This document shows, one piece after another, positions 1 to 64,000 of a stretch of DNA of 64,000 nt (position 1 is the first letter of the stretch; each line of letters begins with the position of its first letter). The DNA is from Paludisphaera rhizosphaerae. GTDB lineage: Bacteria > Planctomycetota > Planctomycetia > Isosphaerales > Isosphaeraceae. A program made the translations under genes and the position numbers. The notes beneath the pieces are model-generated. The model made no database searches. It saw nothing but the letters and a program-made list of their open reading frames with translations, and was not told where the DNA came from. Location of the stretch: assembly GCF_011065895.1 (NCBI RefSeq), contig NZ_JAALCR010000030.1, positions 1 through 64,000 of the forward strand, in the 5' to 3' direction.

Positions 1-77
1 GGCCGTCGTCGTCTCGGATCGCTTCGCACGAATATCCACACGTCGATCCGTACGATCGACTCACGAAAGGCCCCTCG

Positions 78-1265
78 ATGCTTCGCATCACGACATCCCC
101 TCGGCCCGACTGGCGGACCGCCGTCGAGTCGAAGGGGCTGCTGTTCCACTCGCTCGACGACCAGCCGTACTGGGATGAGAGTGCGTACTTCCTCTTCGAG
201 GCCAACGAGATCGACGCGGTCGAGAAGGCGACTTACCAGCTCAACGAGATGTGCCTGGCGGCCGTCGAGCGGGTGATCGTCGACGGTCGACTCGGCGAGC
301 TGGACATCCCTCAGCGGTTCCACCGGTTCGTCGCCGAGAGCTGGGAGCGCGACGAGCACACGATCTACGGTCGGTTCGACCTGGCGTTCGACGGCAACGG
401 CCCGCCGAAGCTCCTGGAGTACAACGCCGACACCCCGACCTCGCTCCTGGAAGCGGCGGTCATCCAGTGGTACTGGATGCAGGATCTCCTCCAGGGTCGG
501 AACGATCGCGACGTCTTTGACCAGTTCAACAGCCTGCACGAGCGGCTCCTCGGCGCGTGGACGCGAATCCGTCGCGAACGCTCCAGGCGGGTCGTCTTCG
601 CCGTGCTGGACGATTCGATCGAGGACGTGATGACCGTCGCCTACCTGCGCGACACGGCCATGCAGGCGGGGCTCTCAACCGAAACTCTGGCAGTCTCCCA
701 GATCGGCTGGGACGCGCGCCGGGGGACCTTCACGGACCTCGCCGAGCGGCCGATCGACCTTCTGTTCAAGCTCTACCCCTGGGAGTGGATGCTCCGCGAG
801 GAGTTCGCCCAATTCCTCCCCGGGGCGAAGACCCGATGGCTGGAGCCCCCCTGGAAGATGGTCCTGAGCAACAAGGCCATCCTGCCCATTCTTTGGGAGA
901 TGTTCCCGAAAAGCCCGTACCTCCTGCGCGCGAGCTTCGATCCGATCGGCGGCGACCACGTCGTGAAGCCGTTCTACTCCCGCGAGGGGGCGAACGTCGC
1001 CGTCGTCCGCGACGGCCAGACCGTCGCCCAGACGGACGGCGACTACGCCGACGGCCCCCAGATCTACCAGGAGTACCACCCCCTCTGGACCGAGGACGGC
1101 CGTCACGCCGTCATCGGGAGCTGGATCGTCAACGGCTACGCCTGCGGCCTGGGCGTCCGCGAGGACGAGGGCCCCGTCACGCGCAACACGAGCCGATTCC
1201 ACCCCCACCTCTTCCGTGGCAACCGCTACGCGAAACCGCCGGTGATCAGAGCGCAGACCGCTTGA
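78..1265 (+). CDS. Glutathionylspermidine synthase-like ATP-grasp protein
   Basis: This 395-aa protein resembles the glutathionylspermidine synthase pre-ATP-grasp family (YgiC/YjfC-like proteins). Family hallmarks visible are the N-terminal stretch ending YWDESAYF, the segment YGRFDLAFDG followed by LLEYNADTPTSLLE, and a C-terminal ATP-grasp part with LEPPWKMVLSNKAILP and later VVKPFYSREG. YgiC-type members are thought to form an ATP-dependent amide bond on a peptide or amine substrate, and many stand alone, as here, without the amidase domain of E. coli Gsp. No signal peptide is seen, so it should be cytoplasmic. The ATG is preceded by AAAGG about 9 bases upstream. It is the only plus-strand gene at this end and has no obvious partner. 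The true substrate cannot be told from sequence. Confidence 0.85.
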   Translation: MLRITTSPRPDWRTAVESKGLLFHSLDDQPYWDESAYFLFEANEIDAVEKATYQLNEMCLAAVERVIVDGRLGELDIPQRFHRFVAESWERDEHTIYGRFDLAFDGNGPPKLLEYNADTPTSLLEAAVIQWYWMQDLLQGRNDRDVFDQFNSLHERLLGAWTRIRRERSRRVVFAVLDDSIEDVMTVAYLRDTAMQAGLSTETLAVSQIGWDARRGTFTDLAERPIDLLFKLYPWEWMLREEFAQFLPGAKTRWLEPPWKMVLSNKAILPILWEMFPKSPYLLRASFDPIGGDHVVKPFYSREGANVAVVRDGQTVAQTDGDYADGPQIYQEYHPLWTEDGRHAVIGSWIVNGYACGLGVREDEGPVTRNTSRFHPHLFRGNRYAKPPVIRAQTA

Positions 1266-1284
1266 ATTGCACACGGGCGGAGGA

Positions 1285-1434
1285 GAAAGGGGACTGGCTC
1301 CCGGCGCGAGGGCTTTGGCTCTTGGGATCGACCTGGCGGCCGGGTGCCTGTCCCCTTTCTCCGGGCATCCCCAAGGCCGCTTCGGAGGAAAGGGGACAGG
1401 CACCTCCGCTGCGCTGCGGAGCCAGTCCCCTTTC
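1285..1434. repeat. Nested inverted repeats between convergent genes
   Basis: Two inverted repeats are nested in the spacer between two convergent genes. The outer arms, 1285-1301 and 1418-1434, are a perfect 17-bp pair carrying AAAGGGGACTGGCTCC. The inner arms, 1343-1363 and 1383-1404, carry GGTGCCTGTCCCCTTT and its complement with one length difference. All four arms share the core GGGGAC(A/T)GGC(A/T)CC in alternating orientation. The block could fold into a large cruciform or RNA hairpin and may act as a two-way terminator, or be a REP-like dispersed element. Confidence 0.8.
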
Positions 1435-1453
1435 CCCTTCGCTTCTCGGATCT

Positions 1454-3181
1454 TCAATGAGAGTCCTGGGGACCCGCAGCGGTCGCCGCCCCGGCGGGGA
1501 CGACGCGGTGGCCGCCGTCCTCGGCCAGTTCCAGGGCCGAGTCGTGGAGGTCGATGAGGTCGTGGTCCTCGGCGAAGCTGACGTAGGCGATCGACGACTC
1601 GGAGAGCTTCTCCAGGAGCGGCCGCACCTGGTCGGCGGGGAGGGCGTCGGTCACGTGGTCGAAGATCGCGTAATCGGGCTTCGCGAGCAACAGCCGGGCG
1701 AACGAAAGCCGTTGCTGCTCCCCCGAGGAGAGGGCATGGGACCAGTCGTGCTCGACTTCGAGCCCGTCGAGCCGCTCCAGCGCCGGGCCTAGCCCGACGG
1801 CTTCCAGCACGGCGATCACCTCAGAGTCCTCCGGCAGTTGGACCCCACTGGGTCCGCCGAGTTCGAGCTGGTCGCGGAGCCGGCCGGGAACGAGCAGCGG
1901 GCGCCTCGCCAGAAAGCAGACTTTCTCGGGCCGGACGATCCGACCTTCCCCCTCGGTCCAGAGCCCGGCGAGGGCCAGGAAGAGAGCCCTCTTCCCCTGG
2001 GGGTTCGGTCCGGTCACCAGCAGCTTCTCGCCGGCCGAAAGGTCGAGCGAAAGGTGGCGGACGAACTCGCGGGACTCGTCGCGAGGGTCGCGGAGCGTCA
2101 CCCCCTCCAGGACGATCCGATCGCCCCGGCCGTCGACCCGAACCGCCCCCCGAGGCCGATGCTGGGCCCGATCGACCGACTCGACCAGGGCGTCGATCCG
2201 TGAGCTGACCGCGGCGAACGACGAGAGGGTCTCGAACTGGGTGATGATCAGCGACAGAGCCCCCAGAACCTGGGCGAACGCCATGGCCGCCTGCGTCACC
2301 ACGCCGAATTCGACCTTCTGAGCGAAGTAAAGCGGCGCGACGATCAACAGGGGGATGATCTGGATCATGTAGTTGTACGCGCCCGTGAACATGACCAGGT
2401 TCCGGGTGACGCGAATGATCAGCCCCTGGTTGCGAGCGAGAGCCCCGAGCCGGGCGTGCAGGGTGGAGGCGAGCCGGGGCGAGGCGTCGGCGACGGCGAT
2501 CGCCTCGGCGTTCTCGCGGGCCCGGACCAGGGCGTACCGGAGGTCGGCCTCGCGCTGAAGCTGCGCATTGTTCAGCCGGACGAGCGGACGCCCCAGCAGG
2601 ATCGCCGTTCCGGTGCCGAACCCGGCGTAAACCAGCGCCGCCAGGACCAGCCAGGGGGTGATCGACCAGAGGACGCCGAGGAAGCTGACCGAGGTGATCG
2701 CCGCTCCCAGCGACAGGACGATGAACGCCAGGGCCGTCTGGGTGAACATCTTGACGTCGTCGGTCATCCGCTGGTCGGGGTTGTCGACCTCGGCGTCCTC
2801 GTTGATCCGATAGTAGGCGTCGTTGGAAAGGTAGCGGTCCATCAGCCGCCGCGTCGTCCACTCGCGCCAGAGGAGCCGCAACCGTTCCTCAGAGAACCGG
2901 TTGAAGGCCGCGATCACGGCCGACGTCAGAAACACTCCCAGGTAAGCGAAGGCGAAGAACACGTAACGCCCGCGGTTGCGGTCGGCGATCGCCGTCATGA
3001 AGTCGCGGCCGATGTAGCTGTTGACGACGTTCAGCCCATTGAACGCGACCAGCAGGATGAACAGGGCGACGATCCAGAAGAGCGCCCGGGGCCTCGACTC
3101 GGAGCCGAGGAACAGGCGGATCAACCGAAACGACTCCTTCAGAGCTTGCTTGCGCTGGTTTGCGGCAGTGCTGGTGCTCAT
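1454..3181 (-). CDS. ABC_membrane_2 (YddA/SbmA-like) transporter fusion with degenerate ATPase domain
   Basis: This 575-aa protein has an N-terminal membrane domain (about residues 30-330; hydrophobic segments near 35-55, 75-95, 150-195, 265-290) and a C-terminal ABC ATPase domain (about 345-555). The segment YYRINEDAEVDNPDQRMTDD is typical of the SbmA/BacA/YddA group, which moves peptides or cobalamin-like compounds across the inner membrane. The signature LSSGEQQR (485-492) is kept, but the catalytic motifs are eroded: Walker A is GPNPQGKR (391-398) with Arg for Ser/Thr, the Q-loop reads FLARRPLL, Walker B ends IFDHV with His for the catalytic Glu, and the H-loop histidine is missing in YVSFAED. 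ATP hydrolysis is therefore doubtful. It converges with the upstream gene across a palindromic spacer. Confidence 0.85.
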   Translation of the reverse strand: MSTSTAANQRKQALKESFRLIRLFLGSESRPRALFWIVALFILLVAFNGLNVVNSYIGRDFMTAIADRNRGRYVFFAFAYLGVFLTSAVIAAFNRFSEERLRLLWREWTTRRLMDRYLSNDAYYRINEDAEVDNPDQRMTDDVKMFTQTALAFIVLSLGAAITSVSFLGVLWSITPWLVLAALVYAGFGTGTAILLGRPLVRLNNAQLQREADLRYALVRARENAEAIAVADASPRLASTLHARLGALARNQGLIIRVTRNLVMFTGAYNYMIQIIPLLIVAPLYFAQKVEFGVVTQAAMAFAQVLGALSLIITQFETLSSFAAVSSRIDALVESVDRAQHRPRGAVRVDGRGDRIVLEGVTLRDPRDESREFVRHLSLDLSAGEKLLVTGPNPQGKRALFLALAGLWTEGEGRIVRPEKVCFLARRPLLVPGRLRDQLELGGPSGVQLPEDSEVIAVLEAVGLGPALERLDGLEVEHDWSHALSSGEQQRLSFARLLLAKPDYAIFDHVTDALPADQVRPLLEKLSESSIAYVSFAEDHDLIDLHDSALELAEDGGHRVVPAGAATAAGPQDSH

Positions 3182-3284
3182 CGTGTCCTGTCGGGCGGGA
3201 GGTCGAGGGCTTTGATTGAGGGCCGCTAATCGTTAGCACAATCAATGCCGAGAACACTGGCAGGCCCCCCCGATTCGGCTCGCC

Positions 3285-4151
3285 TCAGCGTCGCCGGCCG
3301 GGGCGAAGCTCCTTGGCGTGGTAGACGTCCGTCGGGATCTTGTGGTCGGCGTAGACCTCGGCGAGCAGGTTGTAGAGCTTCGGGTCGTAGTCCTTCAACT
3401 CGTCGGGCGTCATCACCCTGCGGCCCTTGTCGACGTATTCGTAGTTCGACCAGAACCACGTTTGAGTTCCCTCGGCCCAGTACTCGGCGACCGTGTTCGC
3501 CGCGTAGCTCTTCTTCCAGAGGCCGGCCTTCATCGCCTCGTCGTAGGTGGAACGAATCCGCCGGTAGAGGTCGGGATCAGCGCGGCGGATGCCGACGTCC
3601 ATAATCCCGTGCGAGAACTCGTGGACCAGGATGTTCTCGCCGAAGTAGCGGGTGCCCGGGTAGCCCAGCAGATTCTCCTCGGCGCACGAGGTCGGGTTGC
3701 CGCCCATCCCGCGAGCGCGACGGTCCCAGTATTCCTTGTCGGTGAGCTTGCCGATGCGTTCCTCGTAGTGCTGGCGCTCGTCGTCGGTTAGCCGGGGGTC
3801 GTCGCGGGTCGGCTTCTTCCAGTTTCTCTGCTCGGGGAGATCCGTGGTCGATTCGGACTGCGCCATCACGATCACCCGCATCTTGCGCTGCACCATCGCC
3901 TCGCGGAGGTCGCCGCGCTTCAGGAGCATGTGATTGACGATGTCGCGCGCCGCCAGGATCGCGGCGTCGGGCACCTTCTCCGAACCGACGACGGTGATCC
4001 CGTTCGCATCGACGTACTTCTTGTAGAACGGGTCGAGCCCCAGCCCCTCGGGCACGGCGATGACGTTGGCGGCGACGTGATCGGCAATCGGCGGGTCGTC
4101 GCCGGTCACCGCGAGGAATGCCAGCAGGGGGATCAGGCTCGATACGATCAT
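3285..4151 (-). CDS. Putative exported zinc metallopeptidase (HExxH)
   Basis: The 288-aa product starts at an ATG giving MIVSSLIPLLAFLAVTGDDP, which looks like a short signal peptide; the frame stays open upstream but without a better start. HEFSH (177-181) is a zinc-binding HExxH motif, and EYWAEG (223-228), some 45 residues later, could supply the third ligand Glu as in gluzincins. The aromatic motif TQTWFWSNYEY follows. Similar proteins are found in planctomycetes and some eukaryotes, and I cannot assign a named MEROPS family. It probably acts outside the cytoplasmic membrane. It is monocistronic, with about 100 bases to the ABC transporter gene. Confidence 0.65.
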   Translation of the reverse strand: MIVSSLIPLLAFLAVTGDDPPIADHVAANVIAVPEGLGLDPFYKKYVDANGITVVGSEKVPDAAILAARDIVNHMLLKRGDLREAMVQRKMRVIVMAQSESTTDLPEQRNWKKPTRDDPRLTDDERQHYEERIGKLTDKEYWDRRARGMGGNPTSCAEENLLGYPGTRYFGENILVHEFSHGIMDVGIRRADPDLYRRIRSTYDEAMKAGLWKKSYAANTVAEYWAEGTQTWFWSNYEYVDKGRRVMTPDELKDYDPKLYNLLAEVYADHKIPTDVYHAKELRPGRRR

Positions 4152-4369
4152 CCAGTCCTCGCTCTCGGGGCGGGTGTCCTCGCCGTCGTCGCATCGGACG
4201 GCCTGGCAGGCTGCAACGATCGTATCAATCGAGCACGCCGAGATTCCACCAGCACGGCGAACCGGAAAAGCCGTCGGAGACCACATTCAAGACAGAGGAT
4301 TCGTCCTCAGCGGCTCATTCTCAATTCGGTTCGCAGGAGAGAGGCGAGCGAGGCCGCGCTCGTCTCATG

Positions 4370-4474
4370 CCGAACGAAGCCAATGACCACGATCGCCACA
4401 AAGTTCATGGCACCAACAAGTTAAATCCGACAGAAACGTGCCGACATCGCGACGATCGAAGCCAAAGCGAAGCC
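4370..4474. repeat. Dispersed intergenic repeat, copy A
   Basis: This stretch begins CCGAACGAAGCCA and ends GATCGAAGCCAAAGCGAAGCC. A second, diverged copy of almost the same length lies at 33551-33656, with the same start and an end differing in two bases. Shared internal blocks include GATCGCC/AATCGCC and ACCAACAA. Both copies are in non-coding spacers and in the same orientation. Confidence 0.65.
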
Positions 4475-4603
4475 TGACTCGGCATGAGCGCGCGGATCGG
4501 CGACGGCCGCCAGGTCGGCCCGCGCCGGTCCATGGACACGCAAGCGTGGCCATGCCACCCAGCGCCGAGGGAGGGCCTAAACCAGATGTGAAAAGCGCGC
4601 GAA

Positions 4604-4630
4604 CGAACCCGACCGTGGGGTCGGGTTTCG
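4604..4630 (-). terminator. Hairpin downstream of lpxI
   Basis: AACCCGACC (4606-4614) and GGTCGGGTT (4619-4627) form a perfect 9-bp GC-rich stem with a GTGG loop. It lies about 80 bases beyond the lpxI stop codon on the minus strand and is a plausible transcription terminator, though no long U-tract follows. Confidence 0.5.
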
Positions 4631-4705
4631 TGTACTCAACGCTTTGCCGCGGAAGCCGTTGCGTCCGACGGGTTCGACCGCGCGGTCCGGAGAACGAAGC
4701 CGCCG

Positions 4706-5617
4706 TCAGGCGGTGAAGCCGTCGCGGACGGCGATGATGGTCATGCCGTAGCGGTCGGCGAGGGCGACGACGTCGGGCTGGTCGACGACGATGGTCTTCT
4801 CGGCCTCGATCGCCAGGACGCGGGCGCCGGCCTTGTGGAGGTTCTCGACCGTGGTCATGCCGATGGTGGGGACGTCGAACCGCATGTCCTGCTGGGGCTT
4901 GGCGACCTTCACCAGCGTCCAGCCGCCGGCCTTGCAAAGGCTGCCGGCGCGGTCGATGCAGCGGTCGGTTCCCTCGATGGCCTCGATGGCCAGCGTGGCT
5001 GCCTCTTTGACGGCCACAGACTGGCCGACGTCCAGCCGGCCCATCTCCTTAGCCATCGTCCAGCCGAAGGCGATGTCCCGGCGCTCGTTGGCGGTCGGCT
5101 GGCGACGGGTCAGGACGCCTTCCTGAACGAGGAGTTCCGGAGCGTAGTCGAGCGCGGAGGTGAAGGTCATTCCGTCCCTCTTGAATTCGGCGATGACGGA
5201 GAGCAGCAGCGAGTCGTCGCGGTTGTCGGCCCGGTCGCGGCGGTACCACCACTGGACCGTCCGCAGGTCGGGACAGAGGTGGAGCCATCGCATGGGGGTG
5301 TAGATCACGTTCTTGGTGACCTTGCCCGCCATGACGATCTCGGCGGCGCCCCGGCGGCGGAAGGTCCGAATCATCCGCCCCATCTTGGCGACGCCCACGA
5401 CGTCGAAGGTGGAGCAGATGTCGCGGAGTTCCTCGGAAGCCTCGTACTGGATCCCCACACAGGCGACCGCGAAGCCCTGACGGCGGGCGGCCTCGGCGAA
5501 GAGGATCGGGAACCGGCCGCTGCCGGCGAGCAGGCCGATGGTCCGCTCCGCGGGGGGCGCGGCGGCCCGGCGAAAGCGGCCCATGCGGCTTCGGGTCGCG
5601 TCTTGCAGGGAAGGCAC
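4706..5617 (-). CDS. lpxI: LpxI-family UDP-2,3-diacylglucosamine pyrophosphatase
   Basis: This 303-aa protein belongs to the LpxI (DUF1009) family, which hydrolyses UDP-2,3-diacylglucosamine to lipid X and UMP in lipid A synthesis at the inner face of the cytoplasmic membrane. Family landmarks are the N-terminal TIGLLAGSGRFPILFAEAAR, MAGKVTKN, the DDSLLLSVI segment and the C-terminal DMRFDVPTIGMTTVENL. It starts at a GTG with GGAG 7 bases upstream and lies only 15 bases downstream of lpxD, so the two are probably co-transcribed. LpxI replaces LpxH in bacteria such as Caulobacter. The first ~25 residues are not typical of the family, so the true start could be the ATG 11 codons in. Confidence 0.92.
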   Translation of the reverse strand: MPSLQDATRSRMGRFRRAAAPPAERTIGLLAGSGRFPILFAEAARRQGFAVACVGIQYEASEELRDICSTFDVVGVAKMGRMIRTFRRRGAAEIVMAGKVTKNVIYTPMRWLHLCPDLRTVQWWYRRDRADNRDDSLLLSVIAEFKRDGMTFTSALDYAPELLVQEGVLTRRQPTANERRDIAFGWTMAKEMGRLDVGQSVAVKEAATLAIEAIEGTDRCIDRAGSLCKAGGWTLVKVAKPQQDMRFDVPTIGMTTVENLHKAGARVLAIEAEKTIVVDQPDVVALADRYGMTIIAVRDGFTA

Positions 5618-5632
5618 GTCCTGTCTCCCTCG

Positions 5633-6754
5633 TCAGAAACCAGTCGGATCGGCGTTCTCGTCGTCGCCCTCGCTGAAGCCGACGGTCCCGTCGTGGCTGG
5701 GGGTCATCGGCAGGAGCGCCGAGACGGCCTCGATCTGGGCGGTCAGCTCGCGGAGCTGCTTGTGCATGTCGGGGAGCCGGGCGATCATCTGGAACAGCCG
5801 GCGCTGTTCTCGGACGGGGATCGCCGGCGAGCCGAGCACCTGCTGGCCGCTGGGGATGTTGCGGTGGACGCCCGCCTGGGCGCCGACCACCACGCCGTCG
5901 CCGATGACCGTCTTGTCCTTGATCCCGGCCTGACCGGCCATGACCACGTAGTCGCCCGTCTTGCAACTGCCGGCGATCCCCACCTGCGAGCAGAGCAGGT
6001 TGTGGCGGCCGATCTGGTTGTTGTGGGCGATCATGACCAGGTTGTCGATCTTGGTCCCCTCGCCGATTCGGGTCGCCTCGAAGGTCCCCCGGTCGATCGT
6101 GGTGTTCGCGCCGATCTCGACGTCGGAGCCGACCTCCAGCCGCCCGGTGTGCGGGACCTTGACGTGCTTGCCGTCGGCCTGGCGGTAGCCGAAGCCGTCG
6201 GCGCCCAGGACGGCGCCGGCGTGGACCTCGACCCGGTCCTCCAGGACGACCTCCGCGTAGAGCACGGCGTTGGGGTGGACGACGCAGTTGCGGCCGACCT
6301 TGGCGCGGTCGCCGATCACGGCCCCGGGGTGGATGGTCGCGCCCTCGCCGATCTCGGCCTCGTCGCCGATGTAGGCGAACGGATAGATGGCGGCGTCGCG
6401 GCCGATCTTGGCGGTGGGAGCCACCCAGGCCTGCGGATGCACGCCGGTCCAACGGACCTTGGTCCCGCCCGACAGATGGGCGCGGACGGCGATGAACGCG
6501 GCGATCGGGTCGTCCACCTCGATGACCGCCAGGTCTTCCTTCATCGGCGGTCGCCGATTGCGGAAGTGGGGGCCGACGATCGCCGCCGAAGCCGGCGAGG
6601 TTCGCAGCAGCTTGGCGTAGCGCTCGTTCTCAATGAACGTGATGTCGCCGGGCCCCGCCTCGTCCACGGGCCGGGCCGAGCGGATGGCGACCTTGCCGTC
6701 GCCGACAAGGCGTCCGCTGACCAAGGCCGCGAGCTGTTCGACCGTTGCGACCAC
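5633..6754 (-). CDS. lpxD: UDP-3-O-acylglucosamine N-acyltransferase LpxD
   Basis: LpxD adds the second acyl chain to UDP-3-O-acylglucosamine in lipid A synthesis. The GTG start chosen (VVATVEQLAALVSG) has AAGGAA 8 bases upstream; the open frame extends about 60 codons further but without family similarity. Residues 1-100 match the uridine-binding domain (AGPGDITFIEN), and residues 108-310 are left-handed beta-helix hexapeptide repeats. The predicted catalytic His is H244 in IAHNNQIGRHN, next to GIAGSCKTGDYVVMAGQAG. The C-terminal helix continues to 373 aa, slightly longer than the usual ~345. It lies directly upstream of lpxI. lpxA, lpxC and fabZ are not nearby. Confidence 0.94.
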   Translation of the reverse strand: MVATVEQLAALVSGRLVGDGKVAIRSARPVDEAGPGDITFIENERYAKLLRTSPASAAIVGPHFRNRRPPMKEDLAVIEVDDPIAAFIAVRAHLSGGTKVRWTGVHPQAWVAPTAKIGRDAAIYPFAYIGDEAEIGEGATIHPGAVIGDRAKVGRNCVVHPNAVLYAEVVLEDRVEVHAGAVLGADGFGYRQADGKHVKVPHTGRLEVGSDVEIGANTTIDRGTFEATRIGEGTKIDNLVMIAHNNQIGRHNLLCSQVGIAGSCKTGDYVVMAGQAGIKDKTVIGDGVVVGAQAGVHRNIPSGQQVLGSPAIPVREQRRLFQMIARLPDMHKQLRELTAQIEAVSALLPMTPSHDGTVGFSEGDDENADPTGF

Positions 6755-7015
6755 TGGCGATTCCTTTCTTCCCTGAAAGGAGCAGACCAGGCACCGGGGG
6801 ACGAATCTGGGGAGTCGAGCGAGGGGCTGTCCGGTCTCTGGAAATCCGTTTCCGTGGGACCTGCGTGCCGTCCCGATCCGTATTCGGCCTTCCCGGCCGT
6901 GCGGGAATCTAAACCAACTCGCCCCGACAGGCAAGCCGAGTCGATTCCCGGTCGAACCGCGTCGGGACCGCCGCGATTCTCTCTCTCGTCCATCGTCCAG
7001 GAACCGCCCCGAACT

Positions 7016-7732
7016 TCAGGCTTCCGCCCCCCGCAAGATCGCCAGGGCGGAGAGGTCGGGGATGTTGGCCGGGTCAGCGGGATGTTCGCCGCGGCGAGTC
7101 AGGTGGAGCGCCGAGAGCCCCGCCCGACGAGCCCCCAGGACGTCGTTCTCCAGGTCGTCCCCCACCGAGAGCACCCGTTCCGGCGGCAAACCGAGACGCT
7201 CGCAGGCCGCACGGAAGAACGCCCCATGGGGTTTGCGATAGCCGACTTCCGACGAGACGACGATCAGCTCGACGACCTCCGCCAGCTCCGGCAGGCCGGC
7301 GACGACCGCGTGCAACCGGGAGTCGAAGTTCGAGCCGATGCAGACCCGCATCCCGGCCTCTTGGACGGCTTCGACGGCCGGGACCGAATCCGGGAAGACG
7401 CTCCACGATTCAGGACGGCCGAAATGGTCCCAAAGTTCGTCGAACGCCCGATCCGGCTCCGGGACCTCGGGAAGCACCCGCCCAACGATCGCCCGCCAGC
7501 GCCGGCGTTCGACAGACTCGTCGGTCGAGAGGACGCCGTCCGCCCCCTGGACCAAATCGTCTCCGAACGCCGCGTTGAACCGGCCTCGGACCTCGTCAGG
7601 GTTCAGCTCGATCCCCTGGCGTGCGGCGGCGTCTGTATAAGCCGCGGCGACGGAAGGCGTCGGCCTGATTAAAGTCCCCACCGCGTCGAGGACGATACCC
7701 TGGATACGTCTCCAATTCGGTTGCGTGCTCAT
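7016..7732 (-). CDS. HAD-superfamily hydrolase (HAD-IA type)
   Basis: The 238-aa protein has HAD motif I as VLDAVGTLI (residues 14-22), in which the nucleophile Asp is present but the second Asp of DxD is Val, as in some HAD-IA proteins. Motif II is near CIGSNFDSR, motif III contains the Lys of VGYRKPHG, and motif IV is SVGDDLENDVLGARRAG. A helical cap lies between motifs I and II. It is likely a cytosolic phosphatase or dehalogenase-like enzyme with unknown substrate. It is separated from lpxD by about 260 bases and faces away from the small plus-strand frame at 7921. Confidence 0.85.
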   Translation of the reverse strand: MSTQPNWRRIQGIVLDAVGTLIRPTPSVAAAYTDAAARQGIELNPDEVRGRFNAAFGDDLVQGADGVLSTDESVERRRWRAIVGRVLPEVPEPDRAFDELWDHFGRPESWSVFPDSVPAVEAVQEAGMRVCIGSNFDSRLHAVVAGLPELAEVVELIVVSSEVGYRKPHGAFFRAACERLGLPPERVLSVGDDLENDVLGARRAGLSALHLTRRGEHPADPANIPDLSALAILRGAEA

Positions 7733-7920
7733 CGACGTCCATCGGCTGGCATCGTGGATTGGCCCGGAGGTCGATCAGGTCTCGCCCGTCGCCCCCACCC
7801 GGCCGGCCCGACAAACTGGGCAAGCCGCGTCAACATTGTCGGACCCGCAAGGCTTCGGGGGAAGGCGGTTTTCGGTCTTATTTCGGCCGCTCCTCGTCAC
7901 GATCAACATCGGAGGCCGCC
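7733..7920. other. Spacer upstream of HAD gene
   Basis: No gene is seen. It probably carries the HAD gene promoter on the minus strand and, near its right end, GGAGG five bases before the ATG at 7921. Confidence 0.4.
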
Positions 7921-8106
7921 ATGCGTTCACCTCACCACGCCCCGAGCCCGGTTCGGCAGGGCCCTCATCTCCAGGCGCAGGCCCTCCCGCCCGGCCAGAT
8001 TCAGGCGCTCGACCGCCGCCGGACGCTCGACCAGCAGCAGAACGCTTACAGGGGGATGCACACGCCCGGCCGGAACACCGATCCGGGCCGTCGGCCTCCC
8101 TCGTGA
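7921..8106 (+). CDS. Candidate small protein, Gln/Pro/Arg-rich
   Basis: A 61-codon frame starts at an ATG with an ideal ribosome binding site (GGAGG, five bases upstream). The product begins MRSPHHAPSPVRQ, contains a Gln-rich middle (QAQALPPGQIQ, LDQQQN) and ends TDPGRRPPS. It ends ten bases before the stop of tsaD, with which it converges. No known domain is recognised; it is basic, low in hydrophobic residues and probably disordered. The start site is the main evidence, and chance in GC-rich DNA cannot be excluded. Confidence 0.35.
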   Translation: MRSPHHAPSPVRQGPHLQAQALPPGQIQALDRRRTLDQQQNAYRGMHTPGRNTDPGRRPPS

Positions 8107-8116
8107 TCAGGATCGA

Positions 8117-9169
8117 TCAGGCCTGACGCTTCGGGCGGACGAGCCCCGCCGCGACGTCAACGTCCAGGTCGGCGACCTGCCCGGCGGCCAGCTTGAGCAG
8201 GGCGACGCCGGCCATGGCGGCGTTGTCGGTGCAGAGGGAGAGGGGGGGGATGAACAACTCCACCCCCATCGCGTCCATCGCCGCGGTGAGCTTGTCGCGA
8301 AACCGCCCGTTGGCCGCCACGCCCCCGCCCACGCCCAGCCGCTTCAGGCCGGTCTGCTCCAGGGCCTGTTGCGCCTTGGCGACCAGAACGTCGACCACCG
8401 CTTCCTGGAAGCTGGCGGCGAGGTCGGCCGTCAGTTGCGGGGACGGCTCGACAGCCCCCTTCTCCTCGTTCTGTCCCCGAAGCGCGTACAGAACGGCCGT
8501 CTTCAGGCCCGAGAAGCTGAACGCCAGCCGGGGCTCGCGGAGGAAGGACCGAGGGAAGCGGAAGGCCTTGGGGTTCCCCGACTTCGCGGCCCGTTCGATC
8601 TCAGGCCCGCCGGGGTAGCCCAGGCCGAGGAGGCTGGCGACCTTGTCAAAGGCCTCGCCGGCCGCGTCGTCGATCGTGCCGCCGAGCAGTTCGCAGTCGA
8701 GCGGGCCTCGACAGGCGTAGAGGCTCGAATGACCGCCGGAGACGACCAGCCCGACGCAGGGGTAGACCTCTCGATCCGGGTGGGCGAGCTGGCAGGCGTA
8801 GAGATGCCCTTCCAGGTGGTCGACCGCAATGAGCGGGACGTCCAGCGCCAGGGCCAGCGACTTGGCCGCCGTCAAGCCGACCACCAAGGCGCCGACGAGG
8901 CCAGGGCGCGTCGCCACGGCGATCGCGTCCACATCCCTCAGCCCGAGACCCGCCCGCTTCAGGGCCTCGTCGATCATGGGGACGACCTCGCGAACGTGGG
9001 CCCGAGAGGCGATCTCGGGAACCACGCCGCCGAACCGTCGATGCAGGCCGACCTGCGAGGAGACCACGCTCGACAGGATGCGCGGGACCGATCCCCTGAG
9101 GGGTTCGGTCCCTTCCAGCACCGCCGCGCCGGTCTCGTCGCAGGTCGTCTCAATCGCCAGCAGAATCAC
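8117..9169 (-). CDS. tsaD: tRNA N6-adenosine threonylcarbamoyltransferase TsaD
   Basis: TsaD transfers the threonylcarbamoyl group to A37 of ANN-decoding tRNAs, together with TsaB and TsaE. The 350-aa length is normal. Landmarks are ILLAIETTCDETGAAV at the N-terminus, EIASRAHVREVVPMID with the metal-binding HxxxH region (family HVRxxxP), GLVVSGGHSSLY, the CELLGGTIDDAAGEAFDK segment, GVGGGVAANGRFR and the C-terminal CTDNAAMAGVA. The start codon is GTG and overlaps the stop of the S41 protease gene upstream (GTGA), so the two are translationally coupled. Confidence 0.96.
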   Translation of the reverse strand: MILLAIETTCDETGAAVLEGTEPLRGSVPRILSSVVSSQVGLHRRFGGVVPEIASRAHVREVVPMIDEALKRAGLGLRDVDAIAVATRPGLVGALVVGLTAAKSLALALDVPLIAVDHLEGHLYACQLAHPDREVYPCVGLVVSGGHSSLYACRGPLDCELLGGTIDDAAGEAFDKVASLLGLGYPGGPEIERAAKSGNPKAFRFPRSFLREPRLAFSFSGLKTAVLYALRGQNEEKGAVEPSPQLTADLAASFQEAVVDVLVAKAQQALEQTGLKRLGVGGGVAANGRFRDKLTAAMDAMGVELFIPPLSLCTDNAAMAGVALLKLAAGQVADLDVDVAAGLVRPKRQA

Positions 9170-10656
9170 GCGGCCTTCTTCTCCTCGGCGGGAGCGGCCG
9201 GAGCTTCGAGCTTCTTCTTGAGGACTTCCAGCGCCTTGTTCATGACCTTGTCCACGAACGGCGGGGCGGCGTCGGGAGGGGCGACGACCTTGGGGGGCTC
9301 GGGCTTGGTCGGGTCAGCCGCGGGCTTGTCGTCCTTGGGGACGTCCTTGGTCTCAACCTTTTCCTTGTTCTCCTGCGCCTTGGCCGCGTCGGACTGGGCC
9401 TCGACGGGCTTCTTGGGGGCGTTGAGCTTGGCCAGGGCCGGCAGGTCGCGGGCGCGACGGGCGATGAACCAGTCGCGGTACTCGCGGGGGGTGAGCTTCA
9501 CCTCCATGTCCGGGTCGGGCGAGACGCCCCACTTGTCGGTGGTCTTGGCGTCGCGGAACCGGTGGATGTTCTCACCGGAGGGGCGATGGTAACTCGCGAC
9601 CGTCAGCTTGAGGACGCTGTTGCCGTCTTCCAGCTCCAGGATGTTCTGGACCGAGCCCTTGCCGTAGGAACGGTGGCCGACGACCGTCGCCCGCTTGTGG
9701 TCCTGCAACGCGGCCGAGACGATCTCCGAGGCCGACGCCGAGTTCTGGTTGACCAGCACGACCATGGGCAGCTCCTCGTAGGGGCTGTCGTGCTGGGCTT
9801 CATAGGACTTGGGGATCGTGTTCCGTCCCTTGGTGCTGACGATGGCGCCGTGGTCCAGGAACAGGTCGGAGACCTCGACCGCGGCCGTCAGCAAGCCGCC
9901 CGGGTTGTCGCGCAGGTCGAGGACCAGGGCCTTCACTCCCTCTTCCTTCAGCGTGTCGAGGGCCTTGCGGACGTCCTCGCCGGTCGACTGGATGAAGTTG
10001 GTGATCCGGATGTAGCCGATCTTCTTGTCCTTATCGAGCATGAAGTCCCACGAGCCGTCCTTCTGGCGATGCTCGCCGAGGACGCTGGGGACCTCGATCA
10101 CGGCGCGGGTGAGCTTGATCGGGGTCGGTTGTTCGGCCCCCTCATGCAGGACGTTCAACTGGACGTCGGTGCCGGGGCGGCCGGTGAGGGTCTCCACGGC
10201 CTTGTCCGAAGTCATCCCCTCGGTCGAGTGGCCGTCGATCTCCAGGATCAGGTCGCCGGCCATGATGCCAGCCTCGTAGGCCGGGGTGCCGACCATCGGC
10301 GAAATGACCCGCAGCCGGCCGGTCTCGTCGTCGATCCCGACCTGAATGCCGATGCCGCCGAACTTGCCCTCGATCTGCTTCCGGAACTGCTGCCACTCGC
10401 CCATGTTGATGTAGGACGAGTGCTGGTCCAGGTGCTGGAGCATCCCTTCGAGGGCGCTTTCCAGCAGCTCCTTGCGGTTGACGGGGCGGACGTAGTTGGC
10501 CTCGACCTTCTCCACGGCGTCGACGAAGAGGCCGTAGAGTTCGAGCATCTCGTCCTTGGGCTTGTCGGCGTGTGACGACGCGCCGGCCCACCAGCCCAGG
10601 GAGCTGAGAAGAGCCGCGGCGGCCAGGGCCATGTAGATCCGTCTCCGTCCCAACAT
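9166..10656 (-). CDS. S41-family C-terminal processing peptidase
   Basis: The 496-aa protein starts at an ATG with GGGAGG seven bases upstream; residues 1-30 (MLGRRRIYMALAAAALLSSLGWWAG) form a signal peptide or anchor. A PDZ domain (about 100-190: GGIGIQVGIDDE, IMAGDLILEIDG) is followed by the S41 catalytic core with VLDLRDNPGGLL, the nucleophile region NQNSASASEIVSAALQD and the Lys region YGKGSVQ. The C-terminal ~100 residues are rich in Lys, Glu and Pro and look disordered. It should degrade or trim proteins in the periplasm. The stop codon overlaps the tsaD start. Confidence 0.94.
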   Translation of the reverse strand: MLGRRRIYMALAAAALLSSLGWWAGASSHADKPKDEMLELYGLFVDAVEKVEANYVRPVNRKELLESALEGMLQHLDQHSSYINMGEWQQFRKQIEGKFGGIGIQVGIDDETGRLRVISPMVGTPAYEAGIMAGDLILEIDGHSTEGMTSDKAVETLTGRPGTDVQLNVLHEGAEQPTPIKLTRAVIEVPSVLGEHRQKDGSWDFMLDKDKKIGYIRITNFIQSTGEDVRKALDTLKEEGVKALVLDLRDNPGGLLTAAVEVSDLFLDHGAIVSTKGRNTIPKSYEAQHDSPYEELPMVVLVNQNSASASEIVSAALQDHKRATVVGHRSYGKGSVQNILELEDGNSVLKLTVASYHRPSGENIHRFRDAKTTDKWGVSPDPDMEVKLTPREYRDWFIARRARDLPALAKLNAPKKPVEAQSDAAKAQENKEKVETKDVPKDDKPAADPTKPEPPKVVAPPDAAPPFVDKVMNKALEVLKKKLEAPAAPAEEKKAA

Positions 10657-10759
10657 TGGCGAGCCTCCCATGTTGTCGCTCCGCACCGCCCCCGACCCGC
10701 ACCCGGATCGGGCGGTTCTCCAAAGCAAGTCTAGTCGACGTTCAGGGAAAGGGGCAAGC

Positions 10760-12880
10760 TCACCCAAGATTCGGCCCGGCCAACGCTGCGACCACGTCCG
10801 CCACCCCCGACACCGGCGCAAGGCAGGTATGGTTCCGGCAGTCGTAGAGCGTGACGCGGTCGCCGATCGGCGGGCGGTCCTTCAGAAGAGGGATCAGATG
10901 GGCGAGGGCCTCGCGATCCTCGACGGGGGCCGGGGCGACGACGGCGTGGGGGAGGAGCCGGAGGTAGGCCGTGTCCAGGACGGCGTCGAAGTCGGCACGG
11001 GAGTCGCCGGCGACGACGGCCAGTTCCCGGGTCGGGGCCAGCAGGAAGTCGAGGGCGATCAGGGTCTGGCCGCCGGCGGCGGGGGCCGATTCGAGGACCG
11101 TCGCGGCGGCCTCGACGGCCTCGCGACCGGTTCGCTCGAAGTCCTCGCGGCCGGTGAGAGCGGCCAGGCGGAGCAGGGCGGTGGCCGCCATGCCGTTGCC
11201 GGATGGGGTGGCGTCGTCGAAGAGGTCCTTTTGACGGGTCAAGAGGACTTCATGGCTCGCACCGGTGAAGAAGAAGCCGCCGCGGTCGGCGTCCCAGAAC
11301 TCGGCGATCAGGACGTCAGCCAACTCAATCGCCCCGGCGATCCATTGCGGGGTTCCGGTCGCCTCGTAGAGCCGGGTCAGGCCGTCGATCAGGCATGCGT
11401 AGTCATCGAGATAGCCGTTAAGCTTGGCGACTCCATCCTTATAAGTGTGCAACAGTCGGCCGTCGTCCGCGCGGAGCCGGTCGAGCAGGAAACTCGCGGC
11501 CCTCTCGGCGGCCTCCAGGAACCGAGGCTCGGCCAGCGCCCGGCCCGCCTGCGCCAGCGCGGCGATCGCCAGGCCGTTCCAGGAGACGAGCACCTTCGTA
11601 TCCTTGGCCGGCGGCACGCGACGATCCCGGACTGCCAGCAGCGCAGCGCGGGATTCGGCCAGTTCGGCTTCCAACTCCTCGGGATCGCGGCCGAGCGCCT
11701 TCGCAGCTTCGGCGATGGGCTTCGGCAGGTTGAGGATGTTCTTCCGCTCCCAGTTCCCCGGGGCCGAGACATCGTAGGTCAGGGCGAAGTTCCGCCCCTT
11801 GTCGGGGCCCAGCACCTGCAAGACCTCGCCCAGAGACCAGACGTAGTACTTGCCTTCCTCGCCCTCGCTGTCGGCGTCCTCGGTCGAGTCGAAGGGGCCC
11901 TCGGGTTCGGTCATCCGGTCCAGGATGTAGCCGAGGGTCTCTCGCGCGGTCCGAGCGAACGAGGGTTCGCCCGTGGCCTGGTACGCTTCCACATAGGCGG
12001 AGGCGAGCAGGGCGTTGTCGTAGAGCATCTTCTCGAAATGAGGGACCAGCCAACGCTCGTCGGTCGAGTAGCGGGCGAAACCGCCGGCGAGGTGGTCATA
12101 GATCCCGCCGCGAGCCATCTTCCCCAGCGAGAGCGTCGCGGCGTGCAAGGCCTGGGCGTCGCCGGTCCGGGCGTACTGTCGCAGCAGGACCCGGATGTCC
12201 ATCGGGTGGGGGAACTTCGGCGCGTGTCCGAAGCCGCCGTTGTGGACGTCCAGGTTGCGGAGCAAGGCCTTCGCCGCGCGGTCGAGGAGCACTTCGGACA
12301 GCTCGCCCGAGCCGTCCGTCGATCGGCCGACGTCGGCCGCATTGCGGAGGTGCTCGGTCATCTCCGCGGCGCTGCGGCGGATCTCGTCGCGACGTTCCTC
12401 CCACGCCCGATGGACGCTCAGCAGGACGCGAGGGAATCCCGCCATCCCGCGCGAGTCGGTGGGGGGGAAGTAGGTGCCGCCGAAGAACGGCTCCAGGTCA
12501 GGAGTCAGGAAGACCGACATCGGCCAGCCCCCCTGGCCGGTCAGGGCCTGGACGGCGTTCATGTAGATCTGGTCGAGGTCCGGGCGTTCCTCGCGGTCGA
12601 CCTTGATGTTCACGAAGTGGGCGTTCATGATCCGGGCGATGTCCAGATTCTCGAAGCTCTCCCGTTCCATGACGTGGCACCAGTGGCACGCCGAGTAGCC
12701 GACCGACAGGAAGATCGGCCGGTTCTCCGACTTCGCCAGCGCAAGCGCCTCCGGTCCCCAGGGGTGCCAGTCCACCGGGTTGTGCGCGTGCTGAAGCAAG
12801 TAGGGGCTGGTCTCCCCCTTCAAGCGGTTGGCGGGCCGATCCGAGGCGTCGCTGCGATCGTGGCGTGCATGTGATGACAT
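10760..12880 (-). CDS. Thioredoxin domain-containing protein, DUF255 (YyaL/SPATA20-like)
   Basis: The 706-aa product carries the N-terminal DUF255 thioredoxin-like domain: [21 protein letters not shown], then [16 protein letters not shown], with a CHWC motif in place of CxxC, and [15 protein letters not shown]. The rest (about 200-690) is an alpha/alpha toroid like N-acylglucosamine epimerases, with [12 protein letters not shown] and [16 protein letters not shown]. The length is typical for the family. Its biochemical activity is not firmly established. It has no signal peptide. It precedes the S41 protease gene by about 100 bases on the same strand. Confidence 0.92.
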
Positions 12881-12988
12881 GCCGGGATTCTATGCCGCCA
12901 GTCGGCGACTTTCTATACGAGTCCGACCGCCCGCCTCGGCTTCGCTCAGGCCTGGCCGCCTTTGAGATGAGCAACCGGACCGAGACGA

Positions 12989-13693
12989 TCAGGCGTCGAT
13001 CAGCCGTCGAGAAATGTACGAGTGCTCGAAGCCCCTCGGGGAGATGTAGTAAGGGACGAAGTGGCGGTCGAGCTTCGCCAGGGCTTCCCGAAGCATCGCA
13101 GGCCCCTGGGGAACGCCGCGGTGGTGCCACTCGATCAGCAGTTGGTCGATCGCGTCCGCTCGACCGCAGATCTCGTCCATGAGGCCGAACTCCGCCCCCT
13201 CGATGTCCATCTTGAGGACGTCGATGTGATCGTGCCCCAGCGAGTTGAGGATCGTCCCCAGGGTGCGAGTCTCCGCAAGGAAGCCCCCCGACGATTCGGA
13301 GCCCTCGGCGGTCAGTGAGGCGTAACCGCCGTCCACCGAGTCGAAATGCACGGTACCGTCCGTCGTACCGATTCCATACGGGAGCAACCGAAAATTGGCC
13401 GGCAGATCTCTCCGTTCGAGATCGCGAAGCGCCCCCGGGAGCGGCTCGAACCCGAAAACCTGGCACCCGTATCGCTTGATCAGGTCGAGGTCGAAGCTAA
13501 TGTCCCATCCAAGACCAAACGAATAAACGATCGACTGAGGACCCAGGAGATCACCGCGCAGAACCCAGGTCCCATCGCCTTCGCCGGCCTTGACGACGGG
13601 GTACCGGCGAACCGGCCGCACCCACACGTCGCGACCGAGGAAACAACGCCGAATGTAGAACAACCGCTGCTTGAGATCCTCGAAACCGGCCAA
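12989..13693 (-). CDS. FkbM-family SAM-dependent methyltransferase
   Basis: The product contains a Rossmann SAM-binding region (VYSFGLGWDISFDLDLIKR, then VFGFEPLPGALRDLE), HIDVLKMDIEGAEFGLMDE and LLIEWHHRG, characteristic of the FkbM methyltransferase fold used on sugars and other small molecules. I chose the TTG start at 13693, giving 234 aa, because AAGGAG lies seven bases upstream; an ATG 14 codons earlier (13735) is the alternative. No glycosyltransferase or polysaccharide genes are adjacent, so the substrate is unknown. Confidence 0.82.
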   Translation of the reverse strand: MAGFEDLKQRLFYIRRCFLGRDVWVRPVRRYPVVKAGEGDGTWVLRGDLLGPQSIVYSFGLGWDISFDLDLIKRYGCQVFGFEPLPGALRDLERRDLPANFRLLPYGIGTTDGTVHFDSVDGGYASLTAEGSESSGGFLAETRTLGTILNSLGHDHIDVLKMDIEGAEFGLMDEICGRADAIDQLLIEWHHRGVPQGPAMLREALAKLDRHFVPYYISPRGFEHSYISRRLIDA

Positions 13694-13735
13694 AGGCGAT
13701 CTCCTTCGTCGATGTGACCAGGAAAGTCCAGGCAA

Positions 13736-14240
13736 AACTCATTTCGCCCGATCGTGACACGTGCTGGAGGATCTTCTTCCTATCTGCCGCAAGCCCGAAT
13801 GAAGCAAGACCGGACGACTCTTGAGACCGCCTGCCTACTCTCCGGGAGGAATGCACTGAACGGGCCGAAATCTCTCGCCCTGAAGTCGGTGCGGAGTCGG
13901 CTCAGGCACTCAAAAGAACTCGTGCAACTACATTTTCTTGTCTTGAACCAATGCATCGCCTCCGATTCGTCAAGGTACTCGCTCCCCTTTCAACGTGCAA
14001 GCCTCCATTCGTACGCCCCCCTCGGTTGTATTTCGGGGTAAACACGACAGGCTCGGCCCGACCTGTTCACGACTTGCAACCAGCGCAACCGAGACCCAAG
14101 TGGCTCAAATAGGCGGATTCCAACGTTCAGCCACGATTCCAAACCGGCGGCCGGCGCCAGCAGGGACCGCCGCGGATACGGCAGGCTCGCAACTCGTCGG
14201 CGCCGATGGGCGGCGGACAACTCGCTGCCAGGCCAACCGC
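13736..14240. other. Intergenic region, no gene seen
   Basis: This part of a ~1-kb gap is less GC-rich than its surroundings. Frames of up to 95 codons exist but show no coding-like codon use and no recognisable motif. Confidence 0.5.
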
Positions 14241-14530
14241 CGTTGACGTGGGAGGTGCTTCACCTGTTCTGACGCCGACGATCTCGTACGTATCGTGGCT
14301 CACGTATACGCCGATCTTCGTCAACCCGAGGATGCTGGCGTCATCACGGGCGACGACAACTCGGCGACCGCCGCTCCGACGAAGCGGCCTGACGGCTTCC
14401 GGGTTGTTCCCCGGCCGACCGGCGGACGCCTTCGGCACGGGCCTGACCTGGACCTGGTTGAACCGCGACTACACGGCGGGGCGCGACTTCGACTTCAACG
14501 TCGAGAGCCCCATTCAACTGGCCCTATCCA
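14241..14530 (+). pseudogene. Probable decayed coding remnant
   Basis: Two plus-strand frames carry short runs with this genome's strong preference for G or C in the third codon position. One run (about 14433-14525) reads GTGLTWTWLNRDYTAGRD and continues to a stop; an upstream run in a different frame reads HVYADLRQPEDAGVITGDD. Neither forms a complete gene or a known domain. The pattern fits a gene fragment broken by frameshifts. On the minus strand the frame 14127-14438 also reads through, so the direction is not certain. Confidence 0.3.
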
Positions 14531-14748
14531 GTTCGTGAACCAGAAATATTACAAGATGTCCACACGATGCGGCGTCGTCTTCCAGACAGCCCTCACGGAG
14601 ATCCCCGACCCGGAACAGAACTCGGCGATCCCTGCGGCGTTCACCCTTTCGATGAGGTGGATCGTCCTGTACTGAGGCTCTGCGCAGATCGAGGGGTGGT
14701 CGACGCATCATCGCACCGACGCCCCCCGATGCGCCCTGACAAGCGTCG

Positions 14749-15423
14749 TCAGTAGTCGACCTTGTCCTTGCGATTATGGTACTCCTTCCAGACCTCCACA
14801 GCCTCGTCGCGCAGCAAGGACTGCTGGGAGATCGCGCGATCCTTGGCCGGCGAGGCGAACTGGGCGTAGATGAATTCGTCGTCGAAGTTGCCGTACTTCT
14901 TCGAATCCTCGACCTTGGCCCCGTAGAGGATGCCGTCGACGCCGGCCCAGTAGGCGGTGGCCAGGCACATCGGGCAAGGCTCCGACGACGTATAGAGAAT
15001 GCAGCCTTCCAGCTTGGGCTTCTTCAGCAGAGCGCAGGCCTGGCGGATCGCGTGCATCTCGCCGTGCCAGGTGGGATCATTCTGGGCGACGACGTGGTTC
15101 ATCCCGTCGGCGATCACCGTTCCCGATGCGTCTACGATCACCGCGCCGAACGCGCCGCCGGTTTTGTATTCGACCCCGGCCTTCCGGGAGTTGGCGATCG
15201 CCCGGCGCATGAACTCCTCATGCTTCGCCTTGGGAAAGCGGGCGTAAACCTGTTCGGCGGTGATCCGCGGAGCATCGCTGGGGACCTGGATGAAGCCCAT
15301 GGTCGTCCCGGACGTCGCGCCGGGCGCCATCCAGAAAAGGCCGAGCGGAAAGCCCAGGCCCAGAGCCAGTCCCAGGGTCATCCGACGGATACGAACGCTC
15401 GGGCTCGGACGGGATTCGCTCAT
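14749..15423 (-). CDS. Exported nucleoside deaminase-like protein
   Basis: The ATG at 15423 has GAGG six bases upstream and gives 224 aa. Residues 15-32 (MTLGLALGLGFPLGLFWM) form a hydrophobic segment after an Arg-rich start, i.e. a signal peptide or anchor. The deaminase domain follows, with H120-G-E122 (PTWHGEMHAI) and C150/C153 (SSEPCPMC), the zinc ligands of guanine/cytidine deaminases. The tail YHNRKDKVDY is similar to guanine deaminase-like tails. Family members are normally cytosolic, so an export signal is unusual. It is monocistronic. Confidence 0.85.
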   Translation of the reverse strand: MSESRPSPSVRIRRMTLGLALGLGFPLGLFWMAPGATSGTTMGFIQVPSDAPRITAEQVYARFPKAKHEEFMRRAIANSRKAGVEYKTGGAFGAVIVDASGTVIADGMNHVVAQNDPTWHGEMHAIRQACALLKKPKLEGCILYTSSEPCPMCLATAYWAGVDGILYGAKVEDSKKYGNFDDEFIYAQFASPAKDRAISQQSLLRDEAVEVWKEYHNRKDKVDY

Positions 15424-15678
15424 GGTGTACCTCTTCGGGTTCGAACTCCACCGCCGAACGTCTCGCGAAACCGCTCGACACGACGGGCGATCCAACCTGA
15501 TCGCTCCCCACGCTGGTGGGAACCTACAACGTCCCCGCCTCATGTGAGAATGAGAATCGATTGAGCGACCCGCCGGATTGATGAGAGGCGGGAGCGGCCG
15601 CTGATTGAGGTGGGCGCAGCGCTGCGGCGATCGCGCGAGAGGCGATGGAGTGAGAGAGGCGCGGCGATCGAATTCGAA

Positions 15679-15906
15679 TCAGACCTCGCTGGCCAGCGAG
15701 TAGATGTTGTGACCCTCGCGACGAAGCTTGCCCTCGGAGGCGAGTTCCTCCCAGATGCCCGGAGGGTGGCCGGCGGGTGGGGTGATGCCGCCGATGCGCG
15801 AGGTCTTGCTGCCGGGACTGAGCCCCGACTGATCGTCAAGCCGGGCGAGTTTCAGGCGCTTCTTGAAAGCCTTGTACGCGCGCTTGCGTTCCTCTTCGGT
15901 CGACAT
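15679..15906 (-). CDS. Conserved-looking small protein, 75 aa
   Basis: The product begins MSTEEERKRAYKAFKKRLKLARLDDQS and ends EGKLRREGHNIYSLASEV. It has a charged, probably helical N-terminal half and a Pro/Gly-rich middle (GGITPPAGHPPGIWEELA). GGGGG lies seven bases before the chosen ATG. No known domain is recognised; the middle segment followed by IWEEL and a Lys/Arg-rich end suggests a small, possibly nucleic-acid-associated protein, but this is only a guess. It lies just downstream of another 75-aa gene on the same strand. Confidence 0.6.
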   Translation of the reverse strand: MSTEEERKRAYKAFKKRLKLARLDDQSGLSPGSKTSRIGGITPPAGHPPGIWEELASEGKLRREGHNIYSLASEV

Positions 15907-15962
15907 GTTCAAGCCCCCAGAGGCGGCGGAGGGAGAGGGGTTCCGCCGGCGATCGGGATCGG

Positions 15963-16190
15963 TCAGACAGCGTCGGCGAGGCGGCGGCTGACGACGTCGA
16001 GCAACCGCCTCACGTCCTCGGTCTCGAAGTTGTGGTTGAATCGGACGCTGAAGGTCTGCTCTTCCGATTCAGCCTGATGGTTGCCGGCGGCGTCGCGGGA
16101 GTGGACGACGACGCCATGAAACGAGGAACGGCGGAGGATCTCTTCAAGGAGATCCTCGGTCGCGTAGAGCTCCAGCTCGCGCACGGTCAT
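15963..16190 (-). CDS. Hypothetical small protein, 75 aa
   Basis: The product starts MTVRELELYATEDLLEEIL with AAGGA five bases before the ATG. It continues through SSFHGVVVHSRDAAGNHQ and SFSVRFNHNFETEDVRRLLD to VVSRRLADAV-type residues. The alternation of helix-like and strand-like segments looks like a small folded alpha/beta domain. No family is recognised. It is about 55 bases upstream of the next 75-aa gene and is likely co-transcribed with it. Confidence 0.55.
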   Translation of the reverse strand: MTVRELELYATEDLLEEILRRSSFHGVVVHSRDAAGNHQAESEEQTFSVRFNHNFETEDVRRLLDVVSRRLADAV

Positions 16191-16445
16191 TCTCGTCCTT
16201 GATGAGAATGGAAGGAGCCCGACCGATCCCCCGCGCCCGCTGCCGTTGCGGTGCCGCAACCCGGCGTCGACGGTCTCCGAGGGATTATTCTAGCCGCGCC
16301 TCGCCGAGCGTGGAAGGTCAAGACCGAGCACGCTTCGACCCGTGCATGAAAATGTTTCGATACCTGTCGGCGACCTCCGCATCCTGGACGGCCGCCGAAC
16401 TCGATCATCCGCAGAGGCGCCGGCTTGAGGCGGCCTCCAGCGGCC

Positions 16446-16640
16446 TCACGACGAGAGCGACGACAGCAGGACGTCGCGATAGGTCAGAACCCGAGACCGC
16501 TCTTCCCCGCACTCGACGGTCGAATCGTCCGGATACTCGATGGCCAACCGCACATGGTCGCCGCGAATCTCCACGACCGTGACGACCACGTCGTCGCCGA
16601 TCACGACGCCTTCGCCCACTTCCCTGGGGATGATGATCAC
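16446..16640 (-). CDS. csrA: Divergent CsrA-like RNA-binding regulator
   Basis: The 64-aa protein aligns along its length with CsrA, a homodimeric protein that binds GGA motifs in mRNA leaders and blocks translation. MIIIPREVGEGVVIGDDV corresponds to E. coli MLILTRRVGETLMIGDEV. The key region is changed: the RNA-contacting VHREE (H43, R44 in E. coli) is VECGEE here, so Arg44 is Cys, and Thr5 is Pro. The start is GTG with GAGGTGG just upstream. It is not next to flagellar genes, the usual context. Fold assignment is strong; RNA binding is uncertain. Confidence 0.8.
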   Translation of the reverse strand: MIIIPREVGEGVVIGDDVVVTVVEIRGDHVRLAIEYPDDSTVECGEERSRVLTYRDVLLSSLSS

Positions 16641-16857
16641 AGTCCACCTCGCAGCAAGGTCCCCCGGATCGAACCGCGGGCCGCCTGGGGAGGGGCGGCG
16701 GGCGGCGACGACCCCCCGATTGTATCGAGGCGCCCCCCCCCGTCAATCGCTCGCCGGGCCTCGCGACGAAGCGCCCTGGGGACGCCCCAACTTGCGCATC
16801 CCTGAACGCCCTCGTTTCCGCCCCGCGCGTCGGCTCTCGACGGCGCTTTCCGATTCA

Positions 16858-17775
16858 TCAAGCGCCGCGCCAGGTCAGTTCGACGCGCTCGCCGTCGCGG
16901 GTGCGCTCGCCGCCTGTGCAGTTCAACTCGATCGTCGCCGCGGAGCCGTCGCGCCGGGGCTCCAGTCGACACCAGCCCAGCGGCTGAGGCGTCTCAAAGT
17001 GGTAGGCGACGGCCGGAAGATTCACGCAGTGGACGCCGTCGACCTCGCTTCGCTGCCAGACGTGAGTGTGACCGAACAGCAGCGCCTTCACCTGCTTGCG
17101 CGGCCTGATCACGTCCATCAGCGCAGCGGTGTCCTGCAGGGCTCCCTTGGGGGGCTCGGGCGTGGGGGACGGGTGATGGTGCATGAGGACGAGGGTGGGG
17201 ACGTTCGGGGCGGCGTCGAGCGTCTTCGACAGCCAGGCCAACTGCCCCTCTCCAACGACGCCTGGCACGTCGTTCACGTGGTCAAGTGTGTCGAGCATCG
17301 CCAACCGCAGTCCGGCGGCGTCGACGACGCTCGCGCAATGGCCCGCGGCCACATCGTCATGCCGGTCAATCGCCTGGCGGAAATGATCGCGGTCGTCGTG
17401 GTTGCCGAGCGTCAGGTGGACAGGGATCCCCCGTTCGCGGATCGGCTTGAGAAGAGAGAGGAACTGGGAGTAATCGCCCGACTGGCCATCCTTCAAGGCG
17501 AGATCGCCGAGGACCGCGACGGCCGCAGGAGGCTTCGGCTGCGCCAGGATGTCGTCGACGACGGCCCGGAGATTGGCGCTGAGATTGAAGTGTTGACGCA
17601 CGACCTTGTCGGGCGAGGCGTCGATGTGGCAGTCGGCCAACAGCGCGACGTAGCCGCCGGGCTCGTCGCGAAGGGCCAGCGCCGCGCGGGCGCCGGGGAC
17701 GGTCAGGGCGGCACCGCCGAAGGCGAGGCTTTGGAGGAAGGCGCGGCGGGAAGTCGGGGGCAGGTGGATCGGCAT
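16858..17775 (-). CDS. Tat-exported calcineurin-like metallophosphoesterase
   Basis: The 305-aa product begins with a twin-arginine signal (SRRAFLQSLAFGGAALTVPG), so it is probably folded before export. Metallophosphoesterase motifs are all present: LLADCHID near residue 45, VLGDLALKDG, LTLGNHDDRDHF, LMHHHPSP and LLFGHTHVW. Two metal ions are expected in the active site. Members hydrolyse phosphodiesters or phosphomonoesters, and the substrate is unknown. The gene is divergent from the CYTH gene, and the ~180 bases between them should hold both promoters. Confidence 0.9.
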   Translation of the reverse strand: MPIHLPPTSRRAFLQSLAFGGAALTVPGARAALALRDEPGGYVALLADCHIDASPDKVVRQHFNLSANLRAVVDDILAQPKPPAAVAVLGDLALKDGQSGDYSQFLSLLKPIRERGIPVHLTLGNHDDRDHFRQAIDRHDDVAAGHCASVVDAAGLRLAMLDTLDHVNDVPGVVGEGQLAWLSKTLDAAPNVPTLVLMHHHPSPTPEPPKGALQDTAALMDVIRPRKQVKALLFGHTHVWQRSEVDGVHCVNLPAVAYHFETPQPLGWCRLEPRRDGSAATIELNCTGGERTRDGERVELTWRGA

Positions 17776-17954
17776 GGGATCGCTCGCGGGCGGCCCGATC
17801 GGTTCCGGCTCCAGGCCGTTCGTGATCCGGGACCGCGTCCTGGGGTTTGACGGGCCACTCGTTCGGCGTTGGAATGGTCAGGGCCGCCGCGATCGACGGC
17901 CCCCTCTTCGCATTCATCCTGACCGATCGCCAGTCGTTTCGGAAGGTCGCGCCC

Positions 17955-18524
17955 ATGGGATATGAGGTCGAGGTCAAGTATCGCGGGGTCGACCACGACG
18001 CCCTGGCCCGTGCACTTGAGGCACTGAAGGCGGAGCCGCTCGGTTCCGTCGACGAGGAGGATCTGTACTACAACCATCCCGCGCGCGACTTCGCCGCGAC
18101 CAACGAAGCGTTCCGCATCCGCTGCATCGGCGACGACAATCGGATCACCTACAAGGGCCCCAAGGAGGCCGGGCCGACGAAGACTCGCGAGGAGATCGAG
18201 ATCTCCTTCGAGCCTGGCGAGGAAGGCCGTGAACTGCTCGCCCGGATGTTCGACCGCTTGAGCTTTCGCCGCGTGGCCGTCGTCCGCAAGCGCCGGACGT
18301 CGTATCGGCTGACCTTCCACAACCGCGAGGCCACCGTCACGCTCGACCGCGCCGAGGACCTGGGCGACTTCGCCGAGGTTGAGACGCTCGCCGAGGATCG
18401 CGAGGATCTCCCTCGGGCGCAGTCCGCCGTCCTGGAACTGGCGGCGAAGCTCGGCCTCTCCGAGGTCGAGCCCCGTTCGTACCTGCGGATGCTGCTGGAA
18501 GGGAAGTCTCGGGCAAGGGAGTGA
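17955..18524 (+). CDS. CYTH-domain (class IV adenylate cyclase-like) protein
   Basis: The 189-aa protein starts MGYEVEVKYRGVDHD with the ExExK signature (EVEVK) of the CYTH fold. Further features are the inner-barrel residues FRIRCIGDDNRITYKGPK, KTREEIEISFEPG and KRRTSYRL, and GDFAEVETLAED. CYTH proteins act on triphosphates, as class IV adenylate cyclases, thiamine triphosphatases or inorganic triphosphatases. The adenylate cyclase-like subgroup (CyaB/AC-IV) is the nearest match by pattern, but activity cannot be told. The ATG is preceded by GGAAGG. It converges with lpxB. Confidence 0.88.
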   Translation: MGYEVEVKYRGVDHDALARALEALKAEPLGSVDEEDLYYNHPARDFAATNEAFRIRCIGDDNRITYKGPKEAGPTKTREEIEISFEPGEEGRELLARMFDRLSFRRVAVVRKRRTSYRLTFHNREATVTLDRAEDLGDFAEVETLAEDREDLPRAQSAVLELAAKLGLSEVEPRSYLRMLLEGKSRARE

Positions 18525-18561
18525 GCGCGCCGGCGCCTCGGCGCGCGACGATCGGAACGGC

Positions 18562-19806
18562 TCAGGCCTTGGCGTCGTCCACGTCGGCCGACTCCAGGCT
18601 GATCGGCCGGGAGGAGGCGTGCGGCCCGCGATAAGGCGCCACGGCCTCAGCCGGGTCGCGGAGCCAGGCGAGGATCCGATCGGCGGCGCGTGAGGTCGCG
18701 CCGGGCCGAGCGGCCGTGTATCTCAGGGCGGCCAGCGCCGAGGTGGCGCGGGCCATCGCCTCGGGATCGCTCAGCCAACGTTCCGCATGTCGGACGAGTT
18801 CGTCGGAGACGTCCTGACTCGTCAGGTATTCGGGCATCAGTTCGGCGTCGGCCAGCAGGTTGACCAGCGTGATGTATTTCGCCTTGATAAACGGCCGCGC
18901 GATGACCAGGTCGATCGGCCGCACCTTGTACAGGATGACGGTCGGCAGCGCCTCCATCATCAACTCCAGGCTGACCGAGCCGGAAACCGACCAGGCGACG
19001 TCGGCGACGCGGATCAATTCGGGCGTCCGCGCGGCGTAGATTTCCAGATCCGGCGAGGGGAGCCCAGAGCATCCCTGGAGAGTCTCGGCCACGATCTCCT
19101 CGGCCAGAACGCGGTGCTTCTCGTGCAGGCAGGCGACGGCGAACCGGACGTCGGGTCGCTTCGCCGCGAGCTTGGCGGCGGCGCGAACCAGGATCGGCAG
19201 GTTGCGCTTCAGCTCGAGCGTCCTCGAGCCGGGAAGGATCGCCAGCAAGGGACGGCCATGGGCCTCCTGGGCGGTCGTGAACGTCTCGTCGAGGTCGCGG
19301 TCCTGAAGCTCGTCGAAATAAGGATGCCCGACGTGAACGGCGTGCTTGACCCCGCGCTCGGCGTACCAGGCGGGCTCGAACGGCAGGCTGCAGAGAACAA
19401 GGTCCACGAACTCACGGACCTTCTTCACCCGCCATCCCGCCCAGGCCCAAAGCTGGGGAGGGACGAAATAGAAGACCGGGATCCCGCGAGCCTTGGCGCG
19501 GCGGGCGATCCACCAGTTGAGGCCCGGGTAGTCGACGAGGACGACGGCGTCGGGCCTCTCGTCGCGGAAGCAGCGGTCGGCCAGGACGATCAGCCGGACG
19601 AACGTGACGATGTTCTGGAAGACGCTGAGGAACCACATGACGGCCAGGTTCACCAGCGGGTATTTCAGCTTCGCGCCCGCCTCGGTCATCTTCGGGCCGC
19701 CGTAGCCGGTGAACTCGGCGTCGGGGACCCGTTCGCGGAGGGCGTGGATCAGGTTGGCGGCGTGCAGGTCGCCACTGGGCTCCCCGGCCGAGATGAAAAT
19801 CTTCAT
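18562..19806 (-). CDS. lpxB: Lipid-A-disaccharide synthase LpxB
   Basis: LpxB condenses UDP-2,3-diacylglucosamine with lipid X to give the lipid A disaccharide. The 414-aa product starts MKIFISAGEPSGDLHAANL, the classical N-terminus. GYGGPKMTEAG, LVDYPGLNWWIA, VGHPYFDEL, LLAILPGSRTLELKRNLP and the sugar-nucleotide site VSGSVSLELMMEALPTVILYK are all present. With lpxI and lpxD 13 kb away it shows that the organism encodes the early lipid A pathway. An ATG seven codons upstream (19827) is a less likely start. Confidence 0.95.
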   Translation of the reverse strand: MKIFISAGEPSGDLHAANLIHALRERVPDAEFTGYGGPKMTEAGAKLKYPLVNLAVMWFLSVFQNIVTFVRLIVLADRCFRDERPDAVVLVDYPGLNWWIARRAKARGIPVFYFVPPQLWAWAGWRVKKVREFVDLVLCSLPFEPAWYAERGVKHAVHVGHPYFDELQDRDLDETFTTAQEAHGRPLLAILPGSRTLELKRNLPILVRAAAKLAAKRPDVRFAVACLHEKHRVLAEEIVAETLQGCSGLPSPDLEIYAARTPELIRVADVAWSVSGSVSLELMMEALPTVILYKVRPIDLVIARPFIKAKYITLVNLLADAELMPEYLTSQDVSDELVRHAERWLSDPEAMARATSALAALRYTAARPGATSRAADRILAWLRDPAEAVAPYRGPHASSRPISLESADVDDAKA

Positions 19807-19933
19807 CGGTGTCTCGCTTCCATGCACAGAGCGGGGGAGGACAGGCCGACTTCCTAGCCCGCCTGATATCGCTCGCGTTCACTACCAGAAACACAGAGCG
19901 TTGAGAAGTCGAACCGTCGCCCGGCTCAACTCG

Positions 19934-21331
19934 TCATTCCTCGTCGACGTCCGGAAACCCCAGTTCCTTGAGACGGCGATACAGACGAGGCCGCGAAACG
20001 CCCAGGATCTCGGCGGCGCGAGACTTGTTGCGACGGGCCCGAACCAGGGCGTTCTCGATCAACCTCCGCTCCACGTCGGTGAGGATCTCGTCGAGCGGCC
20101 TCGGCGGAGCCGGCCGGGGCGGGGGATAGGGGTCGGCGAGGTTTCCACGGACGTCGGCCGGGAGGTCCTTCTCGTCGACGAGCGTCCCGACGCCCTGGCC
20201 GTGGGCGTGTTCGACGACCCTCGCCAGTTCTCGCAAGTTCCCCGGCCAGTGATAGGCCGTCAGGGTCGATTCCGCCGCCGACGTGAACCCGGATCGCTGG
20301 ACTCCGCCCCGCAGATTAAGGCGTTCCAAAAAATGCTGAGCGAGCAGGGGGATCTCGTCGCGGCGGTCGCGCAGGGGAGAGAGGCGAATCGTCATGACCG
20401 AGAGAGCCAGGAAGAGGTCTCGGTGCAGGGTCTCGGCGAGAACCGCGGCTTCGGGTTCGGCCGTCGTGACCGCGAGGATTCGGACGCGGTGGTCGCCCGC
20501 CTCCAGAGCCCGAGCGAGCTTCGCCTGAAGATCGCGGGGCATGGCGGCCAGGTCGCCGATCAGCAGCGAGGAGCCGTCGGCCGCGGCGAGTCGAGGAGGT
20601 GCGACAGGTTCGGCCTCCCCCTCGACCGCCGTCGCGAACAACTCCCGGTCGAGAACCTCGGGAGGGAGGGCGGCGCAGTCGAAAGCCCGAAGCGACGGGC
20701 CGGTGAGTCCACCGACGGCCAGTTGATGCACGGCTCGCGCGGCGTGTCGTTTACCGGTTCCTGGTTCGCCGACGAAGAGGACCGGTCGACGGACGGCCGC
20801 GGCGACTCGGATTTGCTCCATCAAACGACGATGCGCCGGACCTGTTCCCACCATCGCATCAAAACCGAAACGGTCGGCCAGCGAGGCCCGGACGTCCATC
20901 AATCGGACGCGGAGCCGATGGCCCTCCGAAATCGGGGCGTCCGGCGGCTCGGGATCCTCGGCGTCGAGGACTCTCCCCAACATCCCCAGCAGGAAGCCCT
21001 GAGCGTCGAGGAACGGGAGAAACGCCAAACGACGGCGGAGACGGACGCCGTCGGGGCGGACGAACATCGTCGTGGTCGTCGCGGCGCGGCCGGCGAGCGC
21101 CTCGGGAGGCGGCGAGAGCCCGGCCGCGAAGTCGACGGCGTCCCCCGCGCCCGTCGAACCGTGGCCCAGACACTCGACACCGACCAGGACGTCGGCGGCC
21201 ATACCGGTCAGTTCCTCGAACGCCGGATTCACCCACGCGATGCGGAGGTCCGGGTCGAGCCAGAAGAGGGGATCGCGTGCCGACCGCCAGACCTGCTCCG
21301 GCCGAAGCGAGGAGGGGCGAGGCGACGGCAT
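19934..21331 (-). CDS. PAS-AAA+-Fis regulator without the sigma-54 contact loop
   Basis: The 465-aa product has a PAS domain (about 12-125: DPLFWLDPDLRIAWVNPAFEELTG), an AAA+ domain (about 155-395) and a Fis-type helix-turn-helix (about 420-460: RNKSRAAEILGVSRPRLYRRLKELG). Walker A is GEPGTGKR (188-195) and the sensor II region reads WPGNLREL. Two activator features are missing: the GAFTGA loop after ELF, where ATAVEGEAEPVA is found, and the Walker B acidic pair, where SLLIGDLA replaces FLDE. It probably cannot remodel sigma-54 polymerase. The ATG has GGGAGGG eight bases upstream. It follows a repressor-like gene by 32 bases. Confidence 0.85.
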   Translation of the reverse strand: MPSPRPSSLRPEQVWRSARDPLFWLDPDLRIAWVNPAFEELTGMAADVLVGVECLGHGSTGAGDAVDFAAGLSPPPEALAGRAATTTTMFVRPDGVRLRRRLAFLPFLDAQGFLLGMLGRVLDAEDPEPPDAPISEGHRLRVRLMDVRASLADRFGFDAMVGTGPAHRRLMEQIRVAAAVRRPVLFVGEPGTGKRHAARAVHQLAVGGLTGPSLRAFDCAALPPEVLDRELFATAVEGEAEPVAPPRLAAADGSSLLIGDLAAMPRDLQAKLARALEAGDHRVRILAVTTAEPEAAVLAETLHRDLFLALSVMTIRLSPLRDRRDEIPLLAQHFLERLNLRGGVQRSGFTSAAESTLTAYHWPGNLRELARVVEHAHGQGVGTLVDEKDLPADVRGNLADPYPPPRPAPPRPLDEILTDVERRLIENALVRARRNKSRAAEILGVSRPRLYRRLKELGFPDVDEE

Positions 21332-21363
21332 GACGGAATCCCTCCCTGACGAACGACCGGCGA

Positions 21364-22173
21364 TCAGGCTTCGTCGAATCGACTCCACGACCAGACCACC
21401 CGGCCGACAAGGAAGCCGGGGACTGCCTCACTGATATCGATGGGGATCAGCGGATGGGCGCGGCCAGGTTGGTTGGGGCGAAGGATCAGGTGTCGGCCGC
21501 TGCCGTCGAGCCAGCGGATCATCAGTTCGCCGTCGTGCCGCACCGCGACGATCTTCCCCTGAAGATCGGACGGATCGGTGTCGCTGCGGTCGATCGCGAC
21601 GATCGAGCCCCGCGGCAACATGGGATTCATGGCGTCGTCGGCTACCTTCACGGCGATCGTCGCCGAGGGGTTGGGGAGCCACTGACGGAAAGCCATCACC
21701 CGACCCACGGCCAGCGCCGGGTCGACCACCGGCCCCATCAGGTCTTCAGGCAAGAAGACAGGCACGGCCAGGAACTCGCCGTTCTCCGGGCACGTGTGCA
21801 ACTTCCCGTCGAGTTCGACGGGCGGATGAACCGCCCGCTCACGCTCCAGTTTCTCCAGGCCTCGACGAATCAGCTCGATCGGCGAGAGGTCGGCTACCGG
21901 CCGATCTTCGCTCGCGGAGGCGTACCGAGCCCCCTCCCCCGATACGAGATAATTAGGCGACGCCCCCGTCAGCTCGATGAAAGCCAACAGGATCTCGGCG
22001 GGAACCGTCACGCCGGTTTCATAGTTGTACCAGGTGCGCGCCGGCAAATTCAGCCGACGAGCCAACTCAGGGCCCCCGTGGTCGCCGAAGAGTTCCTGAC
22101 GGATCTCCCGAAGTCGACGCGACAGAGCCGATCTAATCGTAAGCCGAACCTTTGGTGTTTTTTTCCGAGCCAC
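21364..22173 (-). CDS. LexA/CI-like HTH-S24 regulator lacking the catalytic dyad
   Basis: The 269-aa protein has an N-terminal helix-turn-helix (about 15-75: ELARRLNLPARTWYNYETG) and a C-terminal S24-peptidase-like fold (about 130-265). In LexA and CI the nucleophile sits in GDSMxP; here the motif is VADDAMNPML, with Ala181 for Ser. The general-base Lys in VKR is Arg220 (ELMIRWL). The protein should dimerise and bind DNA but not cleave itself. It lies just upstream of the PAS-AAA+ gene on the same strand, so the two may work together. Confidence 0.82.
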   Translation of the reverse strand: MARKKTPKVRLTIRSALSRRLREIRQELFGDHGGPELARRLNLPARTWYNYETGVTVPAEILLAFIELTGASPNYLVSGEGARYASASEDRPVADLSPIELIRRGLEKLERERAVHPPVELDGKLHTCPENGEFLAVPVFLPEDLMGPVVDPALAVGRVMAFRQWLPNPSATIAVKVADDAMNPMLPRGSIVAIDRSDTDPSDLQGKIVAVRHDGELMIRWLDGSGRHLILRPNQPGRAHPLIPIDISEAVPGFLVGRVVWSWSRFDEA

Positions 22174-22579
22174 GGCGCTCGTTCCAATTTAAGGGAGCCG
22201 CTCGGCCCCAGGATGTTCCAGGTCAAGCCACATAGGCACACGAAGAATCGCCTCGGCGCCACAGCCGGCAGGGTGCAAACCCTCCCCACGAGCAACCTTC
22301 GGCATTCACCCTTCCGTCCTGGCGGCTCAAGGTATCACACACCGCCGGTCCCGTCATTAGAAGACAGCTTTATGTATCAAGAAGGGTAGCCGGATGTCGC
22401 CATTTAGCAACCTCCAACCGCGCATGCGTTTCTGATTCCACACTCGTTGCCTTTTCGAGCCGGCAAAATGGCGAAAATTCAGCGCATAGGCGATCTTCCA
22501 GGCTTCGGAAAGCCGGGCGCACGGAGCCTGATTAGGGAAAGAGGCGATGGCGGCGGGGCGGGGCGGGATAGGGAACGAA
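22174..22579. other. Intergenic region, no gene seen
   Basis: About 400 bases lie upstream of the repressor-like gene and downstream of sufT. It is AT-richer around 22330-22500 and probably carries the promoter of the regulator pair. No RNA gene or strong hairpin was recognised. Confidence 0.5.
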
Positions 22580-22879
22580 TTAGAACATTCCGAGTTCGTC
22601 GCGGGCCTCGTCAGACATGCGATCAGGGGTCCATGGCGGCGACATCACGAGCTTGACGTCAACCTTGGACACCCCTTCCACCTTCTCCAGAGCGGCCACG
22701 GCGTTGCGGAGGATCTCCGGGCCCATCGGGCAGGCGGGGGAGGTCAACGTCATCTCGACGGCCACCTGGTCCTCCTCGGTTTGAACCGAATAGACCAGAC
22801 CCAGGTCGACGACGTTGACGTTCAGTTCCGGGTCGACGACGGTTTTGAGGGCCTGGACGAGCGCGTCGTGGTCGATCAT
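22580..22879 (-). CDS. sufT: Iron-sulfur assembly protein SufT-like (DUF59/MIP18)
   Basis: This 99-aa protein belongs to the DUF59/MIP18 family, whose bacterial members (SufT, PaaD-like) help mature Fe-S proteins. Typical features are the N-terminal LKTVVDPELNVNVVDLGLVY, the conserved cysteine in LTSPACPMGPEI, and KVDVKLVMSPPWTPDRMSDEAR. It ends the suf gene cluster and lies 36 bases from the Rieske gene stop-to-start, so co-transcription is likely. The length is normal for a stand-alone member. Confidence 0.9.
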   Translation of the reverse strand: MIDHDALVQALKTVVDPELNVNVVDLGLVYSVQTEEDQVAVEMTLTSPACPMGPEILRNAVAALEKVEGVSKVDVKLVMSPPWTPDRMSDEARDELGMF

Positions 22880-22915
22880 GGGGGTTCCTTCGGAAGTGGC
22901 GCGGGGGATGATCGA

Positions 22916-23230
22916 TCAGTCGTCGAGCCGGATGTAGACGCCGTCGTCGCGGACCTCGACGGGATGAGCCGGGACCGGCTCGACGGCCGGGAAGCAGAGG
23001 ACGGCGCCAGTGCGGACGTCGAATCGCGCCCCGTGGCGGGGGCATTCGATGCAGGTTCCGTCCAGTTCCCCATCAGCGAGCGGTCCGCCGTCATGCGTGC
23101 AGACGTCGTCGATGGCGTAGTATTCGTCGCCGATCCGGAAGAGGGCCACGTCGCGGCCATCCACCTCGACGACCTTGCGGTCGCCGGGGGCGAGTTCGGA
23201 CGCCTCGGCGATTTTGACGGTTTTCAACAT
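22916..23230 (-). CDS. Rieske-type [2Fe-2S] ferredoxin
   Basis: This 104-aa protein contains both halves of a Rieske site, CTHDGGPL (Cys, His) and CPRHGARFD (Cys, His), which would bind a [2Fe-2S] cluster through two Cys and two His. It resembles ferredoxin components of non-haem dioxygenases and the NirD-like group. The chosen ATG gives MLKTVKIAEASELAPGD and avoids overlap with sufE. A soluble Rieske ferredoxin inside suf clusters is seen in several phyla; its role there, possibly electron donation for cluster formation, is inferred. Confidence 0.9.
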   Translation of the reverse strand: MLKTVKIAEASELAPGDRKVVEVDGRDVALFRIGDEYYAIDDVCTHDGGPLADGELDGTCIECPRHGARFDVRTGAVLCFPAVEPVPAHPVEVRDDGVYIRLDD

Positions 23231-23253
23231 GGCAGGATCCCCGACAGCCTGGA

Positions 23254-23691
23254 TCAATGCCCTGCGTGCTGAAGCATGGCGACCCGAGCCACGTCGCGCT
23301 TGATACGGCGGAGCACCCCTGCGAGGCCGCGGACGCGCAGCATCCCCAGGACTTCGGTCAACCCGCAGCGGTCCACGAGGTCGCCGGGGACCTTCAACAC
23401 GTCCTCTGGGGCCGCGCCGTTGAGCCCTTCCAGCAGCAGCGAGACGAAGCCGCGAACGGTGGGCGCTTCGGCCGGGGCGTCGCCGTAGAGGGCGACCCGA
23501 TCACCGATCATCTCGACGAACAGATAGACCGGCGACTGGCATTCCTCCACGCGATGCTCGGCGTCCTTCCGCGCCTCCAGCTCTGGGGGGAGCGGCGGCA
23601 GGTTCTTGGCGAAATCGATCAAGAGGTCGATCCGCTCCTGGCGGTCGGACTCGCGTAGTTCGTCGATAATAGCGTCGAGGGCGGCTGGCAT
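23254..23691 (-). CDS. sufE: Sulfur acceptor protein SufE
   Basis: SufE takes persulfide sulfur from the cysteine desulfurase and hands it to SufBCD. The 145-aa product starts MPAALDAIIDELRESDRQERIDLLIDFAKNLPPLPP and carries the active Cys51 in HRVEECQSPVYL. The C-terminal half (VRGFVSLLLEGLNGAAPEDVL) also matches. The frame stays open far upstream, but similarity begins at this ATG. Its usual partner SufS is not in the cluster; a two-domain sulfurtransferase is encoded immediately upstream instead. Confidence 0.93.
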   Translation of the reverse strand: MPAALDAIIDELRESDRQERIDLLIDFAKNLPPLPPELEARKDAEHRVEECQSPVYLFVEMIGDRVALYGDAPAEAPTVRGFVSLLLEGLNGAAPEDVLKVPGDLVDRCGLTEVLGMLRVRGLAGVLRRIKRDVARVAMLQHAGH

Positions 23692-23758
23692 AGGAATCGT
23701 CTGCTCCTTCCGGCGTTGGGAGAGGGCCGGCCCCGGCTCGGGCGGTTCCGTACAAGCA

Positions 23759-23784
23759 GTCGGCTTCGCACGCGCGAAGCCGAC
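23759..23784. terminator. Perfect hairpin between sulfurtransferase and sufE
   Basis: GTCGGCTTCGC (23759-23769) and GCGAAGCCGAC (23774-23784) form an 11-bp perfect stem with an ACGC loop. It lies in the ~165-base gap between the sulfurtransferase stop and sufE start. It could attenuate transcription of sufE and the genes after it, or protect an mRNA end. Confidence 0.55.
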
Positions 23785-23857
23785 CGTCGGACGGGTCTGC
23801 GACCATCCGGGTTCGTTCCATTCTTCACGATGGCCCGTCGTCGGGCAAGTCGTGATC

Positions 23858-24718
23858 TCAGGCGCCGGGCCCACGCTCGATCGGCGCGCGGACCAGGTTG
23901 CCCCACTCAGTCCAGGAGCCGTCGTAATTGCGGACACGCGGGTATCCGAGCAGGTACGTCAGCACGAACCACGTCAGGCTGGAACGCTCGCCGATCCGGC
24001 AATAAGCGACGACGTCGTCGGCCGGCTTCAGCCCGGCTTCCTTCTCGAAAATCGTCTTTAGCTCGGGGACCGACTTGAACTTGCCTTCGTCGTCGACGGC
24101 GCGGCTCCAGGGGACGCTCTTGGCCCCAGGGATGTGGCCGGCGCGGAGGGCTCCCTCCTGGGGGTAGTCCTCCATGTGCTGCATCTCGCCGGTGAATTCC
24201 TTGGGGCTGCGGACGTCGATCAGCTTGCCGCCGGCCTTCATGTGGGCGAGCACGTCGTCACGGAAGGCGCGAATGGCCGCCTCGTCGCCGCCCGCGACCT
24301 TGTAATCGGTCCGAGGGTACGCGGGGGTTTCACGCGTGAGGGGCCGGCTCTCATCGATCCAGAGCTTTCGACCGCCGTTCATGATCTTCAGGTTCTTGTG
24401 GCCGAAGAGCGTGAACGCCCAGAAGGCGTAGCAGGCCCACCAGTTCGACTTGTCGCCATAGAAGACAACCGTCGTGTCCGAGCTGATGCCGCTCTTCGAG
24501 CAGAGTTCGGCGAACCGATCGGCGTTGATGTAGTCGCGGACGACCTGATCCTGGAGGTCTCCCTGCCAGTCGATCCGGACGGCCCCCGGGACGTGGCCCA
24601 GGTCGTAGAGCAAGAGGTCTTCGTCGCTCTCGACGATCCGCACCTTGGGATCGTCGAGATGGTCCTGAACCCACTGAGTCGAGACGAGAGCCTCGGGATG
24701 AGCGTACGCTTCTCCCAT
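23858..24718 (-). CDS. Two-domain sulfurtransferase (rhodanese)
   Basis: The 286-aa product has two rhodanese domains (about 8-125 and 150-280). The C-terminal one carries the active Cys240 in CRIGERS, the six-residue loop of thiosulfate sulfurtransferases (CRxGxR), whereas mercaptopyruvate sulfurtransferases have [23 protein letters not shown] and [18 protein letters not shown] are typical of the CysA-like actinobacterial/planctomycete group. Encoded between sufD and sufE, it may provide persulfide sulfur for cluster assembly; that role is inferred from position. Confidence 0.92.
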
Positions 24719-24748
24719 CGAACCAAACTCCCCGGCCTTCCCGGCCGA

Positions 24749-26086
24749 TCAAGAATCCCCGAGTTTCGCCGCGACGGCCCCGCGAAGGGTTTCGCGAACG
24801 GGGTCGAGGGTGATTCGGTCGTAGACGTTGGCGAAGAAGCCCTCGACGATCAGCCGGACGGCCGTCTCGCGGGGGATGCCGCGGGCCTGGCAGAGGAAGA
24901 TCATTTCCTCGTCCACGCGGCCGGCGGTGGCGCCGTGAGTGCAACGGACGTCGTTGGCCTCGATCTCCAGGCCGGGGATCGAATCCGCCCGGGCCGAATC
25001 CGAGAGGATCAGGTCGTCGTTCTTCTGGTAAGCGTCGGTGCGCTGGGCGTCCTTCTCGACGCGGATCATCCCCTTCCAGACGACCCGAGAGCGGTCCTTG
25101 AGGCCCCCCTTGTAGAGGAGGTCGCTCGTGGTGTGAGGCGCCTGGTGGTCCTGTCGCGTGAAGTAGGCGAGGTGCTGGCGGCCGGTCGTGAACATCACGC
25201 CGTTGACCTGGGCCGAGGCCCCCTTGCCGGCCAACGCGACCTCCTGGTTGACCTTCGACAGCCGCGAGCCCAGGGCCCCAACGGTCCACTGGAGGGTCGC
25301 GTCGGCCCCGACGACGGCCCGCTCGCGGGTGAAGTGCCAGGTGGCGTCGTCCCAGTTCTGGATGTTGACCAGACGGAGGTGCGACGACGCCTTCTGGAGG
25401 ACCTCAAGAGCCCCAATGTGCAGCCCCGGCTTGTCGCCGCGGCCGGCGCTCGCCGTTTCGCGGACGAGAGTGGCCTCGGCACCTTCTTCCAGCACGACCA
25501 GCGTGTGGCCGAAGTCGACGCGGCCGTCGGCCGACATGCCGGCGATGCTGAACAGCGGGAGTTCGACCTTCACGCCCTTCGGGACGTACAGCAGCGAACC
25601 GCCGCTCCAGAAGGCCGCATGAAGCGCCGCGAGGACGTCGTCCGACGGCTTGACGACGTCGGTCAGCAGGTGGTCGCGGAGGATCTCCGGATGGTCCTTG
25701 ACGGCCGTCTCCAGGTCGACGAAGACCGCGCCGCCGAGCTTCGCCGGGTCAGGCCGACGCACGACCGCGCCGTCGACGTGCTCGACGCCCGTCGCGTAGT
25801 GGGACGACAGCCCTTCCCAGAGCCCGTCGAAGGCGGCCTTGGCGGACGACGAGGGCTCGACGAGGGCGGGGGGCCCGAACTCGGCCGGCTTGAAGGCGCG
25901 GATGTCGGTCCGCCGCCACTCCTCGTCGCGCGAGGTCGGCCAGGCGAACGCCTGAAACCGCGCAAACGCCTGCCGGCGGCGGTCGACGAGCCAACCGGGC
26001 TCGTCCCGCCCCTTCAGAAACGCCTCGAAAGCGTCTTCAGTGAACCCGGCATGGGCCGTCGTCGTCGCGGAAGGGCTGCTACTCAT
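24749..26086 (-). CDS. sufD: Fe-S cluster assembly protein SufD
   Basis: SufD forms the SufBC2D scaffold with SufB and SufC. The 445-aa length is normal. The beta-helix core region has VDFGHTLVVLEEGAEATLVRE, LHIGALEVLQKASSHLRLVNIQNW, and ANDVRCTHGATAGRVDEEMIFLCQARGI, with the conserved His of CTHGAT that contributes to cluster formation. The C-terminal RLIVEGFFANVYDRI is family-typical. It is separated from sufB by ~230 bases with a hairpin, which is unusual inside a suf operon. Confidence 0.96.
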   Translation of the reverse strand: MSSSPSATTTAHAGFTEDAFEAFLKGRDEPGWLVDRRRQAFARFQAFAWPTSRDEEWRRTDIRAFKPAEFGPPALVEPSSSAKAAFDGLWEGLSSHYATGVEHVDGAVVRRPDPAKLGGAVFVDLETAVKDHPEILRDHLLTDVVKPSDDVLAALHAAFWSGGSLLYVPKGVKVELPLFSIAGMSADGRVDFGHTLVVLEEGAEATLVRETASAGRGDKPGLHIGALEVLQKASSHLRLVNIQNWDDATWHFTRERAVVGADATLQWTVGALGSRLSKVNQEVALAGKGASAQVNGVMFTTGRQHLAYFTRQDHQAPHTTSDLLYKGGLKDRSRVVWKGMIRVEKDAQRTDAYQKNDDLILSDSARADSIPGLEIEANDVRCTHGATAGRVDEEMIFLCQARGIPRETAVRLIVEGFFANVYDRITLDPVRETLRGAVAAKLGDS

Positions 26087-26276
26087 GTTGCTTCCAGAAC
26101 TTGAACATCAACGCGATGAAATCGACCACGCCCCCGCGCCTCGTTAGGTGCCACGGGCGGCGGCCCAGGAATCAGTAAGGAGCGACGACGTCGCGGGCAG
26201 ACCGTACCATACCATCCGCTGCGGCGTCGCTCGCGCTGGGGGCTCTGAGCGCACTCCGGCCCAGAGGCCGCAGAAG

Positions 26277-26305
26277 GTCGACCGCCGCTGTTCGTGACGG
26301 TCGAC
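26277..26305 (-). terminator. Hairpin after sufB
   Basis: GTCGACCG (26277-26284) pairs with CGGTCGAC (26298-26305) in a perfect 8-bp stem, 15 bases beyond the sufB stop on the minus strand and before a ~190-base spacer leading to sufD. It may stop a fraction of transcripts between sufB and sufD. No U-tract is seen. Confidence 0.4.
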
Positions 26306-26319
26306 TAACCAAAGCCCCG

Positions 26320-27735
26320 TCAGCCGACGGAGCCCTCCATCTGGAGCTGGATGAGCTTGTTCATCTCGACGGCGTACTCCATCGGCAGCTCCTTGACGAG
26401 GGGCTCGATGAAGCCGCTGACGATGAGGGTGCTCGCCTCAGCTTCGGAAAGGCCGCGGCTCATCAGGTAGAAGAGCTGCTCCTCGCCGATCTTGGAGACG
26501 CTCGCCTCGTGGCCGATCTTGACGTCATCCTCGTCGATCTCGATGTACGGATACGTGTCGGACCGGCTGGACGGGTCGAGGATCAGGGCGTCGCAGACGA
26601 CGTTCGACTTCGACCCCTTGGCGCCGTCGGTCACCTTCAGGAGGCCGCGGTAGCTGGCCCGGCCGCCGTTCTTGCTGATGCTCTTGGAGATGATCCGCGA
26701 GCTGGTGTAAGGGGCGGCGTGGACGACCTTGCCGCCGGCGTCCTGGTGCTGGCCGGCGCCGGCGAAGGCGATCGAGAGGATCTCGCCGCGGGCGCCCTTG
26801 CCGACCATGTAGACGGCCGGATACTTCATCGTCAGCTTGCTGCCGAGGTTGCCGTCGACCCACTCCATGAGCGCGTCTTCGTGGGCCACGGCCCGCTTGG
26901 TGACGAGGTTGTAGATGTTGTTGGCCCAGTTCTGGATCGTCGTGTAGCGGCAGCGCCCGCCCTTCTTGACGACGATCTCGACCACGGCCGAGTGCAGGCT
27001 CTCCGACGAGTACATCGGGGCCGTGCAGCCCTCGACGTAATGGACCTGAGCGCCTTCCTCGACGATGATGAGGGTCCGCTCGAACTGGCCCATGTTCTCG
27101 GCGTTGATGCGGAAGTACGCCTGGAGCGGGACGTCGACCTTCACGCCGGCCGGGATGTAGACGAACGAGCCGCCGCTCCAGACCGCCGAGTTCAGCGCCG
27201 CGAACTTGTTGTCGGCGATCGGGATGATCGTGCCGATGTACTCGCGGACGATGTCGGGGTATTCGCGGACGGCCGTGTCGGTGTCGACGAAGATCACGCC
27301 CTTCTTCTGAAGGTCTTCGCGAAGGCTGTGGTAGACGACCTCCGACTCATACTGAGCGCCGACGCCGGCGAGGAACTTGCGCTCGGCTTCGGGGATGCCC
27401 AGCTTCTCGAAGGTGTTCTTGATCTCGGCCGGGACGTCGTCCCAGCTCCGCCCTTGGCGGTCGGCGGCCTTCATGAAGTAGCGGATGTCGTCGTAGTTCA
27501 GCTCCGAGAGGTCGCCGCCCCAGAGCGGGGTGGGCTTCTGGAAGAAGGTCTCCAGGCCCTTGAGGCGGAAGTCCCGCATCCAGGCGGGCTCGTTCTTCAT
27601 CTCGGAGATCTGCTCGACGATGTGCTTCGTGAGCCCCTTGCCGCTCTTGAAGGCGTAATTGGCGTCGGAGTCGCGGAAGCCGTACTTGTACTCCTCCTTG
27701 ATCCCCGCCACCTGCTGGTTCAGATCGGTCGACAT
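26320..27735 (-). CDS. sufB: Fe-S cluster assembly protein SufB
   Basis: SufB is the core scaffold subunit on which Fe-S clusters form. The 471-aa product shows [47 protein letters not shown] with the conserved Cys that receives sulfur, and [25 protein letters not shown]. The N-terminus ([18 protein letters not shown]) is also family-typical. sufC lies 50 bases upstream, consistent with co-transcription. Confidence 0.97.
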
Positions 27736-27786
27736 CTCGCGTCCCCTCGTCGTATGAGTGTTCGTCGCCGCGGTCGGGTGGGTGGG

Positions 27787-28626
27787 TCAGGCGCCCACGC
27801 CCTGGGCGTTGGGGTTGGCGGCTTCCAGCTCGTCCTCGCGACGGGCGGCGTCGGGGTACTTGGCGCGGACCCAGTCGTAGCCTTCGCGCTCAAGCTGCTT
27901 GACCAGCTCGGGGCCGCCCTGCTCGACGATCTGGCCGCCGAAGAGGATGTGGACGAACTGGGGCTTGATGTAGGTGAGGATCCGCTCGTAGTGGGTGATG
28001 ACGAGGATCCCCGTCGAGTACTTGCCGGCGACCCGGTTGACCCCCTCGGAGACGATCCGGACGGCGTCGATGTCCAGGCCGCTGTCGGTCTCGTCGAGGA
28101 TGGAGAAGGCGGGGCGGAGCATGGCGAGCTGGAGGATCTCAGCCCGCTTCTTCTCGCCGCCGGAGAACCCCTCGTTGAGGTAGCGGCGGGCGAACTCGTG
28201 GTCCATGCCCAGGTCGTCCATCTCCTGGCGCAGCTCCTTGCGGAAGTCGCGCATCGGGATCAGGTCCTGGCCTTCCAGCCGTTCCGGGTTGCGGACGTTG
28301 GTGACCGCGTGGCGGAGGAAGTTGGCGACGGTCACTCCGGGGATGGCGGTGGGGTACTGAAAGGCCAGGAAGATCCCCGCCTTGGCCCGCTCGTCGGGCT
28401 CCATGGCCAGGACGTCCTCGCCGTCGATCGTGACCGACCCGCCCGTCACCTCGTAGTTGGGGTGGCCCATCAGGGCGTAGCTCAGGGTGCTCTTGCCCGA
28501 GCCGTTGGGGCCCATCAGGGCGTGGACTTCGCCCTGCTTGATGGTCAAATCGACCCCGCGGAGGATCTCCTTACCCTCGACGGCGACGCGCAGATTCTCG
28601 ATCTTCAGGACCTTGCTCATCGACAT
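27787..28626 (-). CDS. sufC: Fe-S assembly ATPase SufC
   Basis: SufC is the cytosolic ABC ATPase that drives conformational change in SufBCD. The 279-aa protein has Walker A GPNGSGKST, a normal signature FSGGEKKRAEI, Walker B FSILDETDSGLD and VITHYERI as H-loop. All catalytic residues are intact, in contrast to the ABC protein at 1454. The ATG abuts the stop of sufR (TAAATG), so translation may be coupled. A second ATG lies two codons downstream. The C-terminal ~25 residues (AARREDELEAANPNAQGVGA) extend beyond the common length. Confidence 0.97.
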   Translation of the reverse strand: MSMSKVLKIENLRVAVEGKEILRGVDLTIKQGEVHALMGPNGSGKSTLSYALMGHPNYEVTGGSVTIDGEDVLAMEPDERAKAGIFLAFQYPTAIPGVTVANFLRHAVTNVRNPERLEGQDLIPMRDFRKELRQEMDDLGMDHEFARRYLNEGFSGGEKKRAEILQLAMLRPAFSILDETDSGLDIDAVRIVSEGVNRVAGKYSTGILVITHYERILTYIKPQFVHILFGGQIVEQGGPELVKQLEREGYDWVRAKYPDAARREDELEAANPNAQGVGA

Positions 28627-29328
28627 TTAAACCCTGTTGACGTCGTCTTCAAATGGGACCCGGGCGAGCTTGCGGGGGAGGGGGGATTCGGGGACGATTC
28701 CCGGGATCGGCGGCTTCGCTTCAAAGTCGCACGACCGGTCGCCGTCGAGGCGGCACTGGGAGAGGGTCAGCCCCTTGCCCAGCACCTTCTCCAGCATCTT
28801 CCGCTCCAGGGCGCAGATCGCCCGGTCCAGTTCGGCCAGCTCGTAGTAAGGGCAGGAATGCTGGCGGAGGAACGCCGGCCGATCATCCCCCTCGCGGGCG
28901 ACCTCGACCTCGATTCCTCGAACCTGCAAGAGCCCGCTGAGCTGGACCAGTCGGCCTTCCCAGGCTTCCCCTTTGACCTGGGCCCGATACATCTCGGCCA
29001 GGCGTTCGGTGATTCTCGTGAACAGTTGTCGGCGAAGCTTGCGGTCTTCGACCGACGTCATCATCTCTTCCCAGAGGACCACGGCCAGGTCGGCGTAGTT
29101 CTGCCCCAGCCGTTTATGAGCCGCGGCGCTGGCCCGGTAAGCGTGCTTGGGACGACCGCGGCCGTCCTGCCGCGATTCCCGCTCCACCAGCCCGGCGCCC
29201 AGCAACCGCGACAGCCGATTTCGCACGGCCGTCCCGGTCACCTTCATCTCCGCGGCCATCTCGCAGACCGTCAGAGGACCCCGGCGGCGGATCAGGTCCA
29301 GCAACACTCGATCCGACGATTCCGACAT
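28627..29328 (-). CDS. sufR: SufR-type Fe-S-sensing transcriptional repressor
   Basis: The 233-aa protein has an N-terminal winged helix (about 5-65: LTVCEMAAEMKVTGTAVRNRLSRL) followed by a helical linker and a C-terminal cysteine cluster with C159 (HSCPYYEL), C192 (SQCRLDG) and C200 (DRSCDFE), the expected cluster ligands of SufR. In cyanobacteria and actinobacteria SufR with its cluster represses the suf operon and releases it when the cluster is lost. It is the first gene of the cluster, abutting sufC, so autoregulation is likely. Confidence 0.93.
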   Translation of the reverse strand: MSESSDRVLLDLIRRRGPLTVCEMAAEMKVTGTAVRNRLSRLLGAGLVERESRQDGRGRPKHAYRASAAAHKRLGQNYADLAVVLWEEMMTSVEDRKLRRQLFTRITERLAEMYRAQVKGEAWEGRLVQLSGLLQVRGIEVEVAREGDDRPAFLRQHSCPYYELAELDRAICALERKMLEKVLGKGLTLSQCRLDGDRSCDFEAKPPIPGIVPESPLPRKLARVPFEDDVNRV

Positions 29329-29551
29329 CGAATCCGCCCTCCGCCCGCCCCATCGATGATCCTCTAACAGACCCCTCCGGGTCGCGGAACCCTATTGTAG
29401 ACGCCCCCTTCCGCTCCGTCCACTCGCCGGGAGCCTCGTTTTCGACTTTTACACAAAAAGAATTGCGAAAAATCGAGCGGCCTCGACATGCATCGAGAAC
29501 GCTCGTACAGAGTCCCCCGACCCTCGAGGACGGCAGCCGTTCGGATTGCCT
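29329..29551 (-). promoter_or_regulatory. Leader/promoter region of the suf operon
   Basis: The 220 bases upstream of sufR include an AT-rich stretch (about 29440-29475, TTTTACACAAAAAGAATTG on the plus strand) that contrasts with the GC-rich surroundings and is the natural place for the suf promoter and a SufR operator. No clear operator palindrome was identified by eye. Confidence 0.4.
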
Positions 29552-29659
29552 CAATTCGTAGGGGCGCCCCTCGTGGGCGCCCGAGCGCCGTGGACATCTG
29601 ATGGCGGTCCGACATCCGATGGCGATCAGGGCGCCCACAAGGGACGCCCCTACGAATTG
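29552..29659. repeat. Long palindromic intergenic element
   Basis: Arms 29552-29582 and 29629-29659 are 31-bp inverted repeats with two mismatches, beginning CAATTCGTAGGGGCG. The 46-base centre holds an imperfect direct repeat, GACATCTGATGGCGGTC followed by GACATCCGATGGCGATC. The shape is that of a MITE- or REP-like hairpin element. It lies between the sulfatase stop and the suf promoter and could also end sulfatase transcription. Confidence 0.85.
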
Positions 29660-29679
29660 GCGCCCCCGATCGGTCGGCT

Positions 29680-31452
<1,773 letters not shown>

Positions 31453-31503
31453 GGGTGGGTCCAACTCGATTGGGGATGGGGGGGGAGGCACCTCAACGCG
31501 AAA

Positions 31504-32658
31504 TTAGTATGCGTCGGACGAGACGACTTCGCCACCGGCCCGCGTGCCGAGCGCCCAGTAGGTCCGAAGGTCGATGGTGCTCTTGATGAAGCGGACGCTG
31601 CCGTCGGCGAAGGCGAAGTTGGAGCCCCCCGAATGGTTGCTCGTCGAGTTGACGAACCCCGCGAGCCCCCACATATTCACCGATTCCGCCTGGCACGAGT
31701 TGAAGGCGTATTGCGGGCTGTTCGGCGGCGTGACCGTGTTGAAGAGCGACGTACCCAGGTAGCCGGCCATCCACGTGGCCCCGCTGAAACTGACACCCTT
31801 CGTCTTATCGGTCGTGCCCACGTTCGCCCGGGCGAACGTGGCGCAGGCCGAGAGCGCCTGCACGACTTGCGGTTGCAGAGTGCTCGCGTCGAGGGCGACC
31901 GCGCCGGCGACCTCGGGCACGGTCCCGAAGCTCGCGCGACGCATGTCGGCAACCATCGGTCCGACACCTCCAACCAGACGCTCGGAGTATGCGATGGTAT
32001 TGGATGTGCCGTCGGTCACGCTCGCCACGCTGTAGGCGGGCACGCTGTGCAGGATCGGATCGTCGAAGCCGAAGATGCCCGACGGCTGCTGGATCGTCAC
32101 GCTCTGCCCTGCGACCTTCACCGCCTGGACGGTCGACCCCGTGCTGCCCGCGTAGTTGCAGTTGAAGTCGATTCGGATGTCCGTCAGGGTCGTGGGCGAG
32201 ATCCCGTCCGAGGGGCAGATGAACACGTTCAGAGGCGCGTAGAGGACCGTGGAATTGGTGTAGTAAGCCAGGTTCAGCGCCTGGGCCGGCGCGAAGCTGA
32301 AATTGACCGCGTTGTAGACGGTCGACTGCTCCAGGTGGCTGAGCACCTGCGCGTGCGCGCTCCACGGGTTGCCCCCGTAGTTGGCGCCCGGCGTGGTCTT
32401 CGCCCAGGACTGGGCGATGGGAAACGAGCCGATCGTGGACTGGTAATTGTGCAGTGCAAGCCCGAGTTGCTTCAGGTTGTTCACGCAGTGGATCCGGCGT
32501 GCGGCCTCGCGGGCCGCCTGCACGGCAGGCAGGAGCAGGGCGATCAACACCGAGATAATGGCGATGACCACCAGCAACTCAATGAGCGTGAATCCCCGAA
32601 TGCGGTTACGTCGGGCGTAAGCCGGCCTCGACCGGTTGTCGCGATGCAGATTCGGCAT
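31504..32658 (-). CDS. DUF1559 protein with type IV prepilin-like N-terminus
   Basis: This 384-aa protein is of the large DUF1559 family expanded in planctomycetes. The N-terminus reads RGFTLIELLVVIAIISVLIALLLPAVQAAREAARR, i.e. a prepilin peptidase cleavage site and a hydrophobic helix (motif given in part: GFTLIE at residues 22-27). The C-terminal FADGSVRFIKSTIDLRTYWAL is the other family hallmark. The ATG chosen has GGAG six bases upstream. It probably is assembled in or anchored to the cell surface. It lies 51 bases upstream of the sulfatase gene, a frequent pairing. Confidence 0.93.
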   Translation of the reverse strand: MPNLHRDNRSRPAYARRNRIRGFTLIELLVVIAIISVLIALLLPAVQAAREAARRIHCVNNLKQLGLALHNYQSTIGSFPIAQSWAKTTPGANYGGNPWSAHAQVLSHLEQSTVYNAVNFSFAPAQALNLAYYTNSTVLYAPLNVFICPSDGISPTTLTDIRIDFNCNYAGSTGSTVQAVKVAGQSVTIQQPSGIFGFDDPILHSVPAYSVASVTDGTSNTIAYSERLVGGVGPMVADMRRASFGTVPEVAGAVALDASTLQPQVVQALSACATFARANVGTTDKTKGVSFSGATWMAGYLGTSLFNTVTPPNSPQYAFNSCQAESVNMWGLAGFVNSTSNHSGGSNFAFADGSVRFIKSTIDLRTYWALGTRAGGEVVSSDAY

Positions 32659-33217
32659 GTCTGTCTCCATCGAATCCGGACGCCTCCGCTGGCGCGGTCG
32701 GCGATCCCCGGCTATCGACTCAACATGCCTCTCGTCGACGAGTCGGCCTCATCCCAGGTGGGGCGAGGAGGAGGCGAGAGATCCCTCTCCATCGGGCCGA
32801 CATTCTTTTCTGAGTTAGGTTCCCCCGTCAAGCCTAATTCATACTTATTCTATAGATTCAATATTATTTCCAGCGACTCAGCAGCATGGCGGAGCTGAGA
32901 ATCACGGCGGTCGAAGAGAAAGACATCCGCAAATAATCCCATTTTGGAAACGACTTCGGGATCATCGGGAAGCCATCGATCGACACTGAATCCACGGAAT
33001 GATCCGGCGACGTCCACCGAATAGCTCAGAAATACGACCTGTCGGCGATCAAAAATGACAATCGGGGACCATCGTTAAATAGACAGCGCTGGATTCCGGC
33101 TCTTTCTCAATTCGCTTATCACGGCAGCAACGGCGAGCGAGCAACGCGACGCTACTCGCTCAACACTGCCTCGCGACAGAGGCGCGCCCAATGCATGGCT
33201 GGTCGCTGAGGAAGAAA
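32659..33217. other. Intergenic region upstream of DUF1559 gene
   Basis: No gene is seen. An AT-rich stretch around 32810-32885 (AATTCATACTTATTCTATAG) is the likely promoter area of the DUF1559 gene. Confidence 0.5.
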
Positions 33218-33330
33218 GGCCACGGATGGACACTGATGAACACCGATGGGAGGGATGTGTGAATAAGCAGGCCGAACATCCAAGGGAGGCTTTTCTCTCC
33301 ATCTGCGTCCATCCGTGTTCATCTGTGGCC
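33218..33330. repeat. Inverted repeat of GGATGNACAC-type units
   Basis: Arm 33218-33253 begins GGCCACGGATGGACACTGATG; arm 33295-33330 ends TGTTCATCTGTGGCC. They pair at roughly three quarters of 36 positions. Each arm is itself built from a repeated ~10-base unit, GATGNACACN. Elements of the type CCACGGATGAACACGGATG are common in intergenic DNA of many bacteria and their function is not known. Confidence 0.7.
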
Positions 33331-33550
33331 GCTGTCCTCCTGGTGTTGTGAGCTGCCCGGGTCCACTCTTGGCCGTCCCTGAAGTTTCCGGGGGGACTTC
33401 CATGACTCGATACTGCGTGGCCATGCGACGGGCGACGGGTGCACGGTCGCCCATGCCGGTTCATGGCCGCGCTTGCATGGCCGTGGCACACAGATCCATG
33501 TTCGTTCGGTGGCGTTGAGTGAGGAGCGTCAGGAATACTGTCGTTTCTCG

Positions 33551-33656
33551 CCGAACGAAGCCATCGAGGAGAATCGCCGTAAACACCATACCAACAATAA
33601 CCTTAGACGCACCAAAGCGGCTTCGCGAATGCAGCGATCGAAGCCAAATCAAAGCC
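33551..33656. repeat. Dispersed intergenic repeat, copy B
   Basis: This stretch begins CCGAACGAAGCCA and ends GATCGAAGCCAAATCAAAGCC. It is the partner of the copy at 4370-4474 (same orientation, same length within one base). It lies next to the cytidylate kinase-like gene's 3' end. Just before it, 33465-33490 holds CGCGCTTGCATGGCCGTGGC, related to a motif that also accompanies copy A. Confidence 0.65.
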
Positions 33657-33683
33657 GCCGCGGGGAGATAAGGACGGGCGAGA

Positions 33684-34544
33684 TCAAGCCCGGCGGTCGA
33701 CGGCGTCGGCCGAGGGGGACGGTGGGCTGGGGATCTCGGGCGAGGGGGGCGGGACAGTCCAGGGCTTGGTGGAGGTCGCTCCCGGGTTCGTCGATGCGCC
33801 GGGGCGGCCGGCTTCGACGGCTCGGATGAGCACCTCGGCGACGATGTCCAGGCCCAGGCTTTCGGAGTCGAGCACCATGTCGTAGTTGTGGGGATCGGCC
33901 CCGTTGACGCGGTACATGGTCCGCTCGAAGGAGAGTCGGCGGGCGTCCAGATCCTTCGCTGCGCGGCGGGCGGTTCGGAGCGAGACGCCCATGCGTTCGC
34001 CCAGTCGGTAAGCCCGGACTTTCAACGGAGCGACGATCCGAACCGACAGGGTTGCCTCCCTCGGCAGCAGGAAGCCGGCGCCTCGGCCTACCAGGACGGA
34101 TTGCCCTGCGCGGCCGATGGCTTCCAGGAGCTTCGCCAGGTGGTCCAGGTAGGCTTCCTGGGGCGCATAGTGCTCCTCGCGGAGGGGGAGGAGCCAGTCC
34201 TGGATGACGCTGGGGGCCAGTTCGTCGAAGGTTCGGACCTCGTCGACGGTCGTCTGCATCCGGTGGGCGATTGCTTCGACGATTTCCTCATCGAAAACCT
34301 TCCATCCCAGGCGGCGGCCGACCATCCGGGCGATCGCGCCGCCCCCCGCGCCGGCTTCTCGGCTGATGCAGACGTTCTGGAACCGGGCGGAGCCGGCGGC
34401 CGTCAGGGGGAAGGCGCGTTCGTCCTCCCGCCAGCCGAAGAGCCAGCGGACGACCGAGAGAGGCCATTCGCCGAAGCCGGACCATCCCCGATCCGGCGTC
34501 GGGGTTTCCGAGGTCGAAATCGAGAACGGATCGAACGAGCCCAT
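33684..34544 (-). CDS. Cytidylate kinase-like family protein
   Basis: The 286-aa product contains a central P-loop kinase-like domain: NVCISREAGAGGGAIARMVGRRLGWKVFD, GRGAGFLLPREATLSVRIVAPLKVRAYRL and the C-terminal NYDMVLDSESLGLD, as in the Cytidylate_kin2 family. The P-loop itself is loose (REAGAGGGA), so nucleotide binding is likely but kinase activity is unproven. The N-terminal ~60 residues and the Pro/Ser-rich C-terminal ~45 residues are outside the domain. The ATG at 34544 has GGGAGG eight bases upstream. Confidence 0.82.
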   Translation of the reverse strand: MGSFDPFSISTSETPTPDRGWSGFGEWPLSVVRWLFGWREDERAFPLTAAGSARFQNVCISREAGAGGGAIARMVGRRLGWKVFDEEIVEAIAHRMQTTVDEVRTFDELAPSVIQDWLLPLREEHYAPQEAYLDHLAKLLEAIGRAGQSVLVGRGAGFLLPREATLSVRIVAPLKVRAYRLGERMGVSLRTARRAAKDLDARRLSFERTMYRVNGADPHNYDMVLDSESLGLDIVAEVLIRAVEAGRPGASTNPGATSTKPWTVPPPSPEIPSPPSPSADAVDRRA

Positions 34545-34875
34545 GGTCCGTGCCTCCCGAGGGCCATAGCCCACCCTTTACACAGACACTCTAGGGAATC
34601 GACCGGCCGTTGAAAAGCCGCCCGCCGCCGGGGCGTCCGCCGTTGCAGTCCTTGGGCCGTCGCCTGTGCAAGATTTACAAGGGCGTCAGGCCGGTGGCGA
34701 CCCTCGCGGAAAATTGTCGATTTTCGCTCAAGTTCCGGAGCGAAAGGGAGTTCGGCTCAAGCCTGGGGACCGCTCGCCGTCGTGGCGCGCGACTTGCTTT
34801 TGGGTGGAGCGTCCCTGGCGAAACGGGCCCGGCGAATGCGGACGACGGGCTCCGAACCCGACATAACGCCTCTGG
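34545..34875. other. Divergent spacer
   Basis: About 330 bases separate two divergent genes and should contain both promoters. No RNA gene was recognised. Near its right end the motif GATGAAGGATCGGC begins, repeated once at the start of the next gene. Confidence 0.4.
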
Positions 34876-35106
34876 ATGAAGGATCGGCCCACGATGAAGG
34901 ATCGGCGACACACCCTCATGTGGATGAAGGATTTGCTGGAGCACATGTCGCGCTGCCACGACCAGCTTCAGTGGGCCGGCGACGACGATCCGACCCGCGA
35001 TTACCTGGCCGATTCGCTGCTCGGCGATCTGGTGGAATGCCAGCGGCTCTGCGAGCAATTGCGGGGAGCCGGCGGTCGCCAGGCCCGTCAAATGGCCCTC
35101 TCCTGA
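34876..35106 (+). CDS. Small hypothetical protein, up to 76 aa
   Basis: The frame encodes a protein whose likely core is MWMKDLLEHMSRCHDQLQW, followed by DLVECQRLCEQLRGAGG. It is helical with three Cys and two His; the regular spacing suggests a small coiled helical hairpin. Several in-frame ATGs exist (34876, 34894, 34918, 34924); none has an ideal ribosome binding site, and a direct repeat of GATGAAGGATCGGC covers the first two. No family is recognised. It precedes the glucosamine-6-phosphate deaminase-like gene by ~130 bases. Confidence 0.5.
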   Translation: MKDRPTMKDRRHTLMWMKDLLEHMSRCHDQLQWAGDDDPTRDYLADSLLGDLVECQRLCEQLRGAGGRQARQMALS

Positions 35107-35239
35107 GCCTCCGCGACACGTCCGCCGCCGCCGTTCCAAGATGAACGGTGGCGGACGCGGGCCGATTCGGCTATCGTCTTTACCGTCCCGATACGGAGAC
35201 GAAACCGGTCAGGCCGACGCGCGAGGTCCCCGCCGAACT

Positions 35240-36031
35240 ATGCTCCCGCCACAAATACCCGCCATCCACTTCAACGTCGACAATCTCAAGGTTCTCGTCT
35301 ATGACGATCGGAACCAGGCGGGACGGGCCGCAGCCGCAGCCGTCGCCCATGCCATAGTTCAGCGTCAAAAGGTCGCGGGACGTGCCAACGTGATTTTCGC
35401 GGCGGCCCCCAGTCAGGACGATTTCCTCGCCGACCTCATCGCCGCCAACGGCGTCGATTGGTCCCGCGTGTCCGGCTTCCACATGGACGAGTACCTCGGG
35501 CTGACGCCTGAGCACCCGGCCTCGTTCCGCCGTTACCTCCACGAACACCTCTTTGACCGGGTGGGCCTGAACGACGACAGCCTCCGGTTGATTCCCGGCG
35601 AGCGGACTGAACGCCCCTCGCAAGTCTGCCTCGAATACGAGGACCGGCTGCTGGGCGAGCCCACCGACGTCGTCTGCGCGGGGATCGGCGAAAACGGCCA
35701 CCTGGCGTTCAACGACCCGCCGGTGGCCGACTTCCTCGACCCCCTGCTGGTGAAGGTCGTCCGTCTCGACCAGGCCTGCCGCGTGCAGCAGGTCAACGAC
35801 GGCTGCTTCGAGAAGCTCGACGACGTCCCGACCCACGCCTTCACGCTGACGGTTCCCGCGCTGCTACGGGCCCCCGTCGTCTCGGTCGTCGCCGTCGGCC
35901 CGAGAAAGGCCGAGGCCGTCCAGGCGACCCTTCGCGGGCCGATCTCCGAGGCCTGCCCGGCGACCGCCCTCCGCCGCCACTCGGGCGCGACGCTGTACCT
36001 CGACCGCGACTCCGCCAAGTTCGTCCTCTGA
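35240..36031 (+). CDS. nagB: Glucosamine-6-phosphate deaminase/6-phosphogluconolactonase-family protein
   Basis: The 263-aa product matches the NagB group, which turns glucosamine-6-phosphate into fructose-6-phosphate and ammonia. Active-site segments are GFHMDEYLGL (the Asp acting on C2), and GIGENGHLAFNDPP (with the His of the ring-opening pair), and KVVRLD. HPASFRRYLHEHLFD is also typical. The N-terminal IFAAAPSQDDFLADL replaces the more usual GGTP loop, hinting at altered phosphate binding. The upstream open frame to 35141 lacks similarity. It is followed by an FAH-family gene 29 bases downstream. Confidence 0.85.
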   Translation: MLPPQIPAIHFNVDNLKVLVYDDRNQAGRAAAAAVAHAIVQRQKVAGRANVIFAAAPSQDDFLADLIAANGVDWSRVSGFHMDEYLGLTPEHPASFRRYLHEHLFDRVGLNDDSLRLIPGERTERPSQVCLEYEDRLLGEPTDVVCAGIGENGHLAFNDPPVADFLDPLLVKVVRLDQACRVQQVNDGCFEKLDDVPTHAFTLTVPALLRAPVVSVVAVGPRKAEAVQATLRGPISEACPATALRRHSGATLYLDRDSAKFVL

Positions 36032-36060
36032 CCCTCCCCGACCGAATCGGAACCGGAACC

Positions 36061-36933
36061 ATGAAGTTCGTCACCGTCGAGACCGGCCTCGGTCCGCGCG
36101 CCTTCGGCGTCCGGTCGGACGGCTACGTCGATCTCAACGCGACCGACCCGACGCTTCCCGCGAGCGTCAAGGCGATCCTCGCCCTCGGCCCCGAGGGCGT
36201 CACCCGCGCCGCCGCGGCGACCGCCTCCGGCGCGGCGGTCGCCGCGGCGTCGGTCAAGCTCCTACCGCCGATCCCCGACCCTCAGAAGGTCCTCTGCATC
36301 GGCCTGAACTACCGCGACCACGCCATCGAGAGCGGCGCGGAGATCCCCCCCGAGCCGGTCCTCTTCAGCAAGTATCCCAACACCCTCATCGCCCACGGCG
36401 ACAGCATCGTGCTGCCTCGCGAGAGCAATGAGGTCGACTTCGAGGCCGAGTTGGTGATCGTCATCGGTCGCGGAGGCCGGCGCATCTCTCGCGAGAAGGC
36501 CATGGAGCACGTCGGCGGCTACATGCCGGGCCACGACGTCTCGGCCCGCGACTGGCAGATGAACAAGCCGGCGAAGCAGTGGACGGCCGGCAAGACCTTC
36601 GACACCTTCGCCCCCACCGGCCCAGCACTGACCACCGCAGACGAGATCCCCAACCCCCAGGGCCTCGGCATCCGCCTGCGGCTCAACGGCCGGACGATGC
36701 AGGACTCGAGCACCTCGCAGTTCATCTTCAGCGTCGCCGAGATCGTCGCCTACCTGTCCAACATCATGACCCTCGCCCCCGGCGACCTCATCTTCACCGG
36801 CACCCCGCCGGGCGTCGGCATGGCGCGCAAGCCCCCCGTCTGGCTCAAGCCGGGCGATGAGGTCGAGGTCGAAATCGACGGCCTGGGCACCCTCAAGAAC
36901 CCCGTCGTCGCCGATGACGTGTCGCACGGGTGA
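36061..36933 (+). CDS. Fumarylacetoacetate hydrolase-family protein
   Basis: The 290-aa protein has a short N-terminal part and the FAH catalytic domain from about residue 75. Seen are VLCIGLNYRDHAIESG, the metal-binding SNEVDFEAELVIVIGRGGR, GYMPGHDVSARDWQ, GKTFDTFAPTGPAL and GDLIFTGTPPGVGMAR. Members split C-C bonds or decarboxylate or hydrate dicarbonyl compounds (acylpyruvases, 2-hydroxyhepta-2,4-diene-1,7-dioate isomerase). The substrate is not known. It is likely in an operon with the deaminase-like gene and ends at a strong terminator. Confidence 0.93.
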   Translation: MKFVTVETGLGPRAFGVRSDGYVDLNATDPTLPASVKAILALGPEGVTRAAAATASGAAVAAASVKLLPPIPDPQKVLCIGLNYRDHAIESGAEIPPEPVLFSKYPNTLIAHGDSIVLPRESNEVDFEAELVIVIGRGGRRISREKAMEHVGGYMPGHDVSARDWQMNKPAKQWTAGKTFDTFAPTGPALTTADEIPNPQGLGIRLRLNGRTMQDSSTSQFIFSVAEIVAYLSNIMTLAPGDLIFTGTPPGVGMARKPPVWLKPGDEVEVEIDGLGTLKNPVVADDVSHG

Positions 36934-36957
36934 TCGTTCGGGGAACGTGATCGAGAC

Positions 36958-37000
36958 GAAGCCCTGACCCGAGCGCCGGAAAGCGTCGGGTCAGGGCTTC
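36958..37000. terminator. Strong bidirectional terminator hairpin
   Basis: GAAGCCCTGACCCGA (36958-36972) and TCGGGTCAGGGCTTC (36986-37000) form a perfect 15-bp stem with a 13-base loop, between the convergent stops of the FAH-family and metalloprotease genes. It would serve both strands. Confidence 0.9.
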
Positions 37001-37013
37001 TCGATTTCAACGA

Positions 37014-38162
37014 TCAACCGACCGTTCGACGACGGACAGCCCCGCCCAGAACGATCGAGCCCAGGCCGAGCATCAGGATCGAGGAGGGCTCGGGAACCGC
37101 GGCGGACGAGATGTTGTAGCCGATGAGGCTCAACGCCCGCAGGTCGTTCTCGCCGACCTTCGTGATCTGCCCGAAGGCGAGGGTCGGGTCCATGATGCCG
37201 ATGTTCAGGCCCGTGATGTCGTCGGCCTTCCAGTGGCTGGCCTGATTGCCGTCGCCGGTGTAAGCGCCCGTCGACATCCTCCACTCGTTGGCGATCGTGT
37301 CCGTGATCGCGTCGCCTCCCGAGTTCAGATAGCGTGCGAACGACGTGAATTCAGAGGTTGTGGAAGGGTCGCGTCCAGCCACGTTGTTCTGGAATCGGTA
37401 CAGATCCAGGGGGTTCAGGTAGATCGAGGCGGTCTGACCAAGCGCCCGGTAATAGTCGACGTCGTCCACGGCGGAGACGAAGCCAAGGGCGTGGCCGATC
37501 TCATGGGCGGCCACGGTCTCGAAATCCATCTTCCCGGCGTCGACACCGTCGCGGTTGTCGTAGTCGAAGGCGAACTGCGAGTTGAACGTGATGGATGCGT
37601 CCGAAGCTGCGTTGACCGTGAACCCCAGCGCTTTGGCGTTGGCCGTCGTCAGCGCGATAGCCCCCGTGAGGCTGAACCCCGTCGGGAGGATCGCGGCGAA
37701 CTGGGCGGCGGTCGGCAATGAGGCGACGATGGCGTCCCCCGGATCTCCTCCCGCCACGGCATCGGCGACCATGGCGTTCCTGATCGTGTTGTAACTCGCC
37801 GCCACATAGCTCGACGCGGTCTGGCCGATAATCCCGCCGCCACCTAGATTCGCCAGGCTGGCTGAGATGTTGATCGTGATCGGGTCGCTGATCCTCGACA
37901 CCCACTGCTGTGCGGCCCGCTGAAAGGCCGCCAACGCTGCGGAATTGGCGGCAAGCCCGGCGTCGGCGTTGATATTGATCTGGAACGATCCGAGATCGTG
38001 GGTACGCGTTCCAACGTCGATCAACTGGCCATCGGGGATGACGCTGATCGGGAGTTGAAGCACGATCTCGTCCGCCTTCAAAGGCGAAGCAAAGATCCAA
38101 CAGCAGACAATCGTCGTCGCGCCTGCAACCGCGCGAAAAAAGGGCCGGCCTCGCTCAACCAT
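37014..38162 (-). CDS. PEP-CTERM-anchored metalloprotease (NF038122-like)
   Basis: The 382-aa product starts with a signal peptide (MVERGRPFFRAVAGATTIVCCWIFASPLKA region) and ends with a PEP-CTERM sorting signal, VPEPSSILMLGLGSIVLGGAV followed by RRR. HEIGHALGFVSAVDDVD is an HExxHxxGF metzincin-like zinc site. Such proteins are exported, cut by an exosortase and kept at the surface or in the matrix. The exosortase must be encoded elsewhere. The family name is assigned from this combination and is moderately certain. Confidence 0.87.
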   Translation of the reverse strand: MVERGRPFFRAVAGATTIVCCWIFASPLKADEIVLQLPISVIPDGQLIDVGTRTHDLGSFQININADAGLAANSAALAAFQRAAQQWVSRISDPITINISASLANLGGGGIIGQTASSYVAASYNTIRNAMVADAVAGGDPGDAIVASLPTAAQFAAILPTGFSLTGAIALTTANAKALGFTVNAASDASITFNSQFAFDYDNRDGVDAGKMDFETVAAHEIGHALGFVSAVDDVDYYRALGQTASIYLNPLDLYRFQNNVAGRDPSTTSEFTSFARYLNSGGDAITDTIANEWRMSTGAYTGDGNQASHWKADDITGLNIGIMDPTLAFGQITKVGENDLRALSLIGYNISSAAVPEPSSILMLGLGSIVLGGAVRRRTVG

Positions 38163-38526
38163 GGAGTGTCTCTCGCCAAAAAAAGATGCGCAGCGTGGAG
38201 GAACGTCATCTCATCGACGCGTACAAGTAAGGACGCGATCAATTGAGGACAGACTCAAGTTCGAGGCCGCGTCGAATGGTTTTGAGAGGGGGAAACGAAC
38301 GATCGCGGCGCGACCCGATTTAACAGTACGACTTTCTTATTTGCAAACGTCTTCTTCCAAATCATGAAACACCGAAGCACCCAACGATTCACCGTCGACC
38401 CCACTTCACACCCGCAAAATGAATTTTTGTTAACCACAGATCGACATCGAGTCCTTTCGTAGCATGACGAAGCGGGTCTGATGCTCTCGCCCAATTGAGC
38501 CTGCACCGATGGGCGGCCGGCCAGTC
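38163..38526. other. AT-richer spacer, no gene seen
   Basis: The ~360 bases include an AT-rich part (38320-38430) upstream of the protease gene, probably its promoter and leader. No coding frame with normal codon use was found. Confidence 0.5.
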
Positions 38527-39414
38527 TCAGCGCCGGAGGCGTTCGCTGAGGGTGCGGGCCTCGGCGTCGTCGGGGGAGAGCCGGAGGACGGCCTCGACGG
38601 CCTGGAGGGCGTCGGCGGGGCGGCGGGCGGCTTCCAACGCCTGAGCCAGAGCGAGGTGGACCTCAGGGCGGGCCGGAAGCTTCTGGGAGGCGGAGCGGAG
38701 GTCGTCGACGGCCGGGCCGACGTGATGCAGGGCGAGATGGGCTCGGCCGCGGAGGTAGAGCGCCTCGGCGTCGCCAGGAGATGATTCGAGCGTCTGATCC
38801 AGCCGCGCGAGCGCCTGATCGGCCTCGTTGCGGGCCAGTTGGACGATGGCGATCCGGCGGTTGGCCTCGGCGAGAAAGGGATCAGCCTCCAGGGCGCGGA
38901 AGCAGGCGGCCAGCGCGTCGTCGACCCTGCCGACGGTCTCCAGCACCTGGGCGAGAGCAAGATGAGCGGAGGCGTCGTGAGGCTCGATCTCGACGGCCGT
39001 CTCCAGCCGCTTGAGCGCCGAATCGTAACGCCCCCGGATCGCGTCGATCCGAGCCAGGCCGATCAGTGCGGCGGCGTAATCCGGATCCAGCTCCAGCGCC
39101 TTGCGGAAGCAGATCTCGGCCTCGTCCGGCCTCCCCTGGAGCAGCAGGACCGATCCCATCCGCTGGTGGCCTTCGGGAGAGGCCGGCGCCACGACGACCA
39201 GTTGGGAGAGCGTCGTCTCGGCCGTGGCGAGGTCGCCTGCATCGACGGCGTGTTGGGCCTGCTCGCCGAGAACCCGAGCCTGAGCCGCTTTTTCCGGGCT
39301 GAGGGCGTCCCGGGCCGATCGGCGCGTCGACGACCAGTTGCACCCGGGAAGACCCGGGAGCATCCAGAAAAGAAGGCCAGTTAAGGCGATCAGGCCCCCT
39401 CGCCGTATCCGCAC
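38527..39414 (-). CDS. TPR-repeat lipoprotein
   Basis: The 295-aa protein has a lipoprotein signal: hydrophobic GLIALTGLLFWMLPG then LPGCNWS, with the Cys at about residue 25. It is followed by about seven tetratricopeptide repeats (e.g. GRPDEAEICFRKALELDPDY, GRYDSALKRLETAVEIEPHD). TPRs give a protein-binding superhelix. It is likely anchored to a membrane facing the periplasm. The gene lies ~80 bases after the histidine kinase-like gene on the same strand; they may be co-transcribed. Confidence 0.88.
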   Translation of the reverse strand: MRIRRGGLIALTGLLFWMLPGLPGCNWSSTRRSARDALSPEKAAQARVLGEQAQHAVDAGDLATAETTLSQLVVVAPASPEGHQRMGSVLLLQGRPDEAEICFRKALELDPDYAAALIGLARIDAIRGRYDSALKRLETAVEIEPHDASAHLALAQVLETVGRVDDALAACFRALEADPFLAEANRRIAIVQLARNEADQALARLDQTLESSPGDAEALYLRGRAHLALHHVGPAVDDLRSASQKLPARPEVHLALAQALEAARRPADALQAVEAVLRLSPDDAEARTLSERLRR

Positions 39415-39495
39415 GATCCCCCTCCCTGGGGCGGTCAGATCGGTCCCCGTCCGGGCGCATCGACTCTCAGCGCCTCGGGCCGAATCCGACGAAGG

Positions 39496-40281
39496 CTACG
39501 CCCGATCGCCGAGGCGGTCAATGGCGATCGGCGGATCGGAGGGAGGGGTGCGGGGGAAAGTCGCGCGGACGACGAGACCTCGAACGCCGTCGGATTCCAG
39601 AGAGAGCCGGCCGTGCAACTGGGCGGACAGTTCCCGGCCGATGGCCAATCCCAGGCCATTCCCTTCAATCGAGGAATGCTCGTCGCGAGCCAGGCGGTAG
39701 AACGGTTCAAAGACGCGGTGGTGGTGTTCAGGAGGGACGCCCGGCCCGTCGTCGGTGATCGACAGACTCCAGAAATCCGCCTCAGCCCTTCCCTCGACGC
39801 GGATCCGGCCGTCCGGCGGGGTGAATTTCAACGCGTTGGAGGCCATCGCCGCGAAGATCTGCTGACACCGCGAGGCGTCCGTTACAACCAGGGCATCGCC
39901 TTCGACGGCCTCGGCCTCCCAGGCAATCCCCCTGACGCGGGCCGCTTCGGCGAACGTTCGGTCCACCTCCTGCACGAGCGCCCGGATCGAGAACGTCCCC
40001 AGGTTGGGGGATCGGGCGGAGCGGATGACCTCGGCGTATTCGAGATAGCTCCGCGACAGCCGAAGCATGCCGTCGCAGAGCGTCCGCATGGTAGCGACGT
40101 GTCCCTGCTGAGCCGGGGAAAAGCGCGCGGGGGACTCGCCCAGCAGCAGGTCGAACCCTGATCGCAACGAGGTCAGCGGACGACAGAACTCGTCGCTGAG
40201 GCTGCTGAGCAGATTGTGCAACTCTCGTCGGTCGAAACGCGCGGGGATACTGTCGGGACAGGCGTCGGAAGGCGCGTCCAT
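39496..40281 (-). CDS. Histidine kinase-like protein lacking the phosphoacceptor His
   Basis: The 261-aa cytosolic protein has a HisKA-like dimerisation helix pair (about 18-90) and an HATPase domain (about 100-250). The ATPase part has ITDDGPGVPPEH, VFEPFYR and GNGLGLAIG, so ATP binding is plausible; the N-box reads AAMASNALKFT, without its first Asn. The H-box that should read SHELRTPL is SDEFCRPL, with Asp30 at the His. It cannot autophosphorylate in the usual way. No sensor domain or membrane segment is present. A BON protein and an ANTAR regulator are encoded nearby. Confidence 0.83.
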   Translation of the reverse strand: MDAPSDACPDSIPARFDRRELHNLLSSLSDEFCRPLTSLRSGFDLLLGESPARFSPAQQGHVATMRTLCDGMLRLSRSYLEYAEVIRSARSPNLGTFSIRALVQEVDRTFAEAARVRGIAWEAEAVEGDALVVTDASRCQQIFAAMASNALKFTPPDGRIRVEGRAEADFWSLSITDDGPGVPPEHHHRVFEPFYRLARDEHSSIEGNGLGLAIGRELSAQLHGRLSLESDGVRGLVVRATFPRTPPSDPPIAIDRLGDRA

Positions 40282-40377
40282 ATCTGTCTTGCTCGGCTCT
40301 GAAGATCCGCCCGGAACGAATTCCGCGACGACGCGGTCGGACGGGCGGCGATCGGCGTCGAAGAGCGACGGGTCAGG

Positions 40378-40641
40378 TCAAGAGACCACGATCTGGTTCG
40401 CCAGCAGAGGGTGGCCGTCGGTGAGGTCGAGCACGGCCTGCTGGGCGACCTGCTTGGCGTGATACGTCCTCGACCGCCCCTGGAGGAGGATCCGGTCGTC
40501 CGTGTAGTCCACCCGGAGGTCGCGGATGCGACCGTTGGAGACCCGGTTGACGTGGCCCTCGATGTACTGGGCCAACTCCTGATGCGTCCTGCCCGGCCCA
40601 GAATCGGTAAGGTGGTCGGCTCGCACATTGAGCATCGGCAT
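40378..40641 (-). CDS. BON-domain-like small protein
   Basis: The 87-aa product starts at an ATG with GAGGG seven bases upstream. A BON-like fold covers most of it: LAQYIEGHVNRVSNGRIRDLRVDYTDD, ILLQGRSRTYHAKQVAQQAVLDL and the end LLANQIVVS. BON domains bind membranes or lipids in exported proteins, but no signal peptide is seen here. It precedes the histidine kinase-like gene by ~95 bases on the same strand. Confidence 0.75.
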   Translation of the reverse strand: MPMLNVRADHLTDSGPGRTHQELAQYIEGHVNRVSNGRIRDLRVDYTDDRILLQGRSRTYHAKQVAQQAVLDLTDGHPLLANQIVVS

Positions 40642-40922
40642 GACGTTGCCCTCGTCCTTGGTGCCGTGATGCAAGCTGGAGCGGTCGCGTCCGGAGCAAG
40701 TACCTAACCAGGATCGGGGCGGTCGCCGGGCGTTGAAGGGGAATGCGCCGATGGACGGATCGCATTCAGGGACCGCGAAAGGCCGGTCGTCCTTCTCCAG
40801 CCAAGCGAGGGCCCCGCCGTCAGGCCTTCAAGGCCCCGGGCGGACCCGCCGAGGTCTCCTCGGGAATCCCCCGATCAACCTCGGCTCAACCGTAGCCTAA
40901 CCAGATCCGCGGCGGGGGTCAA
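40642..40922. other. Spacer between ANTAR and BON genes
   Basis: About 280 bases without a convincing gene. As ANTAR proteins act on paired hairpins in RNA leaders, this leader of the BON gene is one place to look for such a target; none was identified by eye. Confidence 0.35.
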
Positions 40923-41576
40923 CTAGTCGATCGGAGGGGGCTCGACGGGGCGTCGCAGGGGACGCGAGGGGGGGGCGACGGCCTGGCTGGGCGAGTCGAG
41001 CAATTCGTCGGTCTGAATGATCGACTCGGCGAGCTTCGCCATCGGCACCCGGCGATCCTGGCTCTGGCGCTGGAGGAGCCGGAAGGCCTCAGTCTCGCTG
41101 AGTTGCTTGCGAGTCATGAGGATCCCCTTGGCCCGCTCGATCAACTTGCGCTCGCGGAGCGTCATCTTGAGATGGTCGACGTCTTCCTGGAGCGTCTGGA
41201 TCTCGCGGGCGCGGGCGACCGCCACCTCGACGGCCGCCTGGAGGCTGGGCGTCGTCATCGGCTTGAGGAGGTAGGAGATCACACCGTCCTCGACGGCCTG
41301 GTCGATGAGGTTCGGGTGGCCGTGGGCGGTGAGGATGATGACCGGCGTGCCGGGGTCCTCGGCGATCTGCCGGGCGGCGGCCAGACCGTCGATGCCGGGC
41401 ATCTCGATGTCCATGAAAACCGCGTCGGGGGCGAGGCGGCGGCACATCTCAACGGCGCGCTGGCCGTCGTTGACCACCGCGACGACGTCGTAACCAAGCG
41501 ACTCAAGCTGGTTCTGCAACCCGGCGGCGACCGCCTTCTCGTCGTCGGCGATCACGAATCGATATGGACGTGACAT
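40923..41576 (-). CDS. ANTAR-domain response regulator
   Basis: The 217-aa protein joins a receiver domain (about 5-120: RFVIADDEKAVAAG, the phosphoacceptor Asp in DAVFMDIEMPGIDG, and the Lys in YLLKPMTTP) to an ANTAR RNA-binding domain (about 130-190: KLIERAKGILMTRKQLSETEAFRLLQ). ANTAR regulators prevent transcription termination by binding two-hairpin RNA motifs when phosphorylated. A Pro-rich tail follows. The ATG has GAGGGGAA eight bases upstream. The nearest kinase-like gene, ~640 bases downstream, lacks its His. Confidence 0.92.
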   Translation of the reverse strand: MSRPYRFVIADDEKAVAAGLQNQLESLGYDVVAVVNDGQRAVEMCRRLAPDAVFMDIEMPGIDGLAAARQIAEDPGTPVIILTAHGHPNLIDQAVEDGVISYLLKPMTTPSLQAAVEVAVARAREIQTLQEDVDHLKMTLRERKLIERAKGILMTRKQLSETEAFRLLQRQSQDRRVPMAKLAESIIQTDELLDSPSQAVAPPSRPLRRPVEPPPID

Positions 41577-41732
41577 CGTCGTTGTTCCCCTCCACACCAC
41601 ACTGATGGATCTTGCGATCATCGCTCGGGAAGCCGGCTCCCAACGTTGGGGAAGGCGGCTTCCGCCGTCGCAACGGGGCGGATAGACTCGTCGCCGACGG
41701 ACCTGCTCGCAACCGAATTGAAGAGATCGGCC

Positions 41733-42257
41733 ATGGAACCTGAAGCCACCGAGGGAAGTCCCGAATCCCGCCCCCGACGCCGCACGACGGTTCTGGGATA
41801 CGACGACCTCGCCGTCGGCGACGAGTGGGAGAGCGCCTCCCGAACAGTCACTCAGGCCGACGTTTCAACGTTCGCCGGCCTCTCTGGAGACTTCAACGCC
41901 CTCCACATGGATCATGCCTGGGCGACGGCGGAAGGCCCTTTCGGCAAACCCGTCGCCCACGGTCTGCTCGGTCTGGCCCTGGCTTCGGGCCTGGCCAGCA
42001 CGGCGCCGCGGATGGACACGCTCGCCTTCCTCGCCGTTCTGGAGTGGAAATTCCTGCTCCCCATCGCGTTCGGCGACACTGTCCGGGTCGTCTCCACGGT
42101 CGAATCGATCGAGCCCCAGTCGCGGGGACGCCGGGCCGTTGTGACCTGGCGGCGTCGCCTGCTAAACCAGGAGGATCGCGTCGTCCAAGACGGTCGGACC
42201 CAGACCCTCGTCCGAAAGAAGACCGACGGCGGTGGAACGGTTTCGTCGAAACCCTGA
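41733..42257 (+). CDS. MaoC-like (R)-enoyl-CoA hydratase-family protein
   Basis: The 174-aa protein has a hot-dog fold with the MaoC motif: VTQADVSTFAGLSGDFNALHMDHAWA, where Asp and His are the hydratase catalytic pair, followed by GKPVAHGLLGLALASGL. It would hydrate trans-2-enoyl-CoA. FLLPIAFGDTVRVVSTVES is also family-typical. The N-terminal ~25 residues are charged and poorly conserved. It stands alone between the ANTAR gene (divergent) and guaA (convergent). Confidence 0.9.
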   Translation: MEPEATEGSPESRPRRRTTVLGYDDLAVGDEWESASRTVTQADVSTFAGLSGDFNALHMDHAWATAEGPFGKPVAHGLLGLALASGLASTAPRMDTLAFLAVLEWKFLLPIAFGDTVRVVSTVESIEPQSRGRRAVVTWRRRLLNQEDRVVQDGRTQTLVRKKTDGGGTVSSKP

Positions 42258-42382
42258 CGACTTGCAATCACTCTCGCCCGTCGATCGCCGACGCCGTCCA
42301 CACCGCCGAATCTTTCGATTCCACCGAGTCGCAATCAAGCAAATTCAGGACCGAGCCAGGGGATTCCCGCAGATCATGGCGG

Positions 42383-43954
42383 TTACTCCCACTCGATCGT
42401 CCCCGGCGGCTTGCTCGTCACGTCGTAGACGACTCGGTTGACGCCCTTGACCGTGTTGATGATCCGCGTCGACGTTCGGGCCAGCACCTCGTGGGGGAGG
42501 CGGGACCAGTCGGCCGTCATGAAATCCTCGGTCTCGACGGCGCGGACGGCGACCACGTTCTCGTAGGTCCGAGCGTCGCCCATCACGCCGACCGATTGCA
42601 CCGGCAGCAGCACGGCGAACGCCTGGGCCGTCTGGCGTTCCAGGCCGGCGGCCCGCAGCTCTTCGAGGAAGATGGCGTCGGCCTGACGGAGGACTTCGAG
42701 CCTCGGCGCGGTGACCTCTCCCAGGCAGCGGACGGCCAGTCCGGGGCCGGGGAAGGGGTGCCGCCAGACGAGATCGTCGGGGAGGCCGAGTTCCAGGCCA
42801 AGGCGGCGAACCTCGTCCTTGAACAGGTCGCGCAGGGGCTCGATCAGCTCGAAGCCCAGCTCGGCCGGCAGCCCGCCGACGTTGTGGTGGATCTTGATCG
42901 TCGCGGCCGGGCCGTCGGGCGCGCCGCCGCTCTCGATCACGTCGGGGTAGAGCGTCCCCTGGGCGAGGAAGTGCGCTCCGGGAATCGATCGAGCCTCTTC
43001 GCGGAAGACCTCGATGAACGTGTGGCCGATCCGCCGCCGCTTTTCCTGGGGGTCGGTCACGCCGGCGAGGGCCTTGAGGAACTGGTCGGCCGCGTCGACG
43101 ACGCGCAGCTCGGCGTCGCTGTGGCCGCGGAAGACGTCTTCAACCTGGCTGCGCTCGCCGCCGCGGAGCAGCCCCGTGTCCACGAACACGCAGACGACCC
43201 GATCGCCGAGGGCCTTCGCCAGGAGCGCCGCGCAGACGGCCGAGTCGACGCCGCCGGAGAGCCCGCAAACGACCCGCTGGTCAGGGCCGACCTGCGAGCG
43301 AATCCGCTCAAGAGCCTGCTCGATGAACGCCTCCATCGTCCAGGCGCGGGGGTTGCCGCAGATCCGGTCGAGGAAGTTCCCCAGCATGAGCGCCCCGTAA
43401 GGCGTGTGGGAAACCTCCGGGTGGAACTGGAGCCCGTAAAACGGATAGCTCTTGTGCTTGGCCGCGGCGATCGGGCAGGTGGATGTGGCCGCCAGCGGGA
43501 CGAAATCGCTTCCCGCGTCGAGAATCTGGTCGCCGTGGCTCATCCAGACGGTCGTATCGTGGGGCACGTCGTGGAAGAGCGGTTCGGCCGGGTCGACGAC
43601 GTGGCAATCGGTCCGACCGTACTCACGGGCCGGCGGAGCGTCGACCTTACCCCCGAGCGCCTGCACGGCCAGTTGCATGCCGTAGCAGATGCCCAGCACG
43701 GGAATTCCCAGCTTGAACAGCTCCGGGTCGCACTGGGGAGCGCCGGCTTCGTAGACGCTGCTCGGTCCGCCCGAGAGGATCAGGGCCAGGGGGTTCAACT
43801 CGCGGACGCGTTCCGCCGTGATGTCGTGGCGGACGATCCGGGCGAAGGCGTGCCGCTCGCGGACCCGCCGCGCGATGAGCTGCACATATTGCGCTCCGAA
43901 GTCGAGCACCAACACCGGCCGCGACGAGAGATCGGTCGGATCCATTTGAGGCAT
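42383..43954 (-). CDS. guaA: GMP synthase (glutamine-hydrolysing)
   Basis: GuaA converts XMP to GMP using glutamine. The class I amidotransferase domain (about 15-200) has [19 protein letters not shown], the nucleophile Cys in GICYGMQL and the His-x-Glu in FHPEVSHT. The ATP-pyrophosphatase domain has the P-loop [10 protein letters not shown], and the C-terminal dimerisation domain ends [25 protein letters not shown]. The total is 523 aa from the chosen ATG; another ATG lies three codons later. It is complete with no partner gene. Confidence 0.97.
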
Positions 43955-44273
43955 GTCTTTCCGGCGACCAGGAAGCGTTGAGAATCCGGCTCGCGAGGCG
44001 TCGCAATGCCGGCTCGGCAAACCGTCAGTTTATCACGCCGAAGGGTGATCGAGAAACGGTTGCTCTCTGGTTTCGCCGTCGATGGATCCGTTCAATCAAG
44101 CTCGATCCCATCACCCACACCTACGCCTTCGGCCGTTCGCGGCTATCGTAATCGGGCTATCATCGACAATGGATCCTCGCCGCCTCCTCCTTGACAGCGC
44201 CAAAGGCGCGGGCACACCATGAACCTGGAGGGGGTGAATCCCCCAGGACGATCTCCGCGAAAGGCGGCGAACG
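43955..44273. other. Spacer between guaA and a membrane protein gene
   Basis: No gene is seen. An imperfect hairpin, CCTGGAGGGGGTGAATCCCCC then AGG, spans 44224-44247 just upstream of the next ATG. It lies in the expected leader of that gene and could influence its translation, but it matches no riboswitch I know. Confidence 0.4.
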
Positions 44274-44729
44274 ATGGCGACGGCACCTGGCGACGCAAGA
44301 CACGCGACTCCTCCAGCCCCCGTTGAAGCGGGCGCCCCGGCCATACCGCCGCATCGCTCCGAGTACGAGTTCAACGCGGCCGAGGACCTGATCATCCAGG
44401 ACCTCGGCGCGAAGATGAGCTTCGTCGGCCTGTTCATGGTCGGGATCGGTCTCTGCTTCGCGGTTTCGGCGATCCAACGCTGGTCGCGGCTGCACGAGAT
44501 TGAGATCGGGCTCATCTTCCTGAGCATGCTCTTCGCCGTGTTCGGCGTCTGGACCCACCGCGCCGGGAGCGACTTCCGCCGCGTCGCCGAGTCCCGCGGC
44601 CGCGACGTCACTCACCTGATGTCCGCCCTGGCGACTCTTTTGAGCTGCTACCGGCTAATCTATCTGATCTTCCTCGTCGGCCTCATCTTCGCCGTGATCC
44701 AGCTCGCCGCCACGAACCTGGGCGGCTGA
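44274..44729 (+). CDS. Hypothetical membrane protein, 3 TM segments
   Basis: The 151-aa product has a Pro/Ala-rich N-terminus, then hydrophobic segments at about 48-66 (MSFVGLFMVGIGLCFAVSAI), 77-96 (EIGLIFLSMLFAVFGVWTH) and 127-146 (LIYLIFLVGLIFAVIQLAA). A charged loop (HRAGSDFRRVAESRGRDVTH) sits between the last two. No family is recognised. It is ~70 bases upstream of the ECF sigma factor gene on the same strand; a functional link is possible but unproven. Confidence 0.8.
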   Translation: MATAPGDARHATPPAPVEAGAPAIPPHRSEYEFNAAEDLIIQDLGAKMSFVGLFMVGIGLCFAVSAIQRWSRLHEIEIGLIFLSMLFAVFGVWTHRAGSDFRRVAESRGRDVTHLMSALATLLSCYRLIYLIFLVGLIFAVIQLAATNLGG

Positions 44730-44801
44730 GAATTCGGCGACCGCGATTGAACCTCCGGCCCTCCGCGAGCGGCTATTCCTCCGGTGTTGGAGGGCTCGAC
44801 G

Positions 44802-45359
44802 TTGGCGAGGGACAAAGAGGCCGTTCGGCTTGAACTGCTAGCCCTACGATGCCGTCGCGGCGACGCGAGGGCGTTCGAGGAACTCGTCCGCGAGTGGGAA
44901 GGGCGGCTGTTCTATTACGTCCGTCGCCTGGTCGCCACCGAGGAGGACGCCTGGGACGTTCTCCAACAGACCTGGCTGCGGGTCTACAAGAGCGTCGGCT
45001 CGTTGCGGCAGCCTGAACGGCTGCCGGTCTGGCTCTATCAGGTCGCCCGATGCGCGGCGATCAGCCACCGCCGGGGCCGACTCCGCAACGAGGCCCACGA
45101 GGAATCGCTCGACGACCCGCCTGACCCGACGGCGGAAGACGACCTTGACCTGCTCGACCGATGCGAGCAGGTGCATGTCGGACTGGAGCGGCTCTCGCCG
45201 GCTCACCGCGAGATCCTCACGCTCTTCTTCCTGGAAGACCTCTCGCTGGAGCAAATCGCCGAGGTCCTCGAAATCCCGCCCGGCACAGCGAAGTCGCGGC
45301 TCCATTACGCCAAACGGGCGCTCCGCGAAATCCTCGAACGCGAGGAGGACCACCGATGA
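44802..45359 (+). CDS. ECF-type RNA polymerase sigma factor
   Basis: The product (185 aa from a TTG start with GGAGGG seven bases upstream; a GTG at 44784 is the alternative) contains sigma region 2 (FEELVREWEGRLFYYVRRLV, DAWDVLQQTWLRVY) and region 4 (LSPAHREILTLFFLEDLSLEQIAEVL, IPPGTAKSRLHYAKRAL). It would direct polymerase to specific promoters. Its stop overlaps the ATG of the next gene (ATGA), so the two proteins are made together. The coupled membrane protein may be its controller. Confidence 0.9.
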   Translation: MARDKEAVRLELLALRCRRGDARAFEELVREWEGRLFYYVRRLVATEEDAWDVLQQTWLRVYKSVGSLRQPERLPVWLYQVARCAAISHRRGRLRNEAHEESLDDPPDPTAEDDLDLLDRCEQVHVGLERLSPAHREILTLFFLEDLSLEQIAEVLEIPPGTAKSRLHYAKRALREILEREEDHR

Positions 45360-45937
45360 CCCGCGACCCGAACGGAATGCGCGATCGGCTCCTGAAGGCG
45401 GAACGAATCACCCCTGACCTGAAGCGGCGTTACGACCTGGAGATCCAAGCGATGATCGAGAAGAAGCTGACAAAGTGGCAACGGTGGGGCTGGCTCGCCT
45501 CGGCGATCTTCGGTACGGCTTGCGCCGTCGTCTTCGGCGCGCTGGCTGTCGTCGGCCCGGGCGGCCTCCCCTGGGCGGGTCGACTCGGCCTCGCCGGCGG
45601 GGCGGTGTTCGGACTCGCCTGGGCCTGGCTGGGGCTGCGGGTCTTCCGCCGGGGCGTGCTCGACCTGAAGCTCGACACGGGCCTCGCCGCCGGGCTCTCC
45701 TGGTGCCTCCCCATCTTCCTGACGACCCTGTTCATGGTCGCCGCCCCCGACGACGTCCGCGGCCTGCGAATGATCCTCTGCGGCCTGGTCTTCCTCGTCG
45801 CCGGCGCCATGTTCCTCACCCGCCACGTCGTCGAGCAGTCTGAGCTGAAGACGCGCGAGAAGCTGCTGGAGATCGAGTATCGACTGGCTGAATTGACGGA
45901 GGTGGTGAAGGCCGACGCTGGCGGCCAGGGGGCGTGA
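45356..45937 (+). CDS. Membrane protein coupled to ECF sigma factor
   Basis: The ATG lies in the ATGA overlap with the sigma factor stop. The 193-aa product has a charged N-terminal ~45 residues (MTRDPNGMRDRLLKAERITP), four hydrophobic segments (about 48-72, 78-100, 112-135, 140-162) and a charged, helical C-terminal tail (KTREKLLEIEYRLAELTEVV), like many planctomycete proteins paired with ECF sigma factors. It may act as an anti-sigma factor; there is no zinc-binding anti-sigma motif, so this rests on position. Confidence 0.8.
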   Translation: MTRDPNGMRDRLLKAERITPDLKRRYDLEIQAMIEKKLTKWQRWGWLASAIFGTACAVVFGALAVVGPGGLPWAGRLGLAGGAVFGLAWAWLGLRVFRRGVLDLKLDTGLAAGLSWCLPIFLTTLFMVAAPDDVRGLRMILCGLVFLVAGAMFLTRHVVEQSELKTREKLLEIEYRLAELTEVVKADAGGQGA

Positions 45938-46299
45938 CCTGCTTTCGCGCGGAGCTGTCGACAAACGAAGAACGTACGCCCGAAACCCTGCAATCGCCGT
46001 CATCTCGCAGGGAAGAGTCCCTCATCGATCAGCGTTTCTCGAAGCTGCACGCGAAATGGATCATTGATTCTGAGGAGAAAGATGGTGGACCGACCGGCGG
46101 CCGTACGTCCAACCATCAGAGCGCCATCCCACTGAAAGTGTCTCGCCCAGAGTTGACGGCGTGGATTGAACAGAGGTGTGAGCTTTCTGAACTTGGGATC
46201 GAGCGTTGCGATATCCGTGCCCTTAAACGTGTTGCAGAAGAAGCAAACAGACTACACCTGAAGTTGAGCCTTGTCGATCCTCCGAAAGGCCCCCCATAA
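45934..46299 (+). CDS. Doubtful GC-poor reading frame
   Basis: A 121-codon frame starts at a GTG inside a GTGA overlap with the previous stop. Its base composition is far less GC-rich than the flanking genes and third positions are not biased to G or C. The second half (KVSRPELTAWIEQRCELSEL, then RALKRVAEEANRLHLKLSLV) is protein-like; the first half is not. It may be foreign DNA brought with the recombinase or a fragment. No family is recognised. Confidence 0.3.
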   Translation: MTCFRAELSTNEERTPETLQSPSSRREESLIDQRFSKLHAKWIIDSEEKDGGPTGGRTSNHQSAIPLKVSRPELTAWIEQRCELSELGIERCDIRALKRVAEEANRLHLKLSLVDPPKGPP

Positions 46300-46413
46300 T
46301 CGGGGTTCCGGCGCTCCTCAAACTGGCCGATTGGTGCCGGCTTCGCCTGGAGTCAGCTCAACACGGAGGCTCATCGTGCGACACGCCCCCTCCCGTCGAG
46401 TCTCCCCCCGCGC

Positions 46414-46569
46414 CTGCTGAAGACCGGCCCGCGGATCCCGCTCAGCCAGTTCTGGACGGCCCTTTCCCAAGCCGAACGCGAGCGGACGCTCTTGACGCTC
46501 AGCCGCGTCGTCGCCAAGCAACTGCCCCGGCCTCCCGTCGGAGAGGGGGGCGATCATGAGCGTACTTGA
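46414..46569 (+). pseudogene. Remnant of a recombinase-associated small frame
   Basis: The frame reads LLKTGPRIPLSQFWTALSQA, then ERERTLLTLSRVVAKQLPRPPVGEGG, and ends 14 bases inside the recombinase gene. Codon use is normal for this genome. No ATG or GTG start lies in frame near the beginning; the region further upstream stays open for at least 25 codons without one. Small proteins of this type (LSQxWxxLSxxxRxxxLxxLSRVVAxQL) often precede this kind of recombinase in my recollection, so this is probably a copy that has lost its start. Confidence 0.4.
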
Positions 46570-48700
46570 AGGGGCCGTCCGCGTCAGCGCGCTGCGATCG
46601 TCGAAGATCCTCGACGTCCACCTCGACCGCCTCGCCGTCGTCTACGTCCGCCAATCCGACCCCCAGCAGGTGCTCAATCACCGCGAATCCCGCGAGCGGC
46701 AGTACGCCCTCGCCGATCACGCCGCCGCCCTCGGGTGGCCGAGGGACCGTGTCCTGGTCATCGACGACGACCAGGGGATGAGCGGCCGGTCGGCCGACCG
46801 GCGGGGCGGATTCCAACGCCTCCTGGCCGAAGTTACCATGGAGCACGTCGGCCTGATCCTCGGCATCGAGATGAGCCGCATCGCCCGCAACAGCAGGGAT
46901 TGGCACAACCTCCTGGAGATGTGCGCCATCTTCGGGACGATCCTCGCGGACGAAGACGGCGTCTACGACCCGCGGGACACCAACGACAGGCTCCTGCTCG
47001 GCCTGAAGGGGACCATCAGCGAATTCGAGCTGGTCACGATGCGGAATCGACTGGAACGAGGCCGGTTGAACAAGGCCCAACGCGGCGAGCTGTTCCACCG
47101 CGTGCCGACCGGCTACGTCAAGCTCTCCACGGAACGGGTCGAATTCGACCCCGACGAGCAGGTCCGCGAGGTCATCCGCCTGATCTTCGACAAATACGAC
47201 GAGATCGGCACCGCCTGGGGCGTCTTCCACTACCTGATCCGCAACAACATCAAGATCGGGTTCCGCCCGTTCCACGGGCCCAATCGCGGCAACCTGGAGT
47301 GGCGACGCCCCGTGCTGCTGACCGTCTTCCAGATCCTGCGACATCCGATCTACGCCGGGGCCTACGCCTATGGGCGTCGGCCTCACAAGCACGTCCGGAC
47401 GGCCGACGGCGAGCGTACCGGCGTCGGCCCGTGGGTCCCGATGGAGCAATGGAAGGTTCTGAAGCGCGACTGCTTGCCGGCCTACATCACCTGGGAACGC
47501 TACCTGGCGAATCAAGAATCCCTGCATCAGCACCGATCCGGCCCGGGCTGCAAGGGGAGCCCCCGCGGCGGCTCCGCCCTGCTCGCCGGTCTGATCGTCT
47601 GCGGCAACTGCGGGCGCTGCCTCCAACCGTCCTATCGGACTCACGCTCGGGCCTATTACAGTTGTGTCCGACACCTCCACGAAGGGACGGAGCAGACGTG
47701 CTTCGGCCTCAAGGCCGCGGTGGTGGACGATCTCGTGGTGCAGCAGGTCCTTCACGCCCTGGAACCCGCCGCGCTGGAGTTGAGCTGCCGGGCGCTGGAG
47801 GATGTCCAGCAGGACCGCGCCCGACTGGACAAGCACTGGAAACAGCGGCTGGAGCGGGCCCGATACGAGGCCGTGGACGCCGAACGGCGCTACCGGGCCG
47901 TCGACCCGGAGAACCGCCTCGTGGCCCGGTCCTTGGAACAGCGGTGGGAGGAGACGTTGCGGGCCGAGCGCCAGGTCGGCGACGATTACGATCGGTTCCT
48001 TCGGGAACAGCCGCCGCAACTCTCGCGCGACGAGCGGGCCCTCATCGCGGCCCTCTCCTCCGACCTGCCCGCGCTCTGGCATGCGCCCGACACGACCGAT
48101 CAGGACCGCAAGGAGATCGTCCGCCACCTGGTGGAAAGGGTCGTGGTCCAGGTGAAGAACGACAGCGAATATGTGGACGTCGCGATCCACTGGCAGGGCG
48201 GGCTTGTCAGCCGGCACGAGGTCGTGCGGCCGGTCAGGACCTACGAGCAGCTCCGCGACCTCGACAAGCTCATGGACCGAGTCGTCGCGTTGCGCCACGA
48301 GGGTCGCACGGCGGCGGAGATCGCCGTGTGCCTGAACCAGGAGGGTTTCGTTCCGCCGAAGCGTTGCGGCGAGTTCTATCCCGAACTCGTCCACGAACTG
48401 CTCGTGCGTCGCGGCCTGTCGAACGAGAAGAAGTACGCCGACCAACTCGGGTCGGACGAGTGGTGGCTGCCGAAGCTGGCCGAAGCGGTCCCGGTGTCCG
48501 CCGGGAAGCTCGCCGACTGGGCGCGCCGGGGATGGCTCCATTCCCGCAGAACTCCTGCGCAGCACCTGTGGATTCTCTGGGCCGACAAGCAGGAGTTGAA
48601 GCGGCTTCGCAAGCTCGCCGCCTCGTCACGCCGTGGGATGGTGGAATATCCGGCCGATCTCACCACCCCGAAGGAGCGCCACCGTGGGGGACATGGTTGA
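46556..48700 (+). CDS. Large serine recombinase
   Basis: The 714-aa protein has a resolvase catalytic domain (about 25-170) with Ser34 in YVRQSDPQQ and arginines in HRESRERQ and MSRIARNSRDWHNLL; a Recombinase domain (about 180-320: FDKYDEIGTAWGVFHYLIRN); a zinc ribbon with Cys 349, 352, 370 and 382; and a coiled coil (about 410-480). A C-terminal ~120-residue region with two helix-turn-helix-like parts follows (GRTAAEIAVCLNQEGFVPPK, SAGKLADWARRGWLHSR). Enzymes of this type insert or excise DNA at att sites. GC content and codon use match the host. Confidence 0.93.
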   Translation: MSVLEGAVRVSALRSSKILDVHLDRLAVVYVRQSDPQQVLNHRESRERQYALADHAAALGWPRDRVLVIDDDQGMSGRSADRRGGFQRLLAEVTMEHVGLILGIEMSRIARNSRDWHNLLEMCAIFGTILADEDGVYDPRDTNDRLLLGLKGTISEFELVTMRNRLERGRLNKAQRGELFHRVPTGYVKLSTERVEFDPDEQVREVIRLIFDKYDEIGTAWGVFHYLIRNNIKIGFRPFHGPNRGNLEWRRPVLLTVFQILRHPIYAGAYAYGRRPHKHVRTADGERTGVGPWVPMEQWKVLKRDCLPAYITWERYLANQESLHQHRSGPGCKGSPRGGSALLAGLIVCGNCGRCLQPSYRTHARAYYSCVRHLHEGTEQTCFGLKAAVVDDLVVQQVLHALEPAALELSCRALEDVQQDRARLDKHWKQRLERARYEAVDAERRYRAVDPENRLVARSLEQRWEETLRAERQVGDDYDRFLREQPPQLSRDERALIAALSSDLPALWHAPDTTDQDRKEIVRHLVERVVVQVKNDSEYVDVAIHWQGGLVSRHEVVRPVRTYEQLRDLDKLMDRVVALRHEGRTAAEIAVCLNQEGFVPPKRCGEFYPELVHELLVRRGLSNEKKYADQLGSDEWWLPKLAEAVPVSAGKLADWARRGWLHSRRTPAQHLWILWADKQELKRLRKLAASSRRGMVEYPADLTTPKERHRGGHG

Positions 48701-49115
48701 TCGTGAAGCGTTCATCGCCATGCTGACGGAACGATACCCCGCCGTGGCCGCGGATATCGACGAGTGCGCCCGAGGGCTCCTCCATCTGGAGATGGGCATG
48801 CTCGCTCGTGCCGCCCAATCGGCCATCAGCGACGAAGACACGGCGTCCGTCAAGAAGCACTTCCGATTCATCGGCGAAGTCTACCGGCGAGCCACGCCGG
48901 AGATGAAGAACGCCGTCCACGTCTCGTACCTGGAGCGTCTGAGCTTCGACGGGAAGCACGGCAAGCGGATCAAAGCGAGGGAGATGCTCTCGCCCGAGCT
49001 GCGGGCAGGGTTGAGTGGCCTGGAGGCGTACAACGCGGAGCTGCTCGGACGCAGGGAGGGGACATCAATTCAACCTCCCTCGAAACCGGCCCGTCGCGGC
49101 AAACGCAAGAGGTAG
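48684..49115 (+). CDS. DUF7674-like protein nested at recombinase 3' end
   Basis: The GTG at 48684 has AAGGAG seven bases upstream and lies 17 bases inside the recombinase gene, so its translation is probably coupled. The ~143-aa product begins MGDMVDREAFIAMLTERYP, followed by LLHLEMGMLARAAQSAISDED and VSYLERLSFDGKHGKRIKAR. This resembles the DUF7674 group, whose members often occur beside toxins or mobile genes. The C-terminus is Lys/Arg-rich (KPARRGKRKR). Its function is unknown; it may help the recombinase or be a passenger. Confidence 0.7.
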   Translation: MGDMVDREAFIAMLTERYPAVAADIDECARGLLHLEMGMLARAAQSAISDEDTASVKKHFRFIGEVYRRATPEMKNAVHVSYLERLSFDGKHGKRIKAREMLSPELRAGLSGLEAYNAELLGRREGTSIQPPSKPARRGKRKR

Positions 49116-49123
49116 CGTCGAAA

Positions 49124-49354
49124 CTAATCCAGGATCAACGGCTCTTGAAAATGGAGGCACCGTGTCTGCGACTTCCAGTAGTAGCAACTGAGGCAGAGGT
49201 TCTCGGCGACCGTGGGGCCGCCGTGCTTTCGGGCGATGATGTGATCGACCCCAAAGGTGCCGTAGTCGAAATCCTCGGGCATGCGACAATACTCGCAACA
49301 ACCGTCGGCACGTTCACGAACCCGTCGCGACAGAGTCGCTGTGATTCCGGTCAC
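49124..49354 (-). CDS. Short or truncated HNH endonuclease
   Basis: The 76-aa product has an HNH start: GCCEYCRMP (Cys pair), VDHIIARKHGG (Asp-His) and AENLCLSC (Asn, Cys pair). Usual members continue CxxCNxxKG and run to 150 aa or more; here the sequence turns into YYWKSQTRCLHFQEPLILD and stops. The 3' end therefore looks lost, possibly when the neighbouring recombinase block arrived. Its ATG overlaps the stop of the upstream partner gene (ATGA). Activity is doubtful because the helix after Asn is altered. Confidence 0.75.
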   Translation of the reverse strand: MTGITATLSRRVRERADGCCEYCRMPEDFDYGTFGVDHIIARKHGGPTVAENLCLSCYYWKSQTRCLHFQEPLILD

Positions 49355-49650
49355 GATTTCGACCGTCGCTCGATCTTGACGCCGAGTGCAAGGCGGGCTT
49401 TCGACTTTAGGATCGACAGCAGGGTCGTGGCCTTCGCAAAGGCCACCATCTCTTCCCGCTCTGCGTCCGAAAGCGTTCCCTCCTGGTTGCGATCCGCTAG
49501 CTCTCGCATTCGGCTCTTGTCACGCTCGCTGACCTGAATGCCGAGAATCTGGCGGGCCCTCTCTTCGGGCATCCGCCCACTCTCGTCGTCGAAGAAACGA
49601 GCGAAGATCGACACCTCACTCTCAACGGTTCGCTGGGAAGCGGTCGCCAT
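49351..49650 (-). CDS. Small partner protein of the HNH nuclease
   Basis: The 99-aa product begins MATASQRTVESEVSIFARFFDDES and ends LLSILKSKARLALGVKIERR. It is charged and helical, with RELADRNQEGTLSDAEREEM in the middle. GGAGG lies nine bases before the ATG. It is translationally coupled to the HNH gene. Pairs of this kind (a ~100-aa helical protein followed by an HNH nuclease) recur in cyanobacteria and planctomycetes; the function of the pair is not known to me. Confidence 0.75.
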   Translation of the reverse strand: MATASQRTVESEVSIFARFFDDESGRMPEERARQILGIQVSERDKSRMRELADRNQEGTLSDAEREEMVAFAKATTLLSILKSKARLALGVKIERRSKS

Positions 49651-49731
49651 CGTGCTCAGCCTCCGCCGTAGGAGTTCTCCGTACAATTCCCAGTCTAGCA
49701 CGGGAGATATCGCCCGTGCGGACGACCCCGA

Positions 49732-50583
49732 TCAGGATTTCGCAATCGCCGCTAACTCGGCCGAACGGCGCGAGGCGGCGTCGACGGCGTCAATGAGGGC
49801 ACCGCGCAAGGCCGCGCGTTCGAGGGTCTGGACGCCGGCGATCGTGGTACCGCCGGGGCTGGTGACCTGGTCCTTCAGGGCGCCGGGGTGGAGGCCGGTT
49901 TCGAGGACCATCTTGGCCGCGCCCAGGACGGTCTGGGCGGCGAGCGTCGTGGCGACGTCGCGCGGCAGGCCGGCGCGGACGCCGCCGTCGGAGAGGGCCT
50001 CGATGATCATGTAGACGAACGCGGGGCCGCTGCCGGAGAGGCCCGTCACGGCGTCGAGTTGCGACTCGGGCACCCGCACCGCCCGGCCGACCGAGTCCAG
50101 GAACCGCTGGACCGCGGCGGAGTCGGCCTCAGTCGCCTTCGGGCCCAGCGCGAAGGCCGAGGCGCCCTCGCCCAGCAGGGCAGGCGTGTTGGGCATGACT
50201 CGGATGATTCGCGTCGATTCTCCCAGGGCCTTCGCCATCGTCGCGATGGACACGCCCGCCGCGATCGACACGACCAGATGCCTTGGCGCGAGGCCCGGCG
50301 CGATCTCGGCCAGTACGGCCGCCATGCTCTGGGGCTTGACCGCCAGGACGACGACGTCGCTCCCCTCGACGACCGGGGCGTTCGAGGCGTGCGCAACGAC
50401 CCCCGACTCCTTCGCCAGGGCGTCGCGGGTCGCGGCCTGGGGGTCGCTGGCGAGGATTCGGTCGGCCGTCGCCACCCCCGCGCGGATCATCCCGTTGACC
50501 AGGGCCGAGGCCATCCGGCCCGAGCCGATGAATCCCCATCGCAGTGCGTCATGGTCGGGTGTAGCGTCGGCGGTCGGCTTCAT
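49732..50583 (-). CDS. proC: Pyrroline-5-carboxylate reductase
   Basis: ProC reduces pyrroline-5-carboxylate to proline with NAD(P)H. The 283-aa product starts at an ATG overlapping the coaX stop (ATGA). The Rossmann motif WGFIGSGRMASALVNGM, VVLAVKPQSM, RVMPNTPALLGEGASAF and the C-terminal domain SGSGPAFVYMIIEALSDGGV and TSPGGTTIAGVQTLE are all present. It is the last gene of a proC-coaX-obg-rpmA run on the minus strand. Confidence 0.96.
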   Translation of the reverse strand: MKPTADATPDHDALRWGFIGSGRMASALVNGMIRAGVATADRILASDPQAATRDALAKESGVVAHASNAPVVEGSDVVVLAVKPQSMAAVLAEIAPGLAPRHLVVSIAAGVSIATMAKALGESTRIIRVMPNTPALLGEGASAFALGPKATEADSAAVQRFLDSVGRAVRVPESQLDAVTGLSGSGPAFVYMIIEALSDGGVRAGLPRDVATTLAAQTVLGAAKMVLETGLHPGALKDQVTSPGGTTIAGVQTLERAALRGALIDAVDAASRRSAELAAIAKS

Positions 50584-51350
50584 TTCGAGTCGCTCGGAAA
50601 GGCGGCGTGGATCAAACCGTGCAAGACGAGATCGGGAACGACGCGGGCGGCGGGCCCTTCGACGGCCTCGGCCAATTTCGAGGCGTCGCCGCCGGTCCAG
50701 ACGACCAACGGCGGGCCTTCCATGTCGGGCTCCTGGCGTTCCAGCAGTTCGCGGACGGCCCCCACAGTCCCCCAGAAGACGCCCGCCTCCAGCGAGGGGT
50801 TCGTGGACCGCCCCCAGGGAGGAGCCGAAGCGTCGGGAGCCACCAGCGGAAGCTGCGCCGTGAAGTGGTGCAGAGCGCGAGCGCAAAGGCCCAGGCCCAT
50901 GGCGATCACGCCCCCTTGCCAGACGCCGTCGGCGGTGACTCGCTCGATCGTAATTGCCGTTCCGCAGGAGACGACCAGGATCGGCTGGCCGGCTCCAAGC
51001 AATCGCAGGGCCCCCAGCACAGCCAGAGCGCGGTCGGAGCCGCCGGTGTCGGCGCCTTCGACATCCTTGGCGAGGGGGACCTCGGCGGCGGTTCGGAACC
51101 AGCGGACGTCGGCGGGCTTCGGCTCTCGGGTCGCCAGGAAGTCGGCCAGGGAGCGAGCCAGAGGGGGATTGACCGTCGAGACGACCCAGAGCGAGGGGCC
51201 AGACGCGCCGGCATGCCAGTCGTCGTAGACCTTTCCCCAGGCGTTCGGATCGTCGAGCGGCAGGGCGACTGTCTCGGCCGGGGCGCCGTGCTCGTCAAGG
51301 CGGGCCCACTTCAGCCGGGAGTTGCCGATGTCGGCGACGATCCGGAGCAT
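50580..51350 (-). CDS. coaX: Type III pantothenate kinase
   Basis: CoaX phosphorylates pantothenate, the first step of CoA synthesis. The 256-aa protein has LRIVADIGNSRLKWARLDE at the N-terminus, the GGSDRALAVLGA segment (family GxDR) and GVIAMGLGLCARALHHFTAQLP. A segment normally written DxGTATT reads SCGTAITIE here, replacing the Asp. Typical type III enzymes need this region for metal and substrate binding, so this is a divergent member. The gene overlaps proC and is one base from the obg stop. Confidence 0.88.
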   Translation of the reverse strand: MLRIVADIGNSRLKWARLDEHGAPAETVALPLDDPNAWGKVYDDWHAGASGPSLWVVSTVNPPLARSLADFLATREPKPADVRWFRTAAEVPLAKDVEGADTGGSDRALAVLGALRLLGAGQPILVVSCGTAITIERVTADGVWQGGVIAMGLGLCARALHHFTAQLPLVAPDASAPPWGRSTNPSLEAGVFWGTVGAVRELLERQEPDMEGPPLVVWTGGDASKLAEAVEGPAARVVPDLVLHGLIHAAFPSDSK

Positions 51351-51351
51351 G

Positions 51352-52512
<1,161 letters not shown>

Positions 52513-52612
52513 TCAAGCGAACGGAGAGCGGTGTCCCGCGTGGGACGCCCGCCCTCCTGTTGATTCAACGACCAAACGCCTCAGAGGGTTCGCACCCTTC
52601 CGGAGAAGACGG

Positions 52613-52900
52613 TCACTTTGCGGCAGCGGCAGCGGCTTCAGCAGCCGCGAACTCGGCGGCCGGGAGGACGTTGATCCGACGGCCGTTCCGGTCGAACTTG
52701 ACCTTGCCTTCGATCAGCGAAAAAATCGTCCAGTCGCGACCGACGCCGACGTTGCGGCCGGGGGTCCAACGGGTGCCGCGCTGGCGGCAGATGATGCTGC
52801 CCGGCTGAGCCGTCTGGCCGCCGTACAGCTTGATTCCCAGCATCTGGGGATTCGAGTCGCGGCCGTTGCGGCTGGAACCCTGTCCTTTTTTGTGAGCCAT
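52613..52900 (-). CDS. rpmA: 50S ribosomal protein L27
   Basis: The 95-aa protein begins [20 protein letters not shown], with the typical [22 protein letters not shown] and [22 protein letters not shown]27 sits near the peptidyl transferase centre of the ribosome. An Ala-rich tail ([15 protein letters not shown]) is lineage-specific. The usual upstream partner rplU (L21) is absent: queC is encoded there on the opposite strand. The longer open frame upstream is not coding. Confidence 0.97.
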
Positions 52901-53106
52901 CGCTCGACCTTCTCTGAGTCTGGATCCGTCGCGAATAGAGCCTTCGTCCGGTCCGGTCCATGCCGGGGACGGGCGAGGCGGGGCCGATCGAGGCGCAGCA
53001 TGAAGGCCGCGCACGCCGGTTCCCCGCCGATCATGATACGATATCCGAACGGGCAAGAGCCCGACAAGCCCGGATCGCAAGTCAGAGGAGAGGAAAGGGG
53101 ACGCGA

Positions 53107-53814
53107 TTGAGCGACGCAACGAACAACAGGCGGCCGGCCGTGGTGCTGCTCAGCGGCGGCCTCGATTCGGCCACGGCACTGGCCGAGGCCGTGGCGGCGG
53201 GGTTCGCCCCGTACGCCCTGACGATCGCCTACGGCCAACGGCACGCCGTCGAGACAGCCGCGGCGCGACGGGTCGCCCAGGCGGCGGGGGTGATCCGGCA
53301 CGTCGAGTTGACCATTGACCTGCGGGCCTTCGGCGGCAGCGCCCTGACGGCGGACGTCGAGGTCCCCAAGGACCGCGAGGAAGCCGAGATGGCCTCCGGG
53401 ATCCCGATCACCTACGTCCCGGCCCGGAACACGGTCTTTCTCTCGCTGGCCCTGGCCTGGGCCGAGACCCTCGGCGCGTTCGACCTCTTCGTCGGGGTCA
53501 ACTGCGTCGATTACTCAGGCTATCCCGACTGCCGCCCCGAGTTCCTCGAGGCGTTCGAGAACCTGGCGAACCTGGCCACCAAGGCGGGCGTGGAAGGGGC
53601 TGGACGGTTCGTCGTCCACGCCCCTCTCCTCAAGCTGACCAAGGACGAGATCATTCGCCGGGGGCTGGAGCTGGGCGTCGACTACGGCCTGACCCACTCC
53701 TGTTACGACCCGTCGCCCGAGGGGCTCTCCTGCGGGCGCTGCGACTCCTGCAGGCTGCGGCTGGCGGCCTTCGAACGGCTCGGAGTCGAGGACCCGGTCG
53801 CCTACGCCGGCTGA
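53107..53814 (+). CDS. queC: 7-cyano-7-deazaguanine synthase QueC
   Basis: QueC makes preQ0 from 7-carboxy-7-deazaguanine, ATP and ammonia in queuosine synthesis. The 235-aa product starts at a TTG with AGGAAAGGGG six bases upstream. It has the PP-loop [52 protein letters not shown] and the zinc-binding [11 protein letters not shown] at the C-terminus. It is complete. No queD, queE or queF is adjacent. Confidence 0.96.
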
Positions 53815-53845
53815 CGCGAAGTCGGCCGGCGCAGGAGGGACGGGA

Positions 53846-54601
53846 TCACCAGTAGACCCACTCATAAGGCGGGTTGGCGAGTTCGATCTCCTTCTCGGAG
53901 AGGTTGCGGTCGTCGCCGCGACGGATGAAGTCGAGTTTCAGCGTCTTGTACTTGGCCTTCGGGCCCTCGGGGGTCGAGACCTCCTTGTAGCCGTCGGAAA
54001 GGCCGCGGACGTAGATGCTGAAGCGATCCGCGGTGGCGTCCCACTGATCCCAAACGGCGACGCCGACGACGGCGTCGTCGACCCCCTGCTTGGTGCTGGC
54101 AGGAACGGTCCCCATGATGTCGACGGCCCCTCGGACGGGGATCGTCTGGTCCTCACGGGCCTGAATCACGGGGATCGCTTCGGGAATCACGGCGTCCTCG
54201 AACCGCTGCCCGCGCTCGTTCACCATGATGAACTGCGGGTAAAACGGCCGCGACGAGGAGGTGTGGTTCACGACCTTGTAGTACAGATAGTGGACGACCC
54301 GACGCCCCTTGCCGGGGACCTCGACCGTCTGGATCCGGAGCGGCTTGAAGGCGAAGTCCAGGACCCAGATCCCCTCACGATCCTTGGGGAGAGGGGTCGT
54401 GCTGATCGTGGTCCAGTTGTACGTGAGCCGGTCGTGCCGCCAGGGGATGGTGGGCAGGTCTCGGAGCGGCGGGGGAACGTCGGGCGTGGGCCGGACGTCG
54501 TCTTCCGGCTTCTTCAAATCAGCCTGAGCCCAGACGAGGCCGGGCGCGACCGTCGTCGAGAGGGCGATGGCGAGCGCGAACCGCCTTGTAAGCATCGACA
54601 C
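53846..54601 (-). CDS. Hypothetical secreted protein
   Basis: The 251-aa product starts at a GTG with GGGAG eight bases upstream (an ATG is two codons later) and has a signal peptide (LTRRFALAIALSTTVAPGLVWA). The mature part has a beta-rich character with RRVVHYLYYKVVNHTSSSRPFYPQF, VRGAVDIMGTVPAS and GVAVWDQWDATADRFSIYVRGLSDG, and ends YEWVYW. Proteins with this layout recur in planctomycetes. No function is known to me. The gene converges with queC. Confidence 0.8.
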   Translation of the reverse strand: MSMLTRRFALAIALSTTVAPGLVWAQADLKKPEDDVRPTPDVPPPLRDLPTIPWRHDRLTYNWTTISTTPLPKDREGIWVLDFAFKPLRIQTVEVPGKGRRVVHYLYYKVVNHTSSSRPFYPQFIMVNERGQRFEDAVIPEAIPVIQAREDQTIPVRGAVDIMGTVPASTKQGVDDAVVGVAVWDQWDATADRFSIYVRGLSDGYKEVSTPEGPKAKYKTLKLDFIRRGDDRNLSEKEIELANPPYEWVYW

Positions 54602-54929
54602 GGGACGGTCTCCCTGGTTCTGCGTCCTGCGAGCGGGACGAGGGATCTTCTGAGAGTCGTTTTGAACGGATATCGGCGAGCGGGGGATGTGCGCGTCTTG
54701 CGATGTTGCGCGGAAAGCTATCCCGGATCGTCAAAGTCCGTCAAGTCGTCTTCAAGTTTAGCCGGTCTTTTCGCAAACTGGCCAACGCAGTTGTTGGTCG
54801 GCTGAGATTTTCCGGCAAGCCGGCCGCATCGTTCGGGTTGCAACGCCTGGGCGGGTTCATACAATGACGCGAAAGGCCCCGGGATGGGGCCGGAACGTCG
54901 CGACGAACCCGAGAAGGACTCCGCCGCCT
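54602..54929. other. Divergent promoter spacer
   Basis: About 330 bases between two divergent secreted-protein genes. No coding frame or RNA gene was recognised; both promoters should lie here. Confidence 0.45.
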
Positions 54930-55952
54930 ATGCCTACGCGTGGGATTCGCACGATCGCCGCCGCGACGTTGCTCGGCCTGGTGGCCGGCGGCGCCGAGGT
55001 CCTGGGCGACGGCTTTGAGACGATCATCCTCAAAGACGGCCAGCGCGTCGTCGGCGACGTCGTGGCCGAGAAGCCTGAGGCCCTGTACGTCGACCTGGGG
55101 TACGACCTGCTGAAGATCCCCCGCGAGTCGATCGCCAAACGGGCGAAGGGCGAGGAAGCCGCCGGCGCGGTCGTCGCAACCCCTGGCGGAACGGTCGCCG
55201 ATCCTTCGGGCTTCTTCTCGACGGGCCTCCTGCGGCCGGCTCCGGTGAAGGAGCTGGTGGCGAAGTTCGGCGAGGCCGTGGTGTCGATCGAAACCCCCTC
55301 CGGCAAAGGCTCGGGGTTCCTGATCAACGATCAGGGGTACGCGATCACCAACGCCCACGTGATCGAAGGGGAGACCCGGATCTCGGCGATCCTCTACCAG
55401 AACGCCCCCGGCGGCGGCCTGGCCCGTCGCCGCATCGACGACGTGGAGATCGTCGCCGTCAATCCCTTCTTCGACCTGGCCCTGATCAAACTCCCCCTGC
55501 CGGCTGGTCTGAAACCCGGCCACGCGATCCTGGGTAATGGGGACGACGTGAACTCGGGCGACTCCGTCTTCGCCGTCGGCAACCCGCTGGGACTGGAGCG
55601 GACCGTCACCCAGGGGATCGTCAGCAACCGCAGCCGGAACCTTGAGGGCCAGCTTTACATCCAGACCGACACGGCGATCAACCCGGGGAACTCCGGCGGG
55701 CCGTTGTTCAACCAGCGGGGCGAGGTCATCGGCGTCACCAGCCGAGGGACCCGCGCCGATATGGCCGACAACCTGGGCTTCGCCATCCCGGTGGGCTACG
55801 TCAAGGACTTCGTCCGCCACCGCGAGGCGTTCGCCTTCGACAAAACGAACCCCAACAGCGGCTACCGCTACCTCGACCCCCCGCGACGGTCGCGGAGCGA
55901 CAAGCCGGCGGGACTGGGCGGCTCGAAGAGCGACCCGGCGAAGGCCAGATGA
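54930..55952 (+). CDS. HtrA-like trypsin-type serine protease without PDZ
   Basis: The 340-aa product starts with a signal peptide (MPTRGIRTIAAATLLGLVAGG). Residues ~25-70 (ETIILKDGQRVVGDVVAEKPEALYVDLG) form a small beta domain seen in planctomycete secreted proteins. The protease domain has the triad His in ITNAHVIEGE, Asp in FFDLALIKL and Ser in NPGNSGGPLFNQ. No PDZ follows; the C-terminus is short and charged. It likely acts in the periplasm in protein quality control. Confidence 0.9.
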   Translation: MPTRGIRTIAAATLLGLVAGGAEVLGDGFETIILKDGQRVVGDVVAEKPEALYVDLGYDLLKIPRESIAKRAKGEEAAGAVVATPGGTVADPSGFFSTGLLRPAPVKELVAKFGEAVVSIETPSGKGSGFLINDQGYAITNAHVIEGETRISAILYQNAPGGGLARRRIDDVEIVAVNPFFDLALIKLPLPAGLKPGHAILGNGDDVNSGDSVFAVGNPLGLERTVTQGIVSNRSRNLEGQLYIQTDTAINPGNSGGPLFNQRGEVIGVTSRGTRADMADNLGFAIPVGYVKDFVRHREAFAFDKTNPNSGYRYLDPPRRSRSDKPAGLGGSKSDPAKAR

Positions 55953-56175
55953 ACACAGCCGGAACGCCCCGGCCGCCCGCGGCAAGCTTCGGACAGTCGG
56001 GGTCAGTCATCGGCAAACGAAACAAGAAGGGTCGCCGGTCACCGCCGGCGGCCCGCCGGGTTGGAATCCCGGCGCGCAGTCGGTCGGTATAGGGTCATCG
56101 GCCCGGAGGCCGTGTGACGATCTCGTCCCCTCGGTCGGTGAACCGTGGCGTGTCAGCAGAATGGAGTGATGATCG
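55953..56175. other. Spacer, no gene seen
   Basis: About 220 GC-rich bases with local self-complementarity (CGCCGGTCACCGCCGGCGG around 56030-56055). It may hold a terminator of the protease gene and the promoter of the next gene. Confidence 0.35.
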
Positions 56176-57993
56176 ATGCCTAAGGCCAAGGGGGCGATTC
56201 TTCGCCTGGCCCTCGTCGGGTGGCTCGGACTGACGGGCCTCGGAGCGTGCGCGAATCTCGCCGCCGCCGCGACCCCGCCGGAGCAGGTGCTCCCCGACTC
56301 GACCCTGTTCTTCCTCAAGATCAACGACGTCGCCAAGTTCCGGGAGGCCTTCCGCGGCACCTCCTACGGCCGGCTTTGGAACGACCCGGCTCTGGCCGAC
56401 CTCCGCGCCGACCTGGCCGAGAAGATCAAGCCCACCAGCGACGCCATGAAGGACAGGGTGGGCGTCACCCTGGCCGAGCTGGCCGAGCTGCCCAAGGGCG
56501 CGGTGGCGATCGCCGGCATCGCCGGCGGCGACGACGCCAAGCCGTCGATCACCCTGGCCGTCATCGCCGACGCCGGCGCGAACGCGCCGAAGCTCGCCGA
56601 GGTGCTCACCCGCAGCACCAAGCAGGCGGAGCAGAGCGGGGCGAAAATCGCCATCGAGACCTTCAAGGGGAACCCGTTCCACGTCGTCACCCCGCCCCCC
56701 GACCCGGACAACGACGAGAAGACCCCGCCCCCGCCGCCGGTCGTCTGGACCTACTCCGGCCAGACCTTCTTCCTCGGCAGCGACGCCGCCGCGATCAAGG
56801 ACCTGGTGACCAACGCCGGCGGCCGCGGTTCGTCCTCCCTTGGCGCCGGCGAAGCCTTCGTCAAGACCCAGAACAAGATCGGCGGTCAGGCCGCTCAGGC
56901 GGTGTGGTTCGCCGACGTCGTCAAGCTGATCAAGTATTTCGCCAAGGCCGGCTCTCGCGGCAACGACGCTCAGGCCCAGCAGCTCGCCTTCCAGGTTCAG
57001 GCCCTCGGCCTCGACGGCCTGAAGTCGATCGGCGGCTCCCTGAACCTCGGCCAGGGCAACTACAACAGCGTGACCAAGACGTTCTTCAACGCCCCCGCCG
57101 GCGGCGTTAAGGGCCTCTTGAAGATCTTCTCCTTCCCGCCCGTCGCCATCCGCCCCGAGCCCTGGGTGCCGGCCACCGTCGCCAGCTACCAGGCCCTCTC
57201 GTGGGATCTGGACAACGCCTACAAGGCCATCGAGGAACTGGTCAACCAGTTCCAGCCGGGCATGCTCAACGTCCTTGAGCAGCAGCTCGTCGGCCCCGAC
57301 GGCGGCCAGCCGCTCTCCTTCCAGAAGGACCTGTTCGCCCCGCTCGGCCATCGGGTGACCATGATCAGCGACTTCAAGAAGCCGATCAAGGAAGACAGCC
57401 AGCGCGTGGTCATGTCCGTCGCCCTGAAGGACCCGAAGACCTTCCAGAAGACCCTCGACCGACTCATCGAGCTCTCCCACGCCTCGCCCAACAAGCGTGA
57501 GTTCCAGGGGGCGACGATCCTCGACTTCGAGCTCCCCGACATGCCCGCCCAGAACGGCGTGCAGCCGCAGCTCAAGGGCCCGGTCAGCGTGACCATCGCC
57601 AAGGACAGCCTCTTCGTCACCACCGACGCCGCCCTGCTGGAGCAGGTGCTCCGCCCCGGCATCGTCCCGCTCTCCGAAAGCCCCGAGTTCCAGACGGTCC
57701 TCAAGGAGCTTCCGGAGAAGGTCAGCGGCCTGACGTTCGTCCGCCCCGACGAACAGGCCCGCATCACCTACGACATGTTCAAGTCCGGCCGCTTCGAGCA
57801 GGCCATGAAGCAGGGGATGGCCGCCAGCCGCCCCAACCAGCCGGTCCCCGACATCCCGCAGCTCGTCGACCCGACCAAGCTCCCCGACTTCGAGATCTTC
57901 GCCAAGTACCTCACCCTCGGCGGCAGCTACAGCGTCATGGACGACGACGGCCTCGTCCAGACCGGCTTCAGCCTCCGCAAGGCCACGCCCTGA
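56176..57993 (+). CDS. Large secreted protein of unknown function
   Basis: The 605-aa product starts with a signal peptide (LRLALVGWLGLTGLGACANLAAA, with a possible lipobox near LGAC). The body has the pattern DSTLFFLKINDVAKFREAFRG, LPKGAVAIAGIAGG and GSYSVMDDDGLVQTGFSLRK at the end, reminiscent of DUF3352-like proteins with repeated alpha-beta units in which a strand is followed by a helix. A Pro-rich loop (TPPPPPVVW) lies near 190. Codons are extremely GC-ending, a sign of high expression or strong selection. A strong terminator follows. Confidence 0.8.
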   Translation: MPKAKGAILRLALVGWLGLTGLGACANLAAAATPPEQVLPDSTLFFLKINDVAKFREAFRGTSYGRLWNDPALADLRADLAEKIKPTSDAMKDRVGVTLAELAELPKGAVAIAGIAGGDDAKPSITLAVIADAGANAPKLAEVLTRSTKQAEQSGAKIAIETFKGNPFHVVTPPPDPDNDEKTPPPPPVVWTYSGQTFFLGSDAAAIKDLVTNAGGRGSSSLGAGEAFVKTQNKIGGQAAQAVWFADVVKLIKYFAKAGSRGNDAQAQQLAFQVQALGLDGLKSIGGSLNLGQGNYNSVTKTFFNAPAGGVKGLLKIFSFPPVAIRPEPWVPATVASYQALSWDLDNAYKAIEELVNQFQPGMLNVLEQQLVGPDGGQPLSFQKDLFAPLGHRVTMISDFKKPIKEDSQRVVMSVALKDPKTFQKTLDRLIELSHASPNKREFQGATILDFELPDMPAQNGVQPQLKGPVSVTIAKDSLFVTTDAALLEQVLRPGIVPLSESPEFQTVLKELPEKVSGLTFVRPDEQARITYDMFKSGRFEQAMKQGMAASRPNQPVPDIPQLVDPTKLPDFEIFAKYLTLGGSYSVMDDDGLVQTGFSLRKATP

Positions 57994-58023
57994 CGAGCGA
58001 CTGAAAGCCTCGGCATCAACCCC

Positions 58024-58055
58024 GAACGGCGAGCCGGACCTCCGGCTCGCCGTTC
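58024..58055. terminator. Strong bidirectional terminator hairpin
   Basis: GAACGGCGAGCCGGA (58024-58038) and TCCGGCTCGCCGTTC (58041-58055) are perfect 15-bp arms separated by two bases, between the convergent stops of the secreted-protein and MnmE-like genes. Confidence 0.9.
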
Positions 58056-58060
58056 GCGTT

Positions 58061-59140
58061 TCAGAGGCCTTTCAAGGTCCTTAGCCGTTCCAGGTGTTCC
58101 GTGCGAAACGGGACCGCGGCTCCCGGCGGGGGAGGATCGGGGACGAGCAAGCGGGCGACGGCCGCCGCCAGTTCGTCCAACCCCTCGCCGGTCTGGGCGG
58201 AGACGACCACGAACGGGATCCGGTCCCCAAAGACCTCCGCCGGCTCCCAGGCGGCGGTGAGGTCGGCCTTGCTGGCGATGACGAGGACGGGGCCTTCCGG
58301 CGGCCGGCGGTCGGCCTCGCTCAGGGGACGCGATCGGTCGAGGACGAGCAGCGTCAGGTCGGCCCGCTCCCGCTCGCGGAGGGCCCGATCGACGCCCGCC
58401 CGTTCGACCGAATCCTCGGCCTCGCGGACGCCCGCCGTGTCGACCAGTTCGACGGGCCAGCCGTCGAAGGCGGTCCGAACGGTGACGGCGTCGCGGGTCG
58501 TCCCGGGCGTCGCCGCCACGATCGCCCGGTCGTAGCCCGCGAGGGCGTTCAGCAGACGGCTCTTGCCGGCGTTCGGCTTCCCCGCAATCACCACCCGCCA
58601 GCCCGAGACCAGCCGCCGGCCGAATCGAGCACGCTCGATCAGAGCCTCGATGCGTGGCAGGGCTTCCACCGGGTTCCCCTCAATCGCCGCCATCTCGCGG
58701 TCGAGCGCCCCCTGGGCCTGCTCCAGCAGGATCTCGGCCGTACGCAGGGTCGACGCCTTCGCCAGGTCTTCCCAGGCCACCGCTCGGTACGGGTCGGGTT
58801 CGATGTCGCGGACGAACTCGGATGGCTCGACGAGTCGGCATCCCCGTTCCTGGAGCGCCTCGACGACCATCGCGATCGCCGCCGATCCCCCGTGGCACTG
58901 GACCTCCACGCCCGGCGGATCCCCTTCCAGCACCACAACGACGACCTCGTCCCCCAACCCCGCGCCGAGGCGGCCGAACCGGGGGCGGTTCGGGGGCGTC
59001 GCGGTCAGGCCTTCGCCGCGCATGGGAAGGAACGCGCCGTCGACCGCCTCCAACGCCCCAGCCCCCCAGACGCGCACGACGGCCACTGCGCCTCGGCCGG
59101 GCGGGGTCAGAATGCAGACTCTCGAGTCGATCGTCGCCAA
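58061..59140 (-). CDS. Short MnmE-like GTPase lacking the CIGK motif
   Basis: The 359-aa protein has the MnmE N-terminal folate-binding domain (CILTPPGRGAVAVVRVWG, VEVQCHGGSAAIAMVVEAL), a helical part and a GTPase domain with GKPNAGKSRLLNAL, ATPGTTRDAV, DTAGVREAED and SKADL. MnmE (with MnmG) modifies U34 of some tRNAs and usually is ~450 aa ending in CIGKFC/CxGK. This protein ends PFRTEHLERLRTLKGL and lacks the motif and much of the helical domain after the G domain. It is either a shortened functional form or a paralogue. Confidence 0.85.
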   Translation of the reverse strand: MATIDSRVCILTPPGRGAVAVVRVWGAGALEAVDGAFLPMRGEGLTATPPNRPRFGRLGAGLGDEVVVVVLEGDPPGVEVQCHGGSAAIAMVVEALQERGCRLVEPSEFVRDIEPDPYRAVAWEDLAKASTLRTAEILLEQAQGALDREMAAIEGNPVEALPRIEALIERARFGRRLVSGWRVVIAGKPNAGKSRLLNALAGYDRAIVAATPGTTRDAVTVRTAFDGWPVELVDTAGVREAEDSVERAGVDRALRERERADLTLLVLDRSRPLSEADRRPPEGPVLVIASKADLTAAWEPAEVFGDRIPFVVVSAQTGEGLDELAAAVARLLVPDPPPPGAAVPFRTEHLERLRTLKGL

Positions 59141-59224
59141 GCCGGCTTCCCCCTCCGCGCCGCGGGTTCATCGTGATAGAGTACCCCTTCGACCCGACGT
59201 CGAGGGCAGGAGCAAGGATCGCGC

Positions 59225-59707
59225 ATGGGGTACTGGCTGTTCAAGTCCGAGCCGGAATCGTACTCGTTCGCCGACCTGGAGCGAGACGGGACGACGGGGT
59301 GGAACGGGGTCCGAAACTTCCAGGCCCGGAACTTCCTGCGCGACTCCATCAAGGTCGGCGACGGCGTGCTGTTCTACCACTCGAACGCCGACCCGGCGGC
59401 CGTCGCGGGGATCGCCGAGGTCGTCGAGGCCGGGCATCCCGACCCTTCGGCCTTCGACCCGAAGTCCGACTACCACGACCCCAAGAGCAAGCCCGACGCC
59501 CCGACCTGGTTCCAGGTGACGATCAAGCCCGTCCAGGCTGTCGCGCCGCCGATCCCGCTGGCGAAGCTCCGCGATGTGGCCGCCCTGGCGAACATGGAAC
59601 TGCTCCGCAAGGGGAGCCGGCTCTCCGTCCAGCCCGTGACGGAGGCCGAGTGGAAGGCCGTCCTGGAACTGGCCGGGATCAAGCCGAAGAAGTCACGGAA
59701 AGGCTGA
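59225..59707 (+). CDS. EVE-domain protein
   Basis: The 160-aa protein is a stand-alone EVE domain (PUA-like): YWLFKSEPESYSFADLERDG, WNGVRNFQARNFLRD, VGDGVLFYHSNADPAAVAGIAEV and PTWFQVTIKPVQ. EVE proteins bind modified bases in DNA or RNA. The ATG is 84 bases from the divergent mnmE-like start. The gene for a VOC protein follows within 8 bases, so the two are likely co-transcribed. Confidence 0.93.
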   Translation: MGYWLFKSEPESYSFADLERDGTTGWNGVRNFQARNFLRDSIKVGDGVLFYHSNADPAAVAGIAEVVEAGHPDPSAFDPKSDYHDPKSKPDAPTWFQVTIKPVQAVAPPIPLAKLRDVAALANMELLRKGSRLSVQPVTEAEWKAVLELAGIKPKKSRKG

Positions 59708-59714
59708 GCGAGTC

Positions 59715-60098
59715 ATGTCCAAACTGGAGCACTTCGCGATCTACGCGGCCGACCTGGAAACCCTCAAGGACTTTTACGTCCAGCATCTGGGTCTGAAGAT
59801 CGCCCGAGTGGGCGGCGGCAACCCGCCCGGCGGCTACTTCCTCGCCGACGACCACGGCGGCGCGATCGAGATCATCGCCCGCCCCGCCGGCCAATCCAAC
59901 GCCAACCAGCGCTGGGTCTGCCATCTGGCCTTCTGGGTCGACGACGTCTTCGCCAAGAAGGCCGAGTTGGAGAAGCTCGGCATCGTCTTCGAGGCCGACA
60001 CCACGGCCGACGACGCCGAGATCAAAACCTGCTTCTTCGACGATCTCGAAGGCAACCGCTGCCAACTCGTCTGGCGTAGCAAGCCGCTGGTGGGTTGA
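59715..60098 (+). CDS. VOC-family (glyoxalase/dioxygenase fold) protein
   Basis: The 127-aa product shows a single VOC domain: KLEHFAIYAADLETLKDFYVQHLGLK at the N-terminus (metal-binding His at residue 5), and FFDDLEGNRCQLVWR at the C-terminus, where the usual metal Glu/His position (DPxGxxxE) is Gln-Leu-Val. Enzyme type is unknown. It follows the EVE gene by eight bases and converges with hicA. Confidence 0.9.
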   Translation: MSKLEHFAIYAADLETLKDFYVQHLGLKIARVGGGNPPGGYFLADDHGGAIEIIARPAGQSNANQRWVCHLAFWVDDVFAKKAELEKLGIVFEADTTADDAEIKTCFFDDLEGNRCQLVWRSKPLVG

Positions 60099-60106
60099 AC
60101 GCGCCG

Positions 60107-60352
60107 TCAGTCCCCGTAGAAATCGCGGTCCGACACGCCGTCCGCTTCCGTCAAACGAAACCTCCGGCGGCACTGCCGGACGTAAACGCGGGCAACCTCT
60201 TTCGAGGTCGTCGGCACCGGATAGGAGACCGTTCCTTCGGGGAACTTGCGGAAGAACAGCCAGTGCGATCCTTTGCCCCGGGATTCGTCGCACCCAACGT
60301 CGTACCGAGCCAGGATCGTACGAAGCTCTCTGGGCGTCAGCAGGCGTTCCAT
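60107..60352 (-). CDS. hicA: HicA-type toxin
   Basis: The 81-aa protein is HicA-like: LTPRELRTILARYDVGCDESRGKGSHWLFFR with the catalytic His in GKGSHWLF, followed by GTVSYPVPTTSKEVARVYVRQCRRRF. HicA is an mRNA-cleaving toxin of double-stranded RNA-binding fold. It lies nine bases downstream of the hicB stop, the reverse of the common hicA-first order. It is of full length. Confidence 0.9.
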   Translation of the reverse strand: MERLLTPRELRTILARYDVGCDESRGKGSHWLFFRKFPEGTVSYPVPTTSKEVARVYVRQCRRRFRLTEADGVSDRDFYGD

Positions 60353-60361
60353 GACCCTCCC

Positions 60362-60721
60362 TCAGACGACCGCCAGCTCGTCGCGGTCCACGTACTCGCG
60401 GCCGAGGATCTCGCCGACATCCCCGTCGATCCTCTTGAGAGTCTCCGCCGAAACGTCCATCTCGGCCGTGGCAACGTCTCGCCCCCGGGCGTACATCTCG
60501 AAGTACCGCCCCTCGGCCGGCGAGAAGAAATTCGCGGGATTGTCCCACTCCCGCGATGCTTCGAATTGGAGAGTCGTGGCGTCCCAGAGCGTGGCCATCG
60601 CCTCGCGCTTCGTCTCGCCGACCCCAACGAGATCGGTCTCCAGGCAATGCGCGACCCAGCTTTCGTCCTCGCGATAGAAGACGATGCGAAGCGACAGCCT
60701 GAGAGGTCCACCCTGTCGCAT
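60362..60721 (-). CDS. hicB: HicB-type antitoxin
   Basis: The 119-aa product has the HicB partial RNase H fold: IVFYREDESWVAHCLETDLVGVGETKREAMATLWDA. The family usually has a C-terminal DNA-binding domain, and the C-terminal ~40 residues (VSAETLKRIDGDVGEILGREYVDRDEL) may be a short form of it. It neutralises HicA and probably represses its own operon. It is encoded immediately upstream of hicA. Confidence 0.85.
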   Translation of the reverse strand: MRQGGPLRLSLRIVFYREDESWVAHCLETDLVGVGETKREAMATLWDATTLQFEASREWDNPANFFSPAEGRYFEMYARGRDVATAEMDVSAETLKRIDGDVGEILGREYVDRDELAVV

Positions 60722-60831
60722 GCGAGTACCTCCGAGAGTCCAATTCAGGCGACCTGAGAGTCTTCAAGGGATTCTACTCCCCGAACCGAGGACTGAGAAG
60801 CGGCGACGCCGACTGATGAATCTTCACACCG

Positions 60832-62298
60832 TCACCCCTTGATGACGCCGACCGGCCGGAGCCGGGCGACCTTCTTGGAGATGCCGGCCTTGTCCACGAC
60901 GTCGACGACGAGGTCGACGTCCTTGTAGGCGGCCGGCTGTTCTTCGGCCAGGCCCTTGTGGCCTCGAGCTTTCGCGATGATGCCGATGGCGTCCAGTTCC
61001 CGGTCGATCCGGCGGCCCTCGGCGAGCTTGACGGCGGCGGTGCGGCTCATCAGCCGGCCCGCGCCGTGGCAGCTCGTGCCGAAGGAGTGGATCATGCTCC
61101 CGGGCTGGCCGGCGAGAACCCAGCTCGCCGTTCCCATGCTGCCGGGGATGATGACGGGCTGGCCGATCTCGGCGTAGGCTTCAGGGATCTCCGGGTGGCC
61201 GGGCGGGAAGGCGCGAGTCGCCCCCTTGCGGTGGACGCAGACCTCCTTCCGGACGCCCTCGCCGACGTCGTGCTCCTCGAACTTGGCGATGTTGTGGGCC
61301 ACGTCGTACACCAGGTCCATCCCCAGCTTCTGCCACGACTTGCCGAAGACTTCGGCGAAGACCTCGCGGGCCTGGTGCGTGAGCAACTGGCGGTTGCACC
61401 AGGCGTAGTTGGCCGCCGCCCGCATCGCCCCCAGGTACGCCTGGCCCTCCGGGCTCCGTACCGGCGCGCAGGCGAGCTGCCAGTCTGGGAGCGTGAACCC
61501 GTACTTCTTCGGCGCGTCCTTGAACACGCCCAGGAAGTCGTCGCAGACCTGATACCCCAGCCCGCGCGATCCCGAGTGGATGAGCACCGTGATCTGCCCC
61601 TCGCGCAGGCCCATGACCTCGGCCGACTTCTCATCGAGCACGCGGTCGACGACCTGCACCTCCAGGAAGTGGTTGCCCGAGCCCAGCGTCCCGCACTGAT
61701 CCGCCCCGCGCATGATGGCCCGGTCGCTGACGCGGCCCGGGTCGGCGTTGTCGAGCCGGCCGCCGGCCTCGGCGAACTGGATGTCGCGCTCGGTCCCCCA
61801 GCCCTGGTCGACGACGTACTGGACGCCTTGCTCCATCAGCTTGACGAGCTGCGGCTTGGTGAACACGAACGCCCCGCGCTGGCCGACGCCCGTGGGGATG
61901 TCCCGGAAGAGCTTCTCGACCAGCGGCCGGATGCGGTCCTTGGCGTCCGACCATTGCAGGTCGGTGCGCAGCAGGCGGACGCCGCAGTTGATGTCGTAGC
62001 CGACGCCGCCGGGGGAGATCACGCCCCCTTCCTCGGGGTCGGTCGCCGCCACGCCGCCGATGCAGAAGCCGTACCCCCAGTGGATGTCGGGCATCGCCAA
62101 ACTGGCCTTCTGGATCCCCGGCAGCGTGGCGACGTTCGCCACCTGCTCAGGCCCCTGGTCGGCCTTGATGTGCCCGATCAGCGCGTCGTCGGCGAAGATC
62201 ATCCCGTCGACCCGCATGTCCTCGCGGTAGTCCTTGGGGATCCGGAACTGGAACGGCGATACCTGCTCCAGCGGCCCCATGTATCCAGGCTTCGCCAT
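60832..62298 (-). CDS. rtcB: RtcB-family RNA ligase
   Basis: RtcB joins 3'-phosphate or cyclic phosphate RNA ends to 5'-OH ends with GTP and Mn2+. The 488-aa protein has MPDIHWGYGFCIGGVAATD, GVGYDINCGVRLLRTD (metal Cys), GSGNHFLEVQVVD, VLIHSGSRGLGYQ, CVHRKGATRAFPP and SFGTSCHGAGRLMSR; the His of CHGAGR is the guanylated residue. All are intact. No rtcA or archease gene is adjacent. The frame is open for 16 more codons upstream, but an ATG after GAGAGG is the better start. Confidence 0.95.
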   Translation of the reverse strand: MAKPGYMGPLEQVSPFQFRIPKDYREDMRVDGMIFADDALIGHIKADQGPEQVANVATLPGIQKASLAMPDIHWGYGFCIGGVAATDPEEGGVISPGGVGYDINCGVRLLRTDLQWSDAKDRIRPLVEKLFRDIPTGVGQRGAFVFTKPQLVKLMEQGVQYVVDQGWGTERDIQFAEAGGRLDNADPGRVSDRAIMRGADQCGTLGSGNHFLEVQVVDRVLDEKSAEVMGLREGQITVLIHSGSRGLGYQVCDDFLGVFKDAPKKYGFTLPDWQLACAPVRSPEGQAYLGAMRAAANYAWCNRQLLTHQAREVFAEVFGKSWQKLGMDLVYDVAHNIAKFEEHDVGEGVRKEVCVHRKGATRAFPPGHPEIPEAYAEIGQPVIIPGSMGTASWVLAGQPGSMIHSFGTSCHGAGRLMSRTAAVKLAEGRRIDRELDAIGIIAKARGHKGLAEEQPAAYKDVDLVVDVVDKAGISKKVARLRPVGVIKG

Positions 62299-62405
62299 CG
62301 TCGCACCTCTCCCATCCCATCCGTCGGATGAGACGCCAATGTTCAAACCTCGATTTCGTCAGGTCACGGACGCAGGCCGATCACCACGGGTTCGGGGAAA
62401 TCAGG

Positions 62406-64000
<1,595 letters not shown>

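Follow-up and report, generated by a model that had tools for sequence, protein, structure and literature searches.

The window analysed here, a stretch of 64,000 nucleotides from Paludisphaera rhizosphaerae, encodes a protein with the appearance of a LexA/CI-type repressor, and the locus raises the question of how such a regulator is switched if it cannot cut itself. The original prediction placed an S24 fold at positions 21364-22173, read the nucleophilic Ser as Ala (DDAMNP) and the Lys as Arg (LMIRWL), and considered RecA-stimulated autocleavage impossible. The PAS-AAA+ protein encoded 32 bases downstream was proposed as carrier of the relieving signal. The features of the locus are listed below.

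19934..21331, reverse strand: protein with PAS domain, sigma54-type AAA+ domain and Fis HTH; GAFTGA absent, Walker B degenerate (Pfam, alignment, synteny)
21364..22173, reverse strand: XRE HTH + S24-fold regulator, 269 aa, GTG start, Ala181/Arg220 (Pfam, alignment, fold comparison)
21436..21687, reverse strand: Pfam S24 region, residues 163-246, with degenerate dyad (Pfam and alignment)
21955..22128, reverse strand: HTH region, residues ~16-73, of which residues 29-60 are almost invariant family-wide (Pfam and family alignment)
22174..22205, reverse strand: conserved 32-base leader element, directly 5' of the GTG start (family alignment)
22206..22579, reverse strand: remainder of the 406 bases that separate sufT from the S24 gene, with a promoter-like site there in several relatives
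22580..29328, reverse strand: SUF Fe-S assembly cluster, upstream, a conserved neighbourhood (synteny)

The predicted fold was borne out by domain search and by structure comparison. Residues 163-246 of the window protein matched the Pfam family Peptidase_S24 with an E-value of 7.6e-11 (42.2 bits vs a cut-off of 23.3), and residues 16-73 matched HTH_31 with 25.6 bits, slightly below the cut-off of 27; among 31 family sequences scanned, Peptidase_S24 was matched by all and HTH_31 by 27 at E 0.01. An AlphaFold2 model made from an alignment of 31 sequences had a mean pLDDT of 80.7, with about 93 in the S24 half. In VIA-align the S24 part of the model superimposed on Thermotoga LexA with Z 15.2 and 2.4 A over 119 residues, on LexA crystal structures with Z 14 to 15, and on lambda CI, UmuD' and phage 186 CI with Z of about 11 to 14, while XRE structures matched the N-terminal HTH with Z 7 to 8.5. 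The top Foldseek match of the model was 2fjr (phage 186 CI). A profile search of the PDB sequences returned nothing at E 0.01, and the kinship is visible through fold comparison. Two membership features of the LexA/CI-type self-cleaving repressors, the S24 fold and an N-terminal DNA-binding HTH, are present, and conservation of the gene in 42 genomes with 37-73% identity shows that the reading frame is not due to chance. In the family alignment the linker is variable and HTH residues 29-60 are nearly invariant, which implies a DNA target that has probably remained unchanged.

DDAMNP and LMIRWL occupy residues 179-184 and 217-222, respectively. When the family HMM was aligned to planctomycete LexA proteins, Ala181 aligned with the Ser of GDSM and Arg220 with the Lys of ATVKRL, in agreement with both predicted substitutions; Ser and Lys were both intact in the planctomycete LexA controls from other families. 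The window protein is devoid of the Ser nucleophile and of the Lys general base, and no Ala-Gly or Cys-Gly cleavage site was found in its linker. In the linkers of its relatives such pairs are sporadic and at no common position. Arg occupies the Lys position in 42 of 42 orthologues and in 18 of 19 paralogues. The Ser position contains Ala in 28 orthologues and Ser in 14; once the paralogues are included, the tree requires no fewer than 11 changes, near the random scatter of shuffled labels. Because Arg is invariant and the Ser position flips, the loss of Lys is most readily taken as the change that became fixed, and the Ala in this genome as incidental. The Ala/Arg pair noted at the outset is therefore conserved in its Arg, but the replacement of Ser by Ala is not the defining step; Ser alone persists in a third of the orthologues, and the Ser + Lys pair occurs in none. 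Lys would have been replaced before the family Isosphaeraceae radiated, the nucleophile position drifting since. L164, from another planctomycete family, joins an XRE HTH to an S24 end of the GDSM type, and only its HTH aligns well; this architecture suggests what may have been a cleavable ancestor of the S24 regulator.

Since Arg stands in place of the Lys general base in every orthologue, neither the window protein nor any other member of its family should be able to cleave itself by the LexA mechanism, and the predicted block to RecA-stimulated autocleavage thus extends family-wide. Lacking the three defining features of self-cleaving S24 repressors, the family should not be classed with them. 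The genome has its own canonical LexA at C29:26070, which lies above the TIGR00498 cut-off in an equivalog model search, retains the Ala-Gly site, GESM and ATLKK, and has an intact dyad. The window protein was considered as the SOS LexA of the genome and ruled out, TIGR00498 picking C29:26070 instead; SOS control would rest with the canonical LexA, apart from the S24 regulator.

Non-cleaving S24 regulators are already known, and by analogy the family would work like these. The LexA of Synechocystis sp. PCC 6803 has no cleavage site and no catalytic Ser and still regulates genes; it is not an SOS switch, and phosphorylation has been proposed as its control (PMC4759255, PMC7567884). Phage 186 CI is relieved by the antirepressor Tum (PMC7708051). 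With Synechocystis LexA the window protein shares the state of an S24-type regulator without Ala-Gly site and without catalytic Ser; it differs in its XRE-type HTH, in the fixed Lys-to-Arg replacement, and in coexisting with a separate canonical LexA, whereas the Synechocystis protein is that organism's own LexA. With coliphage 186 CI it shares an HTH joined to an S24-fold domain, but the phage protein is a prophage immunity repressor with a known antirepressor and the gene described here is a core chromosomal one. The window protein shares its C-terminal fold with LexA, lambda CI and UmuD (Z ~11 to 15), which, unlike the S24 regulator, have both an active Ser-Lys dyad and a cleavage site.

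The S24 gene was found in 42 of 45 Isosphaeraceae genomes, including those of Paludisphaera soli, Singulisphaera acidiphila, Aquisphaera insulae and Tautonia sociabilis, and full-length matches were not found beyond Isosphaeraceae elsewhere in the class. Most genomes contain a second copy (34-41% identical). The paralogue in the same genome as the window (L063, positions 6593-7450 of C10) is of XRE-S24 type, is also Ala/Arg, and is convergent with the gene of a small P-II-like protein. Public MAGs titled Candidatus Kuenenia and Alphaproteobacteria (L147-L150) contain the S24 locus; their titles are probably wrong. Among the papers searched, none treated LexA together with Isosphaeraceae.

The start of the gene is conserved as well. 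GTG is the start codon in 38 of 38 distinct orthologues, and the scored neighbours (SufT, SufB, SufD and rhodanese) start with ATG in 63 of 64 cases, where only matches beginning at the first residue could count. The leader has the family consensus TTCCCG-N4-CGGGATCGAGCGCC, with a partly degenerate stem in the window itself (TCCCTTAAATTGGAA); its conservation is limited to some 30 bases immediately ahead of the start codon, and farther upstream the sequence is not conserved. The element could fold into a short stem that covers the ribosome-binding site, or act as a palindromic operator: RNAalifold gave a stem of 5 pairs whose covariation term was close to nil (-0.08), too weak to tell an RNA hairpin from a DNA palindrome. 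In a search of 36 genomes with the leader sequence model, the S24 gene was the sole clear match per genome; second sites in G002 and G004 were rejected as operators, being inside a coding gene. A PWM scan of the loci found no convincing site ahead of PAS-AAA+ or SUF, and neither search revealed target genes or operators beyond the S24 gene's own leader. The shared operator that was to be sought upstream of both regulator genes was not found, as the leader element does not recur before PAS-AAA+. Many relatives have promoter-like sites some 110 or 200 bases ahead of the S24 gene; one of the form nTGACn-N17-TAnnTT, at about -200, was detected in several relatives and by eye only in the window's own sequence. 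Judging by these sites, the gene is probably transcribed from a promoter of its own, with a long leader. The conserved weak GTG start and the leader favour dosage control or autoregulation as one possible layer.

The usual gene order is SUF cluster, S24 gene, dgoK (on the opposite strand, where present), PAS-AAA+ and lpxB. The SUF cluster comprises a SufR-like HTH regulator, sufC, sufB, sufD, rhodanese, sufE, Rieske and sufT. Elsewhere in the window, positions 46556-48700 (forward strand) contain a 714-aa ORF resembling a large serine recombinase. The gap of 32 bases between the S24 gene and PAS-AAA+ was correctly given if PAS-AAA+ starts with the ATG at 21331; read from the in-frame GTG at 21388, PAS-AAA+ would overlap the S24 gene, but the genus relatives align from about the ATG. 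PAS-AAA+ lies downstream on the same strand in 34 of 42 genomes. In five genomes it was not found downstream as far as sequence was available (four belong to genus g17 or are closely related to it; the fifth is G029, where only 1.9 kb could be judged), and its position could not be determined in the remaining three. The gene dgoK, assigned as 2-keto-3-deoxygalactonokinase by PF05035, separates both genes in 12 genomes (loci L016, L019, L021, L023-L027, L037 and L044-L046, the last three being the deepest branch). Two further contigs show dgoK and then end, a 93-aa dgoK remnant is located between both genes in G011 (L011/L082), and G016 has kept sufT-dgoK-PAS-AAA+ with the S24 gene missing. The order with dgoK is likely ancestral, and the lack of dgoK from Paludisphaera and a number of other genera is most simply explained by repeated loss, which would have brought the two regulator genes together and left the 32-base gap. 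Because the opposite-strand gene intervenes in 12 genomes including the deepest branch, the tight spacing is most likely a derived trait, and so is any operon. The gene pair is thus conserved as synteny and not in its close spacing, and PAS-AAA+ is probably not an ancestral operon partner. PAS-AAA+-Fis proteins of the sigma54-activator type are present in Isosphaeraceae and also in certain relatives from other families. Most PAS-AAA+ orthologues retain Walker A, and the WPGN motif and Fis HTH are also kept. GAFTGA is absent from every aligned orthologue and Walker B is degenerate in nearly all, whereas the control AAA+ protein L157 has GAFTGA and an intact Walker B. With these motifs lost or degraded, PAS-AAA+ is unlikely to drive sigma54 promoters; the window has no match to a sigma54-type promoter pattern.

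Several explanations were weighed for the control of the regulator. That PAS-AAA+ carries the signal relieving it, the two forming an operon-encoded pair, is suggested by the same-strand position downstream and by the close or slightly overlapping genes in Paludisphaera, but the proposal is weak and highly doubtful in view of the intervening dgoK and its remnant in G011, the separation of the genes in genus g17 and in G029, and the absence of a common leader element; moreover, G016 lost the S24 gene yet kept PAS-AAA+, and relatives of PAS-AAA+ in other families occur without an S24 gene. A tie to Fe-S assembly, with the regulator controlling the adjoining SUF operon or being controlled by it, agrees with the location of sufT directly upstream on the same strand in 33 of 42 genomes and with four genomes in which an inverted SUF operon has remained next to the gene, SufR being divergent. 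Such a tie is nevertheless unlikely: SUF already has a SufR-like regulator, the gap before the S24 gene has promoter-like sites of its own, in genus g6 the gene does not adjoin SUF, no further copy of the leader element occurs at SUF, and the arrangement could be plain synteny.

The remaining readings concern the S24 domain itself. Arg can act as a very weak base, and slow cleavage in the Ser-bearing orthologues may be conceivable. A residual or unusual autocleavage with Arg as base instead of Lys, at high pH or in Ser-bearing species only, would fit the 14 orthologues that retain Ser, but with Ala in the other 28, the window protein included, and no conserved Ala-Gly or Cys-Gly site, it is extremely improbable. 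Alternatively, the dead S24 cleft might have been turned into a sensor pocket, with an anionic ligand bound by the invariant Arg. This is quite unlikely; if true, a self-cleaving repressor would have given rise to a one-component switch that the whole family shares and that is linked to Fe-S or cell-envelope physiology.

The preferred explanation, which we regard as probable, is an XRE-type regulator with a dead-protease S24 domain that does not cleave itself and is switched without proteolysis by a ligand, a partner or dosage. The S24 domain would be retained as a dimerisation module, possibly also binding a ligand or partner, and the regulator, be it a repressor or an activator, would act as a stable dimer, as its fold suggests, on one or few operators, with the almost unchanging HTH as the DNA contact. 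Self-cutting would not take place in the cell because an invariant Arg replaces the Lys general base and the cleavage site is missing; its activity would therefore be controlled non-proteolytically, through the docking of a small molecule or protein on the S24 domain or through the amount produced.

The family would represent a natural case of a self-destructing repressor made permanent, with Arg fixed at the base position and drift between Ser and Ala at the nucleophile position, the pattern to be expected where catalysis has been lost but the fold is still needed. An 'S24 peptidase' annotation is no proof of SOS control, and tight gene spacing within one genus can be a by-product of the loss of an intervening gene.
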